From Thraustochytrium sp. TN22 (Eukaryota > Sar > Bigyra > Thraustochytrida > Thraustochytriidae): DNA of 64,000 nucleotides. The notes under the pieces are model-generated. The model saw nothing but the letters and a program-made list of their open reading frames with translations. It was not told where the DNA came from and ran no database searches. Shown piece after piece: positions 1 through 64,000 of this stretch. The stretch covers positions 46,372 to 110,371 of the forward strand of contig JABLUY010000119.1 of NCBI GenBank assembly GCA_013306675.1, given 5' to 3'. The first letter of the stretch is position 1; every line of letters begins with the position of its first letter. The translations under genes were made by a program, and so were the position numbers.

Positions 1-195
1 GCGAGCGCGCCGGCGCCTGGCGTTGAGCACCGCCTGCTCTGGCAGGAGACGAGACCAAGGAGCGCGCCGGCCTTGCCAGTGAACAGCAACAAGGCGGCGA
101 GAAAGAGAAAGACGCCGTCCGGCCCGGCCGCCCCCGTCTGCTCAGCGGCGCGGGCGCGGGCGCGGCGCGGCGCGCGAGCGGCGCTGCGCGTGTGC

Positions 196-242
196 TGTGC
201 TGCGCTGCGCTGCGCTGCGCTGCGCTGCGCTGCGCTGCGCGG
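196..242. repeat. TGCGC pentamer microsatellite
   Basis: About eight to nine near-perfect tandem copies of TGCGC lie in the spacer. This is a simple-sequence repeat with no sign of coding use. Confidence 0.9.
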
Positions 243-1443
243 CTGGCGGGTGCTGCGTGCGCGCGGCTTGCCTGGCTGCCTGGCTGCCTGCGTGCGTGCC
301 GGCTGCGGCGTTGAGGTTCTGGCGCCGCTGCGTCGGGCCGCGGGCTCGGCCGGCGAGCGGCAGGGCGCGTCTGCTTGCTCCTCCCCTACACCCACAGCGG
401 CCCGCAGCTTGCGGCGCGCTGCGGGGTCTTCGCTTTTTTAAACCCACAGCCAGCTTCACCGCGGGCGTGTCCTTCCCCGCGGCTCGCGCTGCTTGGCAGC
501 CGCGCTCGCAGGCGAGAGCCCGCACCCAAATCGGCCGCCACCCGCCCCGCGAGCCGCCTACCAGCCAGGCTCTCCGTCCGCGCGCTGTGCGTCGGGAATG
601 GCATCTCGCCGCCGCGCCCGCCGTCGCGAAGCCCGCCTGCTGGCCGCTGGCCGGCGCGGCGCCCCGGCCACGGCTGGCCCGGCCGCCCGCCGGCGCTGCG
701 CTCACCTCCAGCGTCTTTCACGCACATCATCCCCCCGGCCTCTCGAAAGGCCCGCGGCCAAGCGCGAACGCCCGCGGCGGCGAGGTCTCTCGCCGCGTTT
801 CTTCGCGCCTTGAGCGCCGCTGCAACCTGGTAGTGCGGCTTTCGGAGGCCGCCAGCTCCGCCTGCCCCGCTGGCGCGGTCTTTCGCCAGGCATGCCGCCC
901 TCGTCGCCATCTTGCTGCGGCTTGCCTGCCGCTTGCGCCCCTGACCGCGGCCGCGCCGGGTCGAGGCGCGGCGCGGTGCAGTGAGGCGAGGCCGGCCGGC
1001 CCGTAGCTGGCCGGTGGCGGGCGCCGCTCGCTGCCCGGGATGGCTGCCATCACCAGCGGCTGGCCGCCAGCCGCGACCACGGCCTGACGGTGATGAGCAG
1101 GCAGGCAGGCGCACGCGCGCGGCTCGCGGGACCTCGGGCCTTCAAGTTGGCCGAGCCGCCCTGGCCTTGGCGTTGGCCAGGCTTGTGCGCTCGGGCTGGG
1201 CCGCTGCGGTCGGGCTGCGGTGCACTGCACAAGGCGCGCCTTCCGCGCGCTGTACAGAGGGGTGCGTCGGGCCGCGCGGCCCTTCGTGCTGTGTTCGCGA
1301 GAAAGGGAGAGCGCGGGCCGGCGGGGCGGGGCCGACATCCTGCAGCGCAGGCGGGCTCGAAGGAAGCGAGGCAACACGCCGCACTGCGCTGCACTGCGGC
1401 CAGCCCGCGTGGCGACAGCAGACGAATTCCATTGGCTGCGCTC

Positions 1444-1470
1444 GCGCGGCCCGCGCGGCCCGCGCGGCCC
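1444..1470. repeat. Nine-base tandem repeat, three copies
   Basis: Three exact consecutive copies of GCGCGGCCC. It is a short minisatellite in the spacer. Confidence 0.85.
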
Positions 1471-1944
1471 GTGGCCGCGCGAGGCGCGCGGCTTCTGCTG
1501 TGGGGCCAAGCGGTGTGGGAGGGACTGCGGGGGCTGATGTATGCCGGACTCGCCGGGTTCTCCTCGCCGAGCGGCTGCGAGGTGCGCCTTCGGAAATTCG
1601 ATTGGCTCAGCACGCCCGGCAGCGCGCCGCACCAGCGTACTCAGCTTTGGCTCGGGGTGCCTGAGCGACGCGGTCCCCCGAGAGACAAGCTCCCCCGCAG
1701 CAAGCGAGCGATCGGTGCGCGAGTTGCCTCTGCACGCGTTGGGAGGCGTGCCACCGCGCTCAGCAAGCGCGGCTTAGCGTGCGACTCTCCTTCCGGGCAA
1801 CGGCTGCGGGCCGCGCGGTCCGCCGTGGGAAATGCCTGCCTGCCCATCCGCCACCATCGCGTCAAGGCAGCTCTCACAAGGCAGCTACATACTACCCATC
1901 ACCACTGCAAGTCACGGCCGCGACAGCCACCCGACCAGCTAGCC

Positions 1945-1947
<3 letters not shown>

Positions 1948-1975
<28 letters not shown>

Positions 1976-1976
1976 C
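1948..1976. repeat. AGCC tetramer microsatellite
   Basis: A run of CCAG/AGCC tetramers of about seven copies. The same tetramer class (CCTG/CAGG) recurs in many spacers of this window. Confidence 0.85.
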
Positions 1977-3330
1977 AGCCAGCCCGTGGAGCCGTGGGCC
2001 CTTGGCCACCGCCGTCACGGCCTAGCGGCGTGCGCTGCGCCGCCTGCCGGTGACGTGCCTGGCCGGTGGCGCGTCTTGAGCGCGGGTCGGCCGTTGGCTC
2101 GTGGGCCCGTGCCCTGGCAGCCCCTGCGTCCGCGAGGCCGGGTGCGAGCCTGCTTCGACTTCTTTATTACAGCAAGCTGAGACGGAGGGCAGGTAGGCAC
2201 CAAGGCAGGGGTTCGCTGCACGAGAGACGCGTTGAGCAGGCCGACAGGCTGCCAGCGGCCTCCTTTCTTCAGCGGCCTTGCTTCTTTCGAAACAGAAATA
2301 CCGACCCCTCTTTCCGAGTCGTGCGCCTCCTTCAAGCTCTTCTTTCGCGGCGTCTGCGGCCTGTGCGTGCGCGTCGGCGTGGGCGTCGAGAGTCACGCAC
2401 GTCTTTCGGATCACGCGCGCGGCGCGCCCAGACTAGCCTAAACAGGGCCGGGCGGCTGGTTCTACACGCCGGGCCATGCTGCGCTGAGACCGCTACCAGC
2501 GGCTTGGTTTCTTCGTTTTGCAGCCAGACTCAGCTGGCCCGGCCACGTCGCCGCGCTGCGCCGAGGCGATGCGAGCTGAGGCGAGGCTGCCAACCATCAA
2601 GCCTCATTCGGATCAGGCTGCGCGCCTGGAAGAGCGCAGGCAGCAGCCGGAAGAGCGCGCCCCTTCGTCCCCGGCAGAGCTTCCGGAGCGCGAGCCGCGC
2701 GGGCCGGAAAGACCCCCCACGACTCATGGCTGCAAGGCAGATAGCCCACAGCAGGTCTCGCAGTGGTCCTGCAGCGCCCAACACCACCGGGGCCGTCGGG
2801 GCGCTGCGGAGCCCGCAGCGCCCCGCGGTCGAAGCCCGCTTTGCAATCTCACCCGAAAAGCCACGGCCGCCTACTAGCTATCGATACAGGTTGCTGTCGC
2901 TCAAAGAAGAAAAGAGAGAGCAAGTCGAGCGGCGAGGGCCGCCCGCGCCCGGCGCACCCGCCTCGGCGGCTGGCGCTCTGCGGCCCACCGACGCTGCTGC
3001 CTCAGCGCCCCGCCAGCGGCCCTGCGCTCGCGCCGCGCAACGGCCGACCAAGCCGCGCCGACGAAGGGGGTAGGAGGCACAGACGCCGGCCGACCGATCT
3101 CGCCGAAAGAGCAACAAGCGCCTTGCTAGTACTACTACTAGCTGAGCGCGGCCACTCTGCCGCGCGCCGCCACCGCTGTACTCTTTCACCTGGCCTGCGG
3201 AGTGACCCGATTCGCGCCGCTACTCGGCGCTACACGGGCCGCGGTCCTTCGCGCGGCTCCCGCGGCTGGCGGCCAGCCCGGGCCTGCGGGGCCCGCGCAC
3301 CGGCCTGACCCCCTGGCCAGTGGAGTCGCC

Positions 3331-3405
3331 GCGTCGCGTCGCGTCGCGTCGAGTCGCGTCGAGTCGAGTCGAGTCGAGTCGAGTCGAGTCGAGACGAGTC
3401 GAGTC
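3331..3405. repeat. GAGTC/GCGTC pentamer array
   Basis: About fifteen tandem pentamers that change from GCGTC to GAGTC along the array. This is a degenerating pentanucleotide satellite in the spacer, open in several frames only because of its composition. Confidence 0.9.
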
Positions 3406-4234
3406 TGTTCAACGGGTCGAGTCGAGGCGAGGCGAGTCGGCCAGGCGGGAGGCCGGCCAGCGATTGCCAGCGCGCGGCGGCCCCTGGCAGAGAGCGCGAC
3501 TCTGCGCGAGCGCCGCCTGGTCATGGCTGGCCTTTGCGTACCTGCAGTGCCAGTGCAGGCAGGTGCCTGTGCGGGACGAAACGCGCAGAAGCGGCTTCGG
3601 CTGCCGCGTATGGCCAAAGCGGTGAAACCCTACCAGCTCCGTGGCGGTGTGGCGGCTGAGCCGCGGCTCGGCCTGCCCCTGCGACAGATGCGCGAGCACC
3701 GAGCGGTGAGGTGAGGACGCGGTGAGGGCGGGGAGGGCGGTGAGGAGGTACTATACTGTTAGCTGTATGTATGTTAGCCTGCTCAGGCTGCGCCGTCCGA
3801 GTCGTACTCACTCACCATCACAGGCTGCGCCGTCGTACGCGCGCGCGGCGAGTCCGTGCGACGCCTGCCTGCAGGCGTGCCGGCCTGGCAGCTAGCTCGA
3901 AGCAGCTCGACTCAAGCCGTGGCCGGCGGATTGGAGATCTTCTGGACGCCAAACTGCCACCAGGACAGCGACGACAAGCAGTGGCGGAGCCGCATGGTGG
4001 CAGGAGCACAATCCAGGAGCACGAGCCACTGGCACTGGCAGGGCAGCTGGGGTTAGTGGCTCGACCAGTTGACCGATGGCGATCCGTAGATCCAATGATG
4101 GACCGGTGTTCGGAGGAGCCGACCGATCAATGACAGCCAGCCAGCAAGCAAGCACGTAGAGTTGGTTGTTTACACGAAAGAACGAAGTCCGCAGGATCAA
4201 AGCTCTCGCAAGAGCCAATCGGCGACCAGCCTCT

Positions 4235-4858
4235 TCAATTGAAGGCGAGGCCGAGGAGACCGGCCAGACCGAGGCCGGCCAAGCCGAAGGAGACCGCAGC
4301 GACCGAGCCCGACTGCCAGGCAGCCCAGGGCGAGGCGCCTTTGGAGGATGCCTCGAGCATGTTGAACTTGTCATTGACGCGCGCGTGGATGAGGTCCGCG
4401 CGTCGGAAGAGGTCCTTGTAAATGGCGCGACCCTCCGCCGTGCAGGCTGGATGGGCCATGAGCGCCCTGCACTCGCACTTGGCCGTCACGGCCATCACCT
4501 TGGCTTTGTGAGCGCCAAACATCGCCTTGTGTCGCTCCTCTTCTGTCGACGGCAGCTGCCGCGCCGCCAGCGCCTCTATCGAGTGCACAGACTTGGCCCA
4601 CTGCTTCGACGCGGCCTCCACGTAGAAGAGTGCGGCCCGGCCCTCGGCCGGCAGCTGCACCTTGCGCTTGCTACGCCCCGGCGCTGCCTGCTGCATCTGC
4701 TTCATGAACGTCGCCACCGCGCCGCTCGGGTACGTTGCTGCCGAAGCCGTCTTTGCCGTCGTCGTTGCCGTCGTATTCGCCGTCGCCGCACCGCCGCCCG
4801 TAGCGCTCAGTGCTGTCCTGGCCTTCGTCGTCCGAGCCGTCGCCGCCTGCGCCGTCGC

Positions 4859-4917
<59 letters not shown>

Positions 4918-5092
4918 CGCCCGCGAAGTGCGGCCGCCGCCGCTTGCGGCCGCCGCTCGCCAGCCCGCGCGCGCCCTGCCGTAGCAGCGCGCCGCGCGCC
5001 GCCGCGAGCATCCTGTTGTGCAAGGTTAATTGGTGGTCTGTCTGACTGCTTGTCAGTGCCATCTGCCTCGTCCTCTTCAAGTTCGCCGTCAT
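4235..5092 (-). CDS. PolyQ protein with C-terminal hydrophobic tail anchor
   Basis: I do not recognise the family. The predicted 285-residue protein starts at the first in-frame ATG (5092). It has a basic segment, then about 18 glutamines encoded by a pure CAG tract (4861-4915 on the + strand), then an Ala/Thr-rich linker. The more ordinary C-terminal half is charged and probably helical and contains the pair KCEC. The last ~17 residues (FGLAGLGLAGLLGLAFN) are hydrophobic and end the protein, which suggests a tail-anchored membrane protein. The neighbour at 5370 is divergent. The uninterrupted CAG tract is likely to vary in length. The start is uncertain because the N-terminus could be spliced from upstream. 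Confidence 0.6.
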
Positions 5093-5369
5093 GGCGGCGC
5101 CGTGCTCGGAGTTGGACCTCAAAGAAAGAATCACGGCACATCGCGGAGGCTCGCCGTGTCTCGCTCTCACAGTCAAGTTGCTCTACTAACAGCCATCCCT
5201 TTGGTGGGACCGGCAGTCCTTCTCGTTTGCCGGGCGCCTTACTCGCAGTCTCGCAGCTCCACGTTCCATCGCAGGCCTGACTGTCGTGCTCGCGGGCTCG
5301 CAGGCCCGCAGGCTCGTCGCAGGTCTTGCTTGCTGTGGCCAGCGCGCCTGAGGTCAAGCCTTCAAGGCG

Positions 5370-6377
5370 ATGTTGTCGTCCTTGCAAGCCCTCTCTCACT
5401 GTGGCTGGGTGACCGTTGAGAACAGCGACCATCCTCAGGCTGAAAAGACGAACAAATGGAGCACGCGCGGGCCAACCACGAGGCACATGGCGGGCCTGCT
5501 GAGGTTGCGGAAGCGCGCGGAGGCCTGCCCAAGTGCGACGGCGCGAGCTGACCTCTTGCAAGAGGTCCTGCTCGCGGACGAGGGCCTAGATGCCGACGCG
5601 CTCGTGCGGGGCGTGCCAGAACCCGGCCACGTGCGCGTGCTGCGCGCTCCCTTTAACGCTATTGCCAGCCTGCAGCCGCTGGCGGCGACCTTTACGGGCC
5701 TCGTACATCTGCGTGTGAGCCACAATCGCCTCGAGTGCCTTGAAGGCATCGAGCGACTCGCCGCCTTGCGCGAGCTCGACTGCGCGCATAACCGCATCTC
5801 AAGCCTCGCCCCTCTGCTCGCATGCGCGAGTCTTGCCACCGTCTGGGCTCAGGCAAATCAAGTTCGCGCCGTGCCCTCGCTCCTACTCGACCGCCTCGAC
5901 CACCTCGAACTTGCAAACAACCCCATCGCTGCGCCTAGGCCACGTACGCCACAGCCAGAGCGTTTTTCTGTGGACGATGAGGACACCGAATCAAGGACAA
6001 GCGTGGCAGGTGGTCCCTTTCCATACGACGCAGGGGCTGAGACCGCAGAGGTGGCGTCAAGTTCTCTGGGAAGGACATCTCGTCGAGGGCAGCTGGTGTC
6101 CTCGCCGCGACCTTTGTCCCCGCCGCATCCAGAACCGTCGCGAAATCCGGAGTCGTCGCCTCCGGAGTCATTGTCATCGCGAACGACAGGGCCCCGGCCC
6201 GAGCGAGCACCGTCGCCCATGCCTCTTCCGTCGCCCATGCCTTCAGCGTCGCACGAAGAGGCCTCAGACAACGCCGACACCGCGCTACCAACGCTAAGCT
6301 CGATCGCGGCGCAACTGGACGCGCTCACGCAAGATCTCAAGTCCAAGAAGAGACAACTTGCCTTGCGCCGAGGCTGA
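5370..6377 (+). CDS. Leucine-rich-repeat protein (SDS22/LRRC type)
   Basis: A 335-residue frame from ATG 5370. A second ATG at 5487 begins the better-looking protein (MAGLLRLRKRAEACPS, 296 residues) and may be the true start. Roughly residues 90-200 form four to five short LRRs of the SDS22 kind, with signatures such as LVHLRVSHNRLECLEGIERL and LRELDCAHNRISSLAPL, ending in an LELANNPI cap. The C-terminal third is Pro/Ser-rich and probably disordered, ending in a short Leu/Lys helix. LRRs of this class are protein-interaction scaffolds, often in phosphatase or axonemal complexes; no partner is visible here. It is convergent with the zinc-repeat gene at 6586. Confidence 0.8.
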   Translation: MLSSLQALSHCGWVTVENSDHPQAEKTNKWSTRGPTTRHMAGLLRLRKRAEACPSATARADLLQEVLLADEGLDADALVRGVPEPGHVRVLRAPFNAIASLQPLAATFTGLVHLRVSHNRLECLEGIERLAALRELDCAHNRISSLAPLLACASLATVWAQANQVRAVPSLLLDRLDHLELANNPIAAPRPRTPQPERFSVDDEDTESRTSVAGGPFPYDAGAETAEVASSSLGRTSRRGQLVSSPRPLSPPHPEPSRNPESSPPESLSSRTTGPRPERAPSPMPLPSPMPSASHEEASDNADTALPTLSSIAAQLDALTQDLKSKKRQLALRRG

Positions 6378-6585
6378 TGAGCAGAGACCGGGTGTACGAC
6401 ACACGTGTAAAAGTAGACAGGAATCAAAATCATCATCGTCATCATTGTCGTCATCAGAAGGGGTTGGCAGGACGGTGAGATAGAGTATGGACATGCAGGA
6501 ACCTTGTAGGTGTGAGTGAGTGGAAAGTGAGGCATATTGCTCGTTGCATCGCTGCTTTCGTTGGCTTGCTCGAGTGCGAGGAGAA

Positions 6586-9500
6586 TTACTGGTTGACGGT
6601 GATCTGCTCGTGCTGCAGCGGGACGCCGTTGGCGTCATAGTGGTAGGACGACGACGACGAGGAGGAGGAAGAGGAGGAAGGCTGAGCGGGAGGGCCCATG
6701 GCGCCCTGGGGGTTGTCGGAGTCAATACTGTCGATAGAGGAAGCCATGGAAGAGGCGCGGGACATGACGGGCACCGAGGAGCCGGCGACAGAACCCTTGC
6801 CGAAGACGTCCTGATGCAGACGGCAGTAGGCGGAGCCGTGACGCGCCGAGGTCTCGCAGTTGGGGACCTGGCAACGGCGGCCGCCGCCGTGCTTGATGCA
6901 GTACAGCTTGTTGCCAGCAGAGGTGGCGGACTTGGGGCAGTCCTTGAACTGGCAGCGGCGGCCACCACCGTGCGCCTTGCAGCGTCCGCGGCCAGCGTCG
7001 TGCTTGGTGCAGCCGGGCATCTGACAGCGGCGACCGCCGCCATGAGAGACGCAGAACTTGGAGGCACCACGCACGGCGCGCGTGCAATTGTCGACGGAAC
7101 ACCGCTTGCCGCCCCCGTGGACGGTGCAAAAGTCGGACTTGGCCTCGGCGGCGGCGCGCACGCAGCCGTCCTGCGCGCAGCGCTTGCCGCCGCCGTGGGC
7201 CTTGCAAAAGCCGCCGCCAGCGTCGAGGCGCTCGCAGTCCGGGGCGTCACAGCGGCGGGCCTCGCCGTGGCTGCGGCAAAAGCCCTTGCCGGCGTCGAGC
7301 TTGGAGCAGCCGGCGGCGCGGCAGCGGCGGCCGCCGCCGTGGATGGCGCAGACCCCGTCGGCGCCCTGGGCGGCCTTGATGCAGCCCTCGATGGCGCACC
7401 GCTTGCCGCCGCCGTGGGCCTTGCAGAGGCCGCCGCCCTGGTCGAGCTTCTCGCAGCCGTCGTACTTGCAGCGCCGGCCGCCGCCGTGGGCGACGCAGAG
7501 GCCCTTGGCGCCCTGGGCCGAGGTGGTGCAGCCGTCGACGATGCACCGCTTGCCGCCGCCATGCGAGATGCAAAAGGCGGTGGAGCCGCGCGCGGAGCGC
7601 GGGCAGCCGTCGACGGAGCACCGCTTGCCGCCGCCGTGCGCCTTGCAGCGGTCGAGCGAGCCCTCGGCGGAGCGCGAGCAGCCGTCCGGGTGCTTGCAGC
7701 GACGGCCGCCGCCGTGGCCCTTGCACAGGCGCATGGGCTGTCCCGGCGCCGAGGGCAGCTCGACGGCCTGGCCCACGGCGGCCTTAGAGCAGCCGTCCAT
7801 CTCGCAGCGCACGCCGCCGCCGTGCGCCGTGCACCGGTCGGTGCGGCCGACCGCGGACTTGATGCAGCCGTCCTCCACGCAGCGCTTGCCGCCGCCGTGG
7901 CGGATGCAGAGGTCGCGCGGGAAGACGCCCACGGCAGCGCGCGTGCAGCCGGACTCGCGGCAGCGGCGGCCGCCGCCGTGCTTCTTGCAGTAGTTGGTGC
8001 CGCCGTGGGCCAGGTGCGAGCAGCCCTCGGCACCGCACTTCTTGACGCCGGCGCGGTGCGCGCGGCAGAGGCCGCCGCCGCTGGCCAGCTTGGTGCAGCC
8101 GTCCTCGCGGCACCGCACACCACCGCCGTGCTGGATGCAGAACGGGACCTGGCCCTGCGCCGACTTGGGGCACCCCGGGTGCGTGCACCGCTTGCCGCCG
8201 CCGTGCGCCTTGCACATGCCGCCGCCCTGGTCCAGCTTGTGGCAGCCGTCCATCTTGCAGCGGCGGCCGCCGCCGTGCGCCACGCACAGCATCGTCGCGC
8301 CCTGCGCCGCCTTGGTGCACTCGGGCATCTGGCACCGCTTGCCGCCGCCGTGCGCCTTGCACAGGCCGGAGCACGCCGCGGCCTTGAGGCAGTTGTCCAC
8401 CTTGCACCGCCGCCGTCCGCTCTGCGTCTCCGGCCCGCGCGCGCGCCCGTGCACGGAGCACACCTGCTGGCCCAGCCGCGCGTGCCGCCCGCAGCCCTCC
8501 ACGGTGCAAATGTACACGGCGTGCGTCTTGCAGAAGCCGATGGCCGCACTCAGGGCCGCATCCGGGCACTCCTCCACGGCGCACGAGGTGCGCGGGCGCT
8601 TCGGCCGCGGCATGGGCGAGGTCGATGACGGCGACATGTACGAGGACGAGTTGGAGTTGGACGAAGCGAACGGCGACGCCACCTCGGCGCCGTCGGCGCC
8701 CAGGCGCGCGGCCGCCGCGCCGCGCTTCAGGCCGCGCCCGGCCTGGCGCGACCCGGAGCTGCCGTCGTCATCATCGTCGTCGTCATAGTCGTCATAGTCG
8801 TTCACGTCGCCGCTATCGTCGTCGTCGTCGTCGTCGTCATCCATGTCGTCGTCCTCGCCCGCGTTGCCGCCGATCTCGTCAAAGGGAACAATGGAGAACT
8901 GGTCGTCCTCCTTGGTGGCATTGTGCACCCACGGGTCGGCCGGCGCCGCAGCCGGCGTCACGCGGTTCATGCACAGCACCTTGGCGCGCTTCACCATATC
9001 CGAAACCTGCGCCGTGGTGAGCGAGCTCGAGAGCGCCTGGCCATCCACCTCCACGAGGACGTCGCCGATGTTCACACCAGCGGCCATCAGGTTGCCGGCC
9101 GCCTCGAAGAAGAAGACGCCGTCCACGCTCTGCTCCATACGGAAGTTGTTGGGCCTTGGCCCGGTTGGCTCCAGGCCAACCTTGACGTAGGCCGCGCGAA
9201 CGCGCTCCTCCTTGGGCGGCGGCGCGCCGGCCGTCGGCATGAGCATGGGCGGCGGCCCGGACGGCGGTGGCGGCACGAAGCCCACGTTCATGTCCGGCGT
9301 CGGGGGCGGTGCGCCCAGATAGCTTGTGGGCGCCGTCATGAACATGGACAGCGAGAGCGCCGACGACCCGCGCCGCGCGAGCCGCCGCCGAGGCGCTTGC
9401 GTATGGGCTTGCGCCTGCGCCTGCTGCGACTCGGACTGCACCTGCGACTGAGTCTGCACCTGTGCCTGCGACGCCTGGTCTTGCTGCTGCGCCGGAGGCT

Positions 9501-9640
9501 GGTCCAGTGGGAGCATCAAGAGCGACGATCGCCGCGGTGCAAGCCGATGCGACGCGTAGCCCTGGTGCTGGTGCTTGTGCTGTGGCGGATAGTGCGCGTG
9601 CGAGGACGGGCCATAGGAACCGTGGGTCGCATACGCGTGC

Positions 9641-9695
<55 letters not shown>

Positions 9696-10212
9696 GCTGC
9701 TGCTGCTGGTGTTGTTGGTCCTGCGGGTAGCCTGCCGCGGCGTCAAGATCGAGTTCGTGGTGCGGCTGCAACTCGTGGGAGGGCGGCGGTCCGGAAGGTG
9801 GCAAGAGCGGGCTCATGGGCGTACCCGGGGAGGCGAGAGGGTCCCCGTTGAGGAACTCCATCTCGCTGTCGAGAAAGTGGTCCAGGCCGTTCATGGTCAT
9901 GCCCGTTGCGCCCGCGTAGTCGGCGCCGTAGAGGTGCTGCTGCGAAGGCCCGGATGGCAAAAGCGCCGGCGACTGGGAGCGAGATGCCGGGCTGGCCATA
10001 AAGTCGAGCAGCGGGTCTTGCGGGTACAGGCCGTGAGAGGAGTTATCGGATGGGCCCGGGCCAAAGTCCGCATAGCCGTAGGCGCCAGCCGGCCCGGGGC
10101 TGTTCATGCCATAGGACGACGGCATGCCGTAGGCGCCCATGTCCTGGCCGGGCATGGACGTGTCATGGTAATAGTACTGATCGTTCTCGAGCGGGCGCGC
10201 GTCCTCCTGCAT
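6586..10212 (-). CDS. CGC/HGGG zinc-repeat protein ('WRKY19-like') with PDZ-like domain
   Basis: A 1208-residue protein from ATG 10212. The N-terminal ~330 residues are low complexity, with a polyQ run near 166-190 (mostly CAA codons) and Pro-rich tracts. Around 340-420 is a PDZ-like module (FFFEAAGNLMAAGVNIGDVLVEVDG). An Asp-rich tract follows. From about residue 540 to 1135 there are about 23 tandem ~25-residue units of the form C-x4-C-x(8-10)-C-x2-H-GGG-(K/R)RC, each able to bind one metal ion; the first two units are divergent. Stramenopile proteins with these repeats are often auto-named 'probable WRKY transcription factor 19', because the repeats occur beside plant WRKY domains. No WRKYGQK motif is present here. 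A nuclear regulatory role is plausible but inferred. Confidence 0.85.
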
Positions 10213-10906
10213 CGTGCGGAGCTGGCACGTCGGCGCGCCGCGCGTCAAGCGTCGAGCGCCGGGTGCCGGCTTGTGCTTGTGCTTGTGCTTGTGCTTGCGC
10301 GCGCTTGTGGTTGCGCCCTGCGCCTGCGCGAGCAGGGTCTGGCTCGCTCGGCCTGCCTGGCCTTACACGCACGAGCGCTCCGGGAGCGCGCGCGCGCGCG
10401 CTGGTTCTGTTCGGTCCTGAAGAGAACCAGACGTAACGGGCGAGTTCTGCGGTCTGTGCCAAGGACGCTTGGCCAGTCGGAGACCTGGACTGCTGCTCGC
10501 GAGCTGGCTGGAGCGCTGCGCTCGCCGGGTTGCGCTGCGCGGTGCTGGTCCGTACCGGCGCGGGCTGTGCAACGCGCCTCCGAGCGACGCGACCTCCTGC
10601 TCCGCTCGGTGTTTGCGACTTTGATGGAACCGGTCAGACTGCCTGCACGCGGCTCTGGCGACTGGATTGCCGGAACCGAAGGCTAGGCTGGGACGAAGGG
10701 CGGGACCGAGGCTCTTCGCCGCGGTACACTGTCTGGCTAGCAGAGATTGTACAGGGGTTCCTTCTTTTCCGCCTTTTCCTCCTTGTTCACGCTCGTGAGG
10801 GACGGCGCCTTGACTGAGAGCCTACCCGGCTTATGCGATCTCGGCGAATGGGCACGCCGGTCCACTAGCGCCGCTCGATCGGATCAGGCGAGACTTGCAC
10901 GACCGC

Positions 10907-10978
<72 letters not shown>

Positions 10979-12376
10979 CCGCCGCTCCCGCCTCTCCAAA
11001 GCGTGGCTCTCTCGGGTGCTGCTCGCAGGCCCGCCCGCCCGCCCGCCTGCCTGCCTGCCTGCTTGCCTCCGGTACGACAGACTCGAACTCGCGCCCCGCG
11101 TCTCGCCCCGCTGGCGCCGCGCCGCGCGGCCTCGCGCCCTCGGCTCGCGCCCGCCGCCGCGCTTCCGCCCTCCGGCGCCGCGCGCGTCTGCGAGTTGGTC
11201 TGCCGCCCGCGGCGCCGCGCGGGCCTGCCTGCTTGGCGGCTTTGAATTTGAACGCGACGCCGCCTGCGATGCGATGCGGAGGCGAGCTGGAGGTCCTGCC
11301 TGCCTGCCTGCCTGCCTGGTTGCCGGCCTGCCTGCTCGCCGCGCGGCCGCGCTCGATAGCTCGCTCGCTCGCTCGCTCCTGCGCAGCACAGCACAGCACA
11401 GCACAGCCGCCTCGCGGGCACGGGTCTGGCGCGCCACGGCGCGGCTCCCGCGCGCGGCGCGGGCCGGGGCAGGAAGCGGCGCGCGGCGGCGGAACGCGAT
11501 TGTCAGTTGCTGTCTGCTGCCTGCCTGCCAGCTGCCGCAGCCTGCCTCGCTGCCGGCCGGCCAGTGCCAGCGAAAGCCTGCCTGCCAGTGCCTGGACGCG
11601 CGGGCCAGTGGGCTATGGCGGCGGCGCAAGGGGCGGCCCGGCGCATTCCGCACTTGCGCGCGCGCCCGGCCGCGGGGCCGGCGTGCTTCCTCCGCGCGCG
11701 CCTCGGACCCGCGGCCGGACGCCGCCGAGCGCGGCGCCGCGTCCGGTGCGGCGCACGCCGCGCGTGCTCCGCGCCGCGCCGTGCAGTTGCGCAGTCCGGC
11801 GCGCGGGCAACACCGACCCGGTGTACGCCCGCCCGCCGCCCGGCGGATCCGCGCGCGCCGGGGCCCATGCCCCTGTTCGCGCGCTCGCCGCCCGCGCGCG
11901 CCGCCGGGTCCGGTGCGCCGCGCCCGCGCGCCCCGGCGGAGCAGCGCGCCGCGGGGCGGCGTCGCAACACCGACCCGGCGCCGCAGATTTCCCACCCAGG
12001 GCCACCAGTGTGCGCGTCCTCGAGACCTGAGACAGACAGACAGGGGCCGGTCCAGCCAGGCGGCGACAGGACTTGACAGAGAAGGAAGGCTTGGCCTGGC
12101 CTGCCTGACTGCCAGGCCGCGGCGCCGCCGGCGCCGCCGGCCGGCCGGCTGGCCTCGTGGTTGTCGTCGGCCGGATGCCATGGATGATGAGCAGCTGCTG
12201 CTGTGCGTGCTGCGCTCCGAGTCGCCAGCGCGCCGAGCGACCTCTGCAGTAGTGCTGACTCTGATTTCGGCAAGACGAGACTTGGACAAAGGCAAGGCCC
12301 AGCTCTCGAGCTAGCTAGCTACTAGCGAGCGAGCTAGCAGGCTGTCCGTCCTAAGACTGGCGGACGCTCTAATAGA
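10213..12376. other. GC-rich spacer upstream of the zinc-repeat gene
   Basis: No recognisable protein. The stretch holds the promoter side of the 6586-10212 gene, TGTGCT-type repeats near 10265-10300, a CAG/GCC array and CCTG tracts. A short ATG frame at 12180-12314 (MDDEQLLLCVLRSESPARR) looks mildly protein-like and could be a first exon, but it has no homologue I recognise and is not called. Confidence 0.5.
10908..10977. repeat. Adjacent CAG and GCC trinucleotide arrays
   Basis: About eleven CAG units (10908-10940) are followed directly by about twelve GCC units (10942-10977). Both can be read as polyQ/polyA or polyA/polyR, but no flanking frame looks coding. Confidence 0.85.
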
Positions 12377-12405
12377 GGGGTCGCCTCACTTCTGATTCTA
12401 AAATC
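12319..12405 (+). repeat. Candidate left terminal inverted repeat of DNA transposon
   Basis: Two blocks match the right end in inverse orientation. An outer block, 12319-12348, has the core AGCTAGCAGGCTGTCCG. An inner block begins GGGGTCGCC at 12377-12385 and, after 13 bases, continues TAAAATCG. The right end has the same inner spacing (GGGGTCGCC, 13 bases, TAAAATGG). These flank a single transposase-like ORF. CTAG-rich tracts are common in this genome, so the inner block is the stronger evidence. Confidence 0.55.
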
Positions 12406-12664
12406 GACGGCGAACGGAATGCGCGAAGTGATGCTTGGAATCGACTGAGCATGCATAGAAATGTATCCCCATTAGGTTTGATTGCTGTGATTCGCTTGCG
12501 AATGGTCAATTTGATTTGTGTCTAGTATTTGATAGCAGCTATATGGGGGTAGAGGGGTGTGTACGGGGACACCTCGAGGACCCCTGCACGGGGGACCCGC
12601 GCACTGGACCCGCGCAGGCACGCGGCCGCGGGCGTCTTGAAGCGTCTTGAAGACCTCTTGGACG

Positions 12665-15600
12665 CTAGATAGAGGCCCTTGGTGAGTCCTGCGACTCCGG
12701 TGACGAGCACGGGGACTCGATGATGGCGCTCCGATGATGACAGGCCCTGGGCTTGCGTAGGGCTCGCGGCCTTGACGTCTCGGCGGCATCCTGTGCAAGT
12801 GCGCTGGCCGAGTCAGAGCTGTCCGGGCCAAAGCTGTCCGAGTCTGCACGATTCGAATCTGGTGCCGGCAACGACCCCAGCTTGGCCTTGTTGTTGCTTC
12901 GCCAGTTCGACACGAACCGAAGGAGCTTCTCCTTGCTCGGCGCATCAGCCGGCAGCTCCTTAGCCCCCGGGTCGGTTGCCGAGGCTGTGCCGAAGTGCTC
13001 GACCATCGCATCCCAGACCACGGCGGGCGTAGCCTCTCCGTCGGCCATCTTCATCTTGACGGCGAAGTCTTTGAAAACGCCCTTCACCTGCGAAGCGCCG
13101 CGTCTGGCATTCTGTGCAAGTTCGCTGGCCGAGTCAGAGCTGTCCGGGCCAAAGCTGTCCGAGTCTGCACGATTCGAATCTGGTGCCGGCAACGGCCCCA
13201 GCTTGGCCTTGTTGTTGCTTCGCCAGTTCGACACGAACCGAAGGAGCTTCTCCTTGCTCGGCGCATCAGCCGGCAGCTCCTTAGCCCCCGGGTCGGTTGC
13301 GGAGGCTGTGCCGAAGTGCCCGACCATCGCATCCCAGACCACGGCGGGCGTAGCCGCTCCGTCCGCCATCATCATCCTGACGGCGAAGTCTTTGAAAACG
13401 CCCTTCACCTGCGAAGCGCCGCAACCACGGGTTCCAGGCAGAGCGCCCAGGCGATTCTTGTTACTCTTCTTGGCCATCTGGAATCTCGTCCTGAAAACAG
13501 ACAAGATGTCCGGGACGAGCGCAAGCGCCGTTCCCTGAAAGTGCTCCGTGGCCTTCGCGAGCGCCTCGCTGGGCATGCAGTCCATGTCTTGCCTGAGCAG
13601 GTCCTCGATGAAGTCGATGTATTCGCTTGGGAAGACGTCCTTTAGCTCCCGCGCCCGAGCGACGTAGTCAGGCGCCGGAAGACCCTTCTCACGCGCGGTG
13701 TTGCGCCAGCCGAGGAACCTGTTGATCTCTCCCTTGACGTCCTTCTCCGAGAGCATGTTCATGTCGTGCGGAAAGCTCGTGCGGAGGCGCTCCAGCATCG
13801 TCGGGGCGGAGACTTTAATCCCGGTCCCCTGTTCCGCAGCAAACATCTGTGCAAGAGCGACTCGGTAGTGGCCAGCAAGCGTCGAACCGGTGCGATAGCC
13901 CACCTTGGGCCGCCGCGCAAAGCCTGGAGCTTCGAAGGAAGCGCTCGCATCGAAGTTAGCTGCGTCTTCATACTCGCGCATTTCGCCGTTGCCGTCACGG
14001 ATCTCAATGCCAGCTTTGTTCAGTACCGCCTCCACGTTTCTAACGGCGAAGGCAACCAGGTCGCGGCGGCGAGGTGCCTCGTGCGTGGCTCCAGGGCCGA
14101 CATGTCCGGGGCCAGTTGAACTACCGCTCTTGCTGCCGGTTTCATCGTCGGATTCGCTGCCTGAGCTGTCGTTCGAGTCGCCGTCGTCGTCGTCGTCTCC
14201 ATCGCAGGAGTCTGCTTGTAGCTCCACACTCTCCACATGGCGAGCGAGGGACGTTGCCTGCAGACCGTTTACTGACTGCTGCGCGCTGTTCATGCGCTCC
14301 CTCCTGATGCGCTCCTCGTGCCTGAGGAGGGATGGTACGTCTGCACCAGTCGCAGCGGCGCCAAAACATGTAAGGCCGGCGCGGGCAAAAAGAGGCTCTG
14401 CGCTGGAAGAGCTTACTATCGGGCTGTTCTCGTCGTCATCCTCACTGTCGTCGTTGTTGCCGCCGTTGTTGCCAGGAGTGTCGTCGGCGTTGATGTCGCG
14501 CACGTCGCCGCGCGTGAGCTTGACGGTCTGTGTGCGCCCGTCCAGCTCGAAGACAACGGCCGTGCCGATTTTCGAGTACTCCCAGGTTTGCAGCTCGAAG
14601 ACTCCGGCCCATGAGAAGGGATCTTCGGGGTTCAAAGAAGCTCTGCCCGCATGCTCGCCATCAGGCATTGCGCAGAACTCGATTTCGTTCTGTCGCGATA
14701 CGCGCCCGACCGCAGCAAGGAGGTTTGCGTAGCGCTCCATTCTGCGGCCCAGCATCGCACGATCGATGTCGACGAGCTGCACGAAGGTGTTGTCGATCCC
14801 GCGCGCGGATGTGAGCGCTCGAAAGAGCTCTCTGGGCGCCGTGACGTTGTGGCCTTCCGCCACGTACTTGTTCACGTGACGCATGGCGTTCGCGAAATGC
14901 GCGTCGATGGAGCACTTGCCATCGCACGACTCGGTGTGGAGGTAGCGGCGGATGTTGACGCCGGTGGCCAGGGAGATGTACGGCATCGAAGCAATGAGCG
15001 TGCTCGCGTGGTAGCACTTTGCGTTGTCACTCTGCATCGTGACCGACTCCACCTGATCGAAAGCCGGGTAAACCTTGAGCTGAAGGAGGAAAAGCTCGAG
15101 GAGCGCGGCGACTGTGATGCCATTTTGCAGGTTGTCCGTCTCGAGAATCTGATCCAGATAGACCAGCTCTGGCTCTTCGTTGACGCGCTTCTTGACGGGA
15201 TCGTAGACGAAGAACATCACCATGAAGCCGTGCCATGAGATGCCACGCTTGCCGAAGTGCTCGACCGATTTCTGGCGGTAGTAGATCGGCTGGAACTTCA
15301 TCTTGAAGTCCATCACCACGATGACCTCGCGCGGCTTCTCCCACTTGTTCTCCTCCGCGTTTCTCCTCATCTCCCCCTCGATGTGGCTGATGCGAAGCCG
15401 CTGGTTGGCGACACGTGCACACTGGCCCCGCCAGAGGCGAGTCAGCTTCTCACAGCGCCTGACTGCGCTGAGAGCGTGCTCCGCGTCAAACTCGTCGCTG
15501 TAGCGAATGTCGGCGGCCTGCACGGACTTGCGCAGCAGGTCGAAGAAGTATGGCACGAATTTGCAGCCGTTGCAGGCCATCGTCATCTTCTTCTGCGTGC

Positions 15601-17092
15601 CTGGATCCGGCCGAGCGAGAGCATACGACAAGCCGTGCGTGCAAACCTCGTCGTCATCACGGACGACGTGCAGGATGTACTGCGTCTTGAGAAAGTTGGA
15701 CGCGAGCATTGCAAGGTAGGAGAGGGTCTTTCTCTCGTTCGGCGCGGTATACTGCTGGATTATCTCCTCAATCCGCACGAAGTTGTCGTAGATGAGCTCA
15801 CCCATCATGTAGTTGACCGCCGTGAGCGCGCGCTTCTCGCCGGTGGTGATTGCCTTCAGCATTTCGTAGCACAAGGTCCGGCCGACAAGCCGGGGACGCG
15901 CCTCGTGGATAGTGGCGCCGCCGCTGGCGTGGACGGCTGGGGCATCTCCGACGGCGTGCAGTGTGTCGCCCACCCCTGGAGAACCGCTCAGCTCGAGGGG
16001 CTCAGCGTCGCCGCCCTGAAGACGCACGTCGTTGAGTTGCTCTTCTCGCGCGTGGCCGCCCCGAGAGGGGGGATGCGCGGCTCCTGACGCAGCGTACGCA
16101 CCATCTGAGCCGCCAGGTGTACTCCGAGTCTGAGACTCGCGGAAGTAGTTGTGGTAGTCGTCGATCAGGCGCCTGCGAGTGCGCTTCCTCACCAGTGCCG
16201 GGATCTTCACCGTCTCAGTCGAGCTCAGCTGAATTGTTTTGGTGCCCCAGCTGAGCAGGCTCACGTTGCTGTCGTCCAGAAAGAAGGCCATGGCATCGAG
16301 CACCACATCTGGATTGAAGTTTTGGCGAGAGTACTTCGTCGTTTGCAACCGGCCGGTGCTCACAAGAGCGTCCAGGTCGTCGAGGGCTTTTTGGTGAGAC
16401 GAGTCATGCCACGGACGGACGTCCTCGCCGAGGATCTCTGACGCAGCCCGAGCGATCTCGAAGCGGTTCATGCCCGATGCCAGCGCGGCCCGCGTCGCGC
16501 GCCGCTCCAGCGACGCCTTGGGGGCCTTGAAGGCCACCACGATCAGGCTCTGCACAATCGCGACAGAGGCCTCGTCCGAGACAGGCTTGGCCTTGATTGA
16601 CTTGAGCATCGCCAGGCTGGTGTCCTCGATGAGCTGCGTGGTGGCCTCGTCGCACCCGCCGCAGACGATAGCAGCAGTCTGGTTGGCGTTCGATCTGCAC
16701 AAGCCGACGAGACGCGACCACTTCTTGGAGTCCATCCCAGACCTGCCGAGCTTCCGCAAAGCGGAGGCAGGAATGGTATGCAAGGAAGTCTCTGGCATGC
16801 CGAACTGGTGGAAGAGGCTGCGCACGGTCCGCAGCGTGGCGATGGTCTCCTCCTCGCGTGGGACGACGAGTTCTTGATGCTCCGCGACTTCTGCGAGGGT
16901 GCCCTTAGCCGGAGCTGCGCCTCGCAGGGTCGAGGCTCGTACCTTGACCCTTTTGCCCTTCTGGCTTGAGCCTCGTGGCCGGCCTCGCTTCCTCGGGCCG
17001 TCAGCCGGGAGGCAGCTCGAGCAGTGGACCCTGCACTCCTCCGGACAGCTCGGGCACGGCCCCTTCTTGCAGTCGCATGAGCCCCACCTCAT
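12665..17092 (-). CDS. Large transposase-like protein, DDE-type candidate
   Basis: A 1475-residue protein from ATG 17092. The N-terminus is Cys-rich (C-x-C-x3-C-x2-C-x3-C-x3-C-x2-C within the first ~30 residues), a probable zinc site, followed by a basic RKRGRPRG AT-hook-like motif. The central part looks like an RNase H-fold nuclease: VVMDFKMKFQPIYY with Asp595, then FGKRGISWHGFMV, VTMQSDNAKCYH with Asp689, and CDGKCSIDAHFANAMRHVNKY with Asp724 and Asp730. FGKRGISWH and SDNAxCY motifs occur in unclassified eukaryotic transposon-derived proteins. An acidic Ser/Asp-rich linker follows. The C-terminus carries two nearly identical 107-residue units. No reverse-transcriptase motif was seen. Assignment to a named superfamily needs a profile search. 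Confidence 0.65.
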   Translation of the reverse strand: MRWGSCDCKKGPCPSCPEECRVHCSSCLPADGPRKRGRPRGSSQKGKRVKVRASTLRGAAPAKGTLAEVAEHQELVVPREEETIATLRTVRSLFHQFGMPETSLHTIPASALRKLGRSGMDSKKWSRLVGLCRSNANQTAAIVCGGCDEATTQLIEDTSLAMLKSIKAKPVSDEASVAIVQSLIVVAFKAPKASLERRATRAALASGMNRFEIARAASEILGEDVRPWHDSSHQKALDDLDALVSTGRLQTTKYSRQNFNPDVVLDAMAFFLDDSNVSLLSWGTKTIQLSSTETVKIPALVRKRTRRRLIDDYHNYFRESQTRSTPGGSDGAYAASGAAHPPSRGGHAREEQLNDVRLQGGDAEPLELSGSPGVGDTLHAVGDAPAVHASGGATIHEARPRLVGRTLCYEMLKAITTGEKRALTAVNYMMGELIYDNFVRIEEIIQQYTAPNERKTLSYLAMLASNFLKTQYILHVVRDDDEVCTHGLSYALARPDPGTQKKMTMACNGCKFVPYFFDLLRKSVQAADIRYSDEFDAEHALSAVRRCEKLTRLWRGQCARVANQRLRISHIEGEMRRNAEENKWEKPREVIVVMDFKMKFQPIYYRQKSVEHFGKRGISWHGFMVMFFVYDPVKKRVNEEPELVYLDQILETDNLQNGITVAALLELFLLQLKVYPAFDQVESVTMQSDNAKCYHASTLIASMPYISLATGVNIRRYLHTESCDGKCSIDAHFANAMRHVNKYVAEGHNVTAPRELFRALTSARGIDNTFVQLVDIDRAMLGRRMERYANLLAAVGRVSRQNEIEFCAMPDGEHAGRASLNPEDPFSWAGVFELQTWEYSKIGTAVVFELDGRTQTVKLTRGDVRDINADDTPGNNGGNNDDSEDDDENSPIVSSSSAEPLFARAGLTCFGAAATGADVPSLLRHEERIRRERMNSAQQSVNGLQATSLARHVESVELQADSCDGDDDDDGDSNDSSGSESDDETGSKSGSSTGPGHVGPGATHEAPRRRDLVAFAVRNVEAVLNKAGIEIRDGNGEMREYEDAANFDASASFEAPGFARRPKVGYRTGSTLAGHYRVALAQMFAAEQGTGIKVSAPTMLERLRTSFPHDMNMLSEKDVKGEINRFLGWRNTAREKGLPAPDYVARARELKDVFPSEYIDFIEDLLRQDMDCMPSEALAKATEHFQGTALALVPDILSVFRTRFQMAKKSNKNRLGALPGTRGCGASQVKGVFKDFAVRMMMADGAATPAVVWDAMVGHFGTASATDPGAKELPADAPSKEKLLRFVSNWRSNNKAKLGPLPAPDSNRADSDSFGPDSSDSASELAQNARRGASQVKGVFKDFAVKMKMADGEATPAVVWDAMVEHFGTASATDPGAKELPADAPSKEKLLRFVSNWRSNNKAKLGSLPAPDSNRADSDSFGPDSSDSASALAQDAAETSRPRALRKPRACHHRSAIIESPCSSPESQDSPRASI
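12790..13431 (-). repeat. Tandem 321-bp repeat inside the transposase-like ORF
   Basis: Two head-to-tail copies offset by exactly 321 bp (107 codons); for example the stretch beginning AGTCAGAGCT occurs at 12811 and at 13132. Identity is very high and the frame is kept, so the C-terminal module (VKGVFKDFAVKMKMADG...FVSNWRSNNKAKLG) is duplicated. This suggests a recent duplication or gene conversion. Confidence 0.9.
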
Positions 17093-17356
17093 CAATGCGC
17101 TTTGAAGTCACTCCTGTGCGCTTCACGCTACGCGCCTACGCGCGCGCCACACGCGCGCTCTGCCGCACGCCGCACGCCGCCCCGCACGCCGCCCGCCGCC
17201 CCGCCAGTCTGGTTGGCGGTCAGAAGCAGAAGGAACACGTTTGATAGGCCTTTTCAAAAACTGTTTAGGCCAGACCCACGGAGAGGCCGGATTTGGCGCG
17301 GTCTCGGCGCGGCGGTCAAGATGCCCCTGGTGCGTCCTCGCCGCGGTGGGCCGCCC

Positions 17357-17430
17357 CATTTTATTTTTTTTTCAACGGCGACCCCGAGGTTCCAGTTGAA
17401 GGGCGGATAGCCTGCTAGCTAGCTAGTAGG
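17357..17430 (-). repeat. Candidate right terminal inverted repeat of DNA transposon
   Basis: The inner block on the minus strand reads GGGGTCGCC (17377-17385), 13 bases, then TAAAATGG. The outer block at 17404-17430 (CGGATAGCCTGCTAGCT core) is the inverse of 12332-12348 with one mismatch. It mirrors the left end around the transposase-like ORF. Confidence 0.55.
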
Positions 17431-18479
17431 CTAGAGGAAAATGTGATGTGAGTGGCAGGGCTCAGCGCCGGCGGTGGCCGCTCGCTGGCCGGCCGGCTGA
17501 GCGCCTGCGTGCCACGGGGAGCCTCCTGCCGCGCAGCCCTCCCTCACGCGCTTGGCAACTTGAAGGCAGGACAGGGTGGCCATGGCTGGCCTCGGTCTCG
17601 GTCTCGGCTGCAATTCGCGGGTCGAGGCTCCGTCGAGCGACGAGGCAGTACGGCTCGTGGACGGGCGCGTCATCAAGGGCCCATGTCGAGAACCGATGGC
17701 CACTGTGAGTGCGAGCGACCAGCGAAACGCGACGCACGAGCAGCGAGCCGTCACCATCTGACCAGCTACTAGTGGCAGCACCATGCATCATGGCATCATG
17801 GCATGACATGGCATCAGCCCGGGCCGGCCAAGGGGCTCGAGCGCCGCGGGCTTTGCTCGCTCCCTCCCCGCGCGCAGTGCCACGGGCCCACGATATTGCG
17901 AAGCTGCGGAGTGCGTGGCCGCCGGAAGCGCGGGCGACTCCGAAGTGTCCTCACAGTGGTCGCTGAAGTCGCTCCAGGCAGAAACTGGCGTGTCTCGCAC
18001 GTACGTCAGGCGCACCTCGGCTCGGCCGCCGCTTCTTGGCTGCTCGCCGCGTGCGCCGTGGCCCGCAGGCTGCCTGCAATTCTATTATACATATCAGGCG
18101 GCACTGCCTCGTCGGATTGATCGATAGATCGCCACGATCGAACCGGCTGACCGCTGACAGACTGGCTGGCTGCCTGACGGATGGCTCAGCATGGCTTGGT
18201 CTTCCCGTGGCTGGCTGCTCAGGCAGCCGGGCCAGGACTCGGACCCGGCCGGGATTAATGGATGGCTGGCTGGCTCAAGCTGCAGTGGCTCGGCTGTCGC
18301 TGTGTGACGATGAAAACTTGGAAAACCAAGAAACTTACGACGAGCGTGATGCTCGTGACGTACTTTGTAACGTTTGGGTCGAGCCAGCCGAGCCGAGATC
18401 GGGCTCGGCCCTCGAGGCGGCGCGACACCAGCGCAACTGGCTGGCTGTGCTGATCGGCGAGCGTGATTTCTGTGGGCTT

Positions 18480-18555
18480 GACAATGAAGACCTGCCGACT
18501 GGCGTAGGCCTACGAAGTTAGCTAGACAATGAAGACCTGCCGACTGGCGTAGGCC
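18480..18555 (+). repeat. 31-bp direct repeat
   Basis: The stretch starting GACAATGAAGACCTGCCGAC is present exactly at 18480-18510 and 18525-18555, a 45-bp period. Both copies are followed by related GTTAGCTA/GCTAGCTA sequence. Confidence 0.9.
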
Positions 18556-18979
18556 AACCAAGCTAGCTAACTTAGTAGGCCTAGAGGCCAAACAGGGGAG
18601 GTAGGCCCACTGGCACTGGTGCCATGGCTCGTGACCAGCCAGTGTCGCAGGTTCACATCAGTCACAGTCAGTGACTCACAGAGAGTTGTGGCGAGGCACG
18701 AGTGGCACTGCACCGCCGCCAAAACTGCACTGCTGCAGTGCAGCGGCGCAGTGCAGCGCTGTTCAATAGTGACCCCTACTCGCGCACAGCCTTGAACGCG
18801 CACATTTAGAAATGTGTGTGACATGTGTGTCCATGTCTTTCAAATCGAGCCTTTCTGCGCCCATGCGCAAGCACACACTCCCACGCTTCGTACTAAACGA
18901 ATAAACTTGAACGAGCTAGACTCGGAACGACCGAACGCGAGCGTTCCCGGCATGCGTTGCTCTGACCTCCGTCGTTTCC

Positions 18980-19033
18980 CTTGGTGGTACTGGCATTCTA
19001 CCACCATAAAACTAGAATGCCAGTACCACCAAG
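18980..19033 (+). repeat. Perfect 21-bp inverted repeat (hairpin)
   Basis: Arm 18980-19000 (CTTGGTGGTACTGGCATT...) is the exact reverse complement of 19013-19033. The arms are separated by a 12-base loop, CCACCATAAAAC. The region is notably AT-richer than its surroundings. It could be a MITE remnant, a cruciform-forming site or a small-RNA precursor. Confidence 0.9.
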
Positions 19034-20157
19034 TGGTGATGATACTTTTACGCTTCGCTTGCATTGGCCGCAGTCCCAAGCTCGCTCACTCTCGGCTGCA
19101 GGCAGTCTGCCATCCTGACACAGAGCGCTCGATGGCCAAAGCGTCGTGCTGGCGGCCGCGTCCAGACCGCCTCTCAGGCGCGCAACCAGCGCAGACTTTG
19201 TCGACGTGCTCTGCGTTCACGGGTGCCGGGCACGGCGGCCCGCAGACACGCGTGATGCAGAGAGCACGAACCCCACAAACGCCCACAGAAAGCGAGCGTG
19301 CTGGTCGCGCAGTGGGAGCACCCACCAACGCTGCGTGGCTCTGCCTCGCTGGCGGCCGCCGGGACGCGCTCGGGCTGAAGTCCACCGCCGCCGCCGTGCC
19401 AGGGCCATGCCATGCCATGGAGGCCGATTCGGCAGCCGAGGCGCGGCCGGGCAAGCCCGCGGCCGCGCAAGCCCGCGTGCAAGAAGACTTGGACTGGCCG
19501 TCCGAGGCAGGCCGCCACGGCGTGCAGTGCCAGTGCCAGTGCTGATGCTGGACAGTGGACAGTCCCCTGCGCTCCCGGACCGCGGGCCGGGACTTTCACT
19601 CATGTCCAGGAGCCTGACCGGGCCCGGACCGCTCCAACGCACGCCACGGTGAAGGTCAGACTGCGTCGCCAGAGCATGTCGGCGGCCACTGGCACACTGC
19701 CTGCAGCCCCCGGCCGCCGGCCGAGCGGTGAGGCGCGGCGAGCCGGGTGAGGCGCGACGCGCAGGCTTGTGGCGTGGCGAGCGCGGGGAGGCAGGCGGCC
19801 ACTGTGCGTGCAGCTCGCGCGGCGCGGCGAGCAAAGCAGCAGCAGCACGCGGCAGCAGGCGGGGGCGCGGCGGGCCGAGCTGTGGCGAAGCGCGGCGGGC
19901 GCTCAGCAAGGTGCGGAGAAGCGCGGAGAAGCTGGGGCACGCCGTGGCATCGCGGAACGACCCACAGCGGAGAGCACGCGGCTTCCGCGAGCTGAGCGCG
20001 GCGCAGCGCGCGGCCCTGGGGCAAGTTCTGCGCAACAGCGGCCGCCGCGCGCTCGAGGCCAGCTAGCGAGCGACTGGCGTCGGCGGGCACCCGCGAGACA
20101 GACAGACAGACATCTAACCCCGGTCGCGGCAGGCGCGGCGCGGCGCGACGCGGCGCG

Positions 20158-22236
20158 ATGGCCGGCGAGGCGCGCGGCGGCGGCGGCGGGGCGTCGCTGC
20201 GGCAGCATCAGCCGCGCGACGAGGCGGCCCTCCTGGAGCTCCTGCTCCAGGGCGCGACGGACGCTGCTGCGTTTGTTGCACAGGCCGTGCCCGCGGCCGG
20301 GAACCAGGCCCGACAGCGCAACCTCCACGCCGTCAAGCACGAGCGCGAGCGGGACAGCGAGGAGGACGAGGAGGGCAAGGACGACCGCGGCAGCGGCAGG
20401 GAGCTCGCTGCGCGCAATATGCAGCAGCGCCAGGACGAGGGAGAGGAGGGACGAGAGGCGCGGACTACGGTGGGTGGCGCCCCGACGCCGCGGGAGGCCA
20501 GCCTCGAGAACGCCGGCTTGCATTTGTTCCTGCGCCGGGACGAGGCCGAGCACGAGCCCGCCAGCATGCTGTCGCCGCAGCACGGCGCCGGGCCCATGCT
20601 GTGGCCCATGAAGAAGCACGCCTCGGCGGGCTCACGCATGCGCGGTCCGGCCCCGCTTCTGGAAAGCGAGCTGGAAAGCGAGGATGCCGACGACGAGGGC
20701 GAAGACGAAGGGGGAGTCTTCGGGAGCGAGAGCTCCGCCTCGCTCAACTCGCAAAGCTTCTCGCCGCGGCCGCCCATGCTCAAGCGCGCCGTCTCGTCCG
20801 CGTCCATGACGCTGGGCGCCAGCGGCAGCGGCTTCTTCTTTGACACGCCTGGGCCCGCTGGCGAAGGGCACAGCCCGGAGCCCGAGGACCAGGATGCTGG
20901 CCTGAGCGACTCGGACTGCTCGGCCTTTACCTCACCCGACGACACCAGCAGCGTCGCAAAGCGCCTCGCCAAGATGCGCCTCGCCCAAAGCGCGCGCATC
21001 CAACGGGCGACGCCGGCCATGGACCTGGACGCGTTGCGGCGGGGCGTCGCGGCACCCATGCTGCCAAGCCTGGGCGCGCAGGACGCCGACCGCGTGGCTG
21101 CCCTGCTGGCGCCCTGGCTCACCACCACGGACGCACTCGCGCTCGCACGCACCAACGCGCGCTGGTACGCAGCCGCCATCGACTGGCCGCTGCGCCTCGA
21201 CACAGTCTGGGCGCCGCGCTCTGCCCGCGAGGTGGCGCGCGACCTGCGCGGCACCGGCCGCCGCGTCTCGGGCGTCCGCCTCGTGCGTGGCCTCGAGACG
21301 GAGCTCTTTGACGTCGTGCGTCCCGAGGAGCTTGCCTTTCTTCACGTATCGGGCCTCGGCATGCCGCGCAGGCTCGACCCGTTGCCGCTCGCGCCCTTTG
21401 TCGGCCTGCACGAGCTGCGCCTCGACGACCTCTTCGAGCTCCGCGCGCTCGACGCGCTGCGCGCCTGCCACACCACGCTCCACACCCTGCTGCTGCGCCG
21501 CTGCTCCTACCTGCAGGACCTCTCGGCGCTTGGCGCCGCCGGCCGTTTCCCGCGCCTGCGCCACCTTGAGGTGCGCGACTGCCGCCTCGTCGAGGACGTT
21601 GCCTGCCTCGGCAACCTCACTGCCCTTGAGCACCTCGTGCTCAGCGGCCTCGACCGCGTTCGCGACCCGCTCGTCGAGCTCGCTGGCTGTCCTGTGCTCT
21701 CGCACCTCGTCATCTCGCGATGTGCGCGCGTTTCCTGTCTGGACGGCATTGAAGGCCTGCGCCAGCTCGTGACGCTCGAGCTCACGCACCTGCCCGAGCT
21801 CAAGGCGCTGCCGCGAAAATTCGCCACGCTCTTCCCGCACCTCCGCGCACTCAGCTTCAGCTCGTGCTCCGGCATTGGCATTTTGCCCGCGCTCGGTGCC
21901 ATCCCAACACTCAACACGCTCGACGTTAGCAACACGCGCATTACCGACCTCGACTTCGTGCGCAACTCCGCCTCTCTGCGCCGCCTCGACGCCGCCTTTT
22001 GCTTCCGTCTTGTCTCCGTGAACGCGCTCGCGCTCACGCCCAACCTGCGCTGCGTATCGCTGCGCTTTTGCCACGCGCTGCGGGACATCGAGGCCCTCAC
22101 ACGTTGTCCACGGCTTCAATGGGTTGACCTCTCCGAGGTAAAGGTCTCCTCCACCTCTCTGGCGCCCGTTCCTACACTCATTCTCGACCAGCACGCTGGC
22201 CTTTTCGCGAGCCGCCCGCGCCTTCCTCTCCTGTGA
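20158..22236 (+). CDS. F-box-like / leucine-rich-repeat protein
   Basis: A 692-residue protein from ATG 20158. Residues 1-290 are acidic and Ser-rich and probably disordered. Around 310-345 is an F-box-like helix set (LLAPWLTTTDALALARTNARWYAAAIDWPLRL). The rest, about 380-670, is a run of roughly ten LRRs of the cysteine-containing/AMN1 style (LHTLLLRRCSYLQDLSALG, LRHLEVRDCRLVEDVACLG, LNTLDVSNTRITDLDFV). F-box plus LRR proteins are usually substrate receptors of SCF ubiquitin ligases. The F-box match is by eye and weak, so the ligase role is an inference. It is convergent with the C78 peptidase gene at 22533. Confidence 0.75.
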   Translation: MAGEARGGGGGASLRQHQPRDEAALLELLLQGATDAAAFVAQAVPAAGNQARQRNLHAVKHERERDSEEDEEGKDDRGSGRELAARNMQQRQDEGEEGREARTTVGGAPTPREASLENAGLHLFLRRDEAEHEPASMLSPQHGAGPMLWPMKKHASAGSRMRGPAPLLESELESEDADDEGEDEGGVFGSESSASLNSQSFSPRPPMLKRAVSSASMTLGASGSGFFFDTPGPAGEGHSPEPEDQDAGLSDSDCSAFTSPDDTSSVAKRLAKMRLAQSARIQRATPAMDLDALRRGVAAPMLPSLGAQDADRVAALLAPWLTTTDALALARTNARWYAAAIDWPLRLDTVWAPRSAREVARDLRGTGRRVSGVRLVRGLETELFDVVRPEELAFLHVSGLGMPRRLDPLPLAPFVGLHELRLDDLFELRALDALRACHTTLHTLLLRRCSYLQDLSALGAAGRFPRLRHLEVRDCRLVEDVACLGNLTALEHLVLSGLDRVRDPLVELAGCPVLSHLVISRCARVSCLDGIEGLRQLVTLELTHLPELKALPRKFATLFPHLRALSFSSCSGIGILPALGAIPTLNTLDVSNTRITDLDFVRNSASLRRLDAAFCFRLVSVNALALTPNLRCVSLRFCHALRDIEALTRCPRLQWVDLSEVKVSSTSLAPVPTLILDQHAGLFASRPRLPLL

Positions 22237-22532
22237 TGTATGTTGAGGAGGTGGCGATGAAACCCCCACCCCAGCCCCAAGATTCCCTCGTTAGTTTCAA
22301 GATGACCTCCTCCATCGAGGCGAACCTCCGGTTCACCGCCGAGGAGCAAACATCCATCTGTACGTAGAACACACACACACATGACAATGCAACTGAAACC
22401 ATGAAACCAAAAATAAAAAAAGAAGAAAAAGAAAATGCACAACACAACACGTACAAAGAAAGGCTCAAGTATTTGCAGACACAACAAGGAGTGAGAAGAA
22501 CGAGACGACCACGAAGTTAGCAAGGCGCCATG

Positions 22533-23705
22533 TCAAGGTCGCCACGCCGTCGCAGCTGACGGCTCCTTGTTGAGCGACCCATGCGGCGCGGCCTCCTGGG
22601 ACTCGTAGATCTGTACAATCTCATACTGCGTGCGCCGCGCCAGAAACCCTGGCGGCCGCACGAAAGCGCGCGTCCACTGTGGAATGGTGCTGGGCAGCTG
22701 CTGCACACCCGGGTCCAGCACCACGAGCGAGCGTCGCGCCGCCGGGCCCTCCATCCCCTCCACACCCACCACTACGCACGAGTGGCCCTGCCACTGCAGG
22801 TACAGGGGCAGCCGCGAGCGCCTCACGGTGCTGGACCCCTCTCCATCACCATCATCATCTTCATCCTCCTGCCCATCCTCTGCCGCCTCCATCTCGTCTG
22901 CCAACGCCTCCGCCACAAAATTCACAACCGCCACGCCGGCGCCTCGCCCATCAAAGGTGTGGACAGAGGCCGCGATCCCGCTCGCGCGCAGCGCGCTGAT
23001 CACCTCGGTTGTACCAATCCACCGCGACTGGCCCAGGAGCGACCCGCCGTAGTGCGCCGCGCCCTCCGGGTCGAAACCTTGCTGCCACGCCTCCGTCACG
23101 GCCACCTGGATCGTGCGCACGTCCGGCACCTCCCCTTGGAAGCCCATGATGCGCGTCTGCCGCAGCGCCGGCACCGCGCTTGCCGAGGCGCCCAACAGCA
23201 TTTGCAGGCTGCAGTACCCGCAGCTCCACTGCTGCGCCTGGGACACCAGCGAGAGCCGCGGCCCGCGCGCCAGCAAGTCGTGCTCGCCCGCGCGCAGCAC
23301 AAAGCCCTCACGCAGATTTGGCGCCATGATCCACGCGCGCTCGCTCGCAAATTCCACGAGCGCGCGCGCCTGCTGCGCGTCCTCCTCGGCCGCCAGCTCC
23401 GCCGCCAGCCGCCTCGCCACTGCCGCGTCCTCCTCCACCTCGCGTCGCCGCTTCGACAGCCGCCGCCTCGCCGCCGCGGAGGACGACGACCCTGCCGACG
23501 ACGACGACCCCGCCGACGCACGCGAGCGCCGCGACCACCGCCGCGACCACCGCCGCGGGCTCGCGGCGTTCTGGCCGTCGTCGTCCTCATCGCCCGCGAG
23601 GTCCACCACCTCCACCACCTCCTCTCGAGCGGCGTCGTCCTCGTCGTCCGCGACGCCGCCTCGGCCGCCAGCGCCGCGCTCGCGCGCCGCGCGCCGTGAC
23701 GCCAT
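22533..23705 (-). CDS. C78-family cysteine peptidase, ZUP1/ZUFSP-like deubiquitinase
   Basis: A 390-residue protein from ATG 23705 (MASRRAARERG); an in-frame ATG at 23882 would add 59 residues of poor quality. The N-terminus is acidic then Ser/Arg-rich, and a charged helix (VEEDAAVARRLAAELAAEEDAQQ) resembles a ubiquitin-interacting helix. The catalytic domain has QQWSCGYCSLQMLL (nucleophile Cys162), GHSCVVVGVE (His308) and SLVVLDPG (Asp331). Human ZUP1, a K63-chain deubiquitinase, has its Cys, His and Asp in this order with a similar His-Asp spacing. UFM1 peptidases of the same family carry a DPH motif, which is absent here. A UFM1-directed function remains an alternative. Confidence 0.8.
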   Translation of the reverse strand: MASRRAARERGAGGRGGVADDEDDAAREEVVEVVDLAGDEDDDGQNAASPRRWSRRWSRRSRASAGSSSSAGSSSSAAARRRLSKRRREVEEDAAVARRLAAELAAEEDAQQARALVEFASERAWIMAPNLREGFVLRAGEHDLLARGPRLSLVSQAQQWSCGYCSLQMLLGASASAVPALRQTRIMGFQGEVPDVRTIQVAVTEAWQQGFDPEGAAHYGGSLLGQSRWIGTTEVISALRASGIAASVHTFDGRGAGVAVVNFVAEALADEMEAAEDGQEDEDDDGDGEGSSTVRRSRLPLYLQWQGHSCVVVGVEGMEGPAARRSLVVLDPGVQQLPSTIPQWTRAFVRPPGFLARRTQYEIVQIYESQEAAPHGSLNKEPSAATAWRP

Positions 23706-24037
23706 GCTTGCGGCGCTGCGCTGCGCTGCGCTGCGCCCGACGCCGCGCTGCTGGTTTGCTCGCTTAGCCTGGTAGTTTTCTCGAGGACCTTCTTCTCCAA
23801 GGCGGCCTTCTTCAAGTTGTGCGGCCTTGTGCGCGCGGCCTCGGCCTTGTCTTCTGATCACTGTCAAGTCGTGTCGTGCCATGACTATCGTAAACGACGA
23901 GCACGCGCGCAAGTAACTTAGGCTCGCTTCATCACGATTGATTTCGGCGAAGGTGGCTTGAGCACGAGGACAAGCACAGATGGACGCACTGTCACGATTG
24001 AAATTCGGCCAAGTTGGCTTGGCTCTCTGCTCTCACA
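23706..24037. other. Intergenic spacer with imperfect direct repeat
   Basis: Lies upstream of the C78 gene and at the 3' end of the P450 gene. It contains an imperfect ~29-bp direct repeat (TCACGATTGA...TTCGGC...GGCTTG) near 23933-23961 and 23992-24021. No gene seen. Confidence 0.6.
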
Positions 24038-25552
24038 TCAGGCGACGAAACGCAGGCGAATGGGCTCGACCGGATGCAGCGTAGCTGTGTTGATGGTAAA
24101 GTCCGGGACGGCGTCGTTGACAAGCTCGACTGCGGAGAAGTTCTGCAGGATGCGTGCCAAAATGACCCGCGCCTCGGCCCAGAAGAAGTTGCGGCCAAGG
24201 CAGATGCGGTCGCCAAAGGCAAAGGGGATGAACTGCATCGGGTGGCGCGCCGCCACGGCCTCGGCAGAAAAGTGCAAATCCGGGTCGAAAATGTGAGGCT
24301 CCGGCCATACGGTCGGGTCGCGGTGCAGCTGCGCAACCGGCACAATGGCCGTGCAACCCTTGGGCGCACAGAGCCCGGACGCATCATACACATCCTCCTG
24401 CAGCTCGCGCACCAGCATGAAAGCCGCAGGGTACAGACGCAGCGTCTCCAACAGCACCTTCTCCATGTATTTGAGCTTGCGCAGGTCGTCGAAGCCGACG
24501 CTCGCGCCGTCCGGACAGGCCTCCTTCAACTCGTCCTTGAGCTTGGCCCACACCTTCGGGTTCTGCGAAAGGTGCGCCAGGCACCACTGCAGCGTGAGGG
24601 CGGTGGTATCGAAGCCCGCCACGAAGAAGGTGACCATCTCGTCGCGCAGCTCGCGGCGTGAGAGCGGCTCGCCTTCACAGCCCTCCAACATAAGGTCCAG
24701 GAGGTCACGGCGGCCCGCCTCATTCGCCGTGCGGCCCGAGAGCCGGTCGTCAATCGCATCGTATAGCGTGCGGTCCACGGTGGCAACCGTGCGCCACTTG
24801 AGCGCGCGCAGGAGGTACATGCCGGGCTTGCCGCAGCCACGCGGAAGCGGGTGCACGAGGAGCGGCAGGAACGCCTGGAAGGCCTCCTGAAGCTCCGGGT
24901 TACCGCCGTGTAGCGTGTCGTAGTTGCAACCAAAGCCCGCGCTTGTAACCACGTCGAAAGTCGTGCACGCCATGATCTTGGACACGTCCACCTCGCCGTC
25001 GCGAGCCTGGCGCGTGCGCAGCTCCTCGACCAGCGCGTCGCTCGCGTCCGAGAACCAGGGAAAGAAGGAGCGAATCATGTCCGGCTGGAACCCGGGCGAC
25101 ATCTGCGAGCGCCGCTTCTTCCACCGCGGCCCGTTCGCCATGAGCAGGCCCTTGCCGAAGATGATGCTGCTGCGGTCGAAGATGTGCGGCTTGCCTGCCT
25201 TGGCCAGCTTCGGCAGCATCGTCGGGTCGAAGAACACCACGAATGCCTGGATCAGCGCGCGGAACTTCACCAGACTACCCAGCTTCTCCTTGAGCTTCTG
25301 AAAGGCCATGAGGCGCGTCACGCCGTCAAAGTCCTTCGTGTTCCCGGCGTCCTGGCCCTCCATCAGGAGGCCGCGCAGGGCAAGCAGCGACCCGAAGAGC
25401 CAGTGATCGGGCAGCCCTGGCAGCGCCAGCCTGCGGTACTCCACCACGATGGCCGATACGCGAACCACCGCCGTCGCGGCGCCCGCCACCGCCGCCGCGA
25501 GCACCAGCAGGGCACCTCGCCGTGCCAGCGCGCCCCATGATGAAGATGCCAT
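24038..25552 (-). CDS. Cytochrome P450 monooxygenase
   Basis: A 504-residue protein from ATG 25552, normal length for a microsomal P450. The N-terminal ~30 residues (GALLVLAAAVAGAATAVVRV) form a signal anchor for the ER membrane. The I-helix motif AGFDTTA is near residue 312. The K-helix ExxR is ETLR. The heme loop FAFGDRICLGRNF places the thiolate Cys at 451. The family uses O2 and NADPH-P450 reductase electrons to oxidise lipids or xenobiotics. The overall pattern is closest to the CYP4-type clan of fatty-acid hydroxylases, but the subfamily and substrate cannot be set from sequence alone. No intron is needed. Confidence 0.93.
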   Translation of the reverse strand: MASSSWGALARRGALLVLAAAVAGAATAVVRVSAIVVEYRRLALPGLPDHWLFGSLLALRGLLMEGQDAGNTKDFDGVTRLMAFQKLKEKLGSLVKFRALIQAFVVFFDPTMLPKLAKAGKPHIFDRSSIIFGKGLLMANGPRWKKRRSQMSPGFQPDMIRSFFPWFSDASDALVEELRTRQARDGEVDVSKIMACTTFDVVTSAGFGCNYDTLHGGNPELQEAFQAFLPLLVHPLPRGCGKPGMYLLRALKWRTVATVDRTLYDAIDDRLSGRTANEAGRRDLLDLMLEGCEGEPLSRRELRDEMVTFFVAGFDTTALTLQWCLAHLSQNPKVWAKLKDELKEACPDGASVGFDDLRKLKYMEKVLLETLRLYPAAFMLVRELQEDVYDASGLCAPKGCTAIVPVAQLHRDPTVWPEPHIFDPDLHFSAEAVAARHPMQFIPFAFGDRICLGRNFFWAEARVILARILQNFSAVELVNDAVPDFTINTATLHPVEPIRLRFVA

Positions 25553-26184
25553 CGCGGCGCCGCGCAAGTACTAGCTTGCAGGTCTAAGCGGGCGGTGACC
25601 GTGCGACACGGGCGGGCTGCCAGTGCGCTCGACAGACGGGCGGCCGGGTCCCTCCACCGCCGCCACCTTCGTGGCCGCGTCCGCGCTCTGCTGCTGCGCG
25701 CTGCGCGCTGCGTGAGGACCCTCCCCTGGCGCCGTACATCCAGCGTGGCCCGGGTGCACTTACACTTACCTCTTATCACGGTCGCACCCATCAAGGACCG
25801 GCGAAGAACTTGGCCTGGATCCCGTCGAAGAGATCACGATGATGAACAGAATGAAAGGGCTGGAGGAGGCGACGCAGGATTCGTGCTGTCGAAGAAGAAA
25901 GCGAGCTGGCAAAAACTTAGCAAGCAAGGGACGGCCCGGCCCGTACGGAAGTTGCGCGATCGAAGGCGGCGGTCAGGGGCGCATCATGATGAAGAGGGCT
26001 CCGAAGATGCCGCAGCCACAGATTTCATCCTGCCGGGCTAGGGAGGATGCCAGAGCTTCCTTAGCTCTTGATCGACCAGCGCGGCTTGTGGAGACTGAGA
26101 ATCTCAAGGCGGCAGACGGCGCGCCGTCAAGGATTGTCCCACTGACAAAACACAGTCCGCGATACTTAGTCCCTCTTGCAACTG
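25553..26184. other. Intergenic spacer, P450 promoter side
   Basis: Sits between the P450 start and the end of the next minus-strand gene, so it should hold the P450 promoter. No gene recognised; the open frames on either strand show no family likeness. Confidence 0.5.
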
Positions 26185-26910
26185 TCAAGGCTTGTCCTCC
26201 TTGGGCTGGCCGATGGTGACCGCCTGGCGGTGGTACGAGGGCGAGAGCGCCTCTTGAAGGAGGAAGAGGCCGACATCGGACTTGGCGACCTGGTCGGCGA
26301 GCGGGCCGTCTGCGGGGCTGGCGCGGATCTTCCACGAGCCGATGGGCACGACCTCGGGCCCCAGGCCGCAGGGCCGCACGATGAGGAAGTCAGTGCTGGA
26401 GGCGCGGACCTTTTTCTCCAGCGCGGCCAAGTCGTTGTAAGCGCTGCGCAGGACGGTGGACAGCATGACGGAGAAGGCGATGCGGATGGCCGGGTTCCAC
26501 GGAAACGGCGGCCAGTCCTCGTTGATGCCCACAGAGGAGATGCACACCAGGCGCTCAACGCGAGTCTTTTGCATGGCGTCCAGGACTTGCGCCGTGGCTT
26601 TGGCGCCAAAGCGCTCGAAGCCATACTGGCGGTTGCCCAGCGTCGACACCACCGCCTCGGCGCCGTCCATGGCGCGCTCCAGCGCACCCACGTCAGTGGC
26701 CGGGTCCGCCTGAATCTTGGTAAGGCGATCCGAAGCAAACTCCTCCTCGGACAAGAGCTCCTTGAGCATGTCCGTGTCGCGCGCCACCACGCGCACGTCC
26801 ACGTCGCCGCGCCGCAGCGCGTGCGCGACCACGTGTCTGCCCGGGTCGCCGATGCCGCCCTTTTGATACACCACCGCGAGCACGCGGCGCGGCGGCGTCG
26901 AAGCCGACAT
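26185..26910 (-). CDS. NAD(P)-binding Rossmann protein (NmrA/SDR-atypical type)
   Basis: A 241-residue protein from ATG 26910 (MSASTPPRRVLAVV). It opens with a Rossmann strand and a glycine-rich loop, KGGIGDPGRHVVAHAL (GxxGxxG). Next come VRVVARD at the end of strand 2, DGAEAVVSTLG, and VERLVCISSVGIN, as in NAD(P)H-binding atypical short-chain dehydrogenases (PF13460 type). No clear YxxxK active site is visible. Proteins of this class include biliverdin reductase B-like enzymes and NADPH sensors. It is divergent from the first J-like dynamin gene. Substrate unknown. Confidence 0.8.
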   Translation of the reverse strand: MSASTPPRRVLAVVYQKGGIGDPGRHVVAHALRRGDVDVRVVARDTDMLKELLSEEEFASDRLTKIQADPATDVGALERAMDGAEAVVSTLGNRQYGFERFGAKATAQVLDAMQKTRVERLVCISSVGINEDWPPFPWNPAIRIAFSVMLSTVLRSAYNDLAALEKKVRASSTDFLIVRPCGLGPEVVPIGSWKIRASPADGPLADQVAKSDVGLFLLQEALSPSYHRQAVTIGQPKEDKP

Positions 26911-27407
26911 GTCGCCGTGCGAGGCCACGGCGAGCAAGCTCAACAAGAGCGAGCGAGGCGCGCGCGGTGCGAAAGCTGTCGCAGCACAGCTCTGACACAA
27001 TCAGCACAGCTCGGCACCAAGCGCCACTTGGCAAGGCGATCTGCTTCCCCCTCGCTAGGCCAGGCCAGGCCACGCCGCGCCACGCCACGTCGCGCCGCGC
27101 CGCGCCGCGCCGCACTAGGCCGCGCCACGCTACGCCACGCTGCGGTGGCGGCGGCCACGTCCGCCGCCGTGCATTTGCGCAATGAACCCCTTCCCATATT
27201 TCGTCATGTCTTCGTCATCCCGGAATCCCGTCCCGTCTCCCGGAATCCCGTCATCGGCGACTTCGTGCACGACTCCGTGCAGCCGGGGGACCAGCGTGTC
27301 CGGTCCCGCCGGCGCCTCCTTCGATTCGCCGAGGAACTTGCCTCCTCGAGCACCCCGAGCAAACGCGGAAATCTGTCAGGACGTCGGCGGCCTCGGGGCG
27401 CAGGGCG
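26911..27407. other. Divergent promoter region with CGC/CACGC repeats
   Basis: Shared upstream region of the NAD(P)-binding gene and the first dynamin-like gene. It contains a degenerate pentamer array of CACGC/CCGCG type (about 27058-27145) and a CCGGAATCCCGTC direct repeat near 27219 and 27240. No TATA element stands out. Confidence 0.5.
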
Positions 27408-30179
27408 ATGGCGGGCGAGGGGGGCGGCGGCGCAGACGCGTGGGACCTGGTCGACCTGGACGCCTTCGAGGTGCTGGGCCTGAACGACGACGAGGACGCT
27501 GTGGACGATGAGATGGTGCGCGCCGCGTACGAGACCAAGAGGGGGGACGGGTCGCTGGACGAGGAGCAGCGCGCGCGGGTTGAAGAGGCGTACTTCACGT
27601 TGAGCACGGAACAGGGCCGCGAGATCTACCGCAGCGCGCTGCCCCGCGATGGTGGTGGTGGTGGTGGTGGTGATGATGACGATGACGGCGCGAGTTGGGG
27701 AGCGACGGCGGGCCGCCCCGTGTGCGGCGCAGGGGGCGGCGGCCTTGCGGAGAGGCTGCTGAGCCCGGACGCGGCGTACGCGCAGCTGCTCAAGGCGGCG
27801 CTCGAGGTGCGCGGGCACTTTGACCTGCAGCTTCCGCAGGTCGTTGTGGTCGGCGCGGAAAGCCAGGGCAAGTCGTCCACTTTGGAGCGCATCGCCATGC
27901 ACGAGATCTTCCCGCGCGACGTCAGGCTGTGCACGCGTATGCGCCTTCGCCTCATGCTGCGCACGCGCCGGCACCAGCACCAGGTCACCGTCCGCGTCAA
28001 GGACCTGGACTCGGACCAGACGCTGCGCGAGACAGAACCCCAGGTCTGCGCAACCAGCAGCGCTACAGAGGAGCCCTTCTTCTCGCGGGTCGCCGAGCTC
28101 GCGCGCGACGTCATCCGCGAGGAGCACCCTGGCGATGACGGCCGCCACGTGCTCAGCAATCGCGAAATCCAGGTCGAAATTTGCAGCCCGTCCGTGCCCA
28201 CCATCGACCTCGTTGACCTGCCCGGCATCGTTTCGGCGCCCGAACACGCGCGCAAAGCTACCTTGGACATCACGCGCCGCACTCTGCAGGAGGATCACGT
28301 GCTGGTGCTCGCGGTCGTCTCGGCTCGGGCCGAGTCGCTGCACAACAACGCCATCTGGCCTCTCCTGCGTGAGGCTGGCAAGCGCGCCATTGTTGTCCTG
28401 ACGCGTCTCGACCTGCCCGGGGGCGAGGAGGACTTTTGCGAGCGCCTGGCGCGAAGTCCCGATGTCATCCCGGACGACGTGCCAATCGAGGCGATCGTGC
28501 CGGTCGTGAACCGCGACACGCGAACGGCGCAGGGAGGCGCTTCGCTCCGCGATGCCGCCGCTCGTGAGGAGGCTTGCCTCCGCGCCACCTGCGCGCGCCT
28601 CGACGTTCCGTTTGACGAGTCCAAGCATGGCATGACGGCAGTGCTGGGCGCCATGGATGCCTCGCTACGCGCCTACATGCGCGACACCTGGGTCGATGCT
28701 GAGCTGGAGCGATCCATGCAGGAGCTCAAGCGCCTCTTCCGGCACCTCTGGACGTTTGGCACGACGCCCGACGCAGTGCGGCGAGCCGACTTGAAGGCCC
28801 ACTTTTGCGCCAAGGTGGAGAGCCTTGTGAGGCTCCCGACGGAGGAGCTCATGGCGGCCCTTGGGGGCTGTGCTGCGCTCCTGCAGCGTATCCGCCTGCC
28901 CCCGGACGCCTCCTTTGCTGAGCTCATGCGCCTTGCGGACGACCTGGAGTGCGACCTGGTCGCCGGTCTCGACGACGCAGTGGATACCCTGTGGGCCCGC
29001 TTTCGCTCGCTGCTTCTTCGCGAGCTCCTCGGCGACCCGCGCCGCCCTCTCCTTCTCGCGCGTTTCGCCGACCTTGAGCGCCACGTGAACCACGGCCTTG
29101 ACAGCGCCTACTCGGCCAGGCGCGGCTGCATCCTCGAGCGCGCCGCGGTCGCCGTGAAGGAGCACCTCTGGGCGACGACGCTGCGGAGGGACGGCCAACC
29201 CGATGCTGAGCGGCTCAAGGCCCAGGTCGAGACCAGCCTTGTCGGTGCTCTGGTCGGCGCCATCCTCGGCTCGCGCGGCCTCATGGCTGCCCTGGAGCAG
29301 ACCTTGGCTGACGTCAAGCTCGAGGAGGACTGCGCCACGGCCGCCTCGCGCCGTCAGGCTGAGGAGAAGATTAGGGCTGTCTATCATGCGGTGAGCGTGC
29401 TCCAGCAGCTTCGCGGCGAGTCCGAGCTCCCGACGGACTTCGCCATGGCGCAATGCCTCTGCGCTGGCGGGCCGACCGATCAGGTGCGCGCCCTACCCAG
29501 CGCGCTGCTCGAGGACCTGCTTGGCGACGAGCTGGCTCGGTTGCAAGTCGCCCCGCCCGTGCGGCCGCGCCCTGCGCACACTGGGTATGGCCCTGGCCTG
29601 GAGGAACGGCTCGCAAAGCTGGAGACCTTGGAGCTGGAACACTTCGAGGCCAGGCTCGTCGACCTCGAGCGCTCCATGCTCGACACGGTTGAGGCGAAGC
29701 TAGCGAGTCTCGAGCAGGCGCTCAAGGCGCGAATCGACAAGCTGCAGAGCGCCCCGCGCGAGAGTTCAACATACCGGGTGGCATTTCCTACCAAGGCGTA
29801 CTCGGTGAACCTGCGCCGCGTGGAATGGAGGGATCCTTCGGGCGTCGTCATGCCCAAGATCCCCTTGCAGCCAAACTCAACGTATCTTGTGGCCCTTAGC
29901 ATCTTCCCGCGATTCGTCGATTCCTCAAACGGGGATCAGTGGGCCACCTTTCAGTGCCGCGACACGGCCTCCAAGGCTTTGGCTGTGGAGGTCGTTGCTC
30001 AATTCGAAGCTCGCCGGACCTGTGACACAGCGCTGCATTCCTCGAGCGCCATCGTCAAGACTGGACCACAAACGGATGCCAGCCTCAAGGTTGACTTGGT
30101 GTTCGCGTTCCAGCATACCTGGAAAACTGGCGTGGTTCTCCGCGAAGCGACTCGTCTCGCAATTGCCCGGCTTGGCTAA
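27408..30179 (+). CDS. J-like/dynamin GTPase with C-terminal coiled coil and unknown domain
   Basis: A 923-residue protein from ATG 27408. Residues ~12-75 resemble a J domain (AFEVLGL...VRAAYETK...RVEEAYFTLSTEQGREIYR) but lack the HPD tripeptide needed for Hsp70 activation. A dynamin-type G domain follows: G1 GAESQGKSST, G3 DLPGI, G4 TRLD. A helical stalk-like region comes next. Near residues 725-785 is a coiled coil (LEERLAKLETLELEHFEARL...). The last ~140 residues form a separate beta-rich domain (VEWRDPSGVVMPKIPLQPNSTYLVAL) that I do not recognise. Family members self-assemble on membranes and hydrolyse GTP; the membrane target is unknown. Its stop is only 26 bp from the convergent paralogue's stop. 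Confidence 0.85.
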   Translation: MAGEGGGGADAWDLVDLDAFEVLGLNDDEDAVDDEMVRAAYETKRGDGSLDEEQRARVEEAYFTLSTEQGREIYRSALPRDGGGGGGGDDDDDGASWGATAGRPVCGAGGGGLAERLLSPDAAYAQLLKAALEVRGHFDLQLPQVVVVGAESQGKSSTLERIAMHEIFPRDVRLCTRMRLRLMLRTRRHQHQVTVRVKDLDSDQTLRETEPQVCATSSATEEPFFSRVAELARDVIREEHPGDDGRHVLSNREIQVEICSPSVPTIDLVDLPGIVSAPEHARKATLDITRRTLQEDHVLVLAVVSARAESLHNNAIWPLLREAGKRAIVVLTRLDLPGGEEDFCERLARSPDVIPDDVPIEAIVPVVNRDTRTAQGGASLRDAAAREEACLRATCARLDVPFDESKHGMTAVLGAMDASLRAYMRDTWVDAELERSMQELKRLFRHLWTFGTTPDAVRRADLKAHFCAKVESLVRLPTEELMAALGGCAALLQRIRLPPDASFAELMRLADDLECDLVAGLDDAVDTLWARFRSLLLRELLGDPRRPLLLARFADLERHVNHGLDSAYSARRGCILERAAVAVKEHLWATTLRRDGQPDAERLKAQVETSLVGALVGAILGSRGLMAALEQTLADVKLEEDCATAASRRQAEEKIRAVYHAVSVLQQLRGESELPTDFAMAQCLCAGGPTDQVRALPSALLEDLLGDELARLQVAPPVRPRPAHTGYGPGLEERLAKLETLELEHFEARLVDLERSMLDTVEAKLASLEQALKARIDKLQSAPRESSTYRVAFPTKAYSVNLRRVEWRDPSGVVMPKIPLQPNSTYLVALSIFPRFVDSSNGDQWATFQCRDTASKALAVEVVAQFEARRTCDTALHSSSAIVKTGPQTDASLKVDLVFAFQHTWKTGVVLREATRLAIARLG

Positions 30180-30205
30180 CCTGGTAGCGTCCTTTCAGAA
30201 GATCT

Positions 30206-33200
30206 TTATACTACAGTAGTACCACCCTCCGAGTCGGCCGGGTTGGCTTGCGCCCTTTTGCGGTCCGCGATGAGCTTGAGACGGTCGGCGCTGGGCCGTG
30301 GCGGCACCAAGCGTCGCAGCATGCGTGCTTTGGCAGCCTGGAGTTTCAGTACACGCTGGTGTGTGTAGCGATTGAGGTGCGCCAGGCGACGTTGGCCACG
30401 CTTGAAATGCACTCTCGTGATCTGGAGCAAGGACCTTGACATGGAACCAGGCTTTGGAGGTGGCCGACTCGGAAAGGCCGGGCGCAATGTCTGGGGCGAC
30501 GGCGACAGAGCCTCCTCCTTCTTCTTGCAGAGCCCTGCTGTGTTTGCAGGGCTGGCGCAGATTTGCAAGCCCGTTTTCGCCGCGAAGGACGGTTCTTCGC
30601 AGGGCAGGCCATCGCTCGCAGCCAGCGGCCTCTTTGGCGGCACAGGTGGTGGTCGGCCCGCGCGCGCCTTGGGTAAACTCGTAGGCCTACAAGGGACCGG
30701 CGGTGGCGTCATGGCGAGCGTCGGGGCGCGACGTGTGGGACGTGACAAAGCAGGAGAGCCGGACGCGGGGTCTCGAAGCTGCGGAGCAGGCCGCGTGGGA
30801 CGCGAAATGCTCTTTGAAGGCGGTCTCTGCACGGGCGTTAACGGGCGTCGCGAGGCGCGCACGCGCGCGGAGTCAGGCCCAGTAATGGCGTCGATTTCGG
30901 CGAGCATCCGCTCGGGAACGAAGGCACGCGCCGAAGGGCTGCGCGATACGGCTTCGAGAACGAGGTCTCGATCCGAGCCACGCAAGGATTCATCCACGTA
31001 CTGCAGCGCGGCACCGTTGGACCTGACTGCCGCGAGCGCCACCTCGCGATGTGCGCGCAGACGGGTGGACGCGTAAAAGAGCGCCAGGCCATGGTTTTCG
31101 ACAGCCGCAAGCACGACGGTGTGGTCTCCGCGCAGCCTTCGCGAGGCAAACTGCAGCGCGCGGCCGTGCCTCCCGACCGCCATAAGCACCACCTCCTGAT
31201 CGGCCCTCACCTGCTCCGCCGCATGCTGGAGCGCCTCGCCGCTCTCCCTAACCGCCTCCAGGGCGATCTCCGGGTCCGAGAGCAACTTCTGCGAGGCGTG
31301 CTGCAGCGCGGCGCCATTTCGCTTGACTGCGGCGAGGACGACGCCACGGTCTGCACGGAGCGCTGCAGAGGCGAAGCGAAGCGCGTTGCCGTCCTGGCGC
31401 ACGGCCGCGAGCACAACCTCCTTGTCTGCGCGCAGGTCCTCGCTCGCGTCCTGCAGCTTGGACCCGTTCGCCTGAACGAGCGCAAGGGCCACCTGCTTGT
31501 TCGCGCTCAGCAGGGACTTGGACGCGTAAGAGAGCGCACTCGGGTTCTGCCCGTGGGCCGCGAGAATCACCTCGGCATCGGCACGGAGCTGCTCGGAGGC
31601 ATGCTTGACAGCGAGCCCGTCCTGTCGTACCGCCGCGAGCACGACCTCCCTGTCCGCGCAATGGGCCGGGAGGGACTTGAGCGCCTGGCCACTCTGCTGG
31701 ACCACCGCGAGGGCGATCTCCTTGCTGCCTGCGCGCAGCTTCTGGGCGGCGTGCCGCAGCATGGTGTGGTCTTGCCGCACAGCTGCGAGCACCACCTCCT
31801 CGTCGGCGCGCAGCTGCTCGGACGCGAGCCCGAGCGCCATTCGGTCCACCTCAACGGCAAGCATGACCACCTCCTTGTCTGCGCGCAGCTCCCTGGCGAC
31901 GTGACGAAGGAAGTTGCCCTGGACGCCGGGGAGCGATAAAGCGGCGAGCACAAAGGCCTTGTCGGCGCGCAAGCCCGGTGCGGCGGCAGCGAAGGCGTCC
32001 ACGCCAGCCACGCCCACCAGCTCCACCATAAGGTCCCGGTCATTCCCAATGTCAGCGCTGAGTTTCCCGGGCAGCTTGCGGCGGCTCGAGGCAAAGGCGA
32101 GCACGTAGTTCGGGTTCGCCAGCAGTGGCTCGAGCAGAACGCTTGGCAGCTTGTCGAAGGAGTTGCGCTCCACGCGCCGCTCCACCTGGAGCAGCACCTC
32201 CGCCGTGGGGCCGCCGTCTTGGAGGCACCGGAGCGAGGCGAGATGGGCCGGCGTGGCGGCCTCCTCTCCGCGCAGCTCCTGCAGCACGGTGACCGCGGCG
32301 TAGACCACTGCCACGAGCTCTTCGAGGTACTGCCGCTCGGCCGCCGTCGCGTCGTCCTCGCGCAACGAAACCTGTGCCAGCGAACCCCGCAGGTGCTCCA
32401 TGATGAGCGCCTGCGAGCCCAACACGGCGCCCGCCATACCGCACCATATGCTCGTCTCGAGCGACCGCCACAGCTCCCTCGTATCGATCGTGTCTGACGC
32501 AGAAAGTACCGCCCAGACATGGTGCCTCGTGGCGCTCGTGGCGCGCTCCATGACGCGCCCGCGGCAGTCCGCAAAGGCAGCGTCCAGAGCGGCGCGCATA
32601 CTCTCCGTGAGTGCCGGGAAGCGGCCCAGACTTAGCGGGCGCTTGGAGGCGAAAATCACCTCGCGAACAAGGAGTGCTTTGAAGTCCCTCCACGCCGCAT
32701 CGACGGAGGCGTGCATCCCGGCGAGCAGTGAGACCTCGAGCTCGTCGGCGTACCGCAGGCGCGAGAGCAGTGGCGCCCGCGCTGGGAGGATGTGCGCGCT
32801 CGCCAGTCGGGGCCCAGTCACAGCGAGGAGAGCCTTGTCGGTGGGGAGCTGCTCGAAGACTTTGAGGCGGCGTAGGATGTCCTCTTCGATGTCTTGCGCG
32901 GTGACAGCGCGGGGCGCAGTGCCGATTCGCCATAGCTTCGAGAAGAGGTCTTCCAGTTCGCACTCGCAGCGCGCCAGCTCTGAGCCCACCCACGTGTCTC
33001 GCATGTATGCGAGCAGCATGTCGTTCAGTGCGCCGAGCACGGCTGTCATGCCGTGCGTGCGCAAGCTGAAGGGCGTCCCATTCGCTGCGCAAAGCGCTCG
33101 CAACGACGCCTGCTCAGACTCGTACGACTGCAGCAGGGCATCGAAGGAGGCATTCGCGTCGGTATGTGTGTCCCGATTGGCGACCGGAATGGCAGCCGCG

Positions 33201-34285
33201 ATGGGAACATCGCCGATCTGTTCGAGAGATTCAGGCGAGAGGAGCTCGCGCAGGTCCCCGGGCTCGTCCAGCTTGTCCACCTTTGTGAGCACCACCACGG
33301 CTGGCTTGCCGGCTTCCCGAAGCAAGGGCCAGATGTTGTTCGCGTTGAGCGACTCGGTCGTTGAGGACACCACGGCAAGCACCAGGACGTGATCCTGTTT
33401 CAGCATCCGACGCGTGATCTCCATCGTGGCCTCGTGCGCAATCTTGGGCCCGGCCACGATGCCAGGCAGGTCGACCAGGTCGATCGTCGGCACAGACGGA
33501 GCGCGAATCTCAATCTGGACCTCGCGGTTCACAATCACCGTGCGACCCGTATCCTGTGGGTGCTCCCCGCGGATGAAATCCTGAATCATGGACGCCACCT
33601 GCGCCGAGAAGGGCTGGTCAGTTTGGTCACCCGTCGTGCAAACTTGCGGCTCCGACTCGCGCACGATCTCCTCCGAGTCGAGGTTCTTGAGACGGATTGT
33701 GACTTGGTTCTGGTGGCGGCTCGTGCGCAGCATGAGGCGCACGGGCATGCGCGTGCAGAACCTGCGGTCGCGAGGGAAGATGTCGCGCATGGCGATACGC
33801 TCGAGCGTGGACGACTTGCCCTGGCTCTCGGTGCCGCAAACGACAATTTGCGGGAGCTTGAGATCAAACTTGCCACGCAACTTGAGCGCGGCGTCGAGCA
33901 GGCGCGCATATGGTGCGTCCGGCGCGCAGAGGACCTGCGAGATACCGCCGTGCACGAACGGCGGCGGCGGGACGTCTTCGTCCTCTGTACCCGTCACGGC
34001 ATCCCCACCGACGCCATCCCAGGCCTCGCTCAGGTCGCAGGCGCGACGGTAGCCCTCGCGGCGCGCCTCTGTCTGGAGCGTGGAGAAGGCTTCCTTGAGC
34101 CGCGTACGCTGGTTCACGAGCTCCGCCTTGGCCAGTTTATCCTCGAACGCCGCCCGCACGTCGGCGTCGCTCACGCCGCGGCCCTCCTCGAGCCCGAGCA
34201 CCTCAAAGGCGCTCAGCTGCACGCGCGCCCAGTCCTCCTGCTCGTCCTCGCCGCCGCTGCCGCCGCCTCCAAGCCCGGTCTCCAT
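30206..34285 (-). CDS. J-like/dynamin GTPase fused to DUF4116 repeats
   Basis: A 1359-residue protein from ATG 34285. Residues ~18-80 form the same HPD-less J-like segment. The G domain has GTESQGKSST, DLPGI and TKVD. A helical stalk follows to about residue 690. From ~750 to ~1100 there are about thirteen ~25-residue units such as DKEVVLAAVRQDGNALRFASAALRA, which match the DUF4116 repeat (alpha-helical, function unknown). The tail is Pro/Arg-rich (RPPPVPPKRPL, SH3-ligand-like) and ends basic. The repeat array replaces the coiled coil and unknown domain of the 27408 paralogue. It is divergent from the 34694 paralogue, with 408 bp between the starts. Confidence 0.85.
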   Translation of the reverse strand: METGLGGGGSGGEDEQEDWARVQLSAFEVLGLEEGRGVSDADVRAAFEDKLAKAELVNQRTRLKEAFSTLQTEARREGYRRACDLSEAWDGVGGDAVTGTEDEDVPPPPFVHGGISQVLCAPDAPYARLLDAALKLRGKFDLKLPQIVVCGTESQGKSSTLERIAMRDIFPRDRRFCTRMPVRLMLRTSRHQNQVTIRLKNLDSEEIVRESEPQVCTTGDQTDQPFSAQVASMIQDFIRGEHPQDTGRTVIVNREVQIEIRAPSVPTIDLVDLPGIVAGPKIAHEATMEITRRMLKQDHVLVLAVVSSTTESLNANNIWPLLREAGKPAVVVLTKVDKLDEPGDLRELLSPESLEQIGDVPIAAAIPVANRDTHTDANASFDALLQSYESEQASLRALCAANGTPFSLRTHGMTAVLGALNDMLLAYMRDTWVGSELARCECELEDLFSKLWRIGTAPRAVTAQDIEEDILRRLKVFEQLPTDKALLAVTGPRLASAHILPARAPLLSRLRYADELEVSLLAGMHASVDAAWRDFKALLVREVIFASKRPLSLGRFPALTESMRAALDAAFADCRGRVMERATSATRHHVWAVLSASDTIDTRELWRSLETSIWCGMAGAVLGSQALIMEHLRGSLAQVSLREDDATAAERQYLEELVAVVYAAVTVLQELRGEEAATPAHLASLRCLQDGGPTAEVLLQVERRVERNSFDKLPSVLLEPLLANPNYVLAFASSRRKLPGKLSADIGNDRDLMVELVGVAGVDAFAAAAPGLRADKAFVLAALSLPGVQGNFLRHVARELRADKEVVMLAVEVDRMALGLASEQLRADEEVVLAAVRQDHTMLRHAAQKLRAGSKEIALAVVQQSGQALKSLPAHCADREVVLAAVRQDGLAVKHASEQLRADAEVILAAHGQNPSALSYASKSLLSANKQVALALVQANGSKLQDASEDLRADKEVVLAAVRQDGNALRFASAALRADRGVVLAAVKRNGAALQHASQKLLSDPEIALEAVRESGEALQHAAEQVRADQEVVLMAVGRHGRALQFASRRLRGDHTVVLAAVENHGLALFYASTRLRAHREVALAAVRSNGAALQYVDESLRGSDRDLVLEAVSRSPSARAFVPERMLAEIDAITGPDSARVRASRRPLTPVQRPPSKSISRPTRPAPQLRDPASGSPALSRPTRRAPTLAMTPPPVPCRPTSLPKARAGRPPPVPPKRPLAASDGLPCEEPSFAAKTGLQICASPANTAGLCKKKEEALSPSPQTLRPAFPSRPPPKPGSMSRSLLQITRVHFKRGQRRLAHLNRYTHQRVLKLQAAKARMLRRLVPPRPSADRLKLIADRKRAQANPADSEGGTTVV

Positions 34286-34693
34286 CGCGAGCTAGTAACT
34301 TGATGCCTGCACGTGCCGGCGCCACGTGCCAGCGGCAGGCGCTCCGCCGGAGGCGGCGGGGGACTCGGGCGCGGATCGGGCGGTGGGCGGTGGGCGGCGG
34401 GCGGCGGGGCACTGCACGGCGCGAGCGCGCGGTGCTGGGCGGCGCCGACGCGCGCGCTGGTTGGCAAAGTGGGAGGAGCGCTCACCGAGTCTTGCTTTCT
34501 AAGGTTTTGCGCTTTCTGTGTCGGTCGGCGTCTGGAGGGCTACCAGTCTGCGGAGACTGGCGCCCTTCGCACCGCCGCGCTCCGCGCTCGCTCCTCATCA
34601 AAGCGCTGCCAGCACACCGGGCAGCAAACCCTCATCGGCGCCCCCGACGGCCGGCCAGAGGCTAACCTAGTCGAAGTTTGCTCGCCGCGCAGC
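34286..34693. other. Divergent promoter between two dynamin paralogues
   Basis: The right half (from about 34498) is duplicated near 37738-38120 upstream of the next paralogue, for example the stretch around TCATCGGCGCCCCCGACGG. Shared upstream sequence implies shared regulation of the two copies. Confidence 0.6.
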
Positions 34694-37003
34694 ATGGCCG
34701 GGCACGCGGAGGAGGAGGCGGACGACAAGTCCTGGTATGCGGTCGACCTGACCGCGTACGAGGTGCTGGGGGTCAGGGCGAGCGAGGAGCTGGACGACGC
34801 GGGGGTACGCGCAGCGTACGAGGCGAAGCTGGCCAAGGCCGCGTCCGCGGAGCAGCGCGCGCGGCTGCAGGAGGCCTTCCGCACGCTGGAGACGGAGCCG
34901 CGCAGGAACGGCTACCGCTTCGCGTGCAGCCTGCACGAGGCGTGGTCGGTCGTGGACGACGCGTCTTCGCAACGCTCGGCGCAGGAGGGCGGCGATCAGG
35001 CGCCGCCGCCGCCGCTCGTGCACGGCGGCATCTCCGAGATCCTTTGCGCGCCGGACGCCCCGTACGCGCGTTTGCTCGATGCGGCACTCAAGGTGCGTGG
35101 CAACTTTGAGCTCCAACTCCCGCAGGTCATTGTCTGCGGCACGGAAAGCCAGGGCAAGTCGTCCACGCTCGAGCGCATCGCCATGCGCGACATCTTCCCG
35201 CGCGATCGCAAGTTCTGCACGCGCATGCCCGTACGCCTCATGCTGCGCACGAGCCGCCATCAGAATCAAGTCACGATCCGCCTGAAGGACCTCAACTCCG
35301 AGGAGATCGTGCGCGAATCGGAGCCGCAAGTCTGCACGACGGGTGACCAAACCGACGAGCCTTTCTCCTCGCAGGTGGCGGACCTCATCCGGGAGTTCAT
35401 CCTGCAGGAGCACCCGGAAGACAAGGGCCGCACGGTGATTGTCGACCGCGAGGTCCAGGTCGAGATCCGCGCCCCGTCAGTGCCCACCATCGACCTGGTC
35501 GACCTGCCCGGCATCGTCGCCGCGCCTCGGACCGCGCACGAGGCCACGATGGAGATCACGCGCCGCATGCTTGAACAGGAGCACGTCCTCGTGCTCGCGG
35601 TGGTCTCGGCCCGCGCTGAGTCGCTGCACAACAACGGGATCTGGCCGCTGCTTCGCGACGCCGAAAAGCACGCTGTTGTCGTTCTGACGCGTGTCGATGC
35701 GCCCGACGGCGGCGACGACCTCAAGGACCGCCTCGCCAAGGACGCTCAGGTGCTGCCAGATGATGTTGCGGTGGAAGCAGTCGTCCCTGTTGTGAATCGT
35801 GACACGCGGGCGGAAGGAGAGCTCAGCTCGCTTCACGACTCGTACGCCCGCGAGCAAGCCACGCTCCGGGAGGTGTGCGAGAAGAACGGCGTCTCCTACG
35901 AGGCGTCCAAGCACGGTATGACCGGCGTCCTCAATGCCCTCAACGAAATGGTGCGCACCTACATGCGCGACACCTGGGTGGATGCCGAGCTGGCGCGCTG
36001 TGAGCGCGAGCTGGAGCGGCTCTACGTGCGCATGTGGTCCCTTGGCACTGCTCCGCGAGCGCTCCGGATCGAGGACCTCAAGGACGAAATTGATGCCAGG
36101 CTCAAGGTCTTGTCGGACATGTCAGCGGAGACTATTCTGCAATCACTTGGCTCGCTCAAACTGCGTGAGCAGTACAGGCTGGGCGAGGCAGAAACTTACA
36201 TCGATCGTATGAGGATGGCGGACAACATCGAAGAGGACCTCCTCGCCGATGTTCCCGTGATTGTGGACAAATACTGGGCTCAGTTTAAGTTCCTGGTCCA
36301 GCAGCAGATTATCTGGAAGTCCAAGCTTCCGCTCAAGCTCGGCCGCTTCCCTGAGCTTGCTCTGCACATTAACCAGGCGCTCGATCAGACCTTCAACGAC
36401 CGTCGTGACCGCATCCTCGAGCGCGCCACCATCGCCATCAAGAACCACCTTTGGGTCGTCTTCATGGACGAGGATGAACTCGACGGCGACCAAGTTTGGT
36501 ATCCGATCGAGAAGAGCATCATCGGCGGCCTAATTGGTGCTGTGCTCGGGTCGCGCGGATTCACAGCGGCCCTCATGCAGACGCTGGCCAGCGTCGACCT
36601 CCGAGAGGACAACCTGACTGCCGCGGCACGGAGCCGTACTGAAGAGATGGTGGATGCCGTCTTCGCCTCTGCCCGCGTGCTTCAGGAGCTGCGCGGCGAG
36701 ACCGACCTCCCTGCGGCGCTCGCGAAGACGCGTTGCTTCCGTGACGGCGGCTTCAACGACGAGGTTCGCAGGTCTGGAAAGAGAAAGACCAGGCTTCTGA
36801 GCATCATCCGCGCAGCTCTTCCGGACCTCGACACTTGACGTGAACGCGAAGGCCGCCCGCCAGGCCGCACAGTGGAACTGGCCTGACTTTGAAAAAGGTA
36901 ATCCTCACCTCCTCACTTTGTACTTGAGAAGCCCCGTTGCGACACTTGTGCAAGTCAATGTTCTCCGGCGCCGCGGCGACTCGAGACAAAAACCGCTGCT
37001 CGG
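34498..37003 (+). repeat. Tandem segmental duplication, unit A
   Basis: This unit (upstream region, dynamin gene and ~100 bp of 3' flank) is repeated at about 37738-40475. The start-codon offset is 3427 bp and the 3'-flank offset is 3475 bp. Most of the coding sequence is nearly identical, so the duplication is recent or maintained by gene conversion. Limits are approximate. Confidence 0.85.
34694..36838 (+). CDS. J-like/dynamin GTPase, short form A
   Basis: A 714-residue protein from ATG 34694; the frame is open upstream but has no earlier ATG. J-like segment at 14-75 (AYEVLGVRASEELDDAGVRAAYEAK..., no HPD), then a Pro-rich linker. G domain: G1 GTESQGKSS 149-157, switch Thr177, G3 DLPG 270-273, G4 TRVD 332-335. 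A helical stalk region follows to the end. It is very close to the 38121 copy, but its last ~25 residues differ: roughly 17 codons around CNFIGGGFN of the sister copy are missing and translation stops early. No membrane-inserting segment is obvious. The extra C-terminal modules of the other two paralogues are absent. Confidence 0.85.
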   Translation: MAGHAEEEADDKSWYAVDLTAYEVLGVRASEELDDAGVRAAYEAKLAKAASAEQRARLQEAFRTLETEPRRNGYRFACSLHEAWSVVDDASSQRSAQEGGDQAPPPPLVHGGISEILCAPDAPYARLLDAALKVRGNFELQLPQVIVCGTESQGKSSTLERIAMRDIFPRDRKFCTRMPVRLMLRTSRHQNQVTIRLKDLNSEEIVRESEPQVCTTGDQTDEPFSSQVADLIREFILQEHPEDKGRTVIVDREVQVEIRAPSVPTIDLVDLPGIVAAPRTAHEATMEITRRMLEQEHVLVLAVVSARAESLHNNGIWPLLRDAEKHAVVVLTRVDAPDGGDDLKDRLAKDAQVLPDDVAVEAVVPVVNRDTRAEGELSSLHDSYAREQATLREVCEKNGVSYEASKHGMTGVLNALNEMVRTYMRDTWVDAELARCERELERLYVRMWSLGTAPRALRIEDLKDEIDARLKVLSDMSAETILQSLGSLKLREQYRLGEAETYIDRMRMADNIEEDLLADVPVIVDKYWAQFKFLVQQQIIWKSKLPLKLGRFPELALHINQALDQTFNDRRDRILERATIAIKNHLWVVFMDEDELDGDQVWYPIEKSIIGGLIGAVLGSRGFTAALMQTLASVDLREDNLTAAARSRTEEMVDAVFASARVLQELRGETDLPAALAKTRCFRDGGFNDEVRRSGKRKTRLLSIIRAALPDLDT

Positions 37004-37320
37004 CGAGCCCGATCGGTGCTGTCAAGACCGATGTATCGGAGAACTGGGTCGCCCTCGTGAGTGCGCCGGTACCCACGGAGGAGCAAGACATGACCGAGGC
37101 GCAGGCCGTGGAGATCGAGGCTCAGATCGCCCGCGACGTTGCCGAGGTCGACGCTCTCCTTTGCGAGGACGAGGGCGTAACAGGTGATGTGGCACTGATC
37201 CAGCCAGAAAGGCAAAAGATGGACAGGTCTTCGAAACGCATCGAAGCCCCGCCCTCGCGCCGGCCGCGAGGCCCAGGCGAGGAACGGGGTGAAAAGGGCT
37301 TTGGTGCAGCCGAGAGCTGA
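36931..37320 (+). pseudogene. Chimeric fragment of the acidic CaaX-protein gene
   Basis: 36931-37003 copies the 3' flank of dynamin copy B (40406-40475). 37018-37175 then copies the middle of the acidic-protein gene (41407-41566), giving the peptide AVKTDVSENWVALVSAPVPT. The junction omits the ~930 bases that separate these parts at the source locus, including the source start codon and N-terminal coding part. A 127-codon frame (36937-37320) remains open, but it lacks the N-terminus and C-terminus of the parent. I read it as a decayed copy left by the duplication. Confidence 0.7.
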
Positions 37321-38120
37321 AAGTCAGGTCGAGCGGAGTTGCGAGTCTGCCGAAGCCGCTGGGAGGCTTGACGCCAGACCAATATTTGCGAGGCCTGGAC
37401 AGTGATGCTGCCTAAAAGACCTTTGTACAGGGTACTAAGAGATGAGTGCTTTGGTTGGCGCAGAGCTCGTGGACCTGCGCGATCAGGCAAGGGGTGCATT
37501 CACGGCAGCGTGCGAAGTATTTGAGCGGTCGAGCCTGGTCTCGACGATATTTTGCCACTTGCCCGGAGTCGCCCCGACGTCGCCCGAGCTGGGCGCGTCA
37601 TACGAGGCTTCCGACGGGGCGGGCATCTAGGCGTCGCTCCTGTTGATCTTCCGCCCTCTGGCCCTGTCGCACGTCATTCCTTGATAGGGAGGTAGACGCT
37701 CTAGCCAGCTCTAGCTCTAGCTACTAGCTCTAGAGCTGAGGTTTTGCGCTTTCTGTTCGTTGCTTGCAGGGCTCAGGGCCTCAGGCTCAGGTACTGTGGC
37801 ACGGCACTGCACTGCACTGGCAGGTTCAGCCTGGCTACCTGGTACCAGTCTGCGTAGATTCGGACCGGCTGGCAGTCCGCGGAGACTCAGCTCAGACTGG
37901 CTGGCAGTCCACGGAGACTCGAACTGGCTACTTACTACTACTACTACTACTACCACTGGAGTCTGCGGAGACTGGCGGCCTTCAGTTCAAGTTCTCCGGC
38001 GGCGCCGCACTGCCTGCCTCGCTCCCCATCAAAGCGCTGCACTCCAGGCAGCAGACCCTCATCGGCGCCCCCGACGGTCGGCCAGAGGCTAACCTAGTCG
38101 TACTTTGCTCGCCGCGCAGC
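37321..38120. other. Spacer between the duplicated dynamin copies
   Basis: No recognised gene. It holds a CTAG/AGCTCT cluster at 37700-37737 and short repeats of GGCTGGCAGTCC...GGAGACTC near 37868-37922. A copy of the unit A upstream sequence runs from about 37738, including the region before ATG 38121. A small open frame at 37442-37630 is of uncertain meaning. Confidence 0.55.
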
Positions 38121-40475
38121 ATGGCCGGGCACGCGGAGGAGGACGTGGACAAGTCCTGGTGTGCGGTCGACCTGACCGCGTACGAGGTGCTGGGAATCCA
38201 GGCGAGCGAGGAGCTGGACGACGCGGGGGTACGCGCAGCGTACGAGGCGAAGCTGGCCAAGGCCGCGTCCGCGGAGCAGCGCGCGCGGCTGCAGGAGGCC
38301 TTCCGCACGCTGGAGACGGAGCCGCGCAGGAACGGCTACCGCATCGCGTGCAGCCTGCACGAAGCGTGGTCGGTCGCGGACGACGCGTCTTCGCAACGCT
38401 CGGCGCAGGAGGGCGGCGATCAGGCGCCGCCGCCGCCGCTCGTGCACGGCGGCATCTCCGAGATCCTTTGCGCGCCGGACGCCCCGTACGCGCGTTTGCT
38501 CGATGCGGCACTCAAGGTGCGTGGCAACTTTGAGCTGCAACTCCCGCAGGTCGTTGTCTGCGGCACGGAAAGCCAGGGCAAGTCGTCCACGCTCGAGCGC
38601 ATCGCCATGCGCGACATCTTCCCGCGTGATCGCAAGTTATGCACGCGCATGCCCGTACGCCTCATGCTGCGCACGAGCCGCCATCAGAATCAAGTCACGA
38701 TCCGCCTAAAGGACCTCAATTCAGAGGAGATCGTGCGCGAGTCGGAGCCGCAAGTGTGCACGACGGGTGACCAAACCGACGAGCCTTTCTCCTCGCAGGT
38801 GGCGGACCTCATCCGGGAGTTCATCCTGCAGGAGCACCCGGAAGACAAGGGCCGCACGGTGATTGTCGACCGCGAGGTCCAGGTCGAGATCCGCGCCCCG
38901 TCAGTGCCCACCATCGACCTGGTCGACCTGCCCGGCATCGTCGCCGCGCCTCAGGCCGCGCACAAGGCCACGATGGAGATCACGCGCCGCATGCTTGAAC
39001 AGGAGCACATCCTCGCGCTCGCGGTGGTCTCGGCCCGCGCTGAGTCGCTGCACAACAACGGTATCTGGCCGCTGCTTCGCGACGCCGAAAAGCACGCAGT
39101 TGTCGTTCTGACGCGTGTCGATACACCCGGCGGCGACGAGGACCTCAAGGCCCGCCTCGCCAAGGACGCTCTGGTGCTGCCAGATGACGTTGCGGTGGAA
39201 GCAGTCGTGCCTGTTGTGAACCGTGACACGCGGGCGGAAGAAGAGCTCAGCTCGCTTCACGACTCGTACGCCCGCGAGCAAGCCACGCTCCGGGAGGTGT
39301 GCGAGAAGAACGACGTCTCCTACGAGGCGTCCAAGCACGGCATGACCGGCGTCCTCAATGCCCTCAACGAGATGGTGCGCACCTACATGCGCGACACCTG
39401 GGTGGATGCCGAGCTGGCGCGCTGTGAGCACGAGCTTGAGCGGCTCTTCGTGCGCATGTGGTCCCTTGGCACTGCTCCGCGAGCGCTCCAGATCAAGGAC
39501 CTCAAGGACGAAATTGATGCCAGGCTCAAGGTCTTGTCGGACATGTCAGAGGAGACTATTCTGCACCCATTTAGCTCGCTCAAACTGCGTGAGCAGTACA
39601 GGCTGGGCGAGGCAGAAACTTACATCAATCGTATGAGGATGGCGGACAACATCGAAGAGGACCTGCTCGCCGATCTTCCCGAGATTGTGGACAAATATTG
39701 GGGCCAGTTTAAATTCCTCGTCCAGCAGCAGATTATCTGGAAGTCCAAGCTTCCGCTCAAGCTCGGCCGCTTCCCTGAGCTTGCTCTGCACATTAACCAG
39801 GCGCTCGATCAGACCTTCAACGACCGTCGCGACCGCATCCTCGAGCGCGCCACCATCGCCATCAAGAACCACCTTTGGGTCGTCTTCATGGAGGAGGAGG
39901 AACTCGACGGCGACGATGTCTGGTATCCGATCGAGAGGAGCATCATTGGCGGCCTTATTGGTGGTGTGCTCGGGTCGCGCGGATTCACAGCGGCCCTCAT
40001 GCAGACGCTGGCCAGCGTCGACCTCCGAGAGGACAACCTGACTGCCGCGGCACGGAGCCGTACTGAAGAGATGGTGGATGCCGTCTTCGCCTCCGCCCGC
40101 GTGCTTCAGGAGCTGCGCGGCGAGACCGACCTCCCTGCGGCGCTCGCGAGGACGCGCTGCTTCCGTGACGGCGGCTTTACAGACGAGGTTTGCAACTTTA
40201 TCGGCGGCGGCTTCAATACCAAGAGCCGGAAGTCTGTTCGCCAAAAGTGCAGGCTTCTGGACCTCATCACCGAAGCCTATCCGGAGCTTGACGTGGACTT
40301 TGACACTGAATGTGACGCGGAGACCGCCCACACAGAGGCCCTGGCCTGACCCTAACCAGTAGGCTAAGTTAGACCTTCTTACTGACTGTGAGAGACTAGC
40401 CCTGCGCCCCGTTGCGACCCTTGTACAGGTCAATGTTCTCCAGCGCGACTCGAGACAAAAACCGCTGCTTGCCGA
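37738..40475 (+). repeat. Tandem segmental duplication, unit B
   Basis: The partner of 34498-37003. The upstream match includes TGAGGTTTTGCGCTTTCTGT-like sequence and the CTAACCTAGTCG stretch before the start codon. The downstream match includes GACTCGAGACAAAAACCGCT. Confidence 0.85.
38121..40349 (+). CDS. J-like/dynamin GTPase, short form B
   Basis: A 742-residue protein from ATG 38121, the tandem sister of the 34694 gene. The layout is the same: HPD-less J-like segment (AYEVLGIQASEELDDAGVRAAYEAK), Pro-rich linker, dynamin G domain (GTESQGKSST, DLPGI, TRVD) and helical stalk. It keeps a fuller C-terminus (GGGFNTKSRKSVRQKCRLLDLITEAYPELDVDFD...) than copy A and is probably the ancestral form. 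Substitutions against copy A are scattered and mostly conservative, and both G domains look intact, so both copies are probably functional. Confidence 0.87.
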   Translation: MAGHAEEDVDKSWCAVDLTAYEVLGIQASEELDDAGVRAAYEAKLAKAASAEQRARLQEAFRTLETEPRRNGYRIACSLHEAWSVADDASSQRSAQEGGDQAPPPPLVHGGISEILCAPDAPYARLLDAALKVRGNFELQLPQVVVCGTESQGKSSTLERIAMRDIFPRDRKLCTRMPVRLMLRTSRHQNQVTIRLKDLNSEEIVRESEPQVCTTGDQTDEPFSSQVADLIREFILQEHPEDKGRTVIVDREVQVEIRAPSVPTIDLVDLPGIVAAPQAAHKATMEITRRMLEQEHILALAVVSARAESLHNNGIWPLLRDAEKHAVVVLTRVDTPGGDEDLKARLAKDALVLPDDVAVEAVVPVVNRDTRAEEELSSLHDSYAREQATLREVCEKNDVSYEASKHGMTGVLNALNEMVRTYMRDTWVDAELARCEHELERLFVRMWSLGTAPRALQIKDLKDEIDARLKVLSDMSEETILHPFSSLKLREQYRLGEAETYINRMRMADNIEEDLLADLPEIVDKYWGQFKFLVQQQIIWKSKLPLKLGRFPELALHINQALDQTFNDRRDRILERATIAIKNHLWVVFMEEEELDGDDVWYPIERSIIGGLIGGVLGSRGFTAALMQTLASVDLREDNLTAAARSRTEEMVDAVFASARVLQELRGETDLPAALARTRCFRDGGFTDEVCNFIGGGFNTKSRKSVRQKCRLLDLITEAYPELDVDFDTECDAETAHTEALA

Positions 40476-40947
40476 GCGCAAGAGCATGCGTCTCCGGGGG
40501 CGCCCGGGCCTTCTTCAAGCTGCGCGCGCGGACTCGGAAGCAAGCGCGCGTTGGTCTCCTGGCAGTGCTCGTCTCGGTCGCAGCGTGGTAGCTGAGATGG
40601 GCGGGGAGACCTGGCGCGGCGCCGGCCTTGGCCCCTGTGCTCGGCTCCCAGGCCAGCCGAAATCGGCCCCCTTGGCGCCCCAGCGGCGGCGCGCTGCGCG
40701 GCGGAGGAAGCGGAGCATGGGTTTCGGAGCCCGCTGCGAGACCATGCTCGCCATGTCGCGCCTAGCTCTCTACCTAGCTAGCTAGAGAGGCCTAGGCCTA
40801 GCTAGAGTGGGTGTGGGCTCCATCCGCTCACCTGGCCTGCCCGCCCATCACGGCTGGGGCAGCAGGCACCCGAGCGCGATGAAATGAGCCAGCAGTTCTG
40901 CATTATCCGTCCCGAGACCGTGACCCCAGAAGCAACACAACACGAAG
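40350..40947. other. Spacer with CTAG cluster
   Basis: Contains the end of duplication unit B (to ~40475) and a dense CTAG palindrome cluster at 40768-40808. No gene seen. Confidence 0.55.
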
Positions 40948-42012
40948 ATGGCCGACACGACGCGCACCGTGGAGCAGGCTGACAGCCTGGGCCCGGTGCT
41001 TGAGGCGCTGCGCGCGCAGAAGCCGGGACTCACCGCGCGGCAGCTCGCCGGTGAGGCCTCCGCCAAGCTCGGCAGGGAGGTCTCGCTGCGCCGCGTGCAA
41101 AAGCGCCTGCGCCAGCTCAAGAAGGCCGAGAGCAGCAGCAACGACGCCGAGAATAGCAATGTCGCCGGCAACCTGGCCAGTGCGCCGGTGATGCTGTCCG
41201 CTGCCAAGACGCAGGAGCCGGAGATCAAGCAGCAGGCCGAGGACGAGAACAAGGGGCAGTTTGAGGGAAAGGAGGAGGAGGAGGAGGAGGAGGAAGGTCT
41301 CCAGGCGCAGGCGGCAGAAGAGAATCTCACGCAGGTGGAGGTGCTGGCGGAGGAGGCGGCCCCTGTTCCGCTCGAGGAGGACAGCGCCGGCGACGAGGAG
41401 ACCGATGCTGTCAAGACCGATGTATCGGAGGACTGGGTCGCCCTCGTGAGTGCGCCGGTGCCCACGGAGGATCAGGACATGATCGAGGCGCAGGACGTGG
41501 AGATTGAGGCTCAGATCGCCCGCGACGTTGCCGAGGTCGACGCTCTCCTTTGCGAGGACGAGGGCGGTAATGATCAGCAACGCGAAGAGGAGAGCCAGGA
41601 CCAGGAGGTACATCTGGCGAAGGAGCAGGACAAGGCCGCCGCGCGAGTCGTTGGCTTGGAGGCTCAGAACGAGGACGAAAATGACCAGGACAATGTGGAG
41701 GGCGTGCAGGCAAAGGAGCAGGAGACGACGCTCGAGAGCGAGGCTCAAATTCCCCGCGACGACGTTGCCGCGGTCGATGCTCTCCTTTGCAAGGCCAATG
41801 CCGAGGAGGAGGACGATGATGACCAGCAGTGCGAGGCCGTCGAGGAGCTCATGCTCGAGGACGATTTTGAAACCTCCACAGCCGCGCTGCCCTGCGCGCC
41901 GTCGCCCAACACGCAAGCCGAGCTGGAGAAGGTGTTCTCGCCACGTCCTCTCCCGGAGCTGGAGCCGACCGTGTCCACAGACACCTGCCGCGGCAGCTGC
42001 GTCATTTGCTGA
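40948..42012 (+). CDS. Acidic low-complexity protein with C-terminal CaaX-like box
   Basis: A 354-residue protein from ATG 40948; family not recognised. Residues ~10-55 form a basic helical segment (LTARQLAGEASAKLGREVSLRRVQKRLRQLKK) that looks like a winged-helix or HTH-type module. The rest is Glu/Asp-rich with two related copies of an (I/S)EAQI(A/P)RD(D)VA(E/A)VDALLC unit near 190 and 270. The protein ends CRGSCVIC. The final CVIC fits a CaaX prenylation box, with a second Cys three residues upstream of it. If prenylated, it would be a membrane-tethered acidic protein. A fragment of this gene is copied at 37018-37175. Confidence 0.7.
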   Translation: MADTTRTVEQADSLGPVLEALRAQKPGLTARQLAGEASAKLGREVSLRRVQKRLRQLKKAESSSNDAENSNVAGNLASAPVMLSAAKTQEPEIKQQAEDENKGQFEGKEEEEEEEEGLQAQAAEENLTQVEVLAEEAAPVPLEEDSAGDEETDAVKTDVSEDWVALVSAPVPTEDQDMIEAQDVEIEAQIARDVAEVDALLCEDEGGNDQQREEESQDQEVHLAKEQDKAAARVVGLEAQNEDENDQDNVEGVQAKEQETTLESEAQIPRDDVAAVDALLCKANAEEEDDDDQQCEAVEELMLEDDFETSTAALPCAPSPNTQAELEKVFSPRPLPELEPTVSTDTCRGSCVIC

Positions 42013-43021
42013 CCGCCGGCAGTCGTCGGCGGAGGCGGCCTGCGTCGTTCGGCGTCCCTGTAAAGTAAATCACCGTGACTCGGACGCTTCCATCAAAACG
42101 ATGGCGTCCGCCAGCCAGGATCCAATCGAAGTTAAAGTAAAATGTCGACCTTGACTACTTCCTTGCACTGTCAGTGCGCGACGCCGCGCGAGTCAAGGAC
42201 GACACGCCAGCATGAAGAGAAGAGAAGAAGGACGTCACGAAGCCGAACGGAAACTTGGCCGGGCGTGCAATGCAAACTCTCAAGTCCCTCCCTCCCTCCC
42301 TCCCCCTCGCGCGCGCCGCTCCGCTGCGGGCGGGCGGGCGGGCGGGCGGGCGGGCGGGCGGGCGGGCGGGCGAGTTCGCGCGTGCGCAGGCGCGCGGCCG
42401 GCACGCCGGGCGCGACGTCGCCGCGCCCGGCCAGCACGGTCGCGGCGGAGGCGAAGGGCGGGCCGCGCGCGCGCACGTGCTCCTCTCCTCATTACGTTCA
42501 GCAAGGCTGAGCAGAGCAGTTGTTGTCGTGCGGGCGGGCGGCACGCCGCTCTGCGGCGGCAGGGCGGAGCGGAGCGCGGGCAGCGCAAGGGGGGGCGGGT
42601 ACCGCGAGGTCTCACCCTCGCGGCCACGGCCGCGAGCGCACAGAGAACCATAGAAAGCGGTGCGAGGAAGCGGTCAGGCCGTCTGCTTTCCGGGCGCGCG
42701 GCGAGGTCCCCGGTCTCGCGTTGACGACAGCGCCCGCCAGGACTACGACGACTACTAGGCCTACTGCTCTGTTCGTAGCTCTAGCTAGCTAGCTAGCTAG
42801 AGAAGAAGGGCTCAGAGGTAGCTGATCTGATAGCTCTGGCTGGGCTGCAGAGGCTTGCGTGTCGGGGCAGACAGAACGCGCTCGACCGCAAAGAAGGTCG
42901 GCCGGGCCACGCCACGCCGCCCAAGGCTGTGGCCGGCCGGGTGGGTCCACCTGGCCCGCCCTGCTCTGCCTGCCCTCTGCTGTGCGCCTACCCTCTGCTG
43001 CGCCGTGACAGGTAGTCCACG
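42013..43021. other. Spacer with GGGC array and CTAG cluster
   Basis: Contains a (GGGC)n array and a CTAG cluster at 42778-42802. The GC-rich region is presumably the promoter side of the gene at 43022. No gene recognised. Confidence 0.55.
42327..42372. repeat. GGGC tetramer array
   Basis: About eleven GGGC units in a row. G runs of this kind can form G-quadruplexes; it lies about 650 bp upstream of the 43022 start. Confidence 0.9.
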
Positions 43022-44890
43022 ATGCCGTTCGTGCAGCCAGTCGTGGTGTCTCGCAACCAGGCACGCTACCGCACGCTGGATGTGAGCGATGACTTCATCC
43101 TGCAGGCGCACAGGTACAGCCTGCGCAAGCGCAAGCATCCGTTCTGGGTGCGCGTCATCACGCGCGGCACCCGGCCGCGGCTCAAGGTGGCCGAGGCATA
43201 CTGTGAGGAGCGCATCCGGTCGCGTGAGTGGAAGTACATCACCGAGGACCTGCGGCTGCCGGACTCCTTGGAGGGGCTGGATCCGGGCGACACGCAGCGC
43301 ACGAGCTGGTTGCTGAGCAAGCTTTCCCGCGTGCGGCGGCAGCTGGGCGACGACGAGCGCGAGGAAGAGGACGAGGAGGAGGAGTGCGGAGACCCGGACG
43401 ACGACGAAGATGAGGATGGCCTGACGGCGGCCGAGGGAATCCACTACGACTCGGATGCTGACGAGGAGGACCCGCTCATGGTCGAGGAGACCAAGGAGGG
43501 CGGCGTCCGGCACCGCAGCATGGACTCGGGCGACTCGGACGTCTTCCGCGATGTGGTGTCTGCTGGCGCGCAGAGTGCCGCGGCGCGCGAGGCGCGCGAC
43601 TTCCCGGAGGCGGCACTGCTGGCCGCCTCGGCCTCCGAGAGCGTGTGCTCCGTGAATACGGAGAGCGACGACTGCGACGAGAACAGCGTTCTTCCCACGC
43701 CGCCCAGTCGGGGCCCGAGCCGGCTCAGCCGGTTCGGACGCTCGTTACGCGCAACAGCCCGCAAGCACGGCTCCAGCGGCGGCACGTCTACGACGACGGC
43801 GTCCACTGCGGCCACGGCGGCCACGGGCCATCCCGCCGTCTCGCCCGGCGCCGCTACGGCGTCGCTGGCGGCCTCGTCCTCGGGGACCACGCTGCTGCCC
43901 CTGCGGGATGCAGATGGCGAGCTGCCACCTACGGTCTTCGACTGGGAGGGCGGCTCAGGGCTCTCGGGCGGGCCAGGCGGCAGCGGTGGCAGCGGTGGCG
44001 AGGGCGGGTCGGAGGTGCCGACAAGCACACGGAGTAGACCGACGCACGCACGGCACCGACCTTCGTCGCACTGGGTGCGTAACAGCATCACGAGCCTTTC
44101 TTCGCTCGTGAGCGGCGGGTCCGACGCGCGCCCGCGACCGCTTCCACCCCTCGTCGTGGACGGCGAGACCCTTCCAAGCTATCTGACGGCACCGGAGCCG
44201 GACGACGGTGATCCGCGCCGCCAGAGCAAGCGCGAGTCGGTCACCATGGACCGGCTCAAGCGCGAGCATGAACAGCGCAGTATGGCCATGGCCGCCGCCT
44301 CCTGTACAGCGGTTCTTCTCGTGCTGCGCATGGTGTCCTGGGACGCCTTTCTCATCCTTCTTGCGCTCCTCAACGTCGGCGTGTGCTGGCTTGTACAGAA
44401 CCGGCACATGCTTGTAAAGAAGTTCGCCAAGAGCTCGATCCGGCGGCGCGTCAAGTTCACACGCCAGGTGTGGAGCGCGCGGCTCGGCGTGGGGTCTGGC
44501 GCGGCGGCTACGAGCACGGACAAAAAGTCCAAGCCAGCCTCGACGCCATCAGCAGGCGCCGGAAGCCCTGCGCTGCCACCGGCACCGACGCCGCGCACAC
44601 CGAGCATGCCACCTCGCGCGCAGTCGCAGCCGCCGCTCACGGCCTCGTCGAGGTCATCTTTTTTTTCGGACTCGCCGCGTCACGACAAGCATCTCGTGCA
44701 GCGCGCCTCGTCCGCGCAGCCTGCGGCCCCTCAGGCGCAGGCGCAGGCGCAGGCACTGGCACTGGCACAGACACAGACACAGACACAGGCGCAAGCGCAA
44801 CATAGCGTGCCGAGCGCCTCTAGGATTCTCAAAATGATGACGGCCTCGCCCGCCGCTTCGCCCACCGCGGACACCGACCAGCTCACATGA
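43022..44890 (+). CDS. Unrecognised membrane protein with long acidic/Ser-rich region
   Basis: A 622-residue protein from ATG 43022. The first ~105 residues are well ordered and basic (VVVSRNQARYRTLDVSDDFI...HPFWVRVITRGTRPRLKVAEAYCEERIRSREWKYITEDLRLPDSLEGL), with no family I can name. A long Asp/Glu- then Ser/Gly/Thr-rich stretch follows. Near 420-460 a paired hydrophobic segment (MAMAAASCTAVLLVLRMVSWDAFLILLALLNVGVCWLV) suggests a membrane hairpin or two short TM helices, followed by a basic region. The tail has a QAQAQALALAQTQTQTQ repeat. The gene is convergent with the hydrolase gene at 44979. Confidence 0.65.
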   Translation: MPFVQPVVVSRNQARYRTLDVSDDFILQAHRYSLRKRKHPFWVRVITRGTRPRLKVAEAYCEERIRSREWKYITEDLRLPDSLEGLDPGDTQRTSWLLSKLSRVRRQLGDDEREEEDEEEECGDPDDDEDEDGLTAAEGIHYDSDADEEDPLMVEETKEGGVRHRSMDSGDSDVFRDVVSAGAQSAAAREARDFPEAALLAASASESVCSVNTESDDCDENSVLPTPPSRGPSRLSRFGRSLRATARKHGSSGGTSTTTASTAATAATGHPAVSPGAATASLAASSSGTTLLPLRDADGELPPTVFDWEGGSGLSGGPGGSGGSGGEGGSEVPTSTRSRPTHARHRPSSHWVRNSITSLSSLVSGGSDARPRPLPPLVVDGETLPSYLTAPEPDDGDPRRQSKRESVTMDRLKREHEQRSMAMAAASCTAVLLVLRMVSWDAFLILLALLNVGVCWLVQNRHMLVKKFAKSSIRRRVKFTRQVWSARLGVGSGAAATSTDKKSKPASTPSAGAGSPALPPAPTPRTPSMPPRAQSQPPLTASSRSSFFSDSPRHDKHLVQRASSAQPAAPQAQAQAQALALAQTQTQTQAQAQHSVPSASRILKMMTASPAASPTADTDQLT

Positions 44891-44978
44891 CCAGCAGCAT
44901 GACCATGACCAACAAAAATATGTAATTCTGATCTGTAGACAGCACTTCCGCGCGTCCGTCCCCGTTGCGTCTGTGATT

Positions 44979-46521
44979 TCACAGCCTGCTGCCAGCGGGG
45001 CCGGCAAAGTGGTGCTCGATGAAGGCACCCATGGCAAGCGCCATGGACACGGTGCGCGGCGACGGCACGTAGCCAAAGGCGTGATCAGCACCCTCCAGCT
45101 TGACGAAAATGTCGCGCACAGGGCTACGCGTCGCACGGCGCACCTGCTTCAAGCGCGCGAAAAAGGTCTGGCTGTCGCCAAAGGCGGCGAGCACGTCGTT
45201 GGTGCCGTGAATCACCATGAATGGACAGAGCGCGTCGAGCTCCGAAGCCCGAGCTGCGAGAATGTGCGTGGGCGAGGCGTCCTCAAAGGCGTCCTGGTGG
45301 TCCGCCAGCCGCTTGTTGAAAACGATGCGCTCCCAAAGACGTACCAGCGACGCCTTCTGGTCCTCGAGCATGCCCGCGTTGCGCGCGTGATGGCCCTCGC
45401 TGTCCATGAGGTCGTGCACGCCGTAAATGTCGATGGCACCACGCACCGAGGTATCCTCCTCGCCCGTGAACTCGGGAGGGTCATACGTTGCGTCGTTGGC
45501 TGTGATGGCCATGAGGCTGCACAGGTGACCGCCCGCTGACTCACCCGCCACGAAGCAGCGCGCCGGGTCCGCGCCATGTTCCGGCGCATGCCGCTTCACC
45601 CAGGCCAGCGCGCGCTTGCAATCGTGCAGCTGCGTCGGGAAGCGCGCCTCGGGCGCCAGCCGGTAGTTGATCACGTACACCACAAAGTCGAACTTGGACA
45701 CCAGGTACTCGAGGAGGGCGCGCGCCGAAAAGCGCCGGTCGCCGATGGTCCAGCCGCCGCCATGGATGTACATGAGGCAGGGCCGCGCCCCGCGCCCCGC
45801 ACCGCCGCTCTGCGGGCGCCGCTGCAGGACATCCAGCGAGAGCCACTGGGGGATGCGCCCGCGCCCCACCCGCACGTTGAAGCGCTTCATCAGCGTCGGC
45901 AGCCGCTCGTCCCACTCTAACAGCTCCGGATCCAGCTCCTTCATGGAGGCGTACTCCGCGCCCGTGCGCTGCAGGCGCTCGCCCTTGTCCGTGATGAAGC
46001 CGCGCAGAGGAAAGAGCAGCGCCAGCAGCATCGGCACCAGCGGGCTCTTCATGTTTTTAATGCCGGCAGACTCCAGCGCCTGCTGGAACGCCGGCCCGCT
46101 CTGCAGCGACGTGCGCACGCGCTGCATGTGCAAGCCCAGGCCCAGCACGTTCATGAGCAGCAGCACGCGGCCCGCAAGCGACTGCCGGACGCGCGGATTG
46201 GCCCACGCCAGCAGGCCCACCACACCAGCCTGGCCCACGGCCGCCACCTGCGCTAGCTCCGGCAGGAACATGCGTGGCAAGATCATGGTCCGCGACAGCT
46301 TCTCCCAGATGAGCGCCGCCGCGCCCACCCCGCCGTACGCGCTCAGCGTCGCCGCATCCTGCCAGAAGTCCGCACGAGACACGAGGCGTCTGCGCAAAGC
46401 GCGCGTCAGTCTTTTCCCCCGCGACCGCCACGAGCTCGCTCTGCGCCCACAACTGCTTCGGCTCCAGCACCGAGACGTACCGCACGAGCTCCTGCCAGGG
46501 CTCCGCCTCCTGCGCCGCCAT
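44979..46521 (-). CDS. Alpha/beta hydrolase, hormone-sensitive-lipase type, with one intron
   Basis: A carboxylesterase/lipase-like enzyme. The main exon encodes an HSL-type fold: HGGGW oxyanion motif, GESAGG nucleophile (Ser298 of the spliced protein), HGTND (Asp412) and DHAF (His450). Hydrophobic stretches near residues 90-140 suggest ER or lipid-droplet association. The frame of the main exon has no early ATG. Splicing a 91-nt intron (46390-46480; GTACGT donor, TTTGCGCAG acceptor) joins ATG 46521 (MAAQEAEPWQELV) in frame and gives 483 residues. The unspliced exon-1 frame is also open and looks protein-like (VSVLEPKQLWAQSELVAVAG), so a frameshift or a different start is possible. Confidence 0.75.
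46390..46480 (-). other. Predicted 91-nt spliceosomal intron in the hydrolase gene
   Basis: Donor GTACGT at 46475-46480 (minus) and acceptor GCGCAG ending at 46390. Removal puts exon 1 (46481-46521) in frame with the hydrolase exon at a CG|A arginine codon. The same GTACGT donor is used by the UCH37 intron in this window. Confidence 0.5.
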
Positions 46522-47739
46522 CGCGAACTCGGCCCGCAACCGTTTCCTCTTGCCGCGGAGGCGACGACGGCTGCCGCTGCTCCTGCCGCCGCTCCTGGCC
46601 CGCGGCTTGCTGTGCGCCGCGTACTTTTTCTGCAGCTCGCTCACGACGCTCGCGTTGATTGCGGAGAGCTGCGCCAGCCTTAGGTAGGGACCGCCGGTCC
46701 ATGTCCTTGCTGTCCGGCAGGGCGGGTGACGGTCCTGCCTTGGCAGCCTTGCCAGTGGACGCTTTTCAGGTGCGACAGCCGTCGTGAGCGCTCTTGAGGT
46801 GCGACAGCCGTCGTGAGCGGTGTGTCGTGAGTCTGGCTGGCTGGCCCTTGCATTGACCGCTCGTGGAGTGATACTAAGACCTTGGGGACGACGGGCTAGG
46901 CTAGACGGACTCCGGTTGCAGGCCCTGGGCCAGGAGTTGCCCGAACTACACGGCCATCCTCCTCTCGTTCAAAGATGTCCAGTCAGTAGCATGGTTGAAC
47001 GAACGTTAACGTTAGCGCGAAGTAGCTAGCCTAGCCTGATAGAGAGATCCTCTGGAGCCTTGTAGCTGGCACGCACAATGGACGGCGGCGACGGGGCGTC
47101 CCGTCTGAGACTCGCGTAATGAGAGACCTCTCAGCAGCGCAGCGTTTTGCAGCGTGTCGCGGCATGCTAGCCTGATGTCTCTCCCACTGACTTGAGTCAG
47201 TGGCCATGATGAGAGTAAAGAGTCCCAAGGCGCAGGATGATCTATCGCTAGCTCAAGCCCCCAGACCCATCCTGTACCGGAAGACAAGCAAAACGGGAAC
47301 GCATTGGCATGACATGCCGTGGCATGCATGCAAGCCTCTTTGGCGCGAGCTCGCTTTCTCATCACTTCTCTTCACAAGCTTTCAAGTTGTCGTTTGGGTC
47401 CAAGAACCAAGAGCGAGCTGGCCTCATTGTGCATGGAGAATCATGCAGTGCAGTTAGGATTGGTCGGGCCAGAGCCGGAGCTTGACAGTTAGTTCGTCGC
47501 TGTCCTCGTCGCCCCTGCCAGCAGCGGCCAGCAGGCAGTGCACTGGCAGCGGCGCGCGGCGTCGTCGGCGCCGACCCGTCCGAGTCGGTCACGGCGACCG
47601 AGTCACGCTACCTGTTCGACCCCCTCGCCTGCAACAAGTTGAACAGGCAGGCTCTGGTTCTGAGCTGCTGGTGAGCCGAGAGAAGGGCAGAGCGCGAAGT
47701 GGGCGGCGCGCGGGCGGCGCGGCGCGGCGCGGCGGCGCG
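46522..47739. other. Divergent intergenic region
   Basis: Promoter region between the hydrolase and TOM1-like genes. It contains a 23-bp direct repeat at 46768-46819. A minus-strand frame continuous with the hydrolase first exon (about 46525-46690, including GPYLRLAQLSAINAS) looks partly protein-like and may be an N-terminal extension. Short CTAG tracts lie near 47025. Confidence 0.5.
46768..46819 (+). repeat. 23-bp direct repeat, two copies
   Basis: AGGTGCGACAGCCGTCGTGA(GCG) occurs at 46768-46790 and 46797-46819, a 29-bp period, in the divergent promoter region. A TCGTGAG piece follows again. It could be a paired regulatory site. Confidence 0.85.
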
Positions 47740-49269
47740 ATGGGCGCGGACAGCGCGACGCGCGAGGGCGCGCTGGAGGTGTGCGTGGGGCTGTACGCCG
47801 TGGGGCTGGCGGTGGCCGGGATGCAGACGGCGTACCGGCAGTGGCTCGAGGCGGAGCGCGGCGCCGCGCTGCGCAGGGCGCGCAGCGAACGGCGCGCGCA
47901 GCGGCGCGCGGCGCGGCGGCGGCAGCAGCAGCAGCAGCGCTCGCTGCTGGACGGCGCAGATGCGCTCGTGCGCGCCGGCCTGGAGCTGGACGGCCAACGC
48001 GGCCGCGAGGCGCAGCTTGAGCCGGAGAGAGCGTCTTCCTTCGCGGCGACCACGGAGAGCAGCTCGGGCGGCGCGCGCGGCGCGGCGCGGGCCGCGGACG
48101 GGGAGGACGTCGACGCCGAGGAGAGCGATGAGGACGATGGGGACGAGGACGAGGACAAGCACGGGCGCGAGCTGATCGTGTCCAAGCTGGACCGGTCGCG
48201 GCTCTACTACGTGGGTCAGAATCTTGTCTTGGCGTACGTCATGCGCATCACGTGGCTGGTCCTCAATCTGCTGCACGTGGCGCCCGTGCCGCAGGGCGCG
48301 GAGCGGTCCTGCAACGACATGCACACGCTCGTGTCGGCGGTGAACCGGCTGTCGCAGCTGCTGTGCTTCACAGCCTACACGTCAGTGGTCGGGTTCTGGG
48401 CGAATATCATGCGCCAGCACGCCAAGGCGCGGCGTATGCGCGTCGGTTTGAGCTCGGAGCGCGAGGTGGCCGCGGCGCTCGCGCAAAGCACAAACAGGCG
48501 GCGGCCCGGCCAGGTCATGGTGGCAGTGCCGGACCTCTTCGCGGCGGAGCGCGCGCAGGCCGAGGCGGGCGGCGCGGCGCCGGACCAGCAGGGCTTCAAC
48601 GCGCTCTGCTCTCTCTTCTGTATGCTGCTCACGCCGGATATCGTGCAGCTGCTTCTCAATTTCTGGGTGTACGTCATCATCTTCATCCTGCTGGCTGTGC
48701 AGTGGTTCGAGTGCGACCGCGACACCTACGCGGCCATTGATCGCATCGAGACCATCACCATCGCGGTCTTCTTTCTGTTGCTGGGCGCCATGTTTCTACG
48801 CTACGGTCTAGGCCTGGCGACGCTTCTGCGGACGCAGCGCCACCAGGTCGCCGCCATCATGCTGCGCAACACCGTCGTCATCTCGGCGGTCTCGGCCGTC
48901 ATGTTTGCGCTGCGTGGCGTGCTCTTCTTGCTTGAGCCGCTCTTTTCCTTCCGCCTCGAGGGCGCCTGGGCGCAGGTCATGTACCCGTGGTTCTTTTACC
49001 CCGTACCGGAGCTCGTGCCGGCGCTCCTCCTGTTGCACCTCATGAGCCCCAAGCCGCGCTCCTTCCGCGCGTCCAAGTCGCCGCACCACCAGCAGCACAG
49101 CAATGCCAACTCTGGAACCCCGCTGCTGCCGGACAGCGCCGCTTCGGCGGCGCCCTCACTTGACCCGCGTGACTACAGCTCCTTTCCCAAGCCTGGCGAC
49201 CACGATATCGGCGACGACAGCTATGGTCACGAGGATGACGAAGATGACGAGGCTCTCATCTGGGTGTGA
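47740..49269 (+). CDS. THH1/TOM1/TOM3-like seven-transmembrane protein
   Basis: A 509-residue protein from ATG 47740, the first ATG in frame. An N-terminal hydrophobic helix (VCVGLYAVGLAVAGM) is followed by a long cytosolic-type insert with Arg-rich, polyQ and Asp/Glu-rich parts (about 45-145). Six further hydrophobic segments then run to about residue 430, ending VMYPWFFYPVPELVPALLLLHLM. Topology and the C-terminal YPVPELVPALLLL motif resemble the THH1/TOM1/TOM3 family, membrane proteins known from plants as endomembrane factors. The C-terminus is Ser/Pro-rich and acidic. The assignment rests on topology and one motif; another 7TM family is possible. Confidence 0.7.
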   Translation: MGADSATREGALEVCVGLYAVGLAVAGMQTAYRQWLEAERGAALRRARSERRAQRRAARRRQQQQQRSLLDGADALVRAGLELDGQRGREAQLEPERASSFAATTESSSGGARGAARAADGEDVDAEESDEDDGDEDEDKHGRELIVSKLDRSRLYYVGQNLVLAYVMRITWLVLNLLHVAPVPQGAERSCNDMHTLVSAVNRLSQLLCFTAYTSVVGFWANIMRQHAKARRMRVGLSSEREVAAALAQSTNRRRPGQVMVAVPDLFAAERAQAEAGGAAPDQQGFNALCSLFCMLLTPDIVQLLLNFWVYVIIFILLAVQWFECDRDTYAAIDRIETITIAVFFLLLGAMFLRYGLGLATLLRTQRHQVAAIMLRNTVVISAVSAVMFALRGVLFLLEPLFSFRLEGAWAQVMYPWFFYPVPELVPALLLLHLMSPKPRSFRASKSPHHQQHSNANSGTPLLPDSAASAAPSLDPRDYSSFPKPGDHDIGDDSYGHEDDEDDEALIWV

Positions 49270-49467
49270 GAGCCTCTGCCCCTTGTCTAACAACATGTTC
49301 GGCTTCAAGCCAGGTAGCATGCAACGCGACCCAGATGCAAAAAAGAGAAAGCCCGCGGTATGAGGTGCGAGCACCTTACAAAGGGTTGGTAACTTATCAC
49401 AGACACGAGCAAGATTCGAACTTTTCTTGGGTCTCGACACGGTGATGCATGAGTGCTAGCCCCTGTC

Positions 49468-51231
49468 TCAGGCGCTCTCCACAACGAGGCCCGGGTGGCG
49501 GCGGTCCTCGTGCAGCAGCAGCGCGCAGACCTTGGCCTCGCCCGGAATGGTCTCCCAGTAGCGCTCGACGCTGGCACGCGCCGAGTCGACGACGACGGCA
49601 AAGACGGCGTCAAAGCCGCCGGCACCCGGGACACCGCAGGCCACGACACCCGGCTGGCCCTCTGTGTTGTTGCAGAGCTCGGTCTGCGAAGGCGGCTCGA
49701 TGGGCACCTCGGCGAACTCGCCGACTGCGCGAAGGTGGGCGCGCACGTGCGCGAAGGCGTCGCGCAGCGCCTGGAGCGCCGGCGCGGCGGCGCCCGTGGA
49801 GGCGAAGACGTCGAGCATCTCGTCGTAGGCGGCGCGATCCGCGGCGGCCATCTTGTGGAGCGTCTCGATGCAGGAGGCGACGGACTCGTTGGAGGCGATG
49901 AGCTGCGTCCAGTGCTCGAGCTGCTCGGGCGGCGCGGAGCTGCGCCACTTGAGCACGTTGCGCGACATGGACGGGGACTCGGAGCCGCCGCGCACGTCGC
50001 CGCACATGAGCTGCAGCCGCGGCGGCAGCTCAAAAGGCGTGATCTCGTGGTCCAGGCGCCACAGGCTGTCGAGGATGGCCGTGGTCGGCACGGCCGCGCC
50101 GGCGTCGCGCGCCTCGGTGAGGCTGCTCAGCGCGTCGCTCAGGCCATCCGGGTCGTAGCGCACGTAGCGCATGCTGCCGTAGAGCGCCACGCACACGTCA
50201 AAGCCCGAGCCGATCTTGCCCTGGATGACGCCGTGTGCCAGCTGCGCCACAGCGTGCAGCGTCGTCAGCAGCGAGGGCGCCGTGGCAAAGTCCGGGAAGA
50301 GTCGCAGGACGACGGCCGACACGAGCGAGGACACCACGGCGGCAGAAGACCCGAGACCGGTCTTGCTCACCTCCACGTCGCCGGCCTCATTAATGCACGG
50401 CATGTACGGCTCCAGCGTCGCCAAGGACGCCGTGTTGTACGGCAGCCCGCGCGCCGCGAGGTGCGCCTGCTGCGAGTAGAAGTCGTTGTCCGCGCGCAGC
50501 GCAACCTCCATGCGCGCCGGCATGGCCGCGGTCTGCGCGGCCACCTTCTCGCCGCGCGTCAGCGCCGCGGCGCCAGGCGACATGGAGACGATCGGAGCGG
50601 TCTCGAAGACCACCTCCTCCAGGCCCTTGAGCTCCGGCAGAGCCGGTCCGCGCAGCGCCGCCACGCGCTGCACAGGTGCGGCCAGCGCCTGCGCCGCGGC
50701 CAGTAGCTGCAGGTCCAGCTGCGCCGCGGCGCCCTCCATGCGCGTCTTGTCGGCGCCCACCGTGGCGGCCAGCTCGGGCGCGAAGGCAAAGTGGAAGCCC
50801 AGCGCTTCGCGCAGCGCGGCCTCCGGCACGCTAGCCGGGCCATCGTCGGCCAGGAGCAGGCGCTGCAGGTCCTCGGCGGCCTCCCAGCGCCGCCGCAGCC
50901 CGCGCGCCGCAGCAATGGCCACGGCCACCGTCTGCTCCACGTACGGGTTCTTGGACCCCTTGACACGCTGCACCTTGACGTCCTCGCCCTCGGGCCGCGC
51001 CTCCAGCTCGATCGTCTGCCTGTACTGCGGGCTCTGCACCGTCACCAGCGTCGGCTCGCCCTCGGCCGCCGCCACCTCGGACGACTGCACGGCCGTCTCG
51101 AAGCGCGCCGTCGTCGCCAGCACGAAGCCGCGGTTCGGCTGTTCCAGCACCACGTACCCGCCCGCCATGAACACCTTGCCCGGGCAGCTCACGCGCGTCG
51201 CGTTGCCCTCCATGCTCGCCGCCACGCTCAT
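49468..51231 (-). CDS. ERG8: Phosphomevalonate kinase (ERG8 type)
   Basis: A GHMP-fold kinase that phosphorylates phosphomevalonate to diphosphomevalonate in the cytosolic mevalonate pathway to isoprenoids and sterols. The protein is 587 residues from ATG 51231 (MSVAASMEGN), somewhat longer than the yeast enzyme. Near the start is VSCPGKVFMAGGYVVLE, which binds substrate. The ATP-binding motif GLGSSAAVVSSLV is around residue 291, after VSKT, and GKIGSGFDVCVALYGS follows. Near the C-terminus PGVVACGVPGAGGFDAVFAV is the third GHMP motif. The frame is open upstream to about 51612 but without ATG. It implies that this organism uses the mevalonate route. Confidence 0.93.
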   Translation of the reverse strand: MSVAASMEGNATRVSCPGKVFMAGGYVVLEQPNRGFVLATTARFETAVQSSEVAAAEGEPTLVTVQSPQYRQTIELEARPEGEDVKVQRVKGSKNPYVEQTVAVAIAAARGLRRRWEAAEDLQRLLLADDGPASVPEAALREALGFHFAFAPELAATVGADKTRMEGAAAQLDLQLLAAAQALAAPVQRVAALRGPALPELKGLEEVVFETAPIVSMSPGAAALTRGEKVAAQTAAMPARMEVALRADNDFYSQQAHLAARGLPYNTASLATLEPYMPCINEAGDVEVSKTGLGSSAAVVSSLVSAVVLRLFPDFATAPSLLTTLHAVAQLAHGVIQGKIGSGFDVCVALYGSMRYVRYDPDGLSDALSSLTEARDAGAAVPTTAILDSLWRLDHEITPFELPPRLQLMCGDVRGGSESPSMSRNVLKWRSSAPPEQLEHWTQLIASNESVASCIETLHKMAAADRAAYDEMLDVFASTGAAAPALQALRDAFAHVRAHLRAVGEFAEVPIEPPSQTELCNNTEGQPGVVACGVPGAGGFDAVFAVVVDSARASVERYWETIPGEAKVCALLLHEDRRHPGLVVESA

Positions 51232-51620
51232 GTCTGCCTGCCTGCCTGCCTGCGGCCGGACCACGCCAGGATCGATGCTCTCTGCCGCCGCCGCTGCTGC
51301 GCACGCGCCGCTACCCTGGCTTCCGGCTTGGCCTTCGGGCGGGCGTCGGCGCGATGCTGATTTGACATCGACTTCAAGTTGGCTGACCTCGTCGTCGTCA
51401 AGGATGATGATGATGTTGGAGTGACTTGACGCGCTTGCGCAAGCAGGGCCCGCTGCCGCCCACGCGCACCTTCGCCGCGGAACGCCGGAACGCCCCGCGT
51501 TCCCGGCTCGCCCGGCGCGCGGCACCTCGCGGGAAAAACCAAGCGCGGCGCTGCCGGCCGGCCGGCCGCGGCACAGGGGATGGCGAACTTGAATGCGATG
51601 CTGCAAAAACAATTGATGGT
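51232..51620. other. Short intergenic spacer
   Basis: Separates the phosphomevalonate kinase start from the end of the next minus-strand gene. It contains an Ala-coding GCC/GCT tract and CCTG repeats. No gene seen. Confidence 0.55.
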
Positions 51621-54140
51621 CTACTGCGACATAGATGACGACGAGCAGGGCGCATCGTCCTGCGGCAGCGAGGTGGAGGAGGAGACGCGATCAAGGGCCT
51701 CCGAGACAACCCTCAAAGCGGTCGTTGAGGCGACGCGCTGGATGGTGCTGCCGGTCTGTTGCTCGGGTGCGCCGGAGTTGGTTTCAATAGTGGCCTCGGA
51801 GTCATGGGTCGCCTCTGTAGGCTCCGCTAGCTCAGCTCCTACTGGTCCTGCGCACCCCACCGAGTTCCGCGTGGGGCCAGTCTCTGGCTTGGATTCCTTT
51901 GCGCACGAGCTCCGACTTGCGGATCCTTCTTGATCGCCCCCCTCCGCGTCCTCGTCGTCCTCTTTCTCCTCCGAGGTCTCCGTTGCCGCCGAAGGCAGCG
52001 TGGCATCCCGCTTTCCCTCCTGCTCTCTTTGTTCTTCGCTCCTCATTTCTTGCTTTTCCTTCGCGCCTTCTTCCTCATTGCATTTGTCTTCTTCGTCCAA
52101 ATCCTCTCGCTCGGCCCCTTCCTGTTTGGCCTCCTTTTCTTCGTCCACGATCCTCACGTTTTCTCCACCCTCCTCACTAACACAGGCAGGCGTTGAGCCC
52201 GAGTCGGCCTCCTTCCCTCTGCCCTCTGTTGAGTCCGAGTTGGAGGCGCAGGGGATCTCGACGCTGCTCGCCTGAAAGGCGCCCGCGAGAGCGTTGATGG
52301 CAGTGAGGGCGCAAGAAGCGTCGGCAAGCGGAGCGTCGGGCGTGAGCACGTGGGCGATCTCCATGAAGCGAGCTACGTTGAGCAAGAGTGAGAGGTCGGC
52401 GAGGCGGGCATGCAGGAGCTGGTGCTGGCCCTGAAGGCGGCGCAGGGTCTCGCCGTGCGGCTGCAGGGCGCGGAACTTGGGCGAGTGGAGCGGCTCTGGA
52501 CGGTGCGGCGTGTCAACAACAGTGGCACGATGGTCGGCCTCGACGTCGACGGAGAGCACGGAGACGACTTGGCCGTGGAGGCCCCTGGTCTGCATGCAGC
52601 CGTCGAGGTCAGGCGAGGCAACACCAACACCGTTGTCCAGGTCCTTGTCCCACTTCTCGAGCCCCTTGCTGATCTTCTCCTCCATGCGTAGCTTCTCGTC
52701 GTGCAAACCAACCTGGATGCGCCGCTCCTCGAGCGCGGCGACGCGCTTCTCCTTGCGCAAGATGTAGGCGCTCATCTTGGAGTTGAGCTTGGCCTGCGTC
52801 CGCTTGTTGAGGTCAATCAGCTGCGCGAGGAGCTTCTCGAGCTCCTTGCGCTCGCCGATGGTCTGATCCACGGACTCCTCTTTGGCGCGCAAGCGCGCCT
52901 TGTAGGCGAGGTGGTCATCTTCGGCGCGCCGCAGCTGGCGACACGTCGCGCCGTAGTCTGCCTCGGCCTGCTTGAGCTTGGCGCTGGCCTCCTTGCCAAG
53001 CTTCAGCACCTCCTGGCGGCGCTTTACGACGTGTTCGTCGACGCCCACGAAGCGGGAGGTATCCTTGTCGCCGGCCAGCGCGAGCAGGTCCTCCATCTGG
53101 CTGCACAGGCGCGCCAGGGCCTCTTCCTTGCGGGTTGCCTCGTGGACGAGATCCGAGTGGATGCGGCCCATCTTCACAAGGCCATCGGCCAGCGAGTCCC
53201 GCAGCTTGTGCTTGAAGGCTCGTCGTGAGTTGTTCAGACTAATGGTGCTGAATTTGGGCTTGAGTTTCTTGCCACCCTCTTCCTTCTCTCCCTCGTCGTC
53301 CTCTTCCTCCTCCACCTTTATCGCCACCGCCACCCCCTCGTCATCACCTTCGTTGCAGGATGTGCCCTCCTTGACAGGCACGGCCTCCGCGGTCCGCTCC
53401 GCCTCGCTGCTATCTTGTGCCGAGCACGAATCGGTCGCGCAAGACTCCTTGGCAGGCTCCCCGGCCGCACTATCTCCGCGACAGCTCTTCACCGACTCCG
53501 GCCTCTCCTTTGAAGCGTGTGGCCCTTGCTGCTGCTGCTGCGTCGTCGACTTCATCATCATCATCTTCTTCCTCTTCTTGCGCTCACGCTCCTTCTTGAG
53601 CTGCGCCATGACGCTCACCGGGACCAGCTCGGTCTCTTCGCGCAACGCGATCTGGGCCAGCGCCTCCACGGGTGCCGGGTCGAAGGCCAGCTTGGCCTTG
53701 GTTTCGGAGCTGAGGCCGCGCCGATTGATGTTGGGCGCCGCGCGCACGGCTGAGGCGATCGCCGCCGTTGTGTTCTTGGGGCTTGCGGGCGTGCAATGAC
53801 CGGCCGGTGCAGTGCCGGGGCGGCTGGCCGCAGCGCCGGGCAAGCGGCGCTTGGCGGCCTTGGTTGGCGTCCTGACGCACGGCAGCGAGGTATGCTCGCC
53901 CGACGGCTGCTGACGCTGATGCTGCTGCAGGTCGATCACCTCGACGCGGGCCGCGCCGCTGCCAGCAGCCTTCGTCGCCTGTCGCGTCCTGTTTATCTGC
54001 GACGTGTGCGCGCTTGTGCCTTTGCCCGCCTCCGTCTTGCGCGCATGCCTCTGAGCGGCGGCCTGCGCTTCCGCTTCGCTCGCGTCCAGCTCGAACGAGC
54101 GCCCGTACAGGCACGCTGCCGCCGACGCCGTTCTCTGCAT
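51621..54140 (-). CDS. Coiled-coil protein with acidic C-terminus, function unknown
   Basis: An 839-residue protein from ATG 54140 (MQRTASAAACLYG). The N-terminal ~300 residues are low complexity. About residues 310-510 form a long coiled coil (HEATRKEEALARLCSQMEDLL...KRRQEVLKLGKEASAKLKQAEADYGATCRQLRRAED...KELEKLLAQLIDLNKRTQAKL). A second helical region near 565-640 contains LHARLADLSLLLNVARFMEIAHVLTPDAPLADASCALTAINALAGAF. The last ~200 residues are Glu/Ser-rich and probably disordered. The pattern suits a cytoskeletal or flagellar structural protein, but no family is recognised. Confidence 0.7.
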   Translation of the reverse strand: MQRTASAAACLYGRSFELDASEAEAQAAAQRHARKTEAGKGTSAHTSQINRTRQATKAAGSGAARVEVIDLQQHQRQQPSGEHTSLPCVRTPTKAAKRRLPGAAASRPGTAPAGHCTPASPKNTTAAIASAVRAAPNINRRGLSSETKAKLAFDPAPVEALAQIALREETELVPVSVMAQLKKERERKKRKKMMMMKSTTQQQQQGPHASKERPESVKSCRGDSAAGEPAKESCATDSCSAQDSSEAERTAEAVPVKEGTSCNEGDDEGVAVAIKVEEEEDDEGEKEEGGKKLKPKFSTISLNNSRRAFKHKLRDSLADGLVKMGRIHSDLVHEATRKEEALARLCSQMEDLLALAGDKDTSRFVGVDEHVVKRRQEVLKLGKEASAKLKQAEADYGATCRQLRRAEDDHLAYKARLRAKEESVDQTIGERKELEKLLAQLIDLNKRTQAKLNSKMSAYILRKEKRVAALEERRIQVGLHDEKLRMEEKISKGLEKWDKDLDNGVGVASPDLDGCMQTRGLHGQVVSVLSVDVEADHRATVVDTPHRPEPLHSPKFRALQPHGETLRRLQGQHQLLHARLADLSLLLNVARFMEIAHVLTPDAPLADASCALTAINALAGAFQASSVEIPCASNSDSTEGRGKEADSGSTPACVSEEGGENVRIVDEEKEAKQEGAEREDLDEEDKCNEEEGAKEKQEMRSEEQREQEGKRDATLPSAATETSEEKEDDEDAEGGDQEGSASRSSCAKESKPETGPTRNSVGCAGPVGAELAEPTEATHDSEATIETNSGAPEQQTGSTIQRVASTTALRVVSEALDRVSSSTSLPQDDAPCSSSSMSQ

Positions 54141-54883
54141 CGTCGCTGGCGTCGTCTGCGCAGTCTCGTGCGCGTCCTCCTCGCCCCCATTATGGCGCGC
54201 GTTGCAGCGCGCTGCGAGCAGGACCGCTGCACCGCGCCGCGAGGCGAGCAGCCGTGGCGCCGCCTCCGAGTGTGAACTGGCCGCCTGCCGCCCTCCCACC
54301 TGCGCCTGCGTCGCCCAGCTCGCGCGAGCGACCCGGCCTGCCTCGCCTCGCCTTGCCTCGCCTCACCTCGCCTCGCCTCGCCTCGCCTCGCCTCGCCACG
54401 CCTCGCCTCGCTGCACGTATCGATCAACGCAACACGACGCGACACGACACGACGCGAGCAACACAACGCAACGCAACGCAACGAAACGCAACGCAACGCA
54501 ATGCAACGCGATGCGACACGTCTTGCCTGGTGCGCCTCGCTCTCTTCGCCTGCCTGCCTGCCTGCCTGCCTGCCTGCCGGTCCTGGCCGCCACAGTGCGC
54601 GATCCGGTGCAGCCATCGAGGTCACGTGCGCGATGTCTCTGATCATGAGTGAGAGAGTCCTATCGGCGCGTGGCGGCGCACCGGATCGTTTGCCCCGAAT
54701 CCGGGGCGCGCGCGGCTTAGCGCGGACAGCGGGCCGGGCCCGGCGGCTGCTGCGATCAACTCCCAGTCAAGTCAACGTTGCGGCGGCGCAGACCAGCTTT
54801 CGGGCCAGGCTTGCGAGAGAGCGAGCGAGCGAGCGAGCGAGCGGCAGGCCGCGCCGCGCGCCGCCGCCCCGCCCGGCGCAGCC
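54141..54883. other. Divergent promoter region with pentamer arrays
   Basis: Lies between the coiled-coil gene and UCH37. It holds a CCTCG array (~54343-54410), an AACGC array (54464-54509) and a GCCT array (~54549-54577). GAGC repeats sit just upstream of the UCH37 start. No gene. Confidence 0.6.
54343..54577. repeat. Compound microsatellite: CCTCG, AACGC and CCTG arrays
   Basis: Three neighbouring simple-repeat arrays: about twelve CCTCG-type pentamers, about nine AACGC-type pentamers and about seven GCCT tetramers. All are in the spacer between divergent genes. Confidence 0.85.
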
Positions 54884-56156
54884 ATGGCCGACTGGTGCAC
54901 GATCGAGTCGGACCCGGGTACGTGGCTTGCGCGGCAGGTGAATGAATGGGGATGAAGGCGGGCGTTGGGCTCGTCTCGTCTCGTCTCGTGACGAGGCGGA
55001 AGAACCCCCAGCTCGCGCGCGCGCGGTGCCGGTCGTGCTCGGCGAGGCTGCGCGGAGGAGGAGGACTGACGAGGGGCTGCTGTGCTGGTGGCGCGCAGGG
55101 GTCTTCACGGAGCTGATTCAGAAGATCGGCGTCAAGAACGTGCAGGTGGAGGAGCTGTACAGCTTGGACGATGACTTCTCCGGCATGAAACCCATGTATG
55201 GGCTCATCTTTCTGTTCAAGTGGCGACCGGAGCAGGACGATCGGCCCACGGACGTCGGGTGCGACGCGGACCTCTTCTTCGCGCGCCAGATGATTACGAA
55301 TGCGTGCGCCACACAGGCGCTCTTGTCGATCCTGCTCAACATCGAGTCAGACGAGGTCGACGTGGGGACGGGCCTACGCGAGTTCAAAGACTTCGTGGGC
55401 TTCATGCCGCCCGACATGCGCGGCGAGGCCATCAGCAATCTGGACACGGTGCGGCTCGCCCACAATAGCTTCAACCGGCCCGAGCCTTTCATCCCGGACA
55501 AGAGGCAGGTGGCCGGCCCGGACGACGACGTTTTCCACTTCATTGCGTACGTCCCCTTCAAGGGCAAGATCTACGAGCTCGACGGCCTCAAGCCAGGCCC
55601 CATCAAGCTCGGGGACCTGGCCGACGACCAGGACTGGGTGCAGGCTGTGGCGCCGCACATCCAGGAGCGCATTGCGCGGTACGCCGCCTCGGAGATCCGC
55701 TTCAACCTCATGGCCGTCATCAAGGACCAGCGTGTGGTGCTGCAAGACCAGGTGGACGAGTGCGAGGCGCGCATCCAAACGCTCGAGGCAGCGCTCGACG
55801 GCCACGATGACGTCGTCGCTGACAACGCGTGGAGCGCCGTTTCGCTCGAGGATAGCGAGGGTTTCGAGCAGCTCGTCTACGGCAACGACCTGGCTTCGCT
55901 CAAGGCGCAGCTGCGCGCCGAGCGCGCACGCAAGCTAGAGCTCGTCCCGGACCTTGAGGCCGCCGAGCGCAAGTTCTCCAAGTGGCACATGGAGAACATT
56001 CGCCGCCGCCACAATTACATTCCCCTCTGCGTTGCCATGCTCAAGCTGCTCGCGAAGGAGAAGAAGCTTGAGCCCCTCATTGACGAGGCGCGCACGCGCC
56101 TCGACGAGCGGCGCGCAGCGCAGCAGCAGCAGCAGCAAAAAGGAAAGAGCTCCTGA
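54884..56156 (+). CDS. UCHL5: Ubiquitin C-terminal hydrolase UCH37/UCHL5, two exons
   Basis: Peptidase C12 deubiquitinase that in other eukaryotes works on the 19S proteasome cap (with RPN13) and in the INO80 complex. Exon 1 is only 34 nt (54884-54917; MADWCTIESDPG) and exon 2 starts at 55099. Removing the 181-nt intron gives the canonical WCTIESDPGVFTELI start and a 363-residue protein. Active-site residues: oxyanion Gln75, nucleophile Cys81 in NACATQALLSIL, His158 in DDVFHFIAYVPF and Asp173 in YELDGLKPGP. The C-terminal ULD/tail is present: RYAASEIRFNLMAVIKDQR and HNYIPLCVAMLKLLAKEKKLEPLI. It ends in polyQ and Lys. All features of an active UCH37 are intact. Confidence 0.96.
54918..55098 (+). 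other. Intron of the UCH37 gene, 181 nt
   Basis: GTACGT donor right after GACCCGG and GCGCGCAG acceptor before GGGTCTTC. Splicing restores the family-conserved SDPGVFTELI across a split glycine codon. An open frame runs through part of the intron (from ATG 54942) and would mislead a simple ORF caller. Confidence 0.93.
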
Positions 56157-56628
56157 AAAGTATTTACGTTTGCTGGGGCTACGAGCGCGCTGTGAGCACA
56201 TGACCACGCCAAGCGGTTTAGCGAGCTAGCGAGAGAGAGAGACAGAGGGGGAGCAAGAGCACCTGCCGTCAGACCTTGCCATGTAAGATTTTGCTGGCTA
56301 ACCTTGGTTGGTTACGTGTTTTAAAACGAAGCTAGGCTTGCTTGACGTGCCACGTCCATTCCCGCTAGGAATACTTGGCCTAACCAGGAAAGATGTAACA
56401 GATGGGCACAAGCTTTGACCTTGCGTGAATTGTGAAAACGACACTTGCTCGGTGTGCCACAAGCCGACGGCCACGCGCCCCGCGCTCCATACTGCTCTCT
56501 CTCTCTCTCTCTCTCTCCGCGTCGGCCGCAACTGCTCACAGTCAAACAGATTTCTCTTTCAGCAAGCGCAACGAAGTCGTCGAGCGCAAGCGGCCTCTTG
56601 CCGCACGGCTCTTCCCATCCATTTCATC
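56157..56628. other. Convergent 3' region with CT microsatellite
   Basis: 3' flanks of UCH37 and of the receptor gene. It contains a (CT)n run at about 56493-56517 and a GAGA run at 56230-56242. No gene seen. Confidence 0.6.
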
Positions 56629-57606
56629 TCAAATAGGCGTGAGCTCCTGAGCGCGCACCTCGCGCTCCGTGTTGCCAGGGAAACTGTCGGCATCGTCCGC
56701 GCCAGCCACACGGCCGTCTTCCTCACCAGGGCACCACATGCGCCGATACTCTCGGGTGATGGCTGCGTTGCAGCCGTAGACGAGGGCGTTGGCAAAGCCG
56801 AGCAACGGTGAGAATATGGCGTGCATAAGCGCGAGGTTGAAGGCAGGCGAGTCGGAGAGGAAGTTCTGCGTTCGATGAATGACGCTCCAGACGCGAAAGA
56901 CCACGAAGACAGCCAAGTACAGGCGCAGGCGACGTGTAACGGTCCGGCTGTTCACTTGCCCGCGCAAGCTGATGCCGACGAACACATACGAGATGGCCGT
57001 GAAGAGAAAGACGAGCAGCAGGGGAAGGTAGTAGCAGAAGAAGCGCACCGCCTGGCGATCCTTCTTGATCCAGCACCACAGGCCGCTGTCCCCGAACGAG
57101 TGCGTGACACCGGCGATGAGCAGTAGCAAGCCTGGTACGCCCCAGCCAACGAGGTGGTAGCGCAGCTCGAAGCCCTCCACCTCGCGGCCCTTGTTGCGCA
57201 CCAGAACGGCGTACACGTTGAAGGCGATGACGGCCGTCCAAAGGAAGGACGCCACATCAAAGAACTGCGTCATAACGGCGGCCAGGTAGCATCCAAAGCT
57301 CGTGCTACAAGCGTCATCGAGCTCCAGCTCCATACCGGCCAGGCTGACAAAGTACGCGAGCGCGGACCCGAAGTTGGCGACGCTCAGGAACATCACCAGC
57401 CGGTACGGGAAGGTCCTGATGCGCACCAAGCACACGTACGACACGATGATGAAGAGCGAGCCGACCAGGGACAGCGCTGCACCCACCAGCGTCGCGGACC
57501 GCAGCGCCGTGGTCTGCGCCTCGTCGTAGGCCGACTTGCACAGGTCCGCCGTCTCCGTCTGCCCTGCCGTCTGTAGCAGCCGCGCCACGAGCTCGGGGCC
57601 CCACAT
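56629..57606 (-). CDS. Seven-transmembrane receptor, cAMP-receptor/GCR1-like (class E type)
   Basis: A 325-residue protein from ATG 57606 (MWGPELVARLL). There are seven hydrophobic segments: LVGAALSLVGSLFIIVSYVC, LVMFLSVANFGSALAYFVSL, a Cys-containing loop into AAVMTQFFDVASFLWTAVIAFNVYAVL, LVGWGVPGLLLLIAGV, FFCYYLPLLLVFLFTAISYVFVGI, LYLAVFVVFRVWSVI and LMHAIFSPLLGFANALVYGCN. The arrangement fits Dictyostelium cAMP receptors and GCR1-type GPCRs: a polar TM2, WCWIKKD in extracellular loop 2 and an N-A-x-VYG-type TM7 end. The ligand cannot be inferred. The C-terminal tail is short and acidic. Confidence 0.82.
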   Translation of the reverse strand: MWGPELVARLLQTAGQTETADLCKSAYDEAQTTALRSATLVGAALSLVGSLFIIVSYVCLVRIRTFPYRLVMFLSVANFGSALAYFVSLAGMELELDDACSTSFGCYLAAVMTQFFDVASFLWTAVIAFNVYAVLVRNKGREVEGFELRYHLVGWGVPGLLLLIAGVTHSFGDSGLWCWIKKDRQAVRFFCYYLPLLLVFLFTAISYVFVGISLRGQVNSRTVTRRLRLYLAVFVVFRVWSVIHRTQNFLSDSPAFNLALMHAIFSPLLGFANALVYGCNAAITREYRRMWCPGEEDGRVAGADDADSFPGNTEREVRAQELTPI

Positions 57607-57817
57607 GGCGCCGCTGCCCTGTGCTCCGCGCCGACCCTCCCAGCCGGCCGGACGGCGGCCCGTCGGCAGCGCGACCCGCGACAGGCTTTCAAGGTCTGCG
57701 CGTCGCGCTCTCCCGACTTGAGCCAAGGTTCATCTTCGGAGGGGGTCACTCACGCCGCCAGAGCCGGAAGTTATCCAACCATTCCATTCCACTCCATCCG
57801 CTGCATGCCGCGCACGG

Positions 57818-58123
57818 ATGGAGGCTGACCGCCTCGCCGCGCGTGTGCAGGCGCTGCTGCCGCGGCTGGGCGCACACGAGGCGAATGCTTTGCTCGCCGT
57901 CCTGCGCGCGCACGACCGCCTGCTGGCGGAGATGACGCGAGTTGCGGCAGGCCCGGCCGCTCTCGGCGAGGGGGGGGAAGACGACGACGACGACGACGAC
58001 GACCGCCACCACCACCAGAGCCACCAAAGCAACCAGGATCAGCCAGTCAATCAGCAGCACCAGCACCAGCACCAGCACCAGCACCAGCACCAGCACCAGC
58101 TCAGAGACGAGGTGTTTGAGTAA
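57818..58123 (+). CDS. Small His/Gln-repeat protein, hypothetical
   Basis: A 101-residue frame from ATG 57818. The first ~45 residues form a plausible amphipathic helix (MEADRLAARVQALLPRLGAHEANALLAVLRAHDRLLAEM). An Asp run, a His/Gln tract and about seven HQ dipeptides from a CAGCAC array (58054-58097) follow, then LRDEVFE. No family recognised. The stop lies inside a ~40-bp tandem duplication. It may be a real small gene or a fragment. Confidence 0.4.
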   Translation: MEADRLAARVQALLPRLGAHEANALLAVLRAHDRLLAEMTRVAAGPAALGEGGEDDDDDDDDRHHHQSHQSNQDQPVNQQHQHQHQHQHQHQHQLRDEVFE

Positions 58124-58189
58124 TATGGGCGCTGGCCGCCACGGTCCTCCGAGGTGTTTGAGTAAAAAGGGCGCTGGCCACGGTCCTCC
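58109..58189 (+). repeat. Tandem duplication of ~40 bp at the end of the small HQ gene
   Basis: GAGGTGTTTGAGTAA followed by GGGCGCTGGCC...ACGGTCCTCC is present at 58109-58150 and again, with a few differences, at 58151-58189. The first copy supplies the stop codon of the small ORF. Confidence 0.85.
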
Positions 58190-58273
58190 GGAACCCCCTC
58201 CAAGACACCGGCTACGATTCGAATCCTCACACTGTCCATGAATGTCTGTAATGCTACCAACCATCCTCTTTTA

Positions 58274-59371
58274 TCAGTCCTCGCGAAGGGCGGCCAGGAG
58301 GCGCACAATGCTGTCGAGGGAAAGTTCCGAGCCGGCGTGCGCACCGAGCTCCACGAGCAGTTGGTCCATATCGCCCTGAAGCGGATAAATGCCGAGGTTG
58401 TTGAGCACGGCCTCGAGGTCGCTCCCGAAGACGTGCCCGCGCTTCTCGCTGTCGACCTCGGCGAAAGCGGCCTGGATGTCGAAAAACTCATCCTGCGAGA
58501 AGCCATGGTAGCTCGAATCCGAGTCTTGCGCCTTGGTCTCACCATCCTTGGACGAAGAGGGTTCGTCGCGATGCAGGTCGCGCACAGCGCCGCGTAGCAC
58601 GCCGTCTGGGTCCTCGAGGCCCAGGCGCGGGAGCACAAAATTCTGTCGTGGCGAGGCGGCACCATGAAAGGCGGGCGGCGCCGCGTCACGCGGCGCGGCC
58701 AGGTATGTGCCGCAGGACGCCGAGCCCTGCTTCCACTCGGCCTGCAAAACCTTGCCCGTGTCTACGAAAAAGTACCTGCCAGGGCCGTGCTTGTCGTCCT
58801 CACTAAAGTGACCCTCGTACCAGTTGCCGTTCGGGTACGTGAGCACGCCGAGGCCGGAGCGCGCGTCATTCTCAAACTCGCCGTCATACTCCTCGCCACT
58901 CTGGTAGAACATGCGGCCGCGGCCGTGGCGCTTGCCTTGACGCCACTCGCCCTCGTACTTGTCACCGTTCTCATAAAAGTGGATGCCGATGCCATGGCGT
59001 TTGTTGGCCTTCCACTCGCCCGTGTAGCGCTTCACGAGCTTGCCGCGCGACCGCACCCAGAGAGTGCCAGTGCCATCCTTCTTGTCATCCTTGAAGTCGC
59101 CTTGGTACTTGTTCCCGTTTGGCAGCGTCTGCGTGCCGAAGCCATGCCTGCGGTCTTGCAGCCAGTCCCCCGAGTACGTGGCGCCGGTCTTGTATCTCGC
59201 TGGCGCACTGGCCGCCACCAGCGCGCCGTCGCGCTCGAACTCTTCGAACCGCGGGTTCTTCTTTACCCAGTAGATTGTGTTGCGTGTGCCAGACTTTTGC
59301 GCTTCGCGCTCGTGCTTGCGCCAGAGCGGCTCGAACGGCGCCTTGGTCTCCTCCGCGTTCGCGTCCGCCAT
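58274..59371 (-). CDS. MORN3-like protein with C-terminal EF-hand-like domain
   Basis: A 365-residue protein from ATG 59371. The first ~240 residues follow animal MORN3 closely: N-terminal PLWRKHEREAQKSGTRNTIYWV, then about seven MORN repeats (YSGDWLQDRRHGFGTQTL, YTGEWKANKRHGIGIHFY, YEGEWRQGKRHGRGRMFY, YDGEFENDARSGLGVLTY, YEGHFSEDDKHGPGRYFF). LEDPDGVL follows, as at the end of MORN3. About 120 further residues end in a calmodulin-like helix pair (FSQDEFFDIQAAFAEVDSEKRGHVFGSDLEAVL). Its loop is degenerate, so calcium binding is doubtful. MORN3 is a cilium/sperm-flagellum protein in animals, which suits an organism with flagellate zoospores. Confidence 0.88.
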   Translation of the reverse strand: MADANAEETKAPFEPLWRKHEREAQKSGTRNTIYWVKKNPRFEEFERDGALVAASAPARYKTGATYSGDWLQDRRHGFGTQTLPNGNKYQGDFKDDKKDGTGTLWVRSRGKLVKRYTGEWKANKRHGIGIHFYENGDKYEGEWRQGKRHGRGRMFYQSGEEYDGEFENDARSGLGVLTYPNGNWYEGHFSEDDKHGPGRYFFVDTGKVLQAEWKQGSASCGTYLAAPRDAAPPAFHGAASPRQNFVLPRLGLEDPDGVLRGAVRDLHRDEPSSSKDGETKAQDSDSSYHGFSQDEFFDIQAAFAEVDSEKRGHVFGSDLEAVLNNLGIYPLQGDMDQLLVELGAHAGSELSLDSIVRLLAALRED

Positions 59372-60707
59372 GGCGGTGGCGAAGGACTACGATGCCACGC
59401 CACCGGGCGAGCAGCCACGCCACCGAGCAAGCGAGCTCGAGCGAGCGCAATGCCGGCGCCAACCGGGGTGCGCTCTGCCGCGGGCCGCGCCGGCACGTGC
59501 GCCCTGATCCCGTCTCGAGGTGACTTGTGGCTTCGAGTTCAAGCCTTGTGCTGACCATGATTGCAAGTGAGCTTGGCCGCTATGTTTTTTCGCACACTTC
59601 AACGGATCCTTGTTCTACGATCCGCCATGGCCAGTACCGGGCTAGCGTCGCGCTCACTACTAATCAATGCACTTGAAGGCGATGCTGAGATAAAATGCGA
59701 GACAAACGTGGAAGGCGCAAAAAAGGGGGATCTGAGACGAGAGGCAATACACGCAGCTCAGCTCCCACGACAAACAAACACGATGTCGCAGTTCACCCTC
59801 AGCGCGCTCATGTTTTCCAAAGGCGATGCGGAGGACGTAAGCGAGACAAACAAAGAAGGTGATCACGGAAGCGCTATGCACTCTTGCGACTTGACACAGA
59901 CTGAGGGAGATGGCGAAGATCAACAGCTTCCACTTCGATGCTGCAGCAAAGCAGAGCCTCACCGCTTCTTGTGCGATGCGAATCACAAAAGTGCCCTGCA
60001 GCTCTTGCGACTTGACACAGACTGAGTGCCATGGCGAAGATCAGCAGCTTCCACTTCGATGCGGAGAGCAAAGCAAAGCCTCGCGGCTTCTTATGCTCGT
60101 GCTACTTCTCATGCTCGTACCCCACCTTTCATGCTCATGCTCGCATCGCTGCTCATGCTCATGCTCGCACCGCTTCTCATGGTTGCACCGAGTCTTATGC
60201 TCGCACGCGTGTATGCTTGCGCACCGGCAGTGGCAGGCGTCTTGACCCTTCAGGCGGGCCCTTTGCACGAGCTCGACTCGCCACGCTCGCCACGCTGTCT
60301 TGGCCGCCGCCGCCGCTGCTGCTGCTGCTAGTGATAACAGCTGGCCAGGTACTTCTAATCAGTAGCCAAGGCTCGCCCGCGGCAGACTTCCTTCCGGGCT
60401 CTCTCTGCACCGCCGCCACCGGCGTGGCAGTGACGTGCGCCGCGAGCGGAGTATAGTCACCCTCCCGGGCTGTGCGCTCGAGCTCGGAGAGCAAAGCAAA
60501 GAAAGCCGACCTCCAAACTAAGCCGCGCGTGGCGGCGGCGGCGGCGGCGGCGTTCACGTGCAGCGCTGACGTGAGTCGCTGACGAGCGGCCCGCCTCACG
60601 TTGAAGTTCGCCTTGCACGCATCTTCTCGCACAAGTTCTCTCACAAGTTCTCATCCTCTCGAGTCAACAGGCTCATCTTTACTTATGTCACACAGCGTTT
60701 TGCCACA
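59372..60707. other. Repeat-rich spacer
   Basis: Contains a weaker pair of GGCGATG...GCGAGACAAAC(G/A) repeats (~59671 and ~59821), a ~94-bp direct repeat, a CATGCTC-rich microsatellite-like zone (60090-60205) and a GGC/GCC array near 60530-60553. Open frames (for example 59561-60025) consist mainly of these repeats and are not called. Confidence 0.55.
59881..60095 (+). repeat. ~94-bp imperfect direct repeat
   Basis: Copy 1 at 59881-59974 and copy 2 at 60002-60095, both beginning CTCTTGCGACTTGACACAGA and both containing CAGCTTCCACTTCGATGC and an AGCCTC(A/G)C.GCTTCTT end. Offset is 121 bp and most positions agree. Confidence 0.88.
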
Positions 60708-61595
60708 TCATGCAGCGGCGAGATCGAGCACGCGGAAAAGCACAGAAGCGGGCAGCGGCACGCCCTCGGGCTTGAGAATGTGGAGAGACTGTTCCGAAGC
60801 CTTGTCGAGCACAACGTGAACGACGCCGTCGAGCAGTGACTCCTCGTGTCGTGTCGGGTCGCGGACGAGCTGCACGTCGCTGTCCGGGCCGGAGCGAAAG
60901 AGACCAAAGGAATGGGCAACAGGGTCAACGAGCATGGTGAGCGGATCGGAGGAGCCCTTGCCGTCCTCTGTGTCGACGATGACGAGCGGCGAGTGCGGGT
61001 CGTCGGCATTCTCCCGCTCCAAGGCAGGCAGGCGCAGCTCGCGCACCGCGACGCAGAGCGCGTCGACGGCCGCGTCGCGCACGCCGCCGTCGTTGGCCAG
61101 GCAGCAGACGTCGGCGCAGAGCACCATGCACTCGGAGCCCTCGGCAATGCAGAGCTGCTCGAGGTCCACCATGAGGCGCAGAAGACCGCGCAGGTGCGTC
61201 GCAAGCTCCGAGGGGTCCGCGTCCAGGCCAGACACGGTGACGTCGACCCAGCCCTTGTCCGGCGCGGCGCTCAGCGGGGCGCCCACGAGCACGCGAATGC
61301 CGCAAACCACCCAGGTCCCGCCCATGCGCACGCTGGAAGAGGCGTCCACCGATCCAAGGCCGGCGGTCGAAGGGCCGTCCACGGCCGTCTCGCCGTCCGC
61401 GGCGGCGTCCGCGTCGCCCTCGTCGCGCAGCCAATCGCCAGCGCGCTCGCGGCGGCGGGCCTCTAGCCTCGCGCGCCCGTCCGGCCGCACGCCATGATCC
61501 AGCAGCCGCTCGTAGAAGGCGCGCGGGTGCAGCTGGCTCAGGGCGTCCGCCGCCTGCACGGCGCCCTGGCCCGCGTCCTCTGCCGCCTCCGTCAT
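60708..61595 (-). CDS. Exosome RNase PH-fold subunit, RRP43/EXOSC8-like
   Basis: A 295-residue protein from ATG 61595. It begins with the RRP43-type N-terminus LHPRAFYERLLDHGVRPDGR. A non-conserved acidic insert follows, then DASSSVRMGGTWVVCGIRVLVG, the RNase PH-fold strand pair (usually SALVKLGNTTVICGIKAE). Later parts include VDLEQLCIAEGSECMVLCADVCCLANDGGVRDAAVDALCVAV and SLLDGVVHVVLD, typical of the second half of the fold. In the eukaryotic exosome this subunit is catalytically inert and helps form the hexameric ring for 3'-5' RNA decay. RRP42 (EXOSC7) is the main alternative. Confidence 0.82.
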   Translation of the reverse strand: MTEAAEDAGQGAVQAADALSQLHPRAFYERLLDHGVRPDGRARLEARRRERAGDWLRDEGDADAAADGETAVDGPSTAGLGSVDASSSVRMGGTWVVCGIRVLVGAPLSAAPDKGWVDVTVSGLDADPSELATHLRGLLRLMVDLEQLCIAEGSECMVLCADVCCLANDGGVRDAAVDALCVAVRELRLPALERENADDPHSPLVIVDTEDGKGSSDPLTMLVDPVAHSFGLFRSGPDSDVQLVRDPTRHEESLLDGVVHVVLDKASEQSLHILKPEGVPLPASVLFRVLDLAAA

Positions 61596-62135
61596 CCCGC
61601 GCGCGCCCGAGCGCCCGAGCGACCGAGTTGCCCTCCCAAGCCGCTCTGCGCCAGTGCGCCGCGACGACTCGGACCACTGGCAGCGAGGCGCTGTCTTGTC
61701 CTCTAACCTCCAGCAGCCAGAGTCTGCCAGACAGCACTGCCCTGGCGAAGAAGAAGGAGTAAGAAGTCAAAATCCAAGTCGGGAGACGCAGTCGACGACC
61801 GCAGAGACTGCGCCAAGACGCTTGCCGATGCACGTGTCAACTCTCAGGCGGCCAGGCTGCTTCAAGGCTTGCTGTGGAAAATCTTCCTTGCGAGAATCTA
61901 TTCGTCACCAACATTGTCACGACCATCGCCGTGCGCGAGGCGCGCCGCACAGTCGCAGCGACAAAACGCCATGCATCAACAACACAGCAGCATCGTGTAA
62001 GAACATCAGGCATGGTCATGGGGGGGGGGGGTGGACAGTGCCCTCGCCAGAAACAGCGCCTTGGGTGCGAACTGCCCAGGCCCGCCCGTCAAAGCGCTGC
62101 GGGACGGTCTCCGTGACTCCTGCCCTGCAATGGAA
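61596..62135. other. Intergenic spacer with G10 homopolymer
   Basis: Promoter side of the RRP43-like gene and 3' side of the PP2C-reticulon gene. Contains a run of ten G at about 62021-62030. No gene seen. Confidence 0.55.
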
Positions 62136-63853
62136 TCAGAGAGCGTCCTCGTCCTCAGGTTCGTCCTCAAGGCCGCGCTTGGACCTGCGCTTGCTGGAGC
62201 CGAAGCCGAGAGACCTGGAGATGCTGCGGGAGAGCTTGTGCTTGGAGGCGAGCATGGAGTTGTACTGGCGGTCCAAGTACGGCTGGTTGTGGTGGTAGGT
62301 GGCCGGCAAGCTGAACATGGCGACGAAGAGCACGAAGAGCGCCACGTCGAGGGGCAGCGGCGAGAACAGGTACGACACGAAGCGCAGGCTCATGAGAATC
62401 TTCGTCGGGGAGCCCTCGCGCACGACCGTGTTCCAGCGTGAGAAGAGGTAGGTTGTGCTGCGCTGCGTGACCTCGGCGGCACGCTGCACGACCTCGTCGC
62501 TGAGCAGCGCACCCTGCATGACGAAGACGGTGGCATCAAAAGACGCGCCCACCAAATGCATCCTGCGCAGCATGGGCGCGGCCTTGACGACAAAAGTCGT
62601 GATGAGGATCTGCATCATAAGAAGGTAGGAGCCAAGCGTGAGCAGCGAGTAGCCCGCGCCGTGCGTGAGGAAGAAGATGAGACAGCCCACGGAGAACCAA
62701 AGGAAAGTGCGCAGCGGGTTCTTCCAGAGCAGCAGCTCGCTGAGGTGGCCGTACTCGTCGAGGCCCGGGATGGTGCGCTTGACGGCGCGCGCCTTCTTCT
62801 CCGCGGCGGGCGGCGGCGAGGCGGCGCGCGCGCGCGCCGCGCGCTGCGCAGCCTGCTTGCTCGCCTGCTGCTCCTTGTGCAACGCCAAGTAGCGCTGCAA
62901 GTCGGTGGCAAGCACGGTGATGTTGTCCTCCGAGCCGCGCGAGTAGGCGATGTAGACCAGCTCCTTGACAGCCTCCTGCAGGTGGCGGCCGGGCTCGTCG
63001 CCGTCCATGTCGCGATCGCGCATCTCGCAGATCACCTCGCCGGCCTCGCCGTTCGTCACGTCGTCCCACAGCCCGTCGCTGGCCATGACCACGTAGGACG
63101 ACTCTGGTGAAATGCGGCCGCTCTTGATCTCGGGCTGCGCCGTGACGTATGGCTTGAAGTGCGCATCGCCCAGCGCACGCGTGACGGCCAGACCGCCCAC
63201 CTCGTCCGAAAAGACGCGGTACGTGTCGTTCTCGTGATCGTACTCGACGTGGCCGCCGGCCTCCGTGACACGCGCGCGCTCATCGCGGCGGTCCGGTTTG
63301 TGGTCGTGGCTCAGAGCCTCCACGGTTCCGTCTTTGTTGACCAGCACGGCGCGCGAGTCGCCGGCCGCCGCCAGGTAGTACTCGGAGTCCTTCAGCAGCA
63401 GCACCGTGGCCGTCGACCCGTCGTCGATGTCCATTTTGAGCGCGAACTCGCAGTAGTCGTCATCAATCTCCTGGAACGCGCGCTCTAGCGCGCGCTTGGG
63501 CGCGTCGCCCATCTGCAGGTTGCCGCTCACGCGCGCCAGCAGCTTCTCCTGCAGGTACTGCGAGCACGTATCGCCGCCGTGGCCGTCATACACAGCCAGG
63601 AGCACGAAGTCCTCCGTCACCAGCGTCGCGCTGGCGTCCTCCATCCCACTGCGTCGCCGCACCGCCGTCAGTCCTCCTGCGCTGCTCCTCGCCGCGCGGG
63701 CCGGTACGGCCCGCACCCCTGGCCGTCCGTACCTCGCTCGTCGGCCCCCGCCTCGCCTCGCCTCGCCTCGCCTCGCCTCGCCTCGGCGCGAAGTCGCGAG
63801 GCAACTTACTCTCTCCTGCCCTGGTACTCCACGACGCCGAAGAGCCCCTTCAT
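62136..63853 (-). CDS. PP2C-type phosphatase fused to a reticulon-like domain, two exons
   Basis: Exon 1 is 63810-63853 and exon 2 is 62136-63648. Splicing gives MKGLFGVVEYQGRRDGMEDA and 518 residues. Residues 1-~265 are a PPM/PP2C Ser/Thr phosphatase: GMEDA, VYDGHGG (Asp36), DSRAVLVNKDG, VTRALGD, MASDGLWDDVTN and EDNITVL, so the metal-binding aspartates are kept. After a basic linker, about 319-480 resembles a reticulon domain: LLLWKNPLR, a long hydrophobic hairpin, a ~70-residue loop (VVQRAAEVTQRSTTYLFSRW...), a second hairpin (FSPLPLDVALFVLFVAMFSLPATY), then YLDRQYN. The tail is basic then acidic. I infer a phosphatase held in curved ER membrane. I know of no family with this architecture. 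Confidence 0.87.
63649..63809 (-). other. Intron of the PP2C-reticulon gene, 161 nt
   Basis: GTAAGT donor (63804-63809 on minus) and GCGACGCAG acceptor (ending 63649). Splicing produces QGRRDGMEDA, the expected PP2C N-terminal motif, from a GA|T codon. The intron holds the CCTCG array at about 63747-63785. Confidence 0.9.
63747..63785. repeat. CCTCG pentamer array in intron
   Basis: About seven CCTCG/CTCGC units inside the PP2C-reticulon intron. The same pentamer occurs at 54343-54410. Confidence 0.85.
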
Positions 63854-64000
63854 GTTGCCGCGCTCCCCCTCCTCCTCGTCCTCCTCGTCCTCCTCGCCGT
63901 GCGGCACGTGCACGCCGGCGGTGGCGGCGCCCGCCGGCGCGCGGCGCGCGCGCGCGAGCGGCGAGCGAGCGAGCGAGCGAGACTGCCAAGCGAGTGCGGT
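63854..64000. other. Upstream of the PP2C-reticulon gene
   Basis: Contains a GAGGAG/GAC tract that is open in frame with exon 1 (EEDEEDEEEGERGN before the ATG) and a GAGC repeat at 63957-63980. No earlier in-frame ATG is visible before the window ends, so an N-terminal extension cannot be excluded. Confidence 0.5.

Follow-up and report, generated by a model that had tools for sequence, protein, structure and literature searches.

The window, which is the whole 64,000-nucleotide stretch of Thraustochytrium sp. TN22 DNA that was analyzed, is the end of a contig (C21) in a 37.9-Mb genome. A gene of two exons is present on its minus strand at 63853..62136, and the spliced product is 518 amino acids (aa) in length. 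Exon 1 (63810..63853, minus strand), with its ATG at 63853..63851, encodes MKGLFGVVEYQGRR and then contributes two bases to an Asp codon. The intron (63649..63809, minus strand) is 161 nt long, runs from GTAAGT to GCAG, and has a branch-like CTGAC that starts 23 nt before the intron end. Exon 2, including the stop codon (62136..63648, minus strand), contains most of a PP2C domain and the whole of a reticulon domain without interruption. Several donor and acceptor pairs leave the frame open; the 63809/63649 pair was chosen among them because it has the GTAAGT donor and restores FGVVEYQGRRDGMEDA, which we take to be the usual PP2C start. The original prediction of a spliced gene joining PP2C to a reticulon-like segment was right in coordinates and content, and when PF00481 and PF02453 were run on the 518-aa product with HMMER, both domains scored above the curated cut-offs.

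The reading frame of exon 1 continues open through the 147 bases that separate the ATG from the contig end, so the N-terminus could be longer and the true start may lie beyond the contig. An acidic stretch, GEEDEEDEEEGERGN, is encoded in this open frame upstream of the exon-1 ATG (63810..64000, minus strand). On this strand, the next gene detected (60711-61595, minus strand) belongs to the RNase PH family, with PF01138 and PF03725 both above cut-off, and perhaps encodes an exosome subunit. At about 59600-60100, the near-identical peptides AKINSFHFDA and AKISSFHFDA are repeated across overlapping frames in what looks like a diverged repeat array.

The PP2C and reticulon domains

The PP2C domain occupies aa 6-258 (62919..63838, minus strand, a span that includes the intron). 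It matched PF00481 with 172 bits (E = 2.5e-50) in the Pfam search of the spliced protein, against a cut-off of 20.3 and over profile positions 4-255 of 255, and a second PP2C model overlapped the same region with 30.8 bits. Residues E18/D19, D36/G37/H38, D112, D206, and D256 are all present; of these, E18/D19, D36, D112, D206, and D256 presumably have metal-binding or catalytic roles. The motifs RxxxED, DGHGG, GDSR, DGLWD, and DN, which we take to be the metal and catalytic motifs of PP2C, are every one kept. Among PDB entries, 58 distinct sequences matched at E<=0.001, all of them within the PP2C part; plant ABI/HAB phosphatases ranked first, followed by PPM1K and PPM1A. The claim of an apparently active PP2C was thus borne out at the level of motifs, and the domain is predicted to be a catalytically active phosphatase.

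Following the PP2C domain is a reticulon homology domain at aa 318-478 (62259..62741, minus strand). The spliced protein matched PF02453 with 59.8 bits (E = 3.8e-16; cut-off, 31.8) over positions 2-155 of the 157 in the profile, and the score in the genome search was 63.3 bits. Six copies of aa 301-518 were shuffled segment by segment, which preserves the hydropathy layout. None of the 6 gave a Reticulon match at E<=1, which argues that the match is not a composition effect; in 2 of the 6, a single weak match to an unrelated family was seen, scoring under that family's cut-off. The reticulon part alone had no PDB matches at E<=1. By curated profiles and gene anatomy, then, what had been described as a reticulon-like segment after PP2C is a true reticulon domain in the same frame. 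The model for RETREG1-3, PF24456, overlaps this region with 23.9 bits in the spliced protein and 26.4 bits in the genome search, where the PP2C-reticulon gene was the sole match to the RETREG profile in the genome; both scores are below the cut-off of 27, and membership in RETREG/FAM134 was rejected.

Two long hydrophobic stretches were seen in the KD-15 profile, one at aa 326-376 (62565..62717, minus strand) and the other at aa 432-467 (62292..62399, minus strand). The loop between them is 55 residues by this profile rather than the approximately 70 given originally, and 51 residues separate the second stretch from the C-terminus. The C-terminal tail (aa 479-518; 62139..62258, minus strand) has a basic Ser/Arg part and then an acidic end. 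A structure model was made from the exon-2 protein (502 aa) by single-sequence AlphaFold2, with no alignment, and was of low confidence (mean pLDDT 42.9, pTM 0.23). In this low-confidence model, broken helix pairs were placed at aa 326-377 and 429-494 (full-length numbering), with breaks at about 345-349 (GAGYS) and 443-447 (FSPLP), an arrangement compatible with two hairpins.

Related genes in the same genome

A profile search with PF02453 identified 4 reticulon loci in the genome, all above cut-off, and none in 14 control genomes. The three loci other than the window gene are C415:194-670 (L001), C396:93175-93696 (L003), and C18:8611-9102 (L004), and the two-stretch hydrophobic layout is common to them. 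The C415 locus encodes a 204-aa reticulon, the frame of which is open to the end of its own contig. No PP2C match was found at E<=1 in the C415, C396, and C18 frames (204, 292, and 295 aa as searched); fusion to PP2C was therefore seen in 1 of the 4 loci, and upstream exons of the other three may exist. By pairwise phmmer, the window reticulon was nearest to that of C18 (47.1 bits), followed by C415 (27.0 bits), with no match to C396. The reticulon of L003 has a long charged C-terminal part (1339-2214 of that locus, minus strand) with weak apolipoprotein- and phasin-like matches, the Apolipoprotein score being 20.9 bits, far under the cut-off of 90; this part is perhaps a lipid-binding amphipathic helix. 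According to the available portion of a 2022 survey, stramenopiles have most likely lost reticulons (PMC9804665). The four profile-supported loci argue against such a loss for thraustochytrids.

At least 44 stretches of the genome matched PP2C, a number that is a lower bound for the family. The PP2C domain of the window is closest to that of C8 (42% identity), then to that of C394 (39%). In a tree of the window PP2C and 12 loci of its own genome, chosen among those fetched and with long branches flagged, the window sequence joined C394 (94/88) and then C8 (84/86), and no branch was at the starred level. Placement in the animal PPM1L clade was rejected, as the tree contained PP2Cs of this genome only, had no starred branch, and had long branches. 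The C8 paralogue (L021, C8:96938-97750) has an N-terminal hydrophobic segment (frame residues 64-96) ahead of its PP2C domain, which we take to be a PPM1L-like layout. No such segment was detected in the 741-aa frame of the C394 paralogue. The simplest history would be that a PP2C acquired a reticulon tail within this lineage.

Pattern scans of the viral_contigs collection gave 56 matches with the full protein and 4 with the reticulon part, and a scan of genome_contigs with the reticulon part gave 55; none of these was confirmed. Both collections are viral or prokaryotic, so the lack of confirmed matches is uninformative for other thraustochytrids. In the same genome, a 3044-aa frame at C124:26703-41142 matched the PfaA family with 2539.7 bits together with its neighbours (cut-off, 1010.1). 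Beside it is a divergently oriented 2083-aa frame that matches this family more weakly, and the head-to-head PfaA-type pair presumably represents the thraustochytrid PUFA synthase layout, which points to a labyrinthulomycete stramenopile as the most likely source of the genome.

Membrane anchoring and its alternatives

The arrangement of the two domains makes it likely that the gene product is one membrane-anchored Ser/Thr phosphatase for which the reticulon serves as a tether. The N-terminal PP2C (PPM) domain would be the enzyme, connected by the linker to the reticulon homology domain. The two hydrophobic stretches would lie in the ER membrane, leaving both ends of the protein cytosolic, a location and topology expected from the reticulon family. 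The reticulon would thereby keep the phosphatase at the cytosolic face of the ER, where PP2C could strip phosphates from ER-surface proteins, and association with other reticulons would perhaps enrich the protein on tubules and sheet edges. Its substrates and any preference for curvature are suppositions, as is the dephosphorylation on curved ER that was originally proposed.

An explanation of another kind is that separate PP2C and reticulon genes, or an assembly join, merely appear fused in the contig. The location of the gene at the contig end would fit such an explanation, as would the GC-rich, Ala/Arg/Pro-rich linker (aa 259-317; 62742..62918, minus strand; net charge +7 over aa 267-316), in which all three minus-strand frames are open. 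Because all three are open, the open linker frame is weak evidence of one protein and was rejected as evidence of fusion; the missing ATG is stronger. The linker has no ATG in any frame, and the interval between 63008 (residue 229) and 62618 (residue 359) likewise has none in the three minus-strand frames; a reticulon made separately would thus lack its own start. The two parts are moreover joined inside exon 2 in the same frame, and a false join would need that frame to have been kept by chance. The GTRAG donor-like sites in the gene are at 63809 and, within PP2C, at 63530 (GTGAGC), exon 2 being otherwise without such a site, and GC3 is similar on either side of the join (PP2C, 0.90; linker, 0.98; reticulon, 0.90). 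Two genes or a faulty join are thus very improbable; the locus is most probably one gene, read from its sequence as encoding PP2C and reticulon in a single polypeptide. There is likewise little chance that the PP2C domain is a pseudophosphatase, acting on the ER as an inactive binding module. Its region at aa 149-167 is longer in the alignment than in the two closest paralogues (L021 and L022), but L010 is even longer there in the same alignment, and the presumed metal and catalytic motif residues are kept.

The remaining explanations are refinements of the anchored phosphatase, not alternatives to it. In one, for which the chances are a little short of even, the reticulon is a generic ER anchor only, and the protein would be a counterpart of PPM1L that neither senses nor bends the membrane. 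As the available portions of the sources describe, Arabidopsis RTN19 and RTN20 are found on the ER and cause no constriction (PMC5797236, PMC7973432), so a reticulon domain can be a mere anchor (PMC5797236), and RTN17, which has long disordered ends, is also without constriction (PMC13332829). The C8 paralogue, with its one N-terminal hydrophobic segment, makes varied anchors in this PP2C group plausible. A C-terminal amphipathic helix has been tied to tubule constriction by plant reticulons in the parts available of PMC7973432 and PMC5797236; the possible helix here (aa 478-495) had a best moment of 0.43, equalled by 12% of 5000 shuffles and so not clearly above them. However, the reticulon profile is matched nearly end to end, and RTN17, an extended reticulon that is described as a scaffold rather than a shaper, is still on curved ER despite its lack of constriction (PMC13332829, in part). 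The other refinement, which we consider doubtful, is that the phosphatase dephosphorylates the loops or tails of reticulons, either in cis or in partner reticulons, and thereby sets their oligomerisation, ER shape, or ER-phagy. CAMK2B phosphorylates FAM134B in the linker that separates its hairpins, which promotes oligomerisation and ER fragmentation, and FAM134B/C are under the control of CK2 sites (available portions of PMC7049802 and PMC11747952, respectively). The Ser/Arg-rich tail would suit such a role, and the window gene alone matched the RETREG profile in the genome search, although at 26.4 bits it was under the cut-off of 27. LIR-like four-letter motifs, of which the 518-aa protein has 10, were too frequent to serve as evidence of ER-phagy and were rejected.

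Known systems and significance

The anchored phosphatase can be compared with several proteins in which its elements occur apart. PPM1L (PP2C epsilon) has an N-terminal transmembrane anchor and no known reticulon domain, and the FAM134B/RETREG receptors have no known catalytic domain. PPM1L resembles the window protein in being an ER-held enzyme of the PP2C family with a substrate on the cytosolic side; with VAPA, it dephosphorylates CERT (PMC7057175, in part). In yeast, cortical ER inheritance is altered when the PP2C Ptc1 is lost (PMC10269544, in part). In FAM134B/RETREG proteins, phosphorylation sets how the reticulon homology domain functions (PMC7049802, PMC11747952, both in part), whereas the match of the window protein to their profile was under the cut-off. 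In Arabidopsis RTN19 and RTN20, a soluble enzyme domain is N-terminal to the reticulon and the protein is on the ER, but the enzyme is a sterol dehydrogenase/decarboxylase (3BETAHSD/D) rather than a phosphatase, and the organisms are plants rather than stramenopiles (available portion of PMC5797236). The reticulon-like hairpin protein Arl6IP1 recruits INPP5K, a phosphatase, to tubules of the ER; in contrast to the window protein, this pair works in trans, the enzyme is an inositol 5-phosphatase, and the system is described in some metazoa only (PMC9804665, in part). Among stramenopiles, 8 of the 29 PPMs of Phytophthora sojae carry an accessory domain, one being a PPM1 with a PH domain, although the accessory domains named in the part of the source available are kinase, CAP, PH, CBS, and FHA (PMC10925823); "reticulon" is absent from the main text of that paper.

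Among the papers listed in literature searches, no title or start of an abstract described a PP2C-reticulon protein; this does not prove absence, and sequence databases may hold the architecture uncommented. The two papers containing both "protein phosphatase 2c" and "reticulon domain" concerned, by title, Trypanosoma cruzi antigens and rice proteomes. The gene is real, and what appears to be new is the combination of known parts and the lineage; enzyme-reticulon fusions (RTN19/20) and an ER-resident PP2C (PPM1L) are already known. If our reading of an anchored phosphatase is true, a protein phosphatase would be held on the ER, perhaps on curved ER, within a single polypeptide, which would be a hard-wired form of what animals achieve through recruitment (Arl6IP1-INPP5K) or through a simple anchor (PPM1L). 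Reticulon-type ER-phagy receptors are controlled by phosphorylation, and a fused eraser would give a handle on the dephosphorylation side; in text searches, "dephosphorylat" was absent from PMC7049802, and both it and "phosphatase" were absent from PMC11747952. Plain reticulons in a thraustochytrid would also be of note given the published view of stramenopile loss (PMC9804665, in part).

A bolder possibility, which we consider unlikely, is a lineage-specific ER-shaping phosphatase, in which the reticulon would place the PP2C, and curvature or oligomerisation would perhaps gate it, as it removes phosphates from reticulons, REEPs, or lipid-transfer proteins. Such a protein would couple ER shape and phosphorylation in one molecule and might serve thraustochytrid-specific membranes, for example the ER-linked bothrosome and ectoplasmic net. 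In Aurantiochytrium limacinum, the bothrosome was described as connected with the ER by the available portion of a proteome study (PMC12221091), and neither "phosphatase" nor "reticulon" occurs in the main text of that study, which gives the bothrosome idea no support.

The REEP/TB2 family is represented in the genome by 11 stretches, 10 of them over the cut-off. An 882-aa open frame at C452:103465-104208 has two TB2/DP1/HVA22 (REEP-type) matches, a double-REEP layout that seems unusual.
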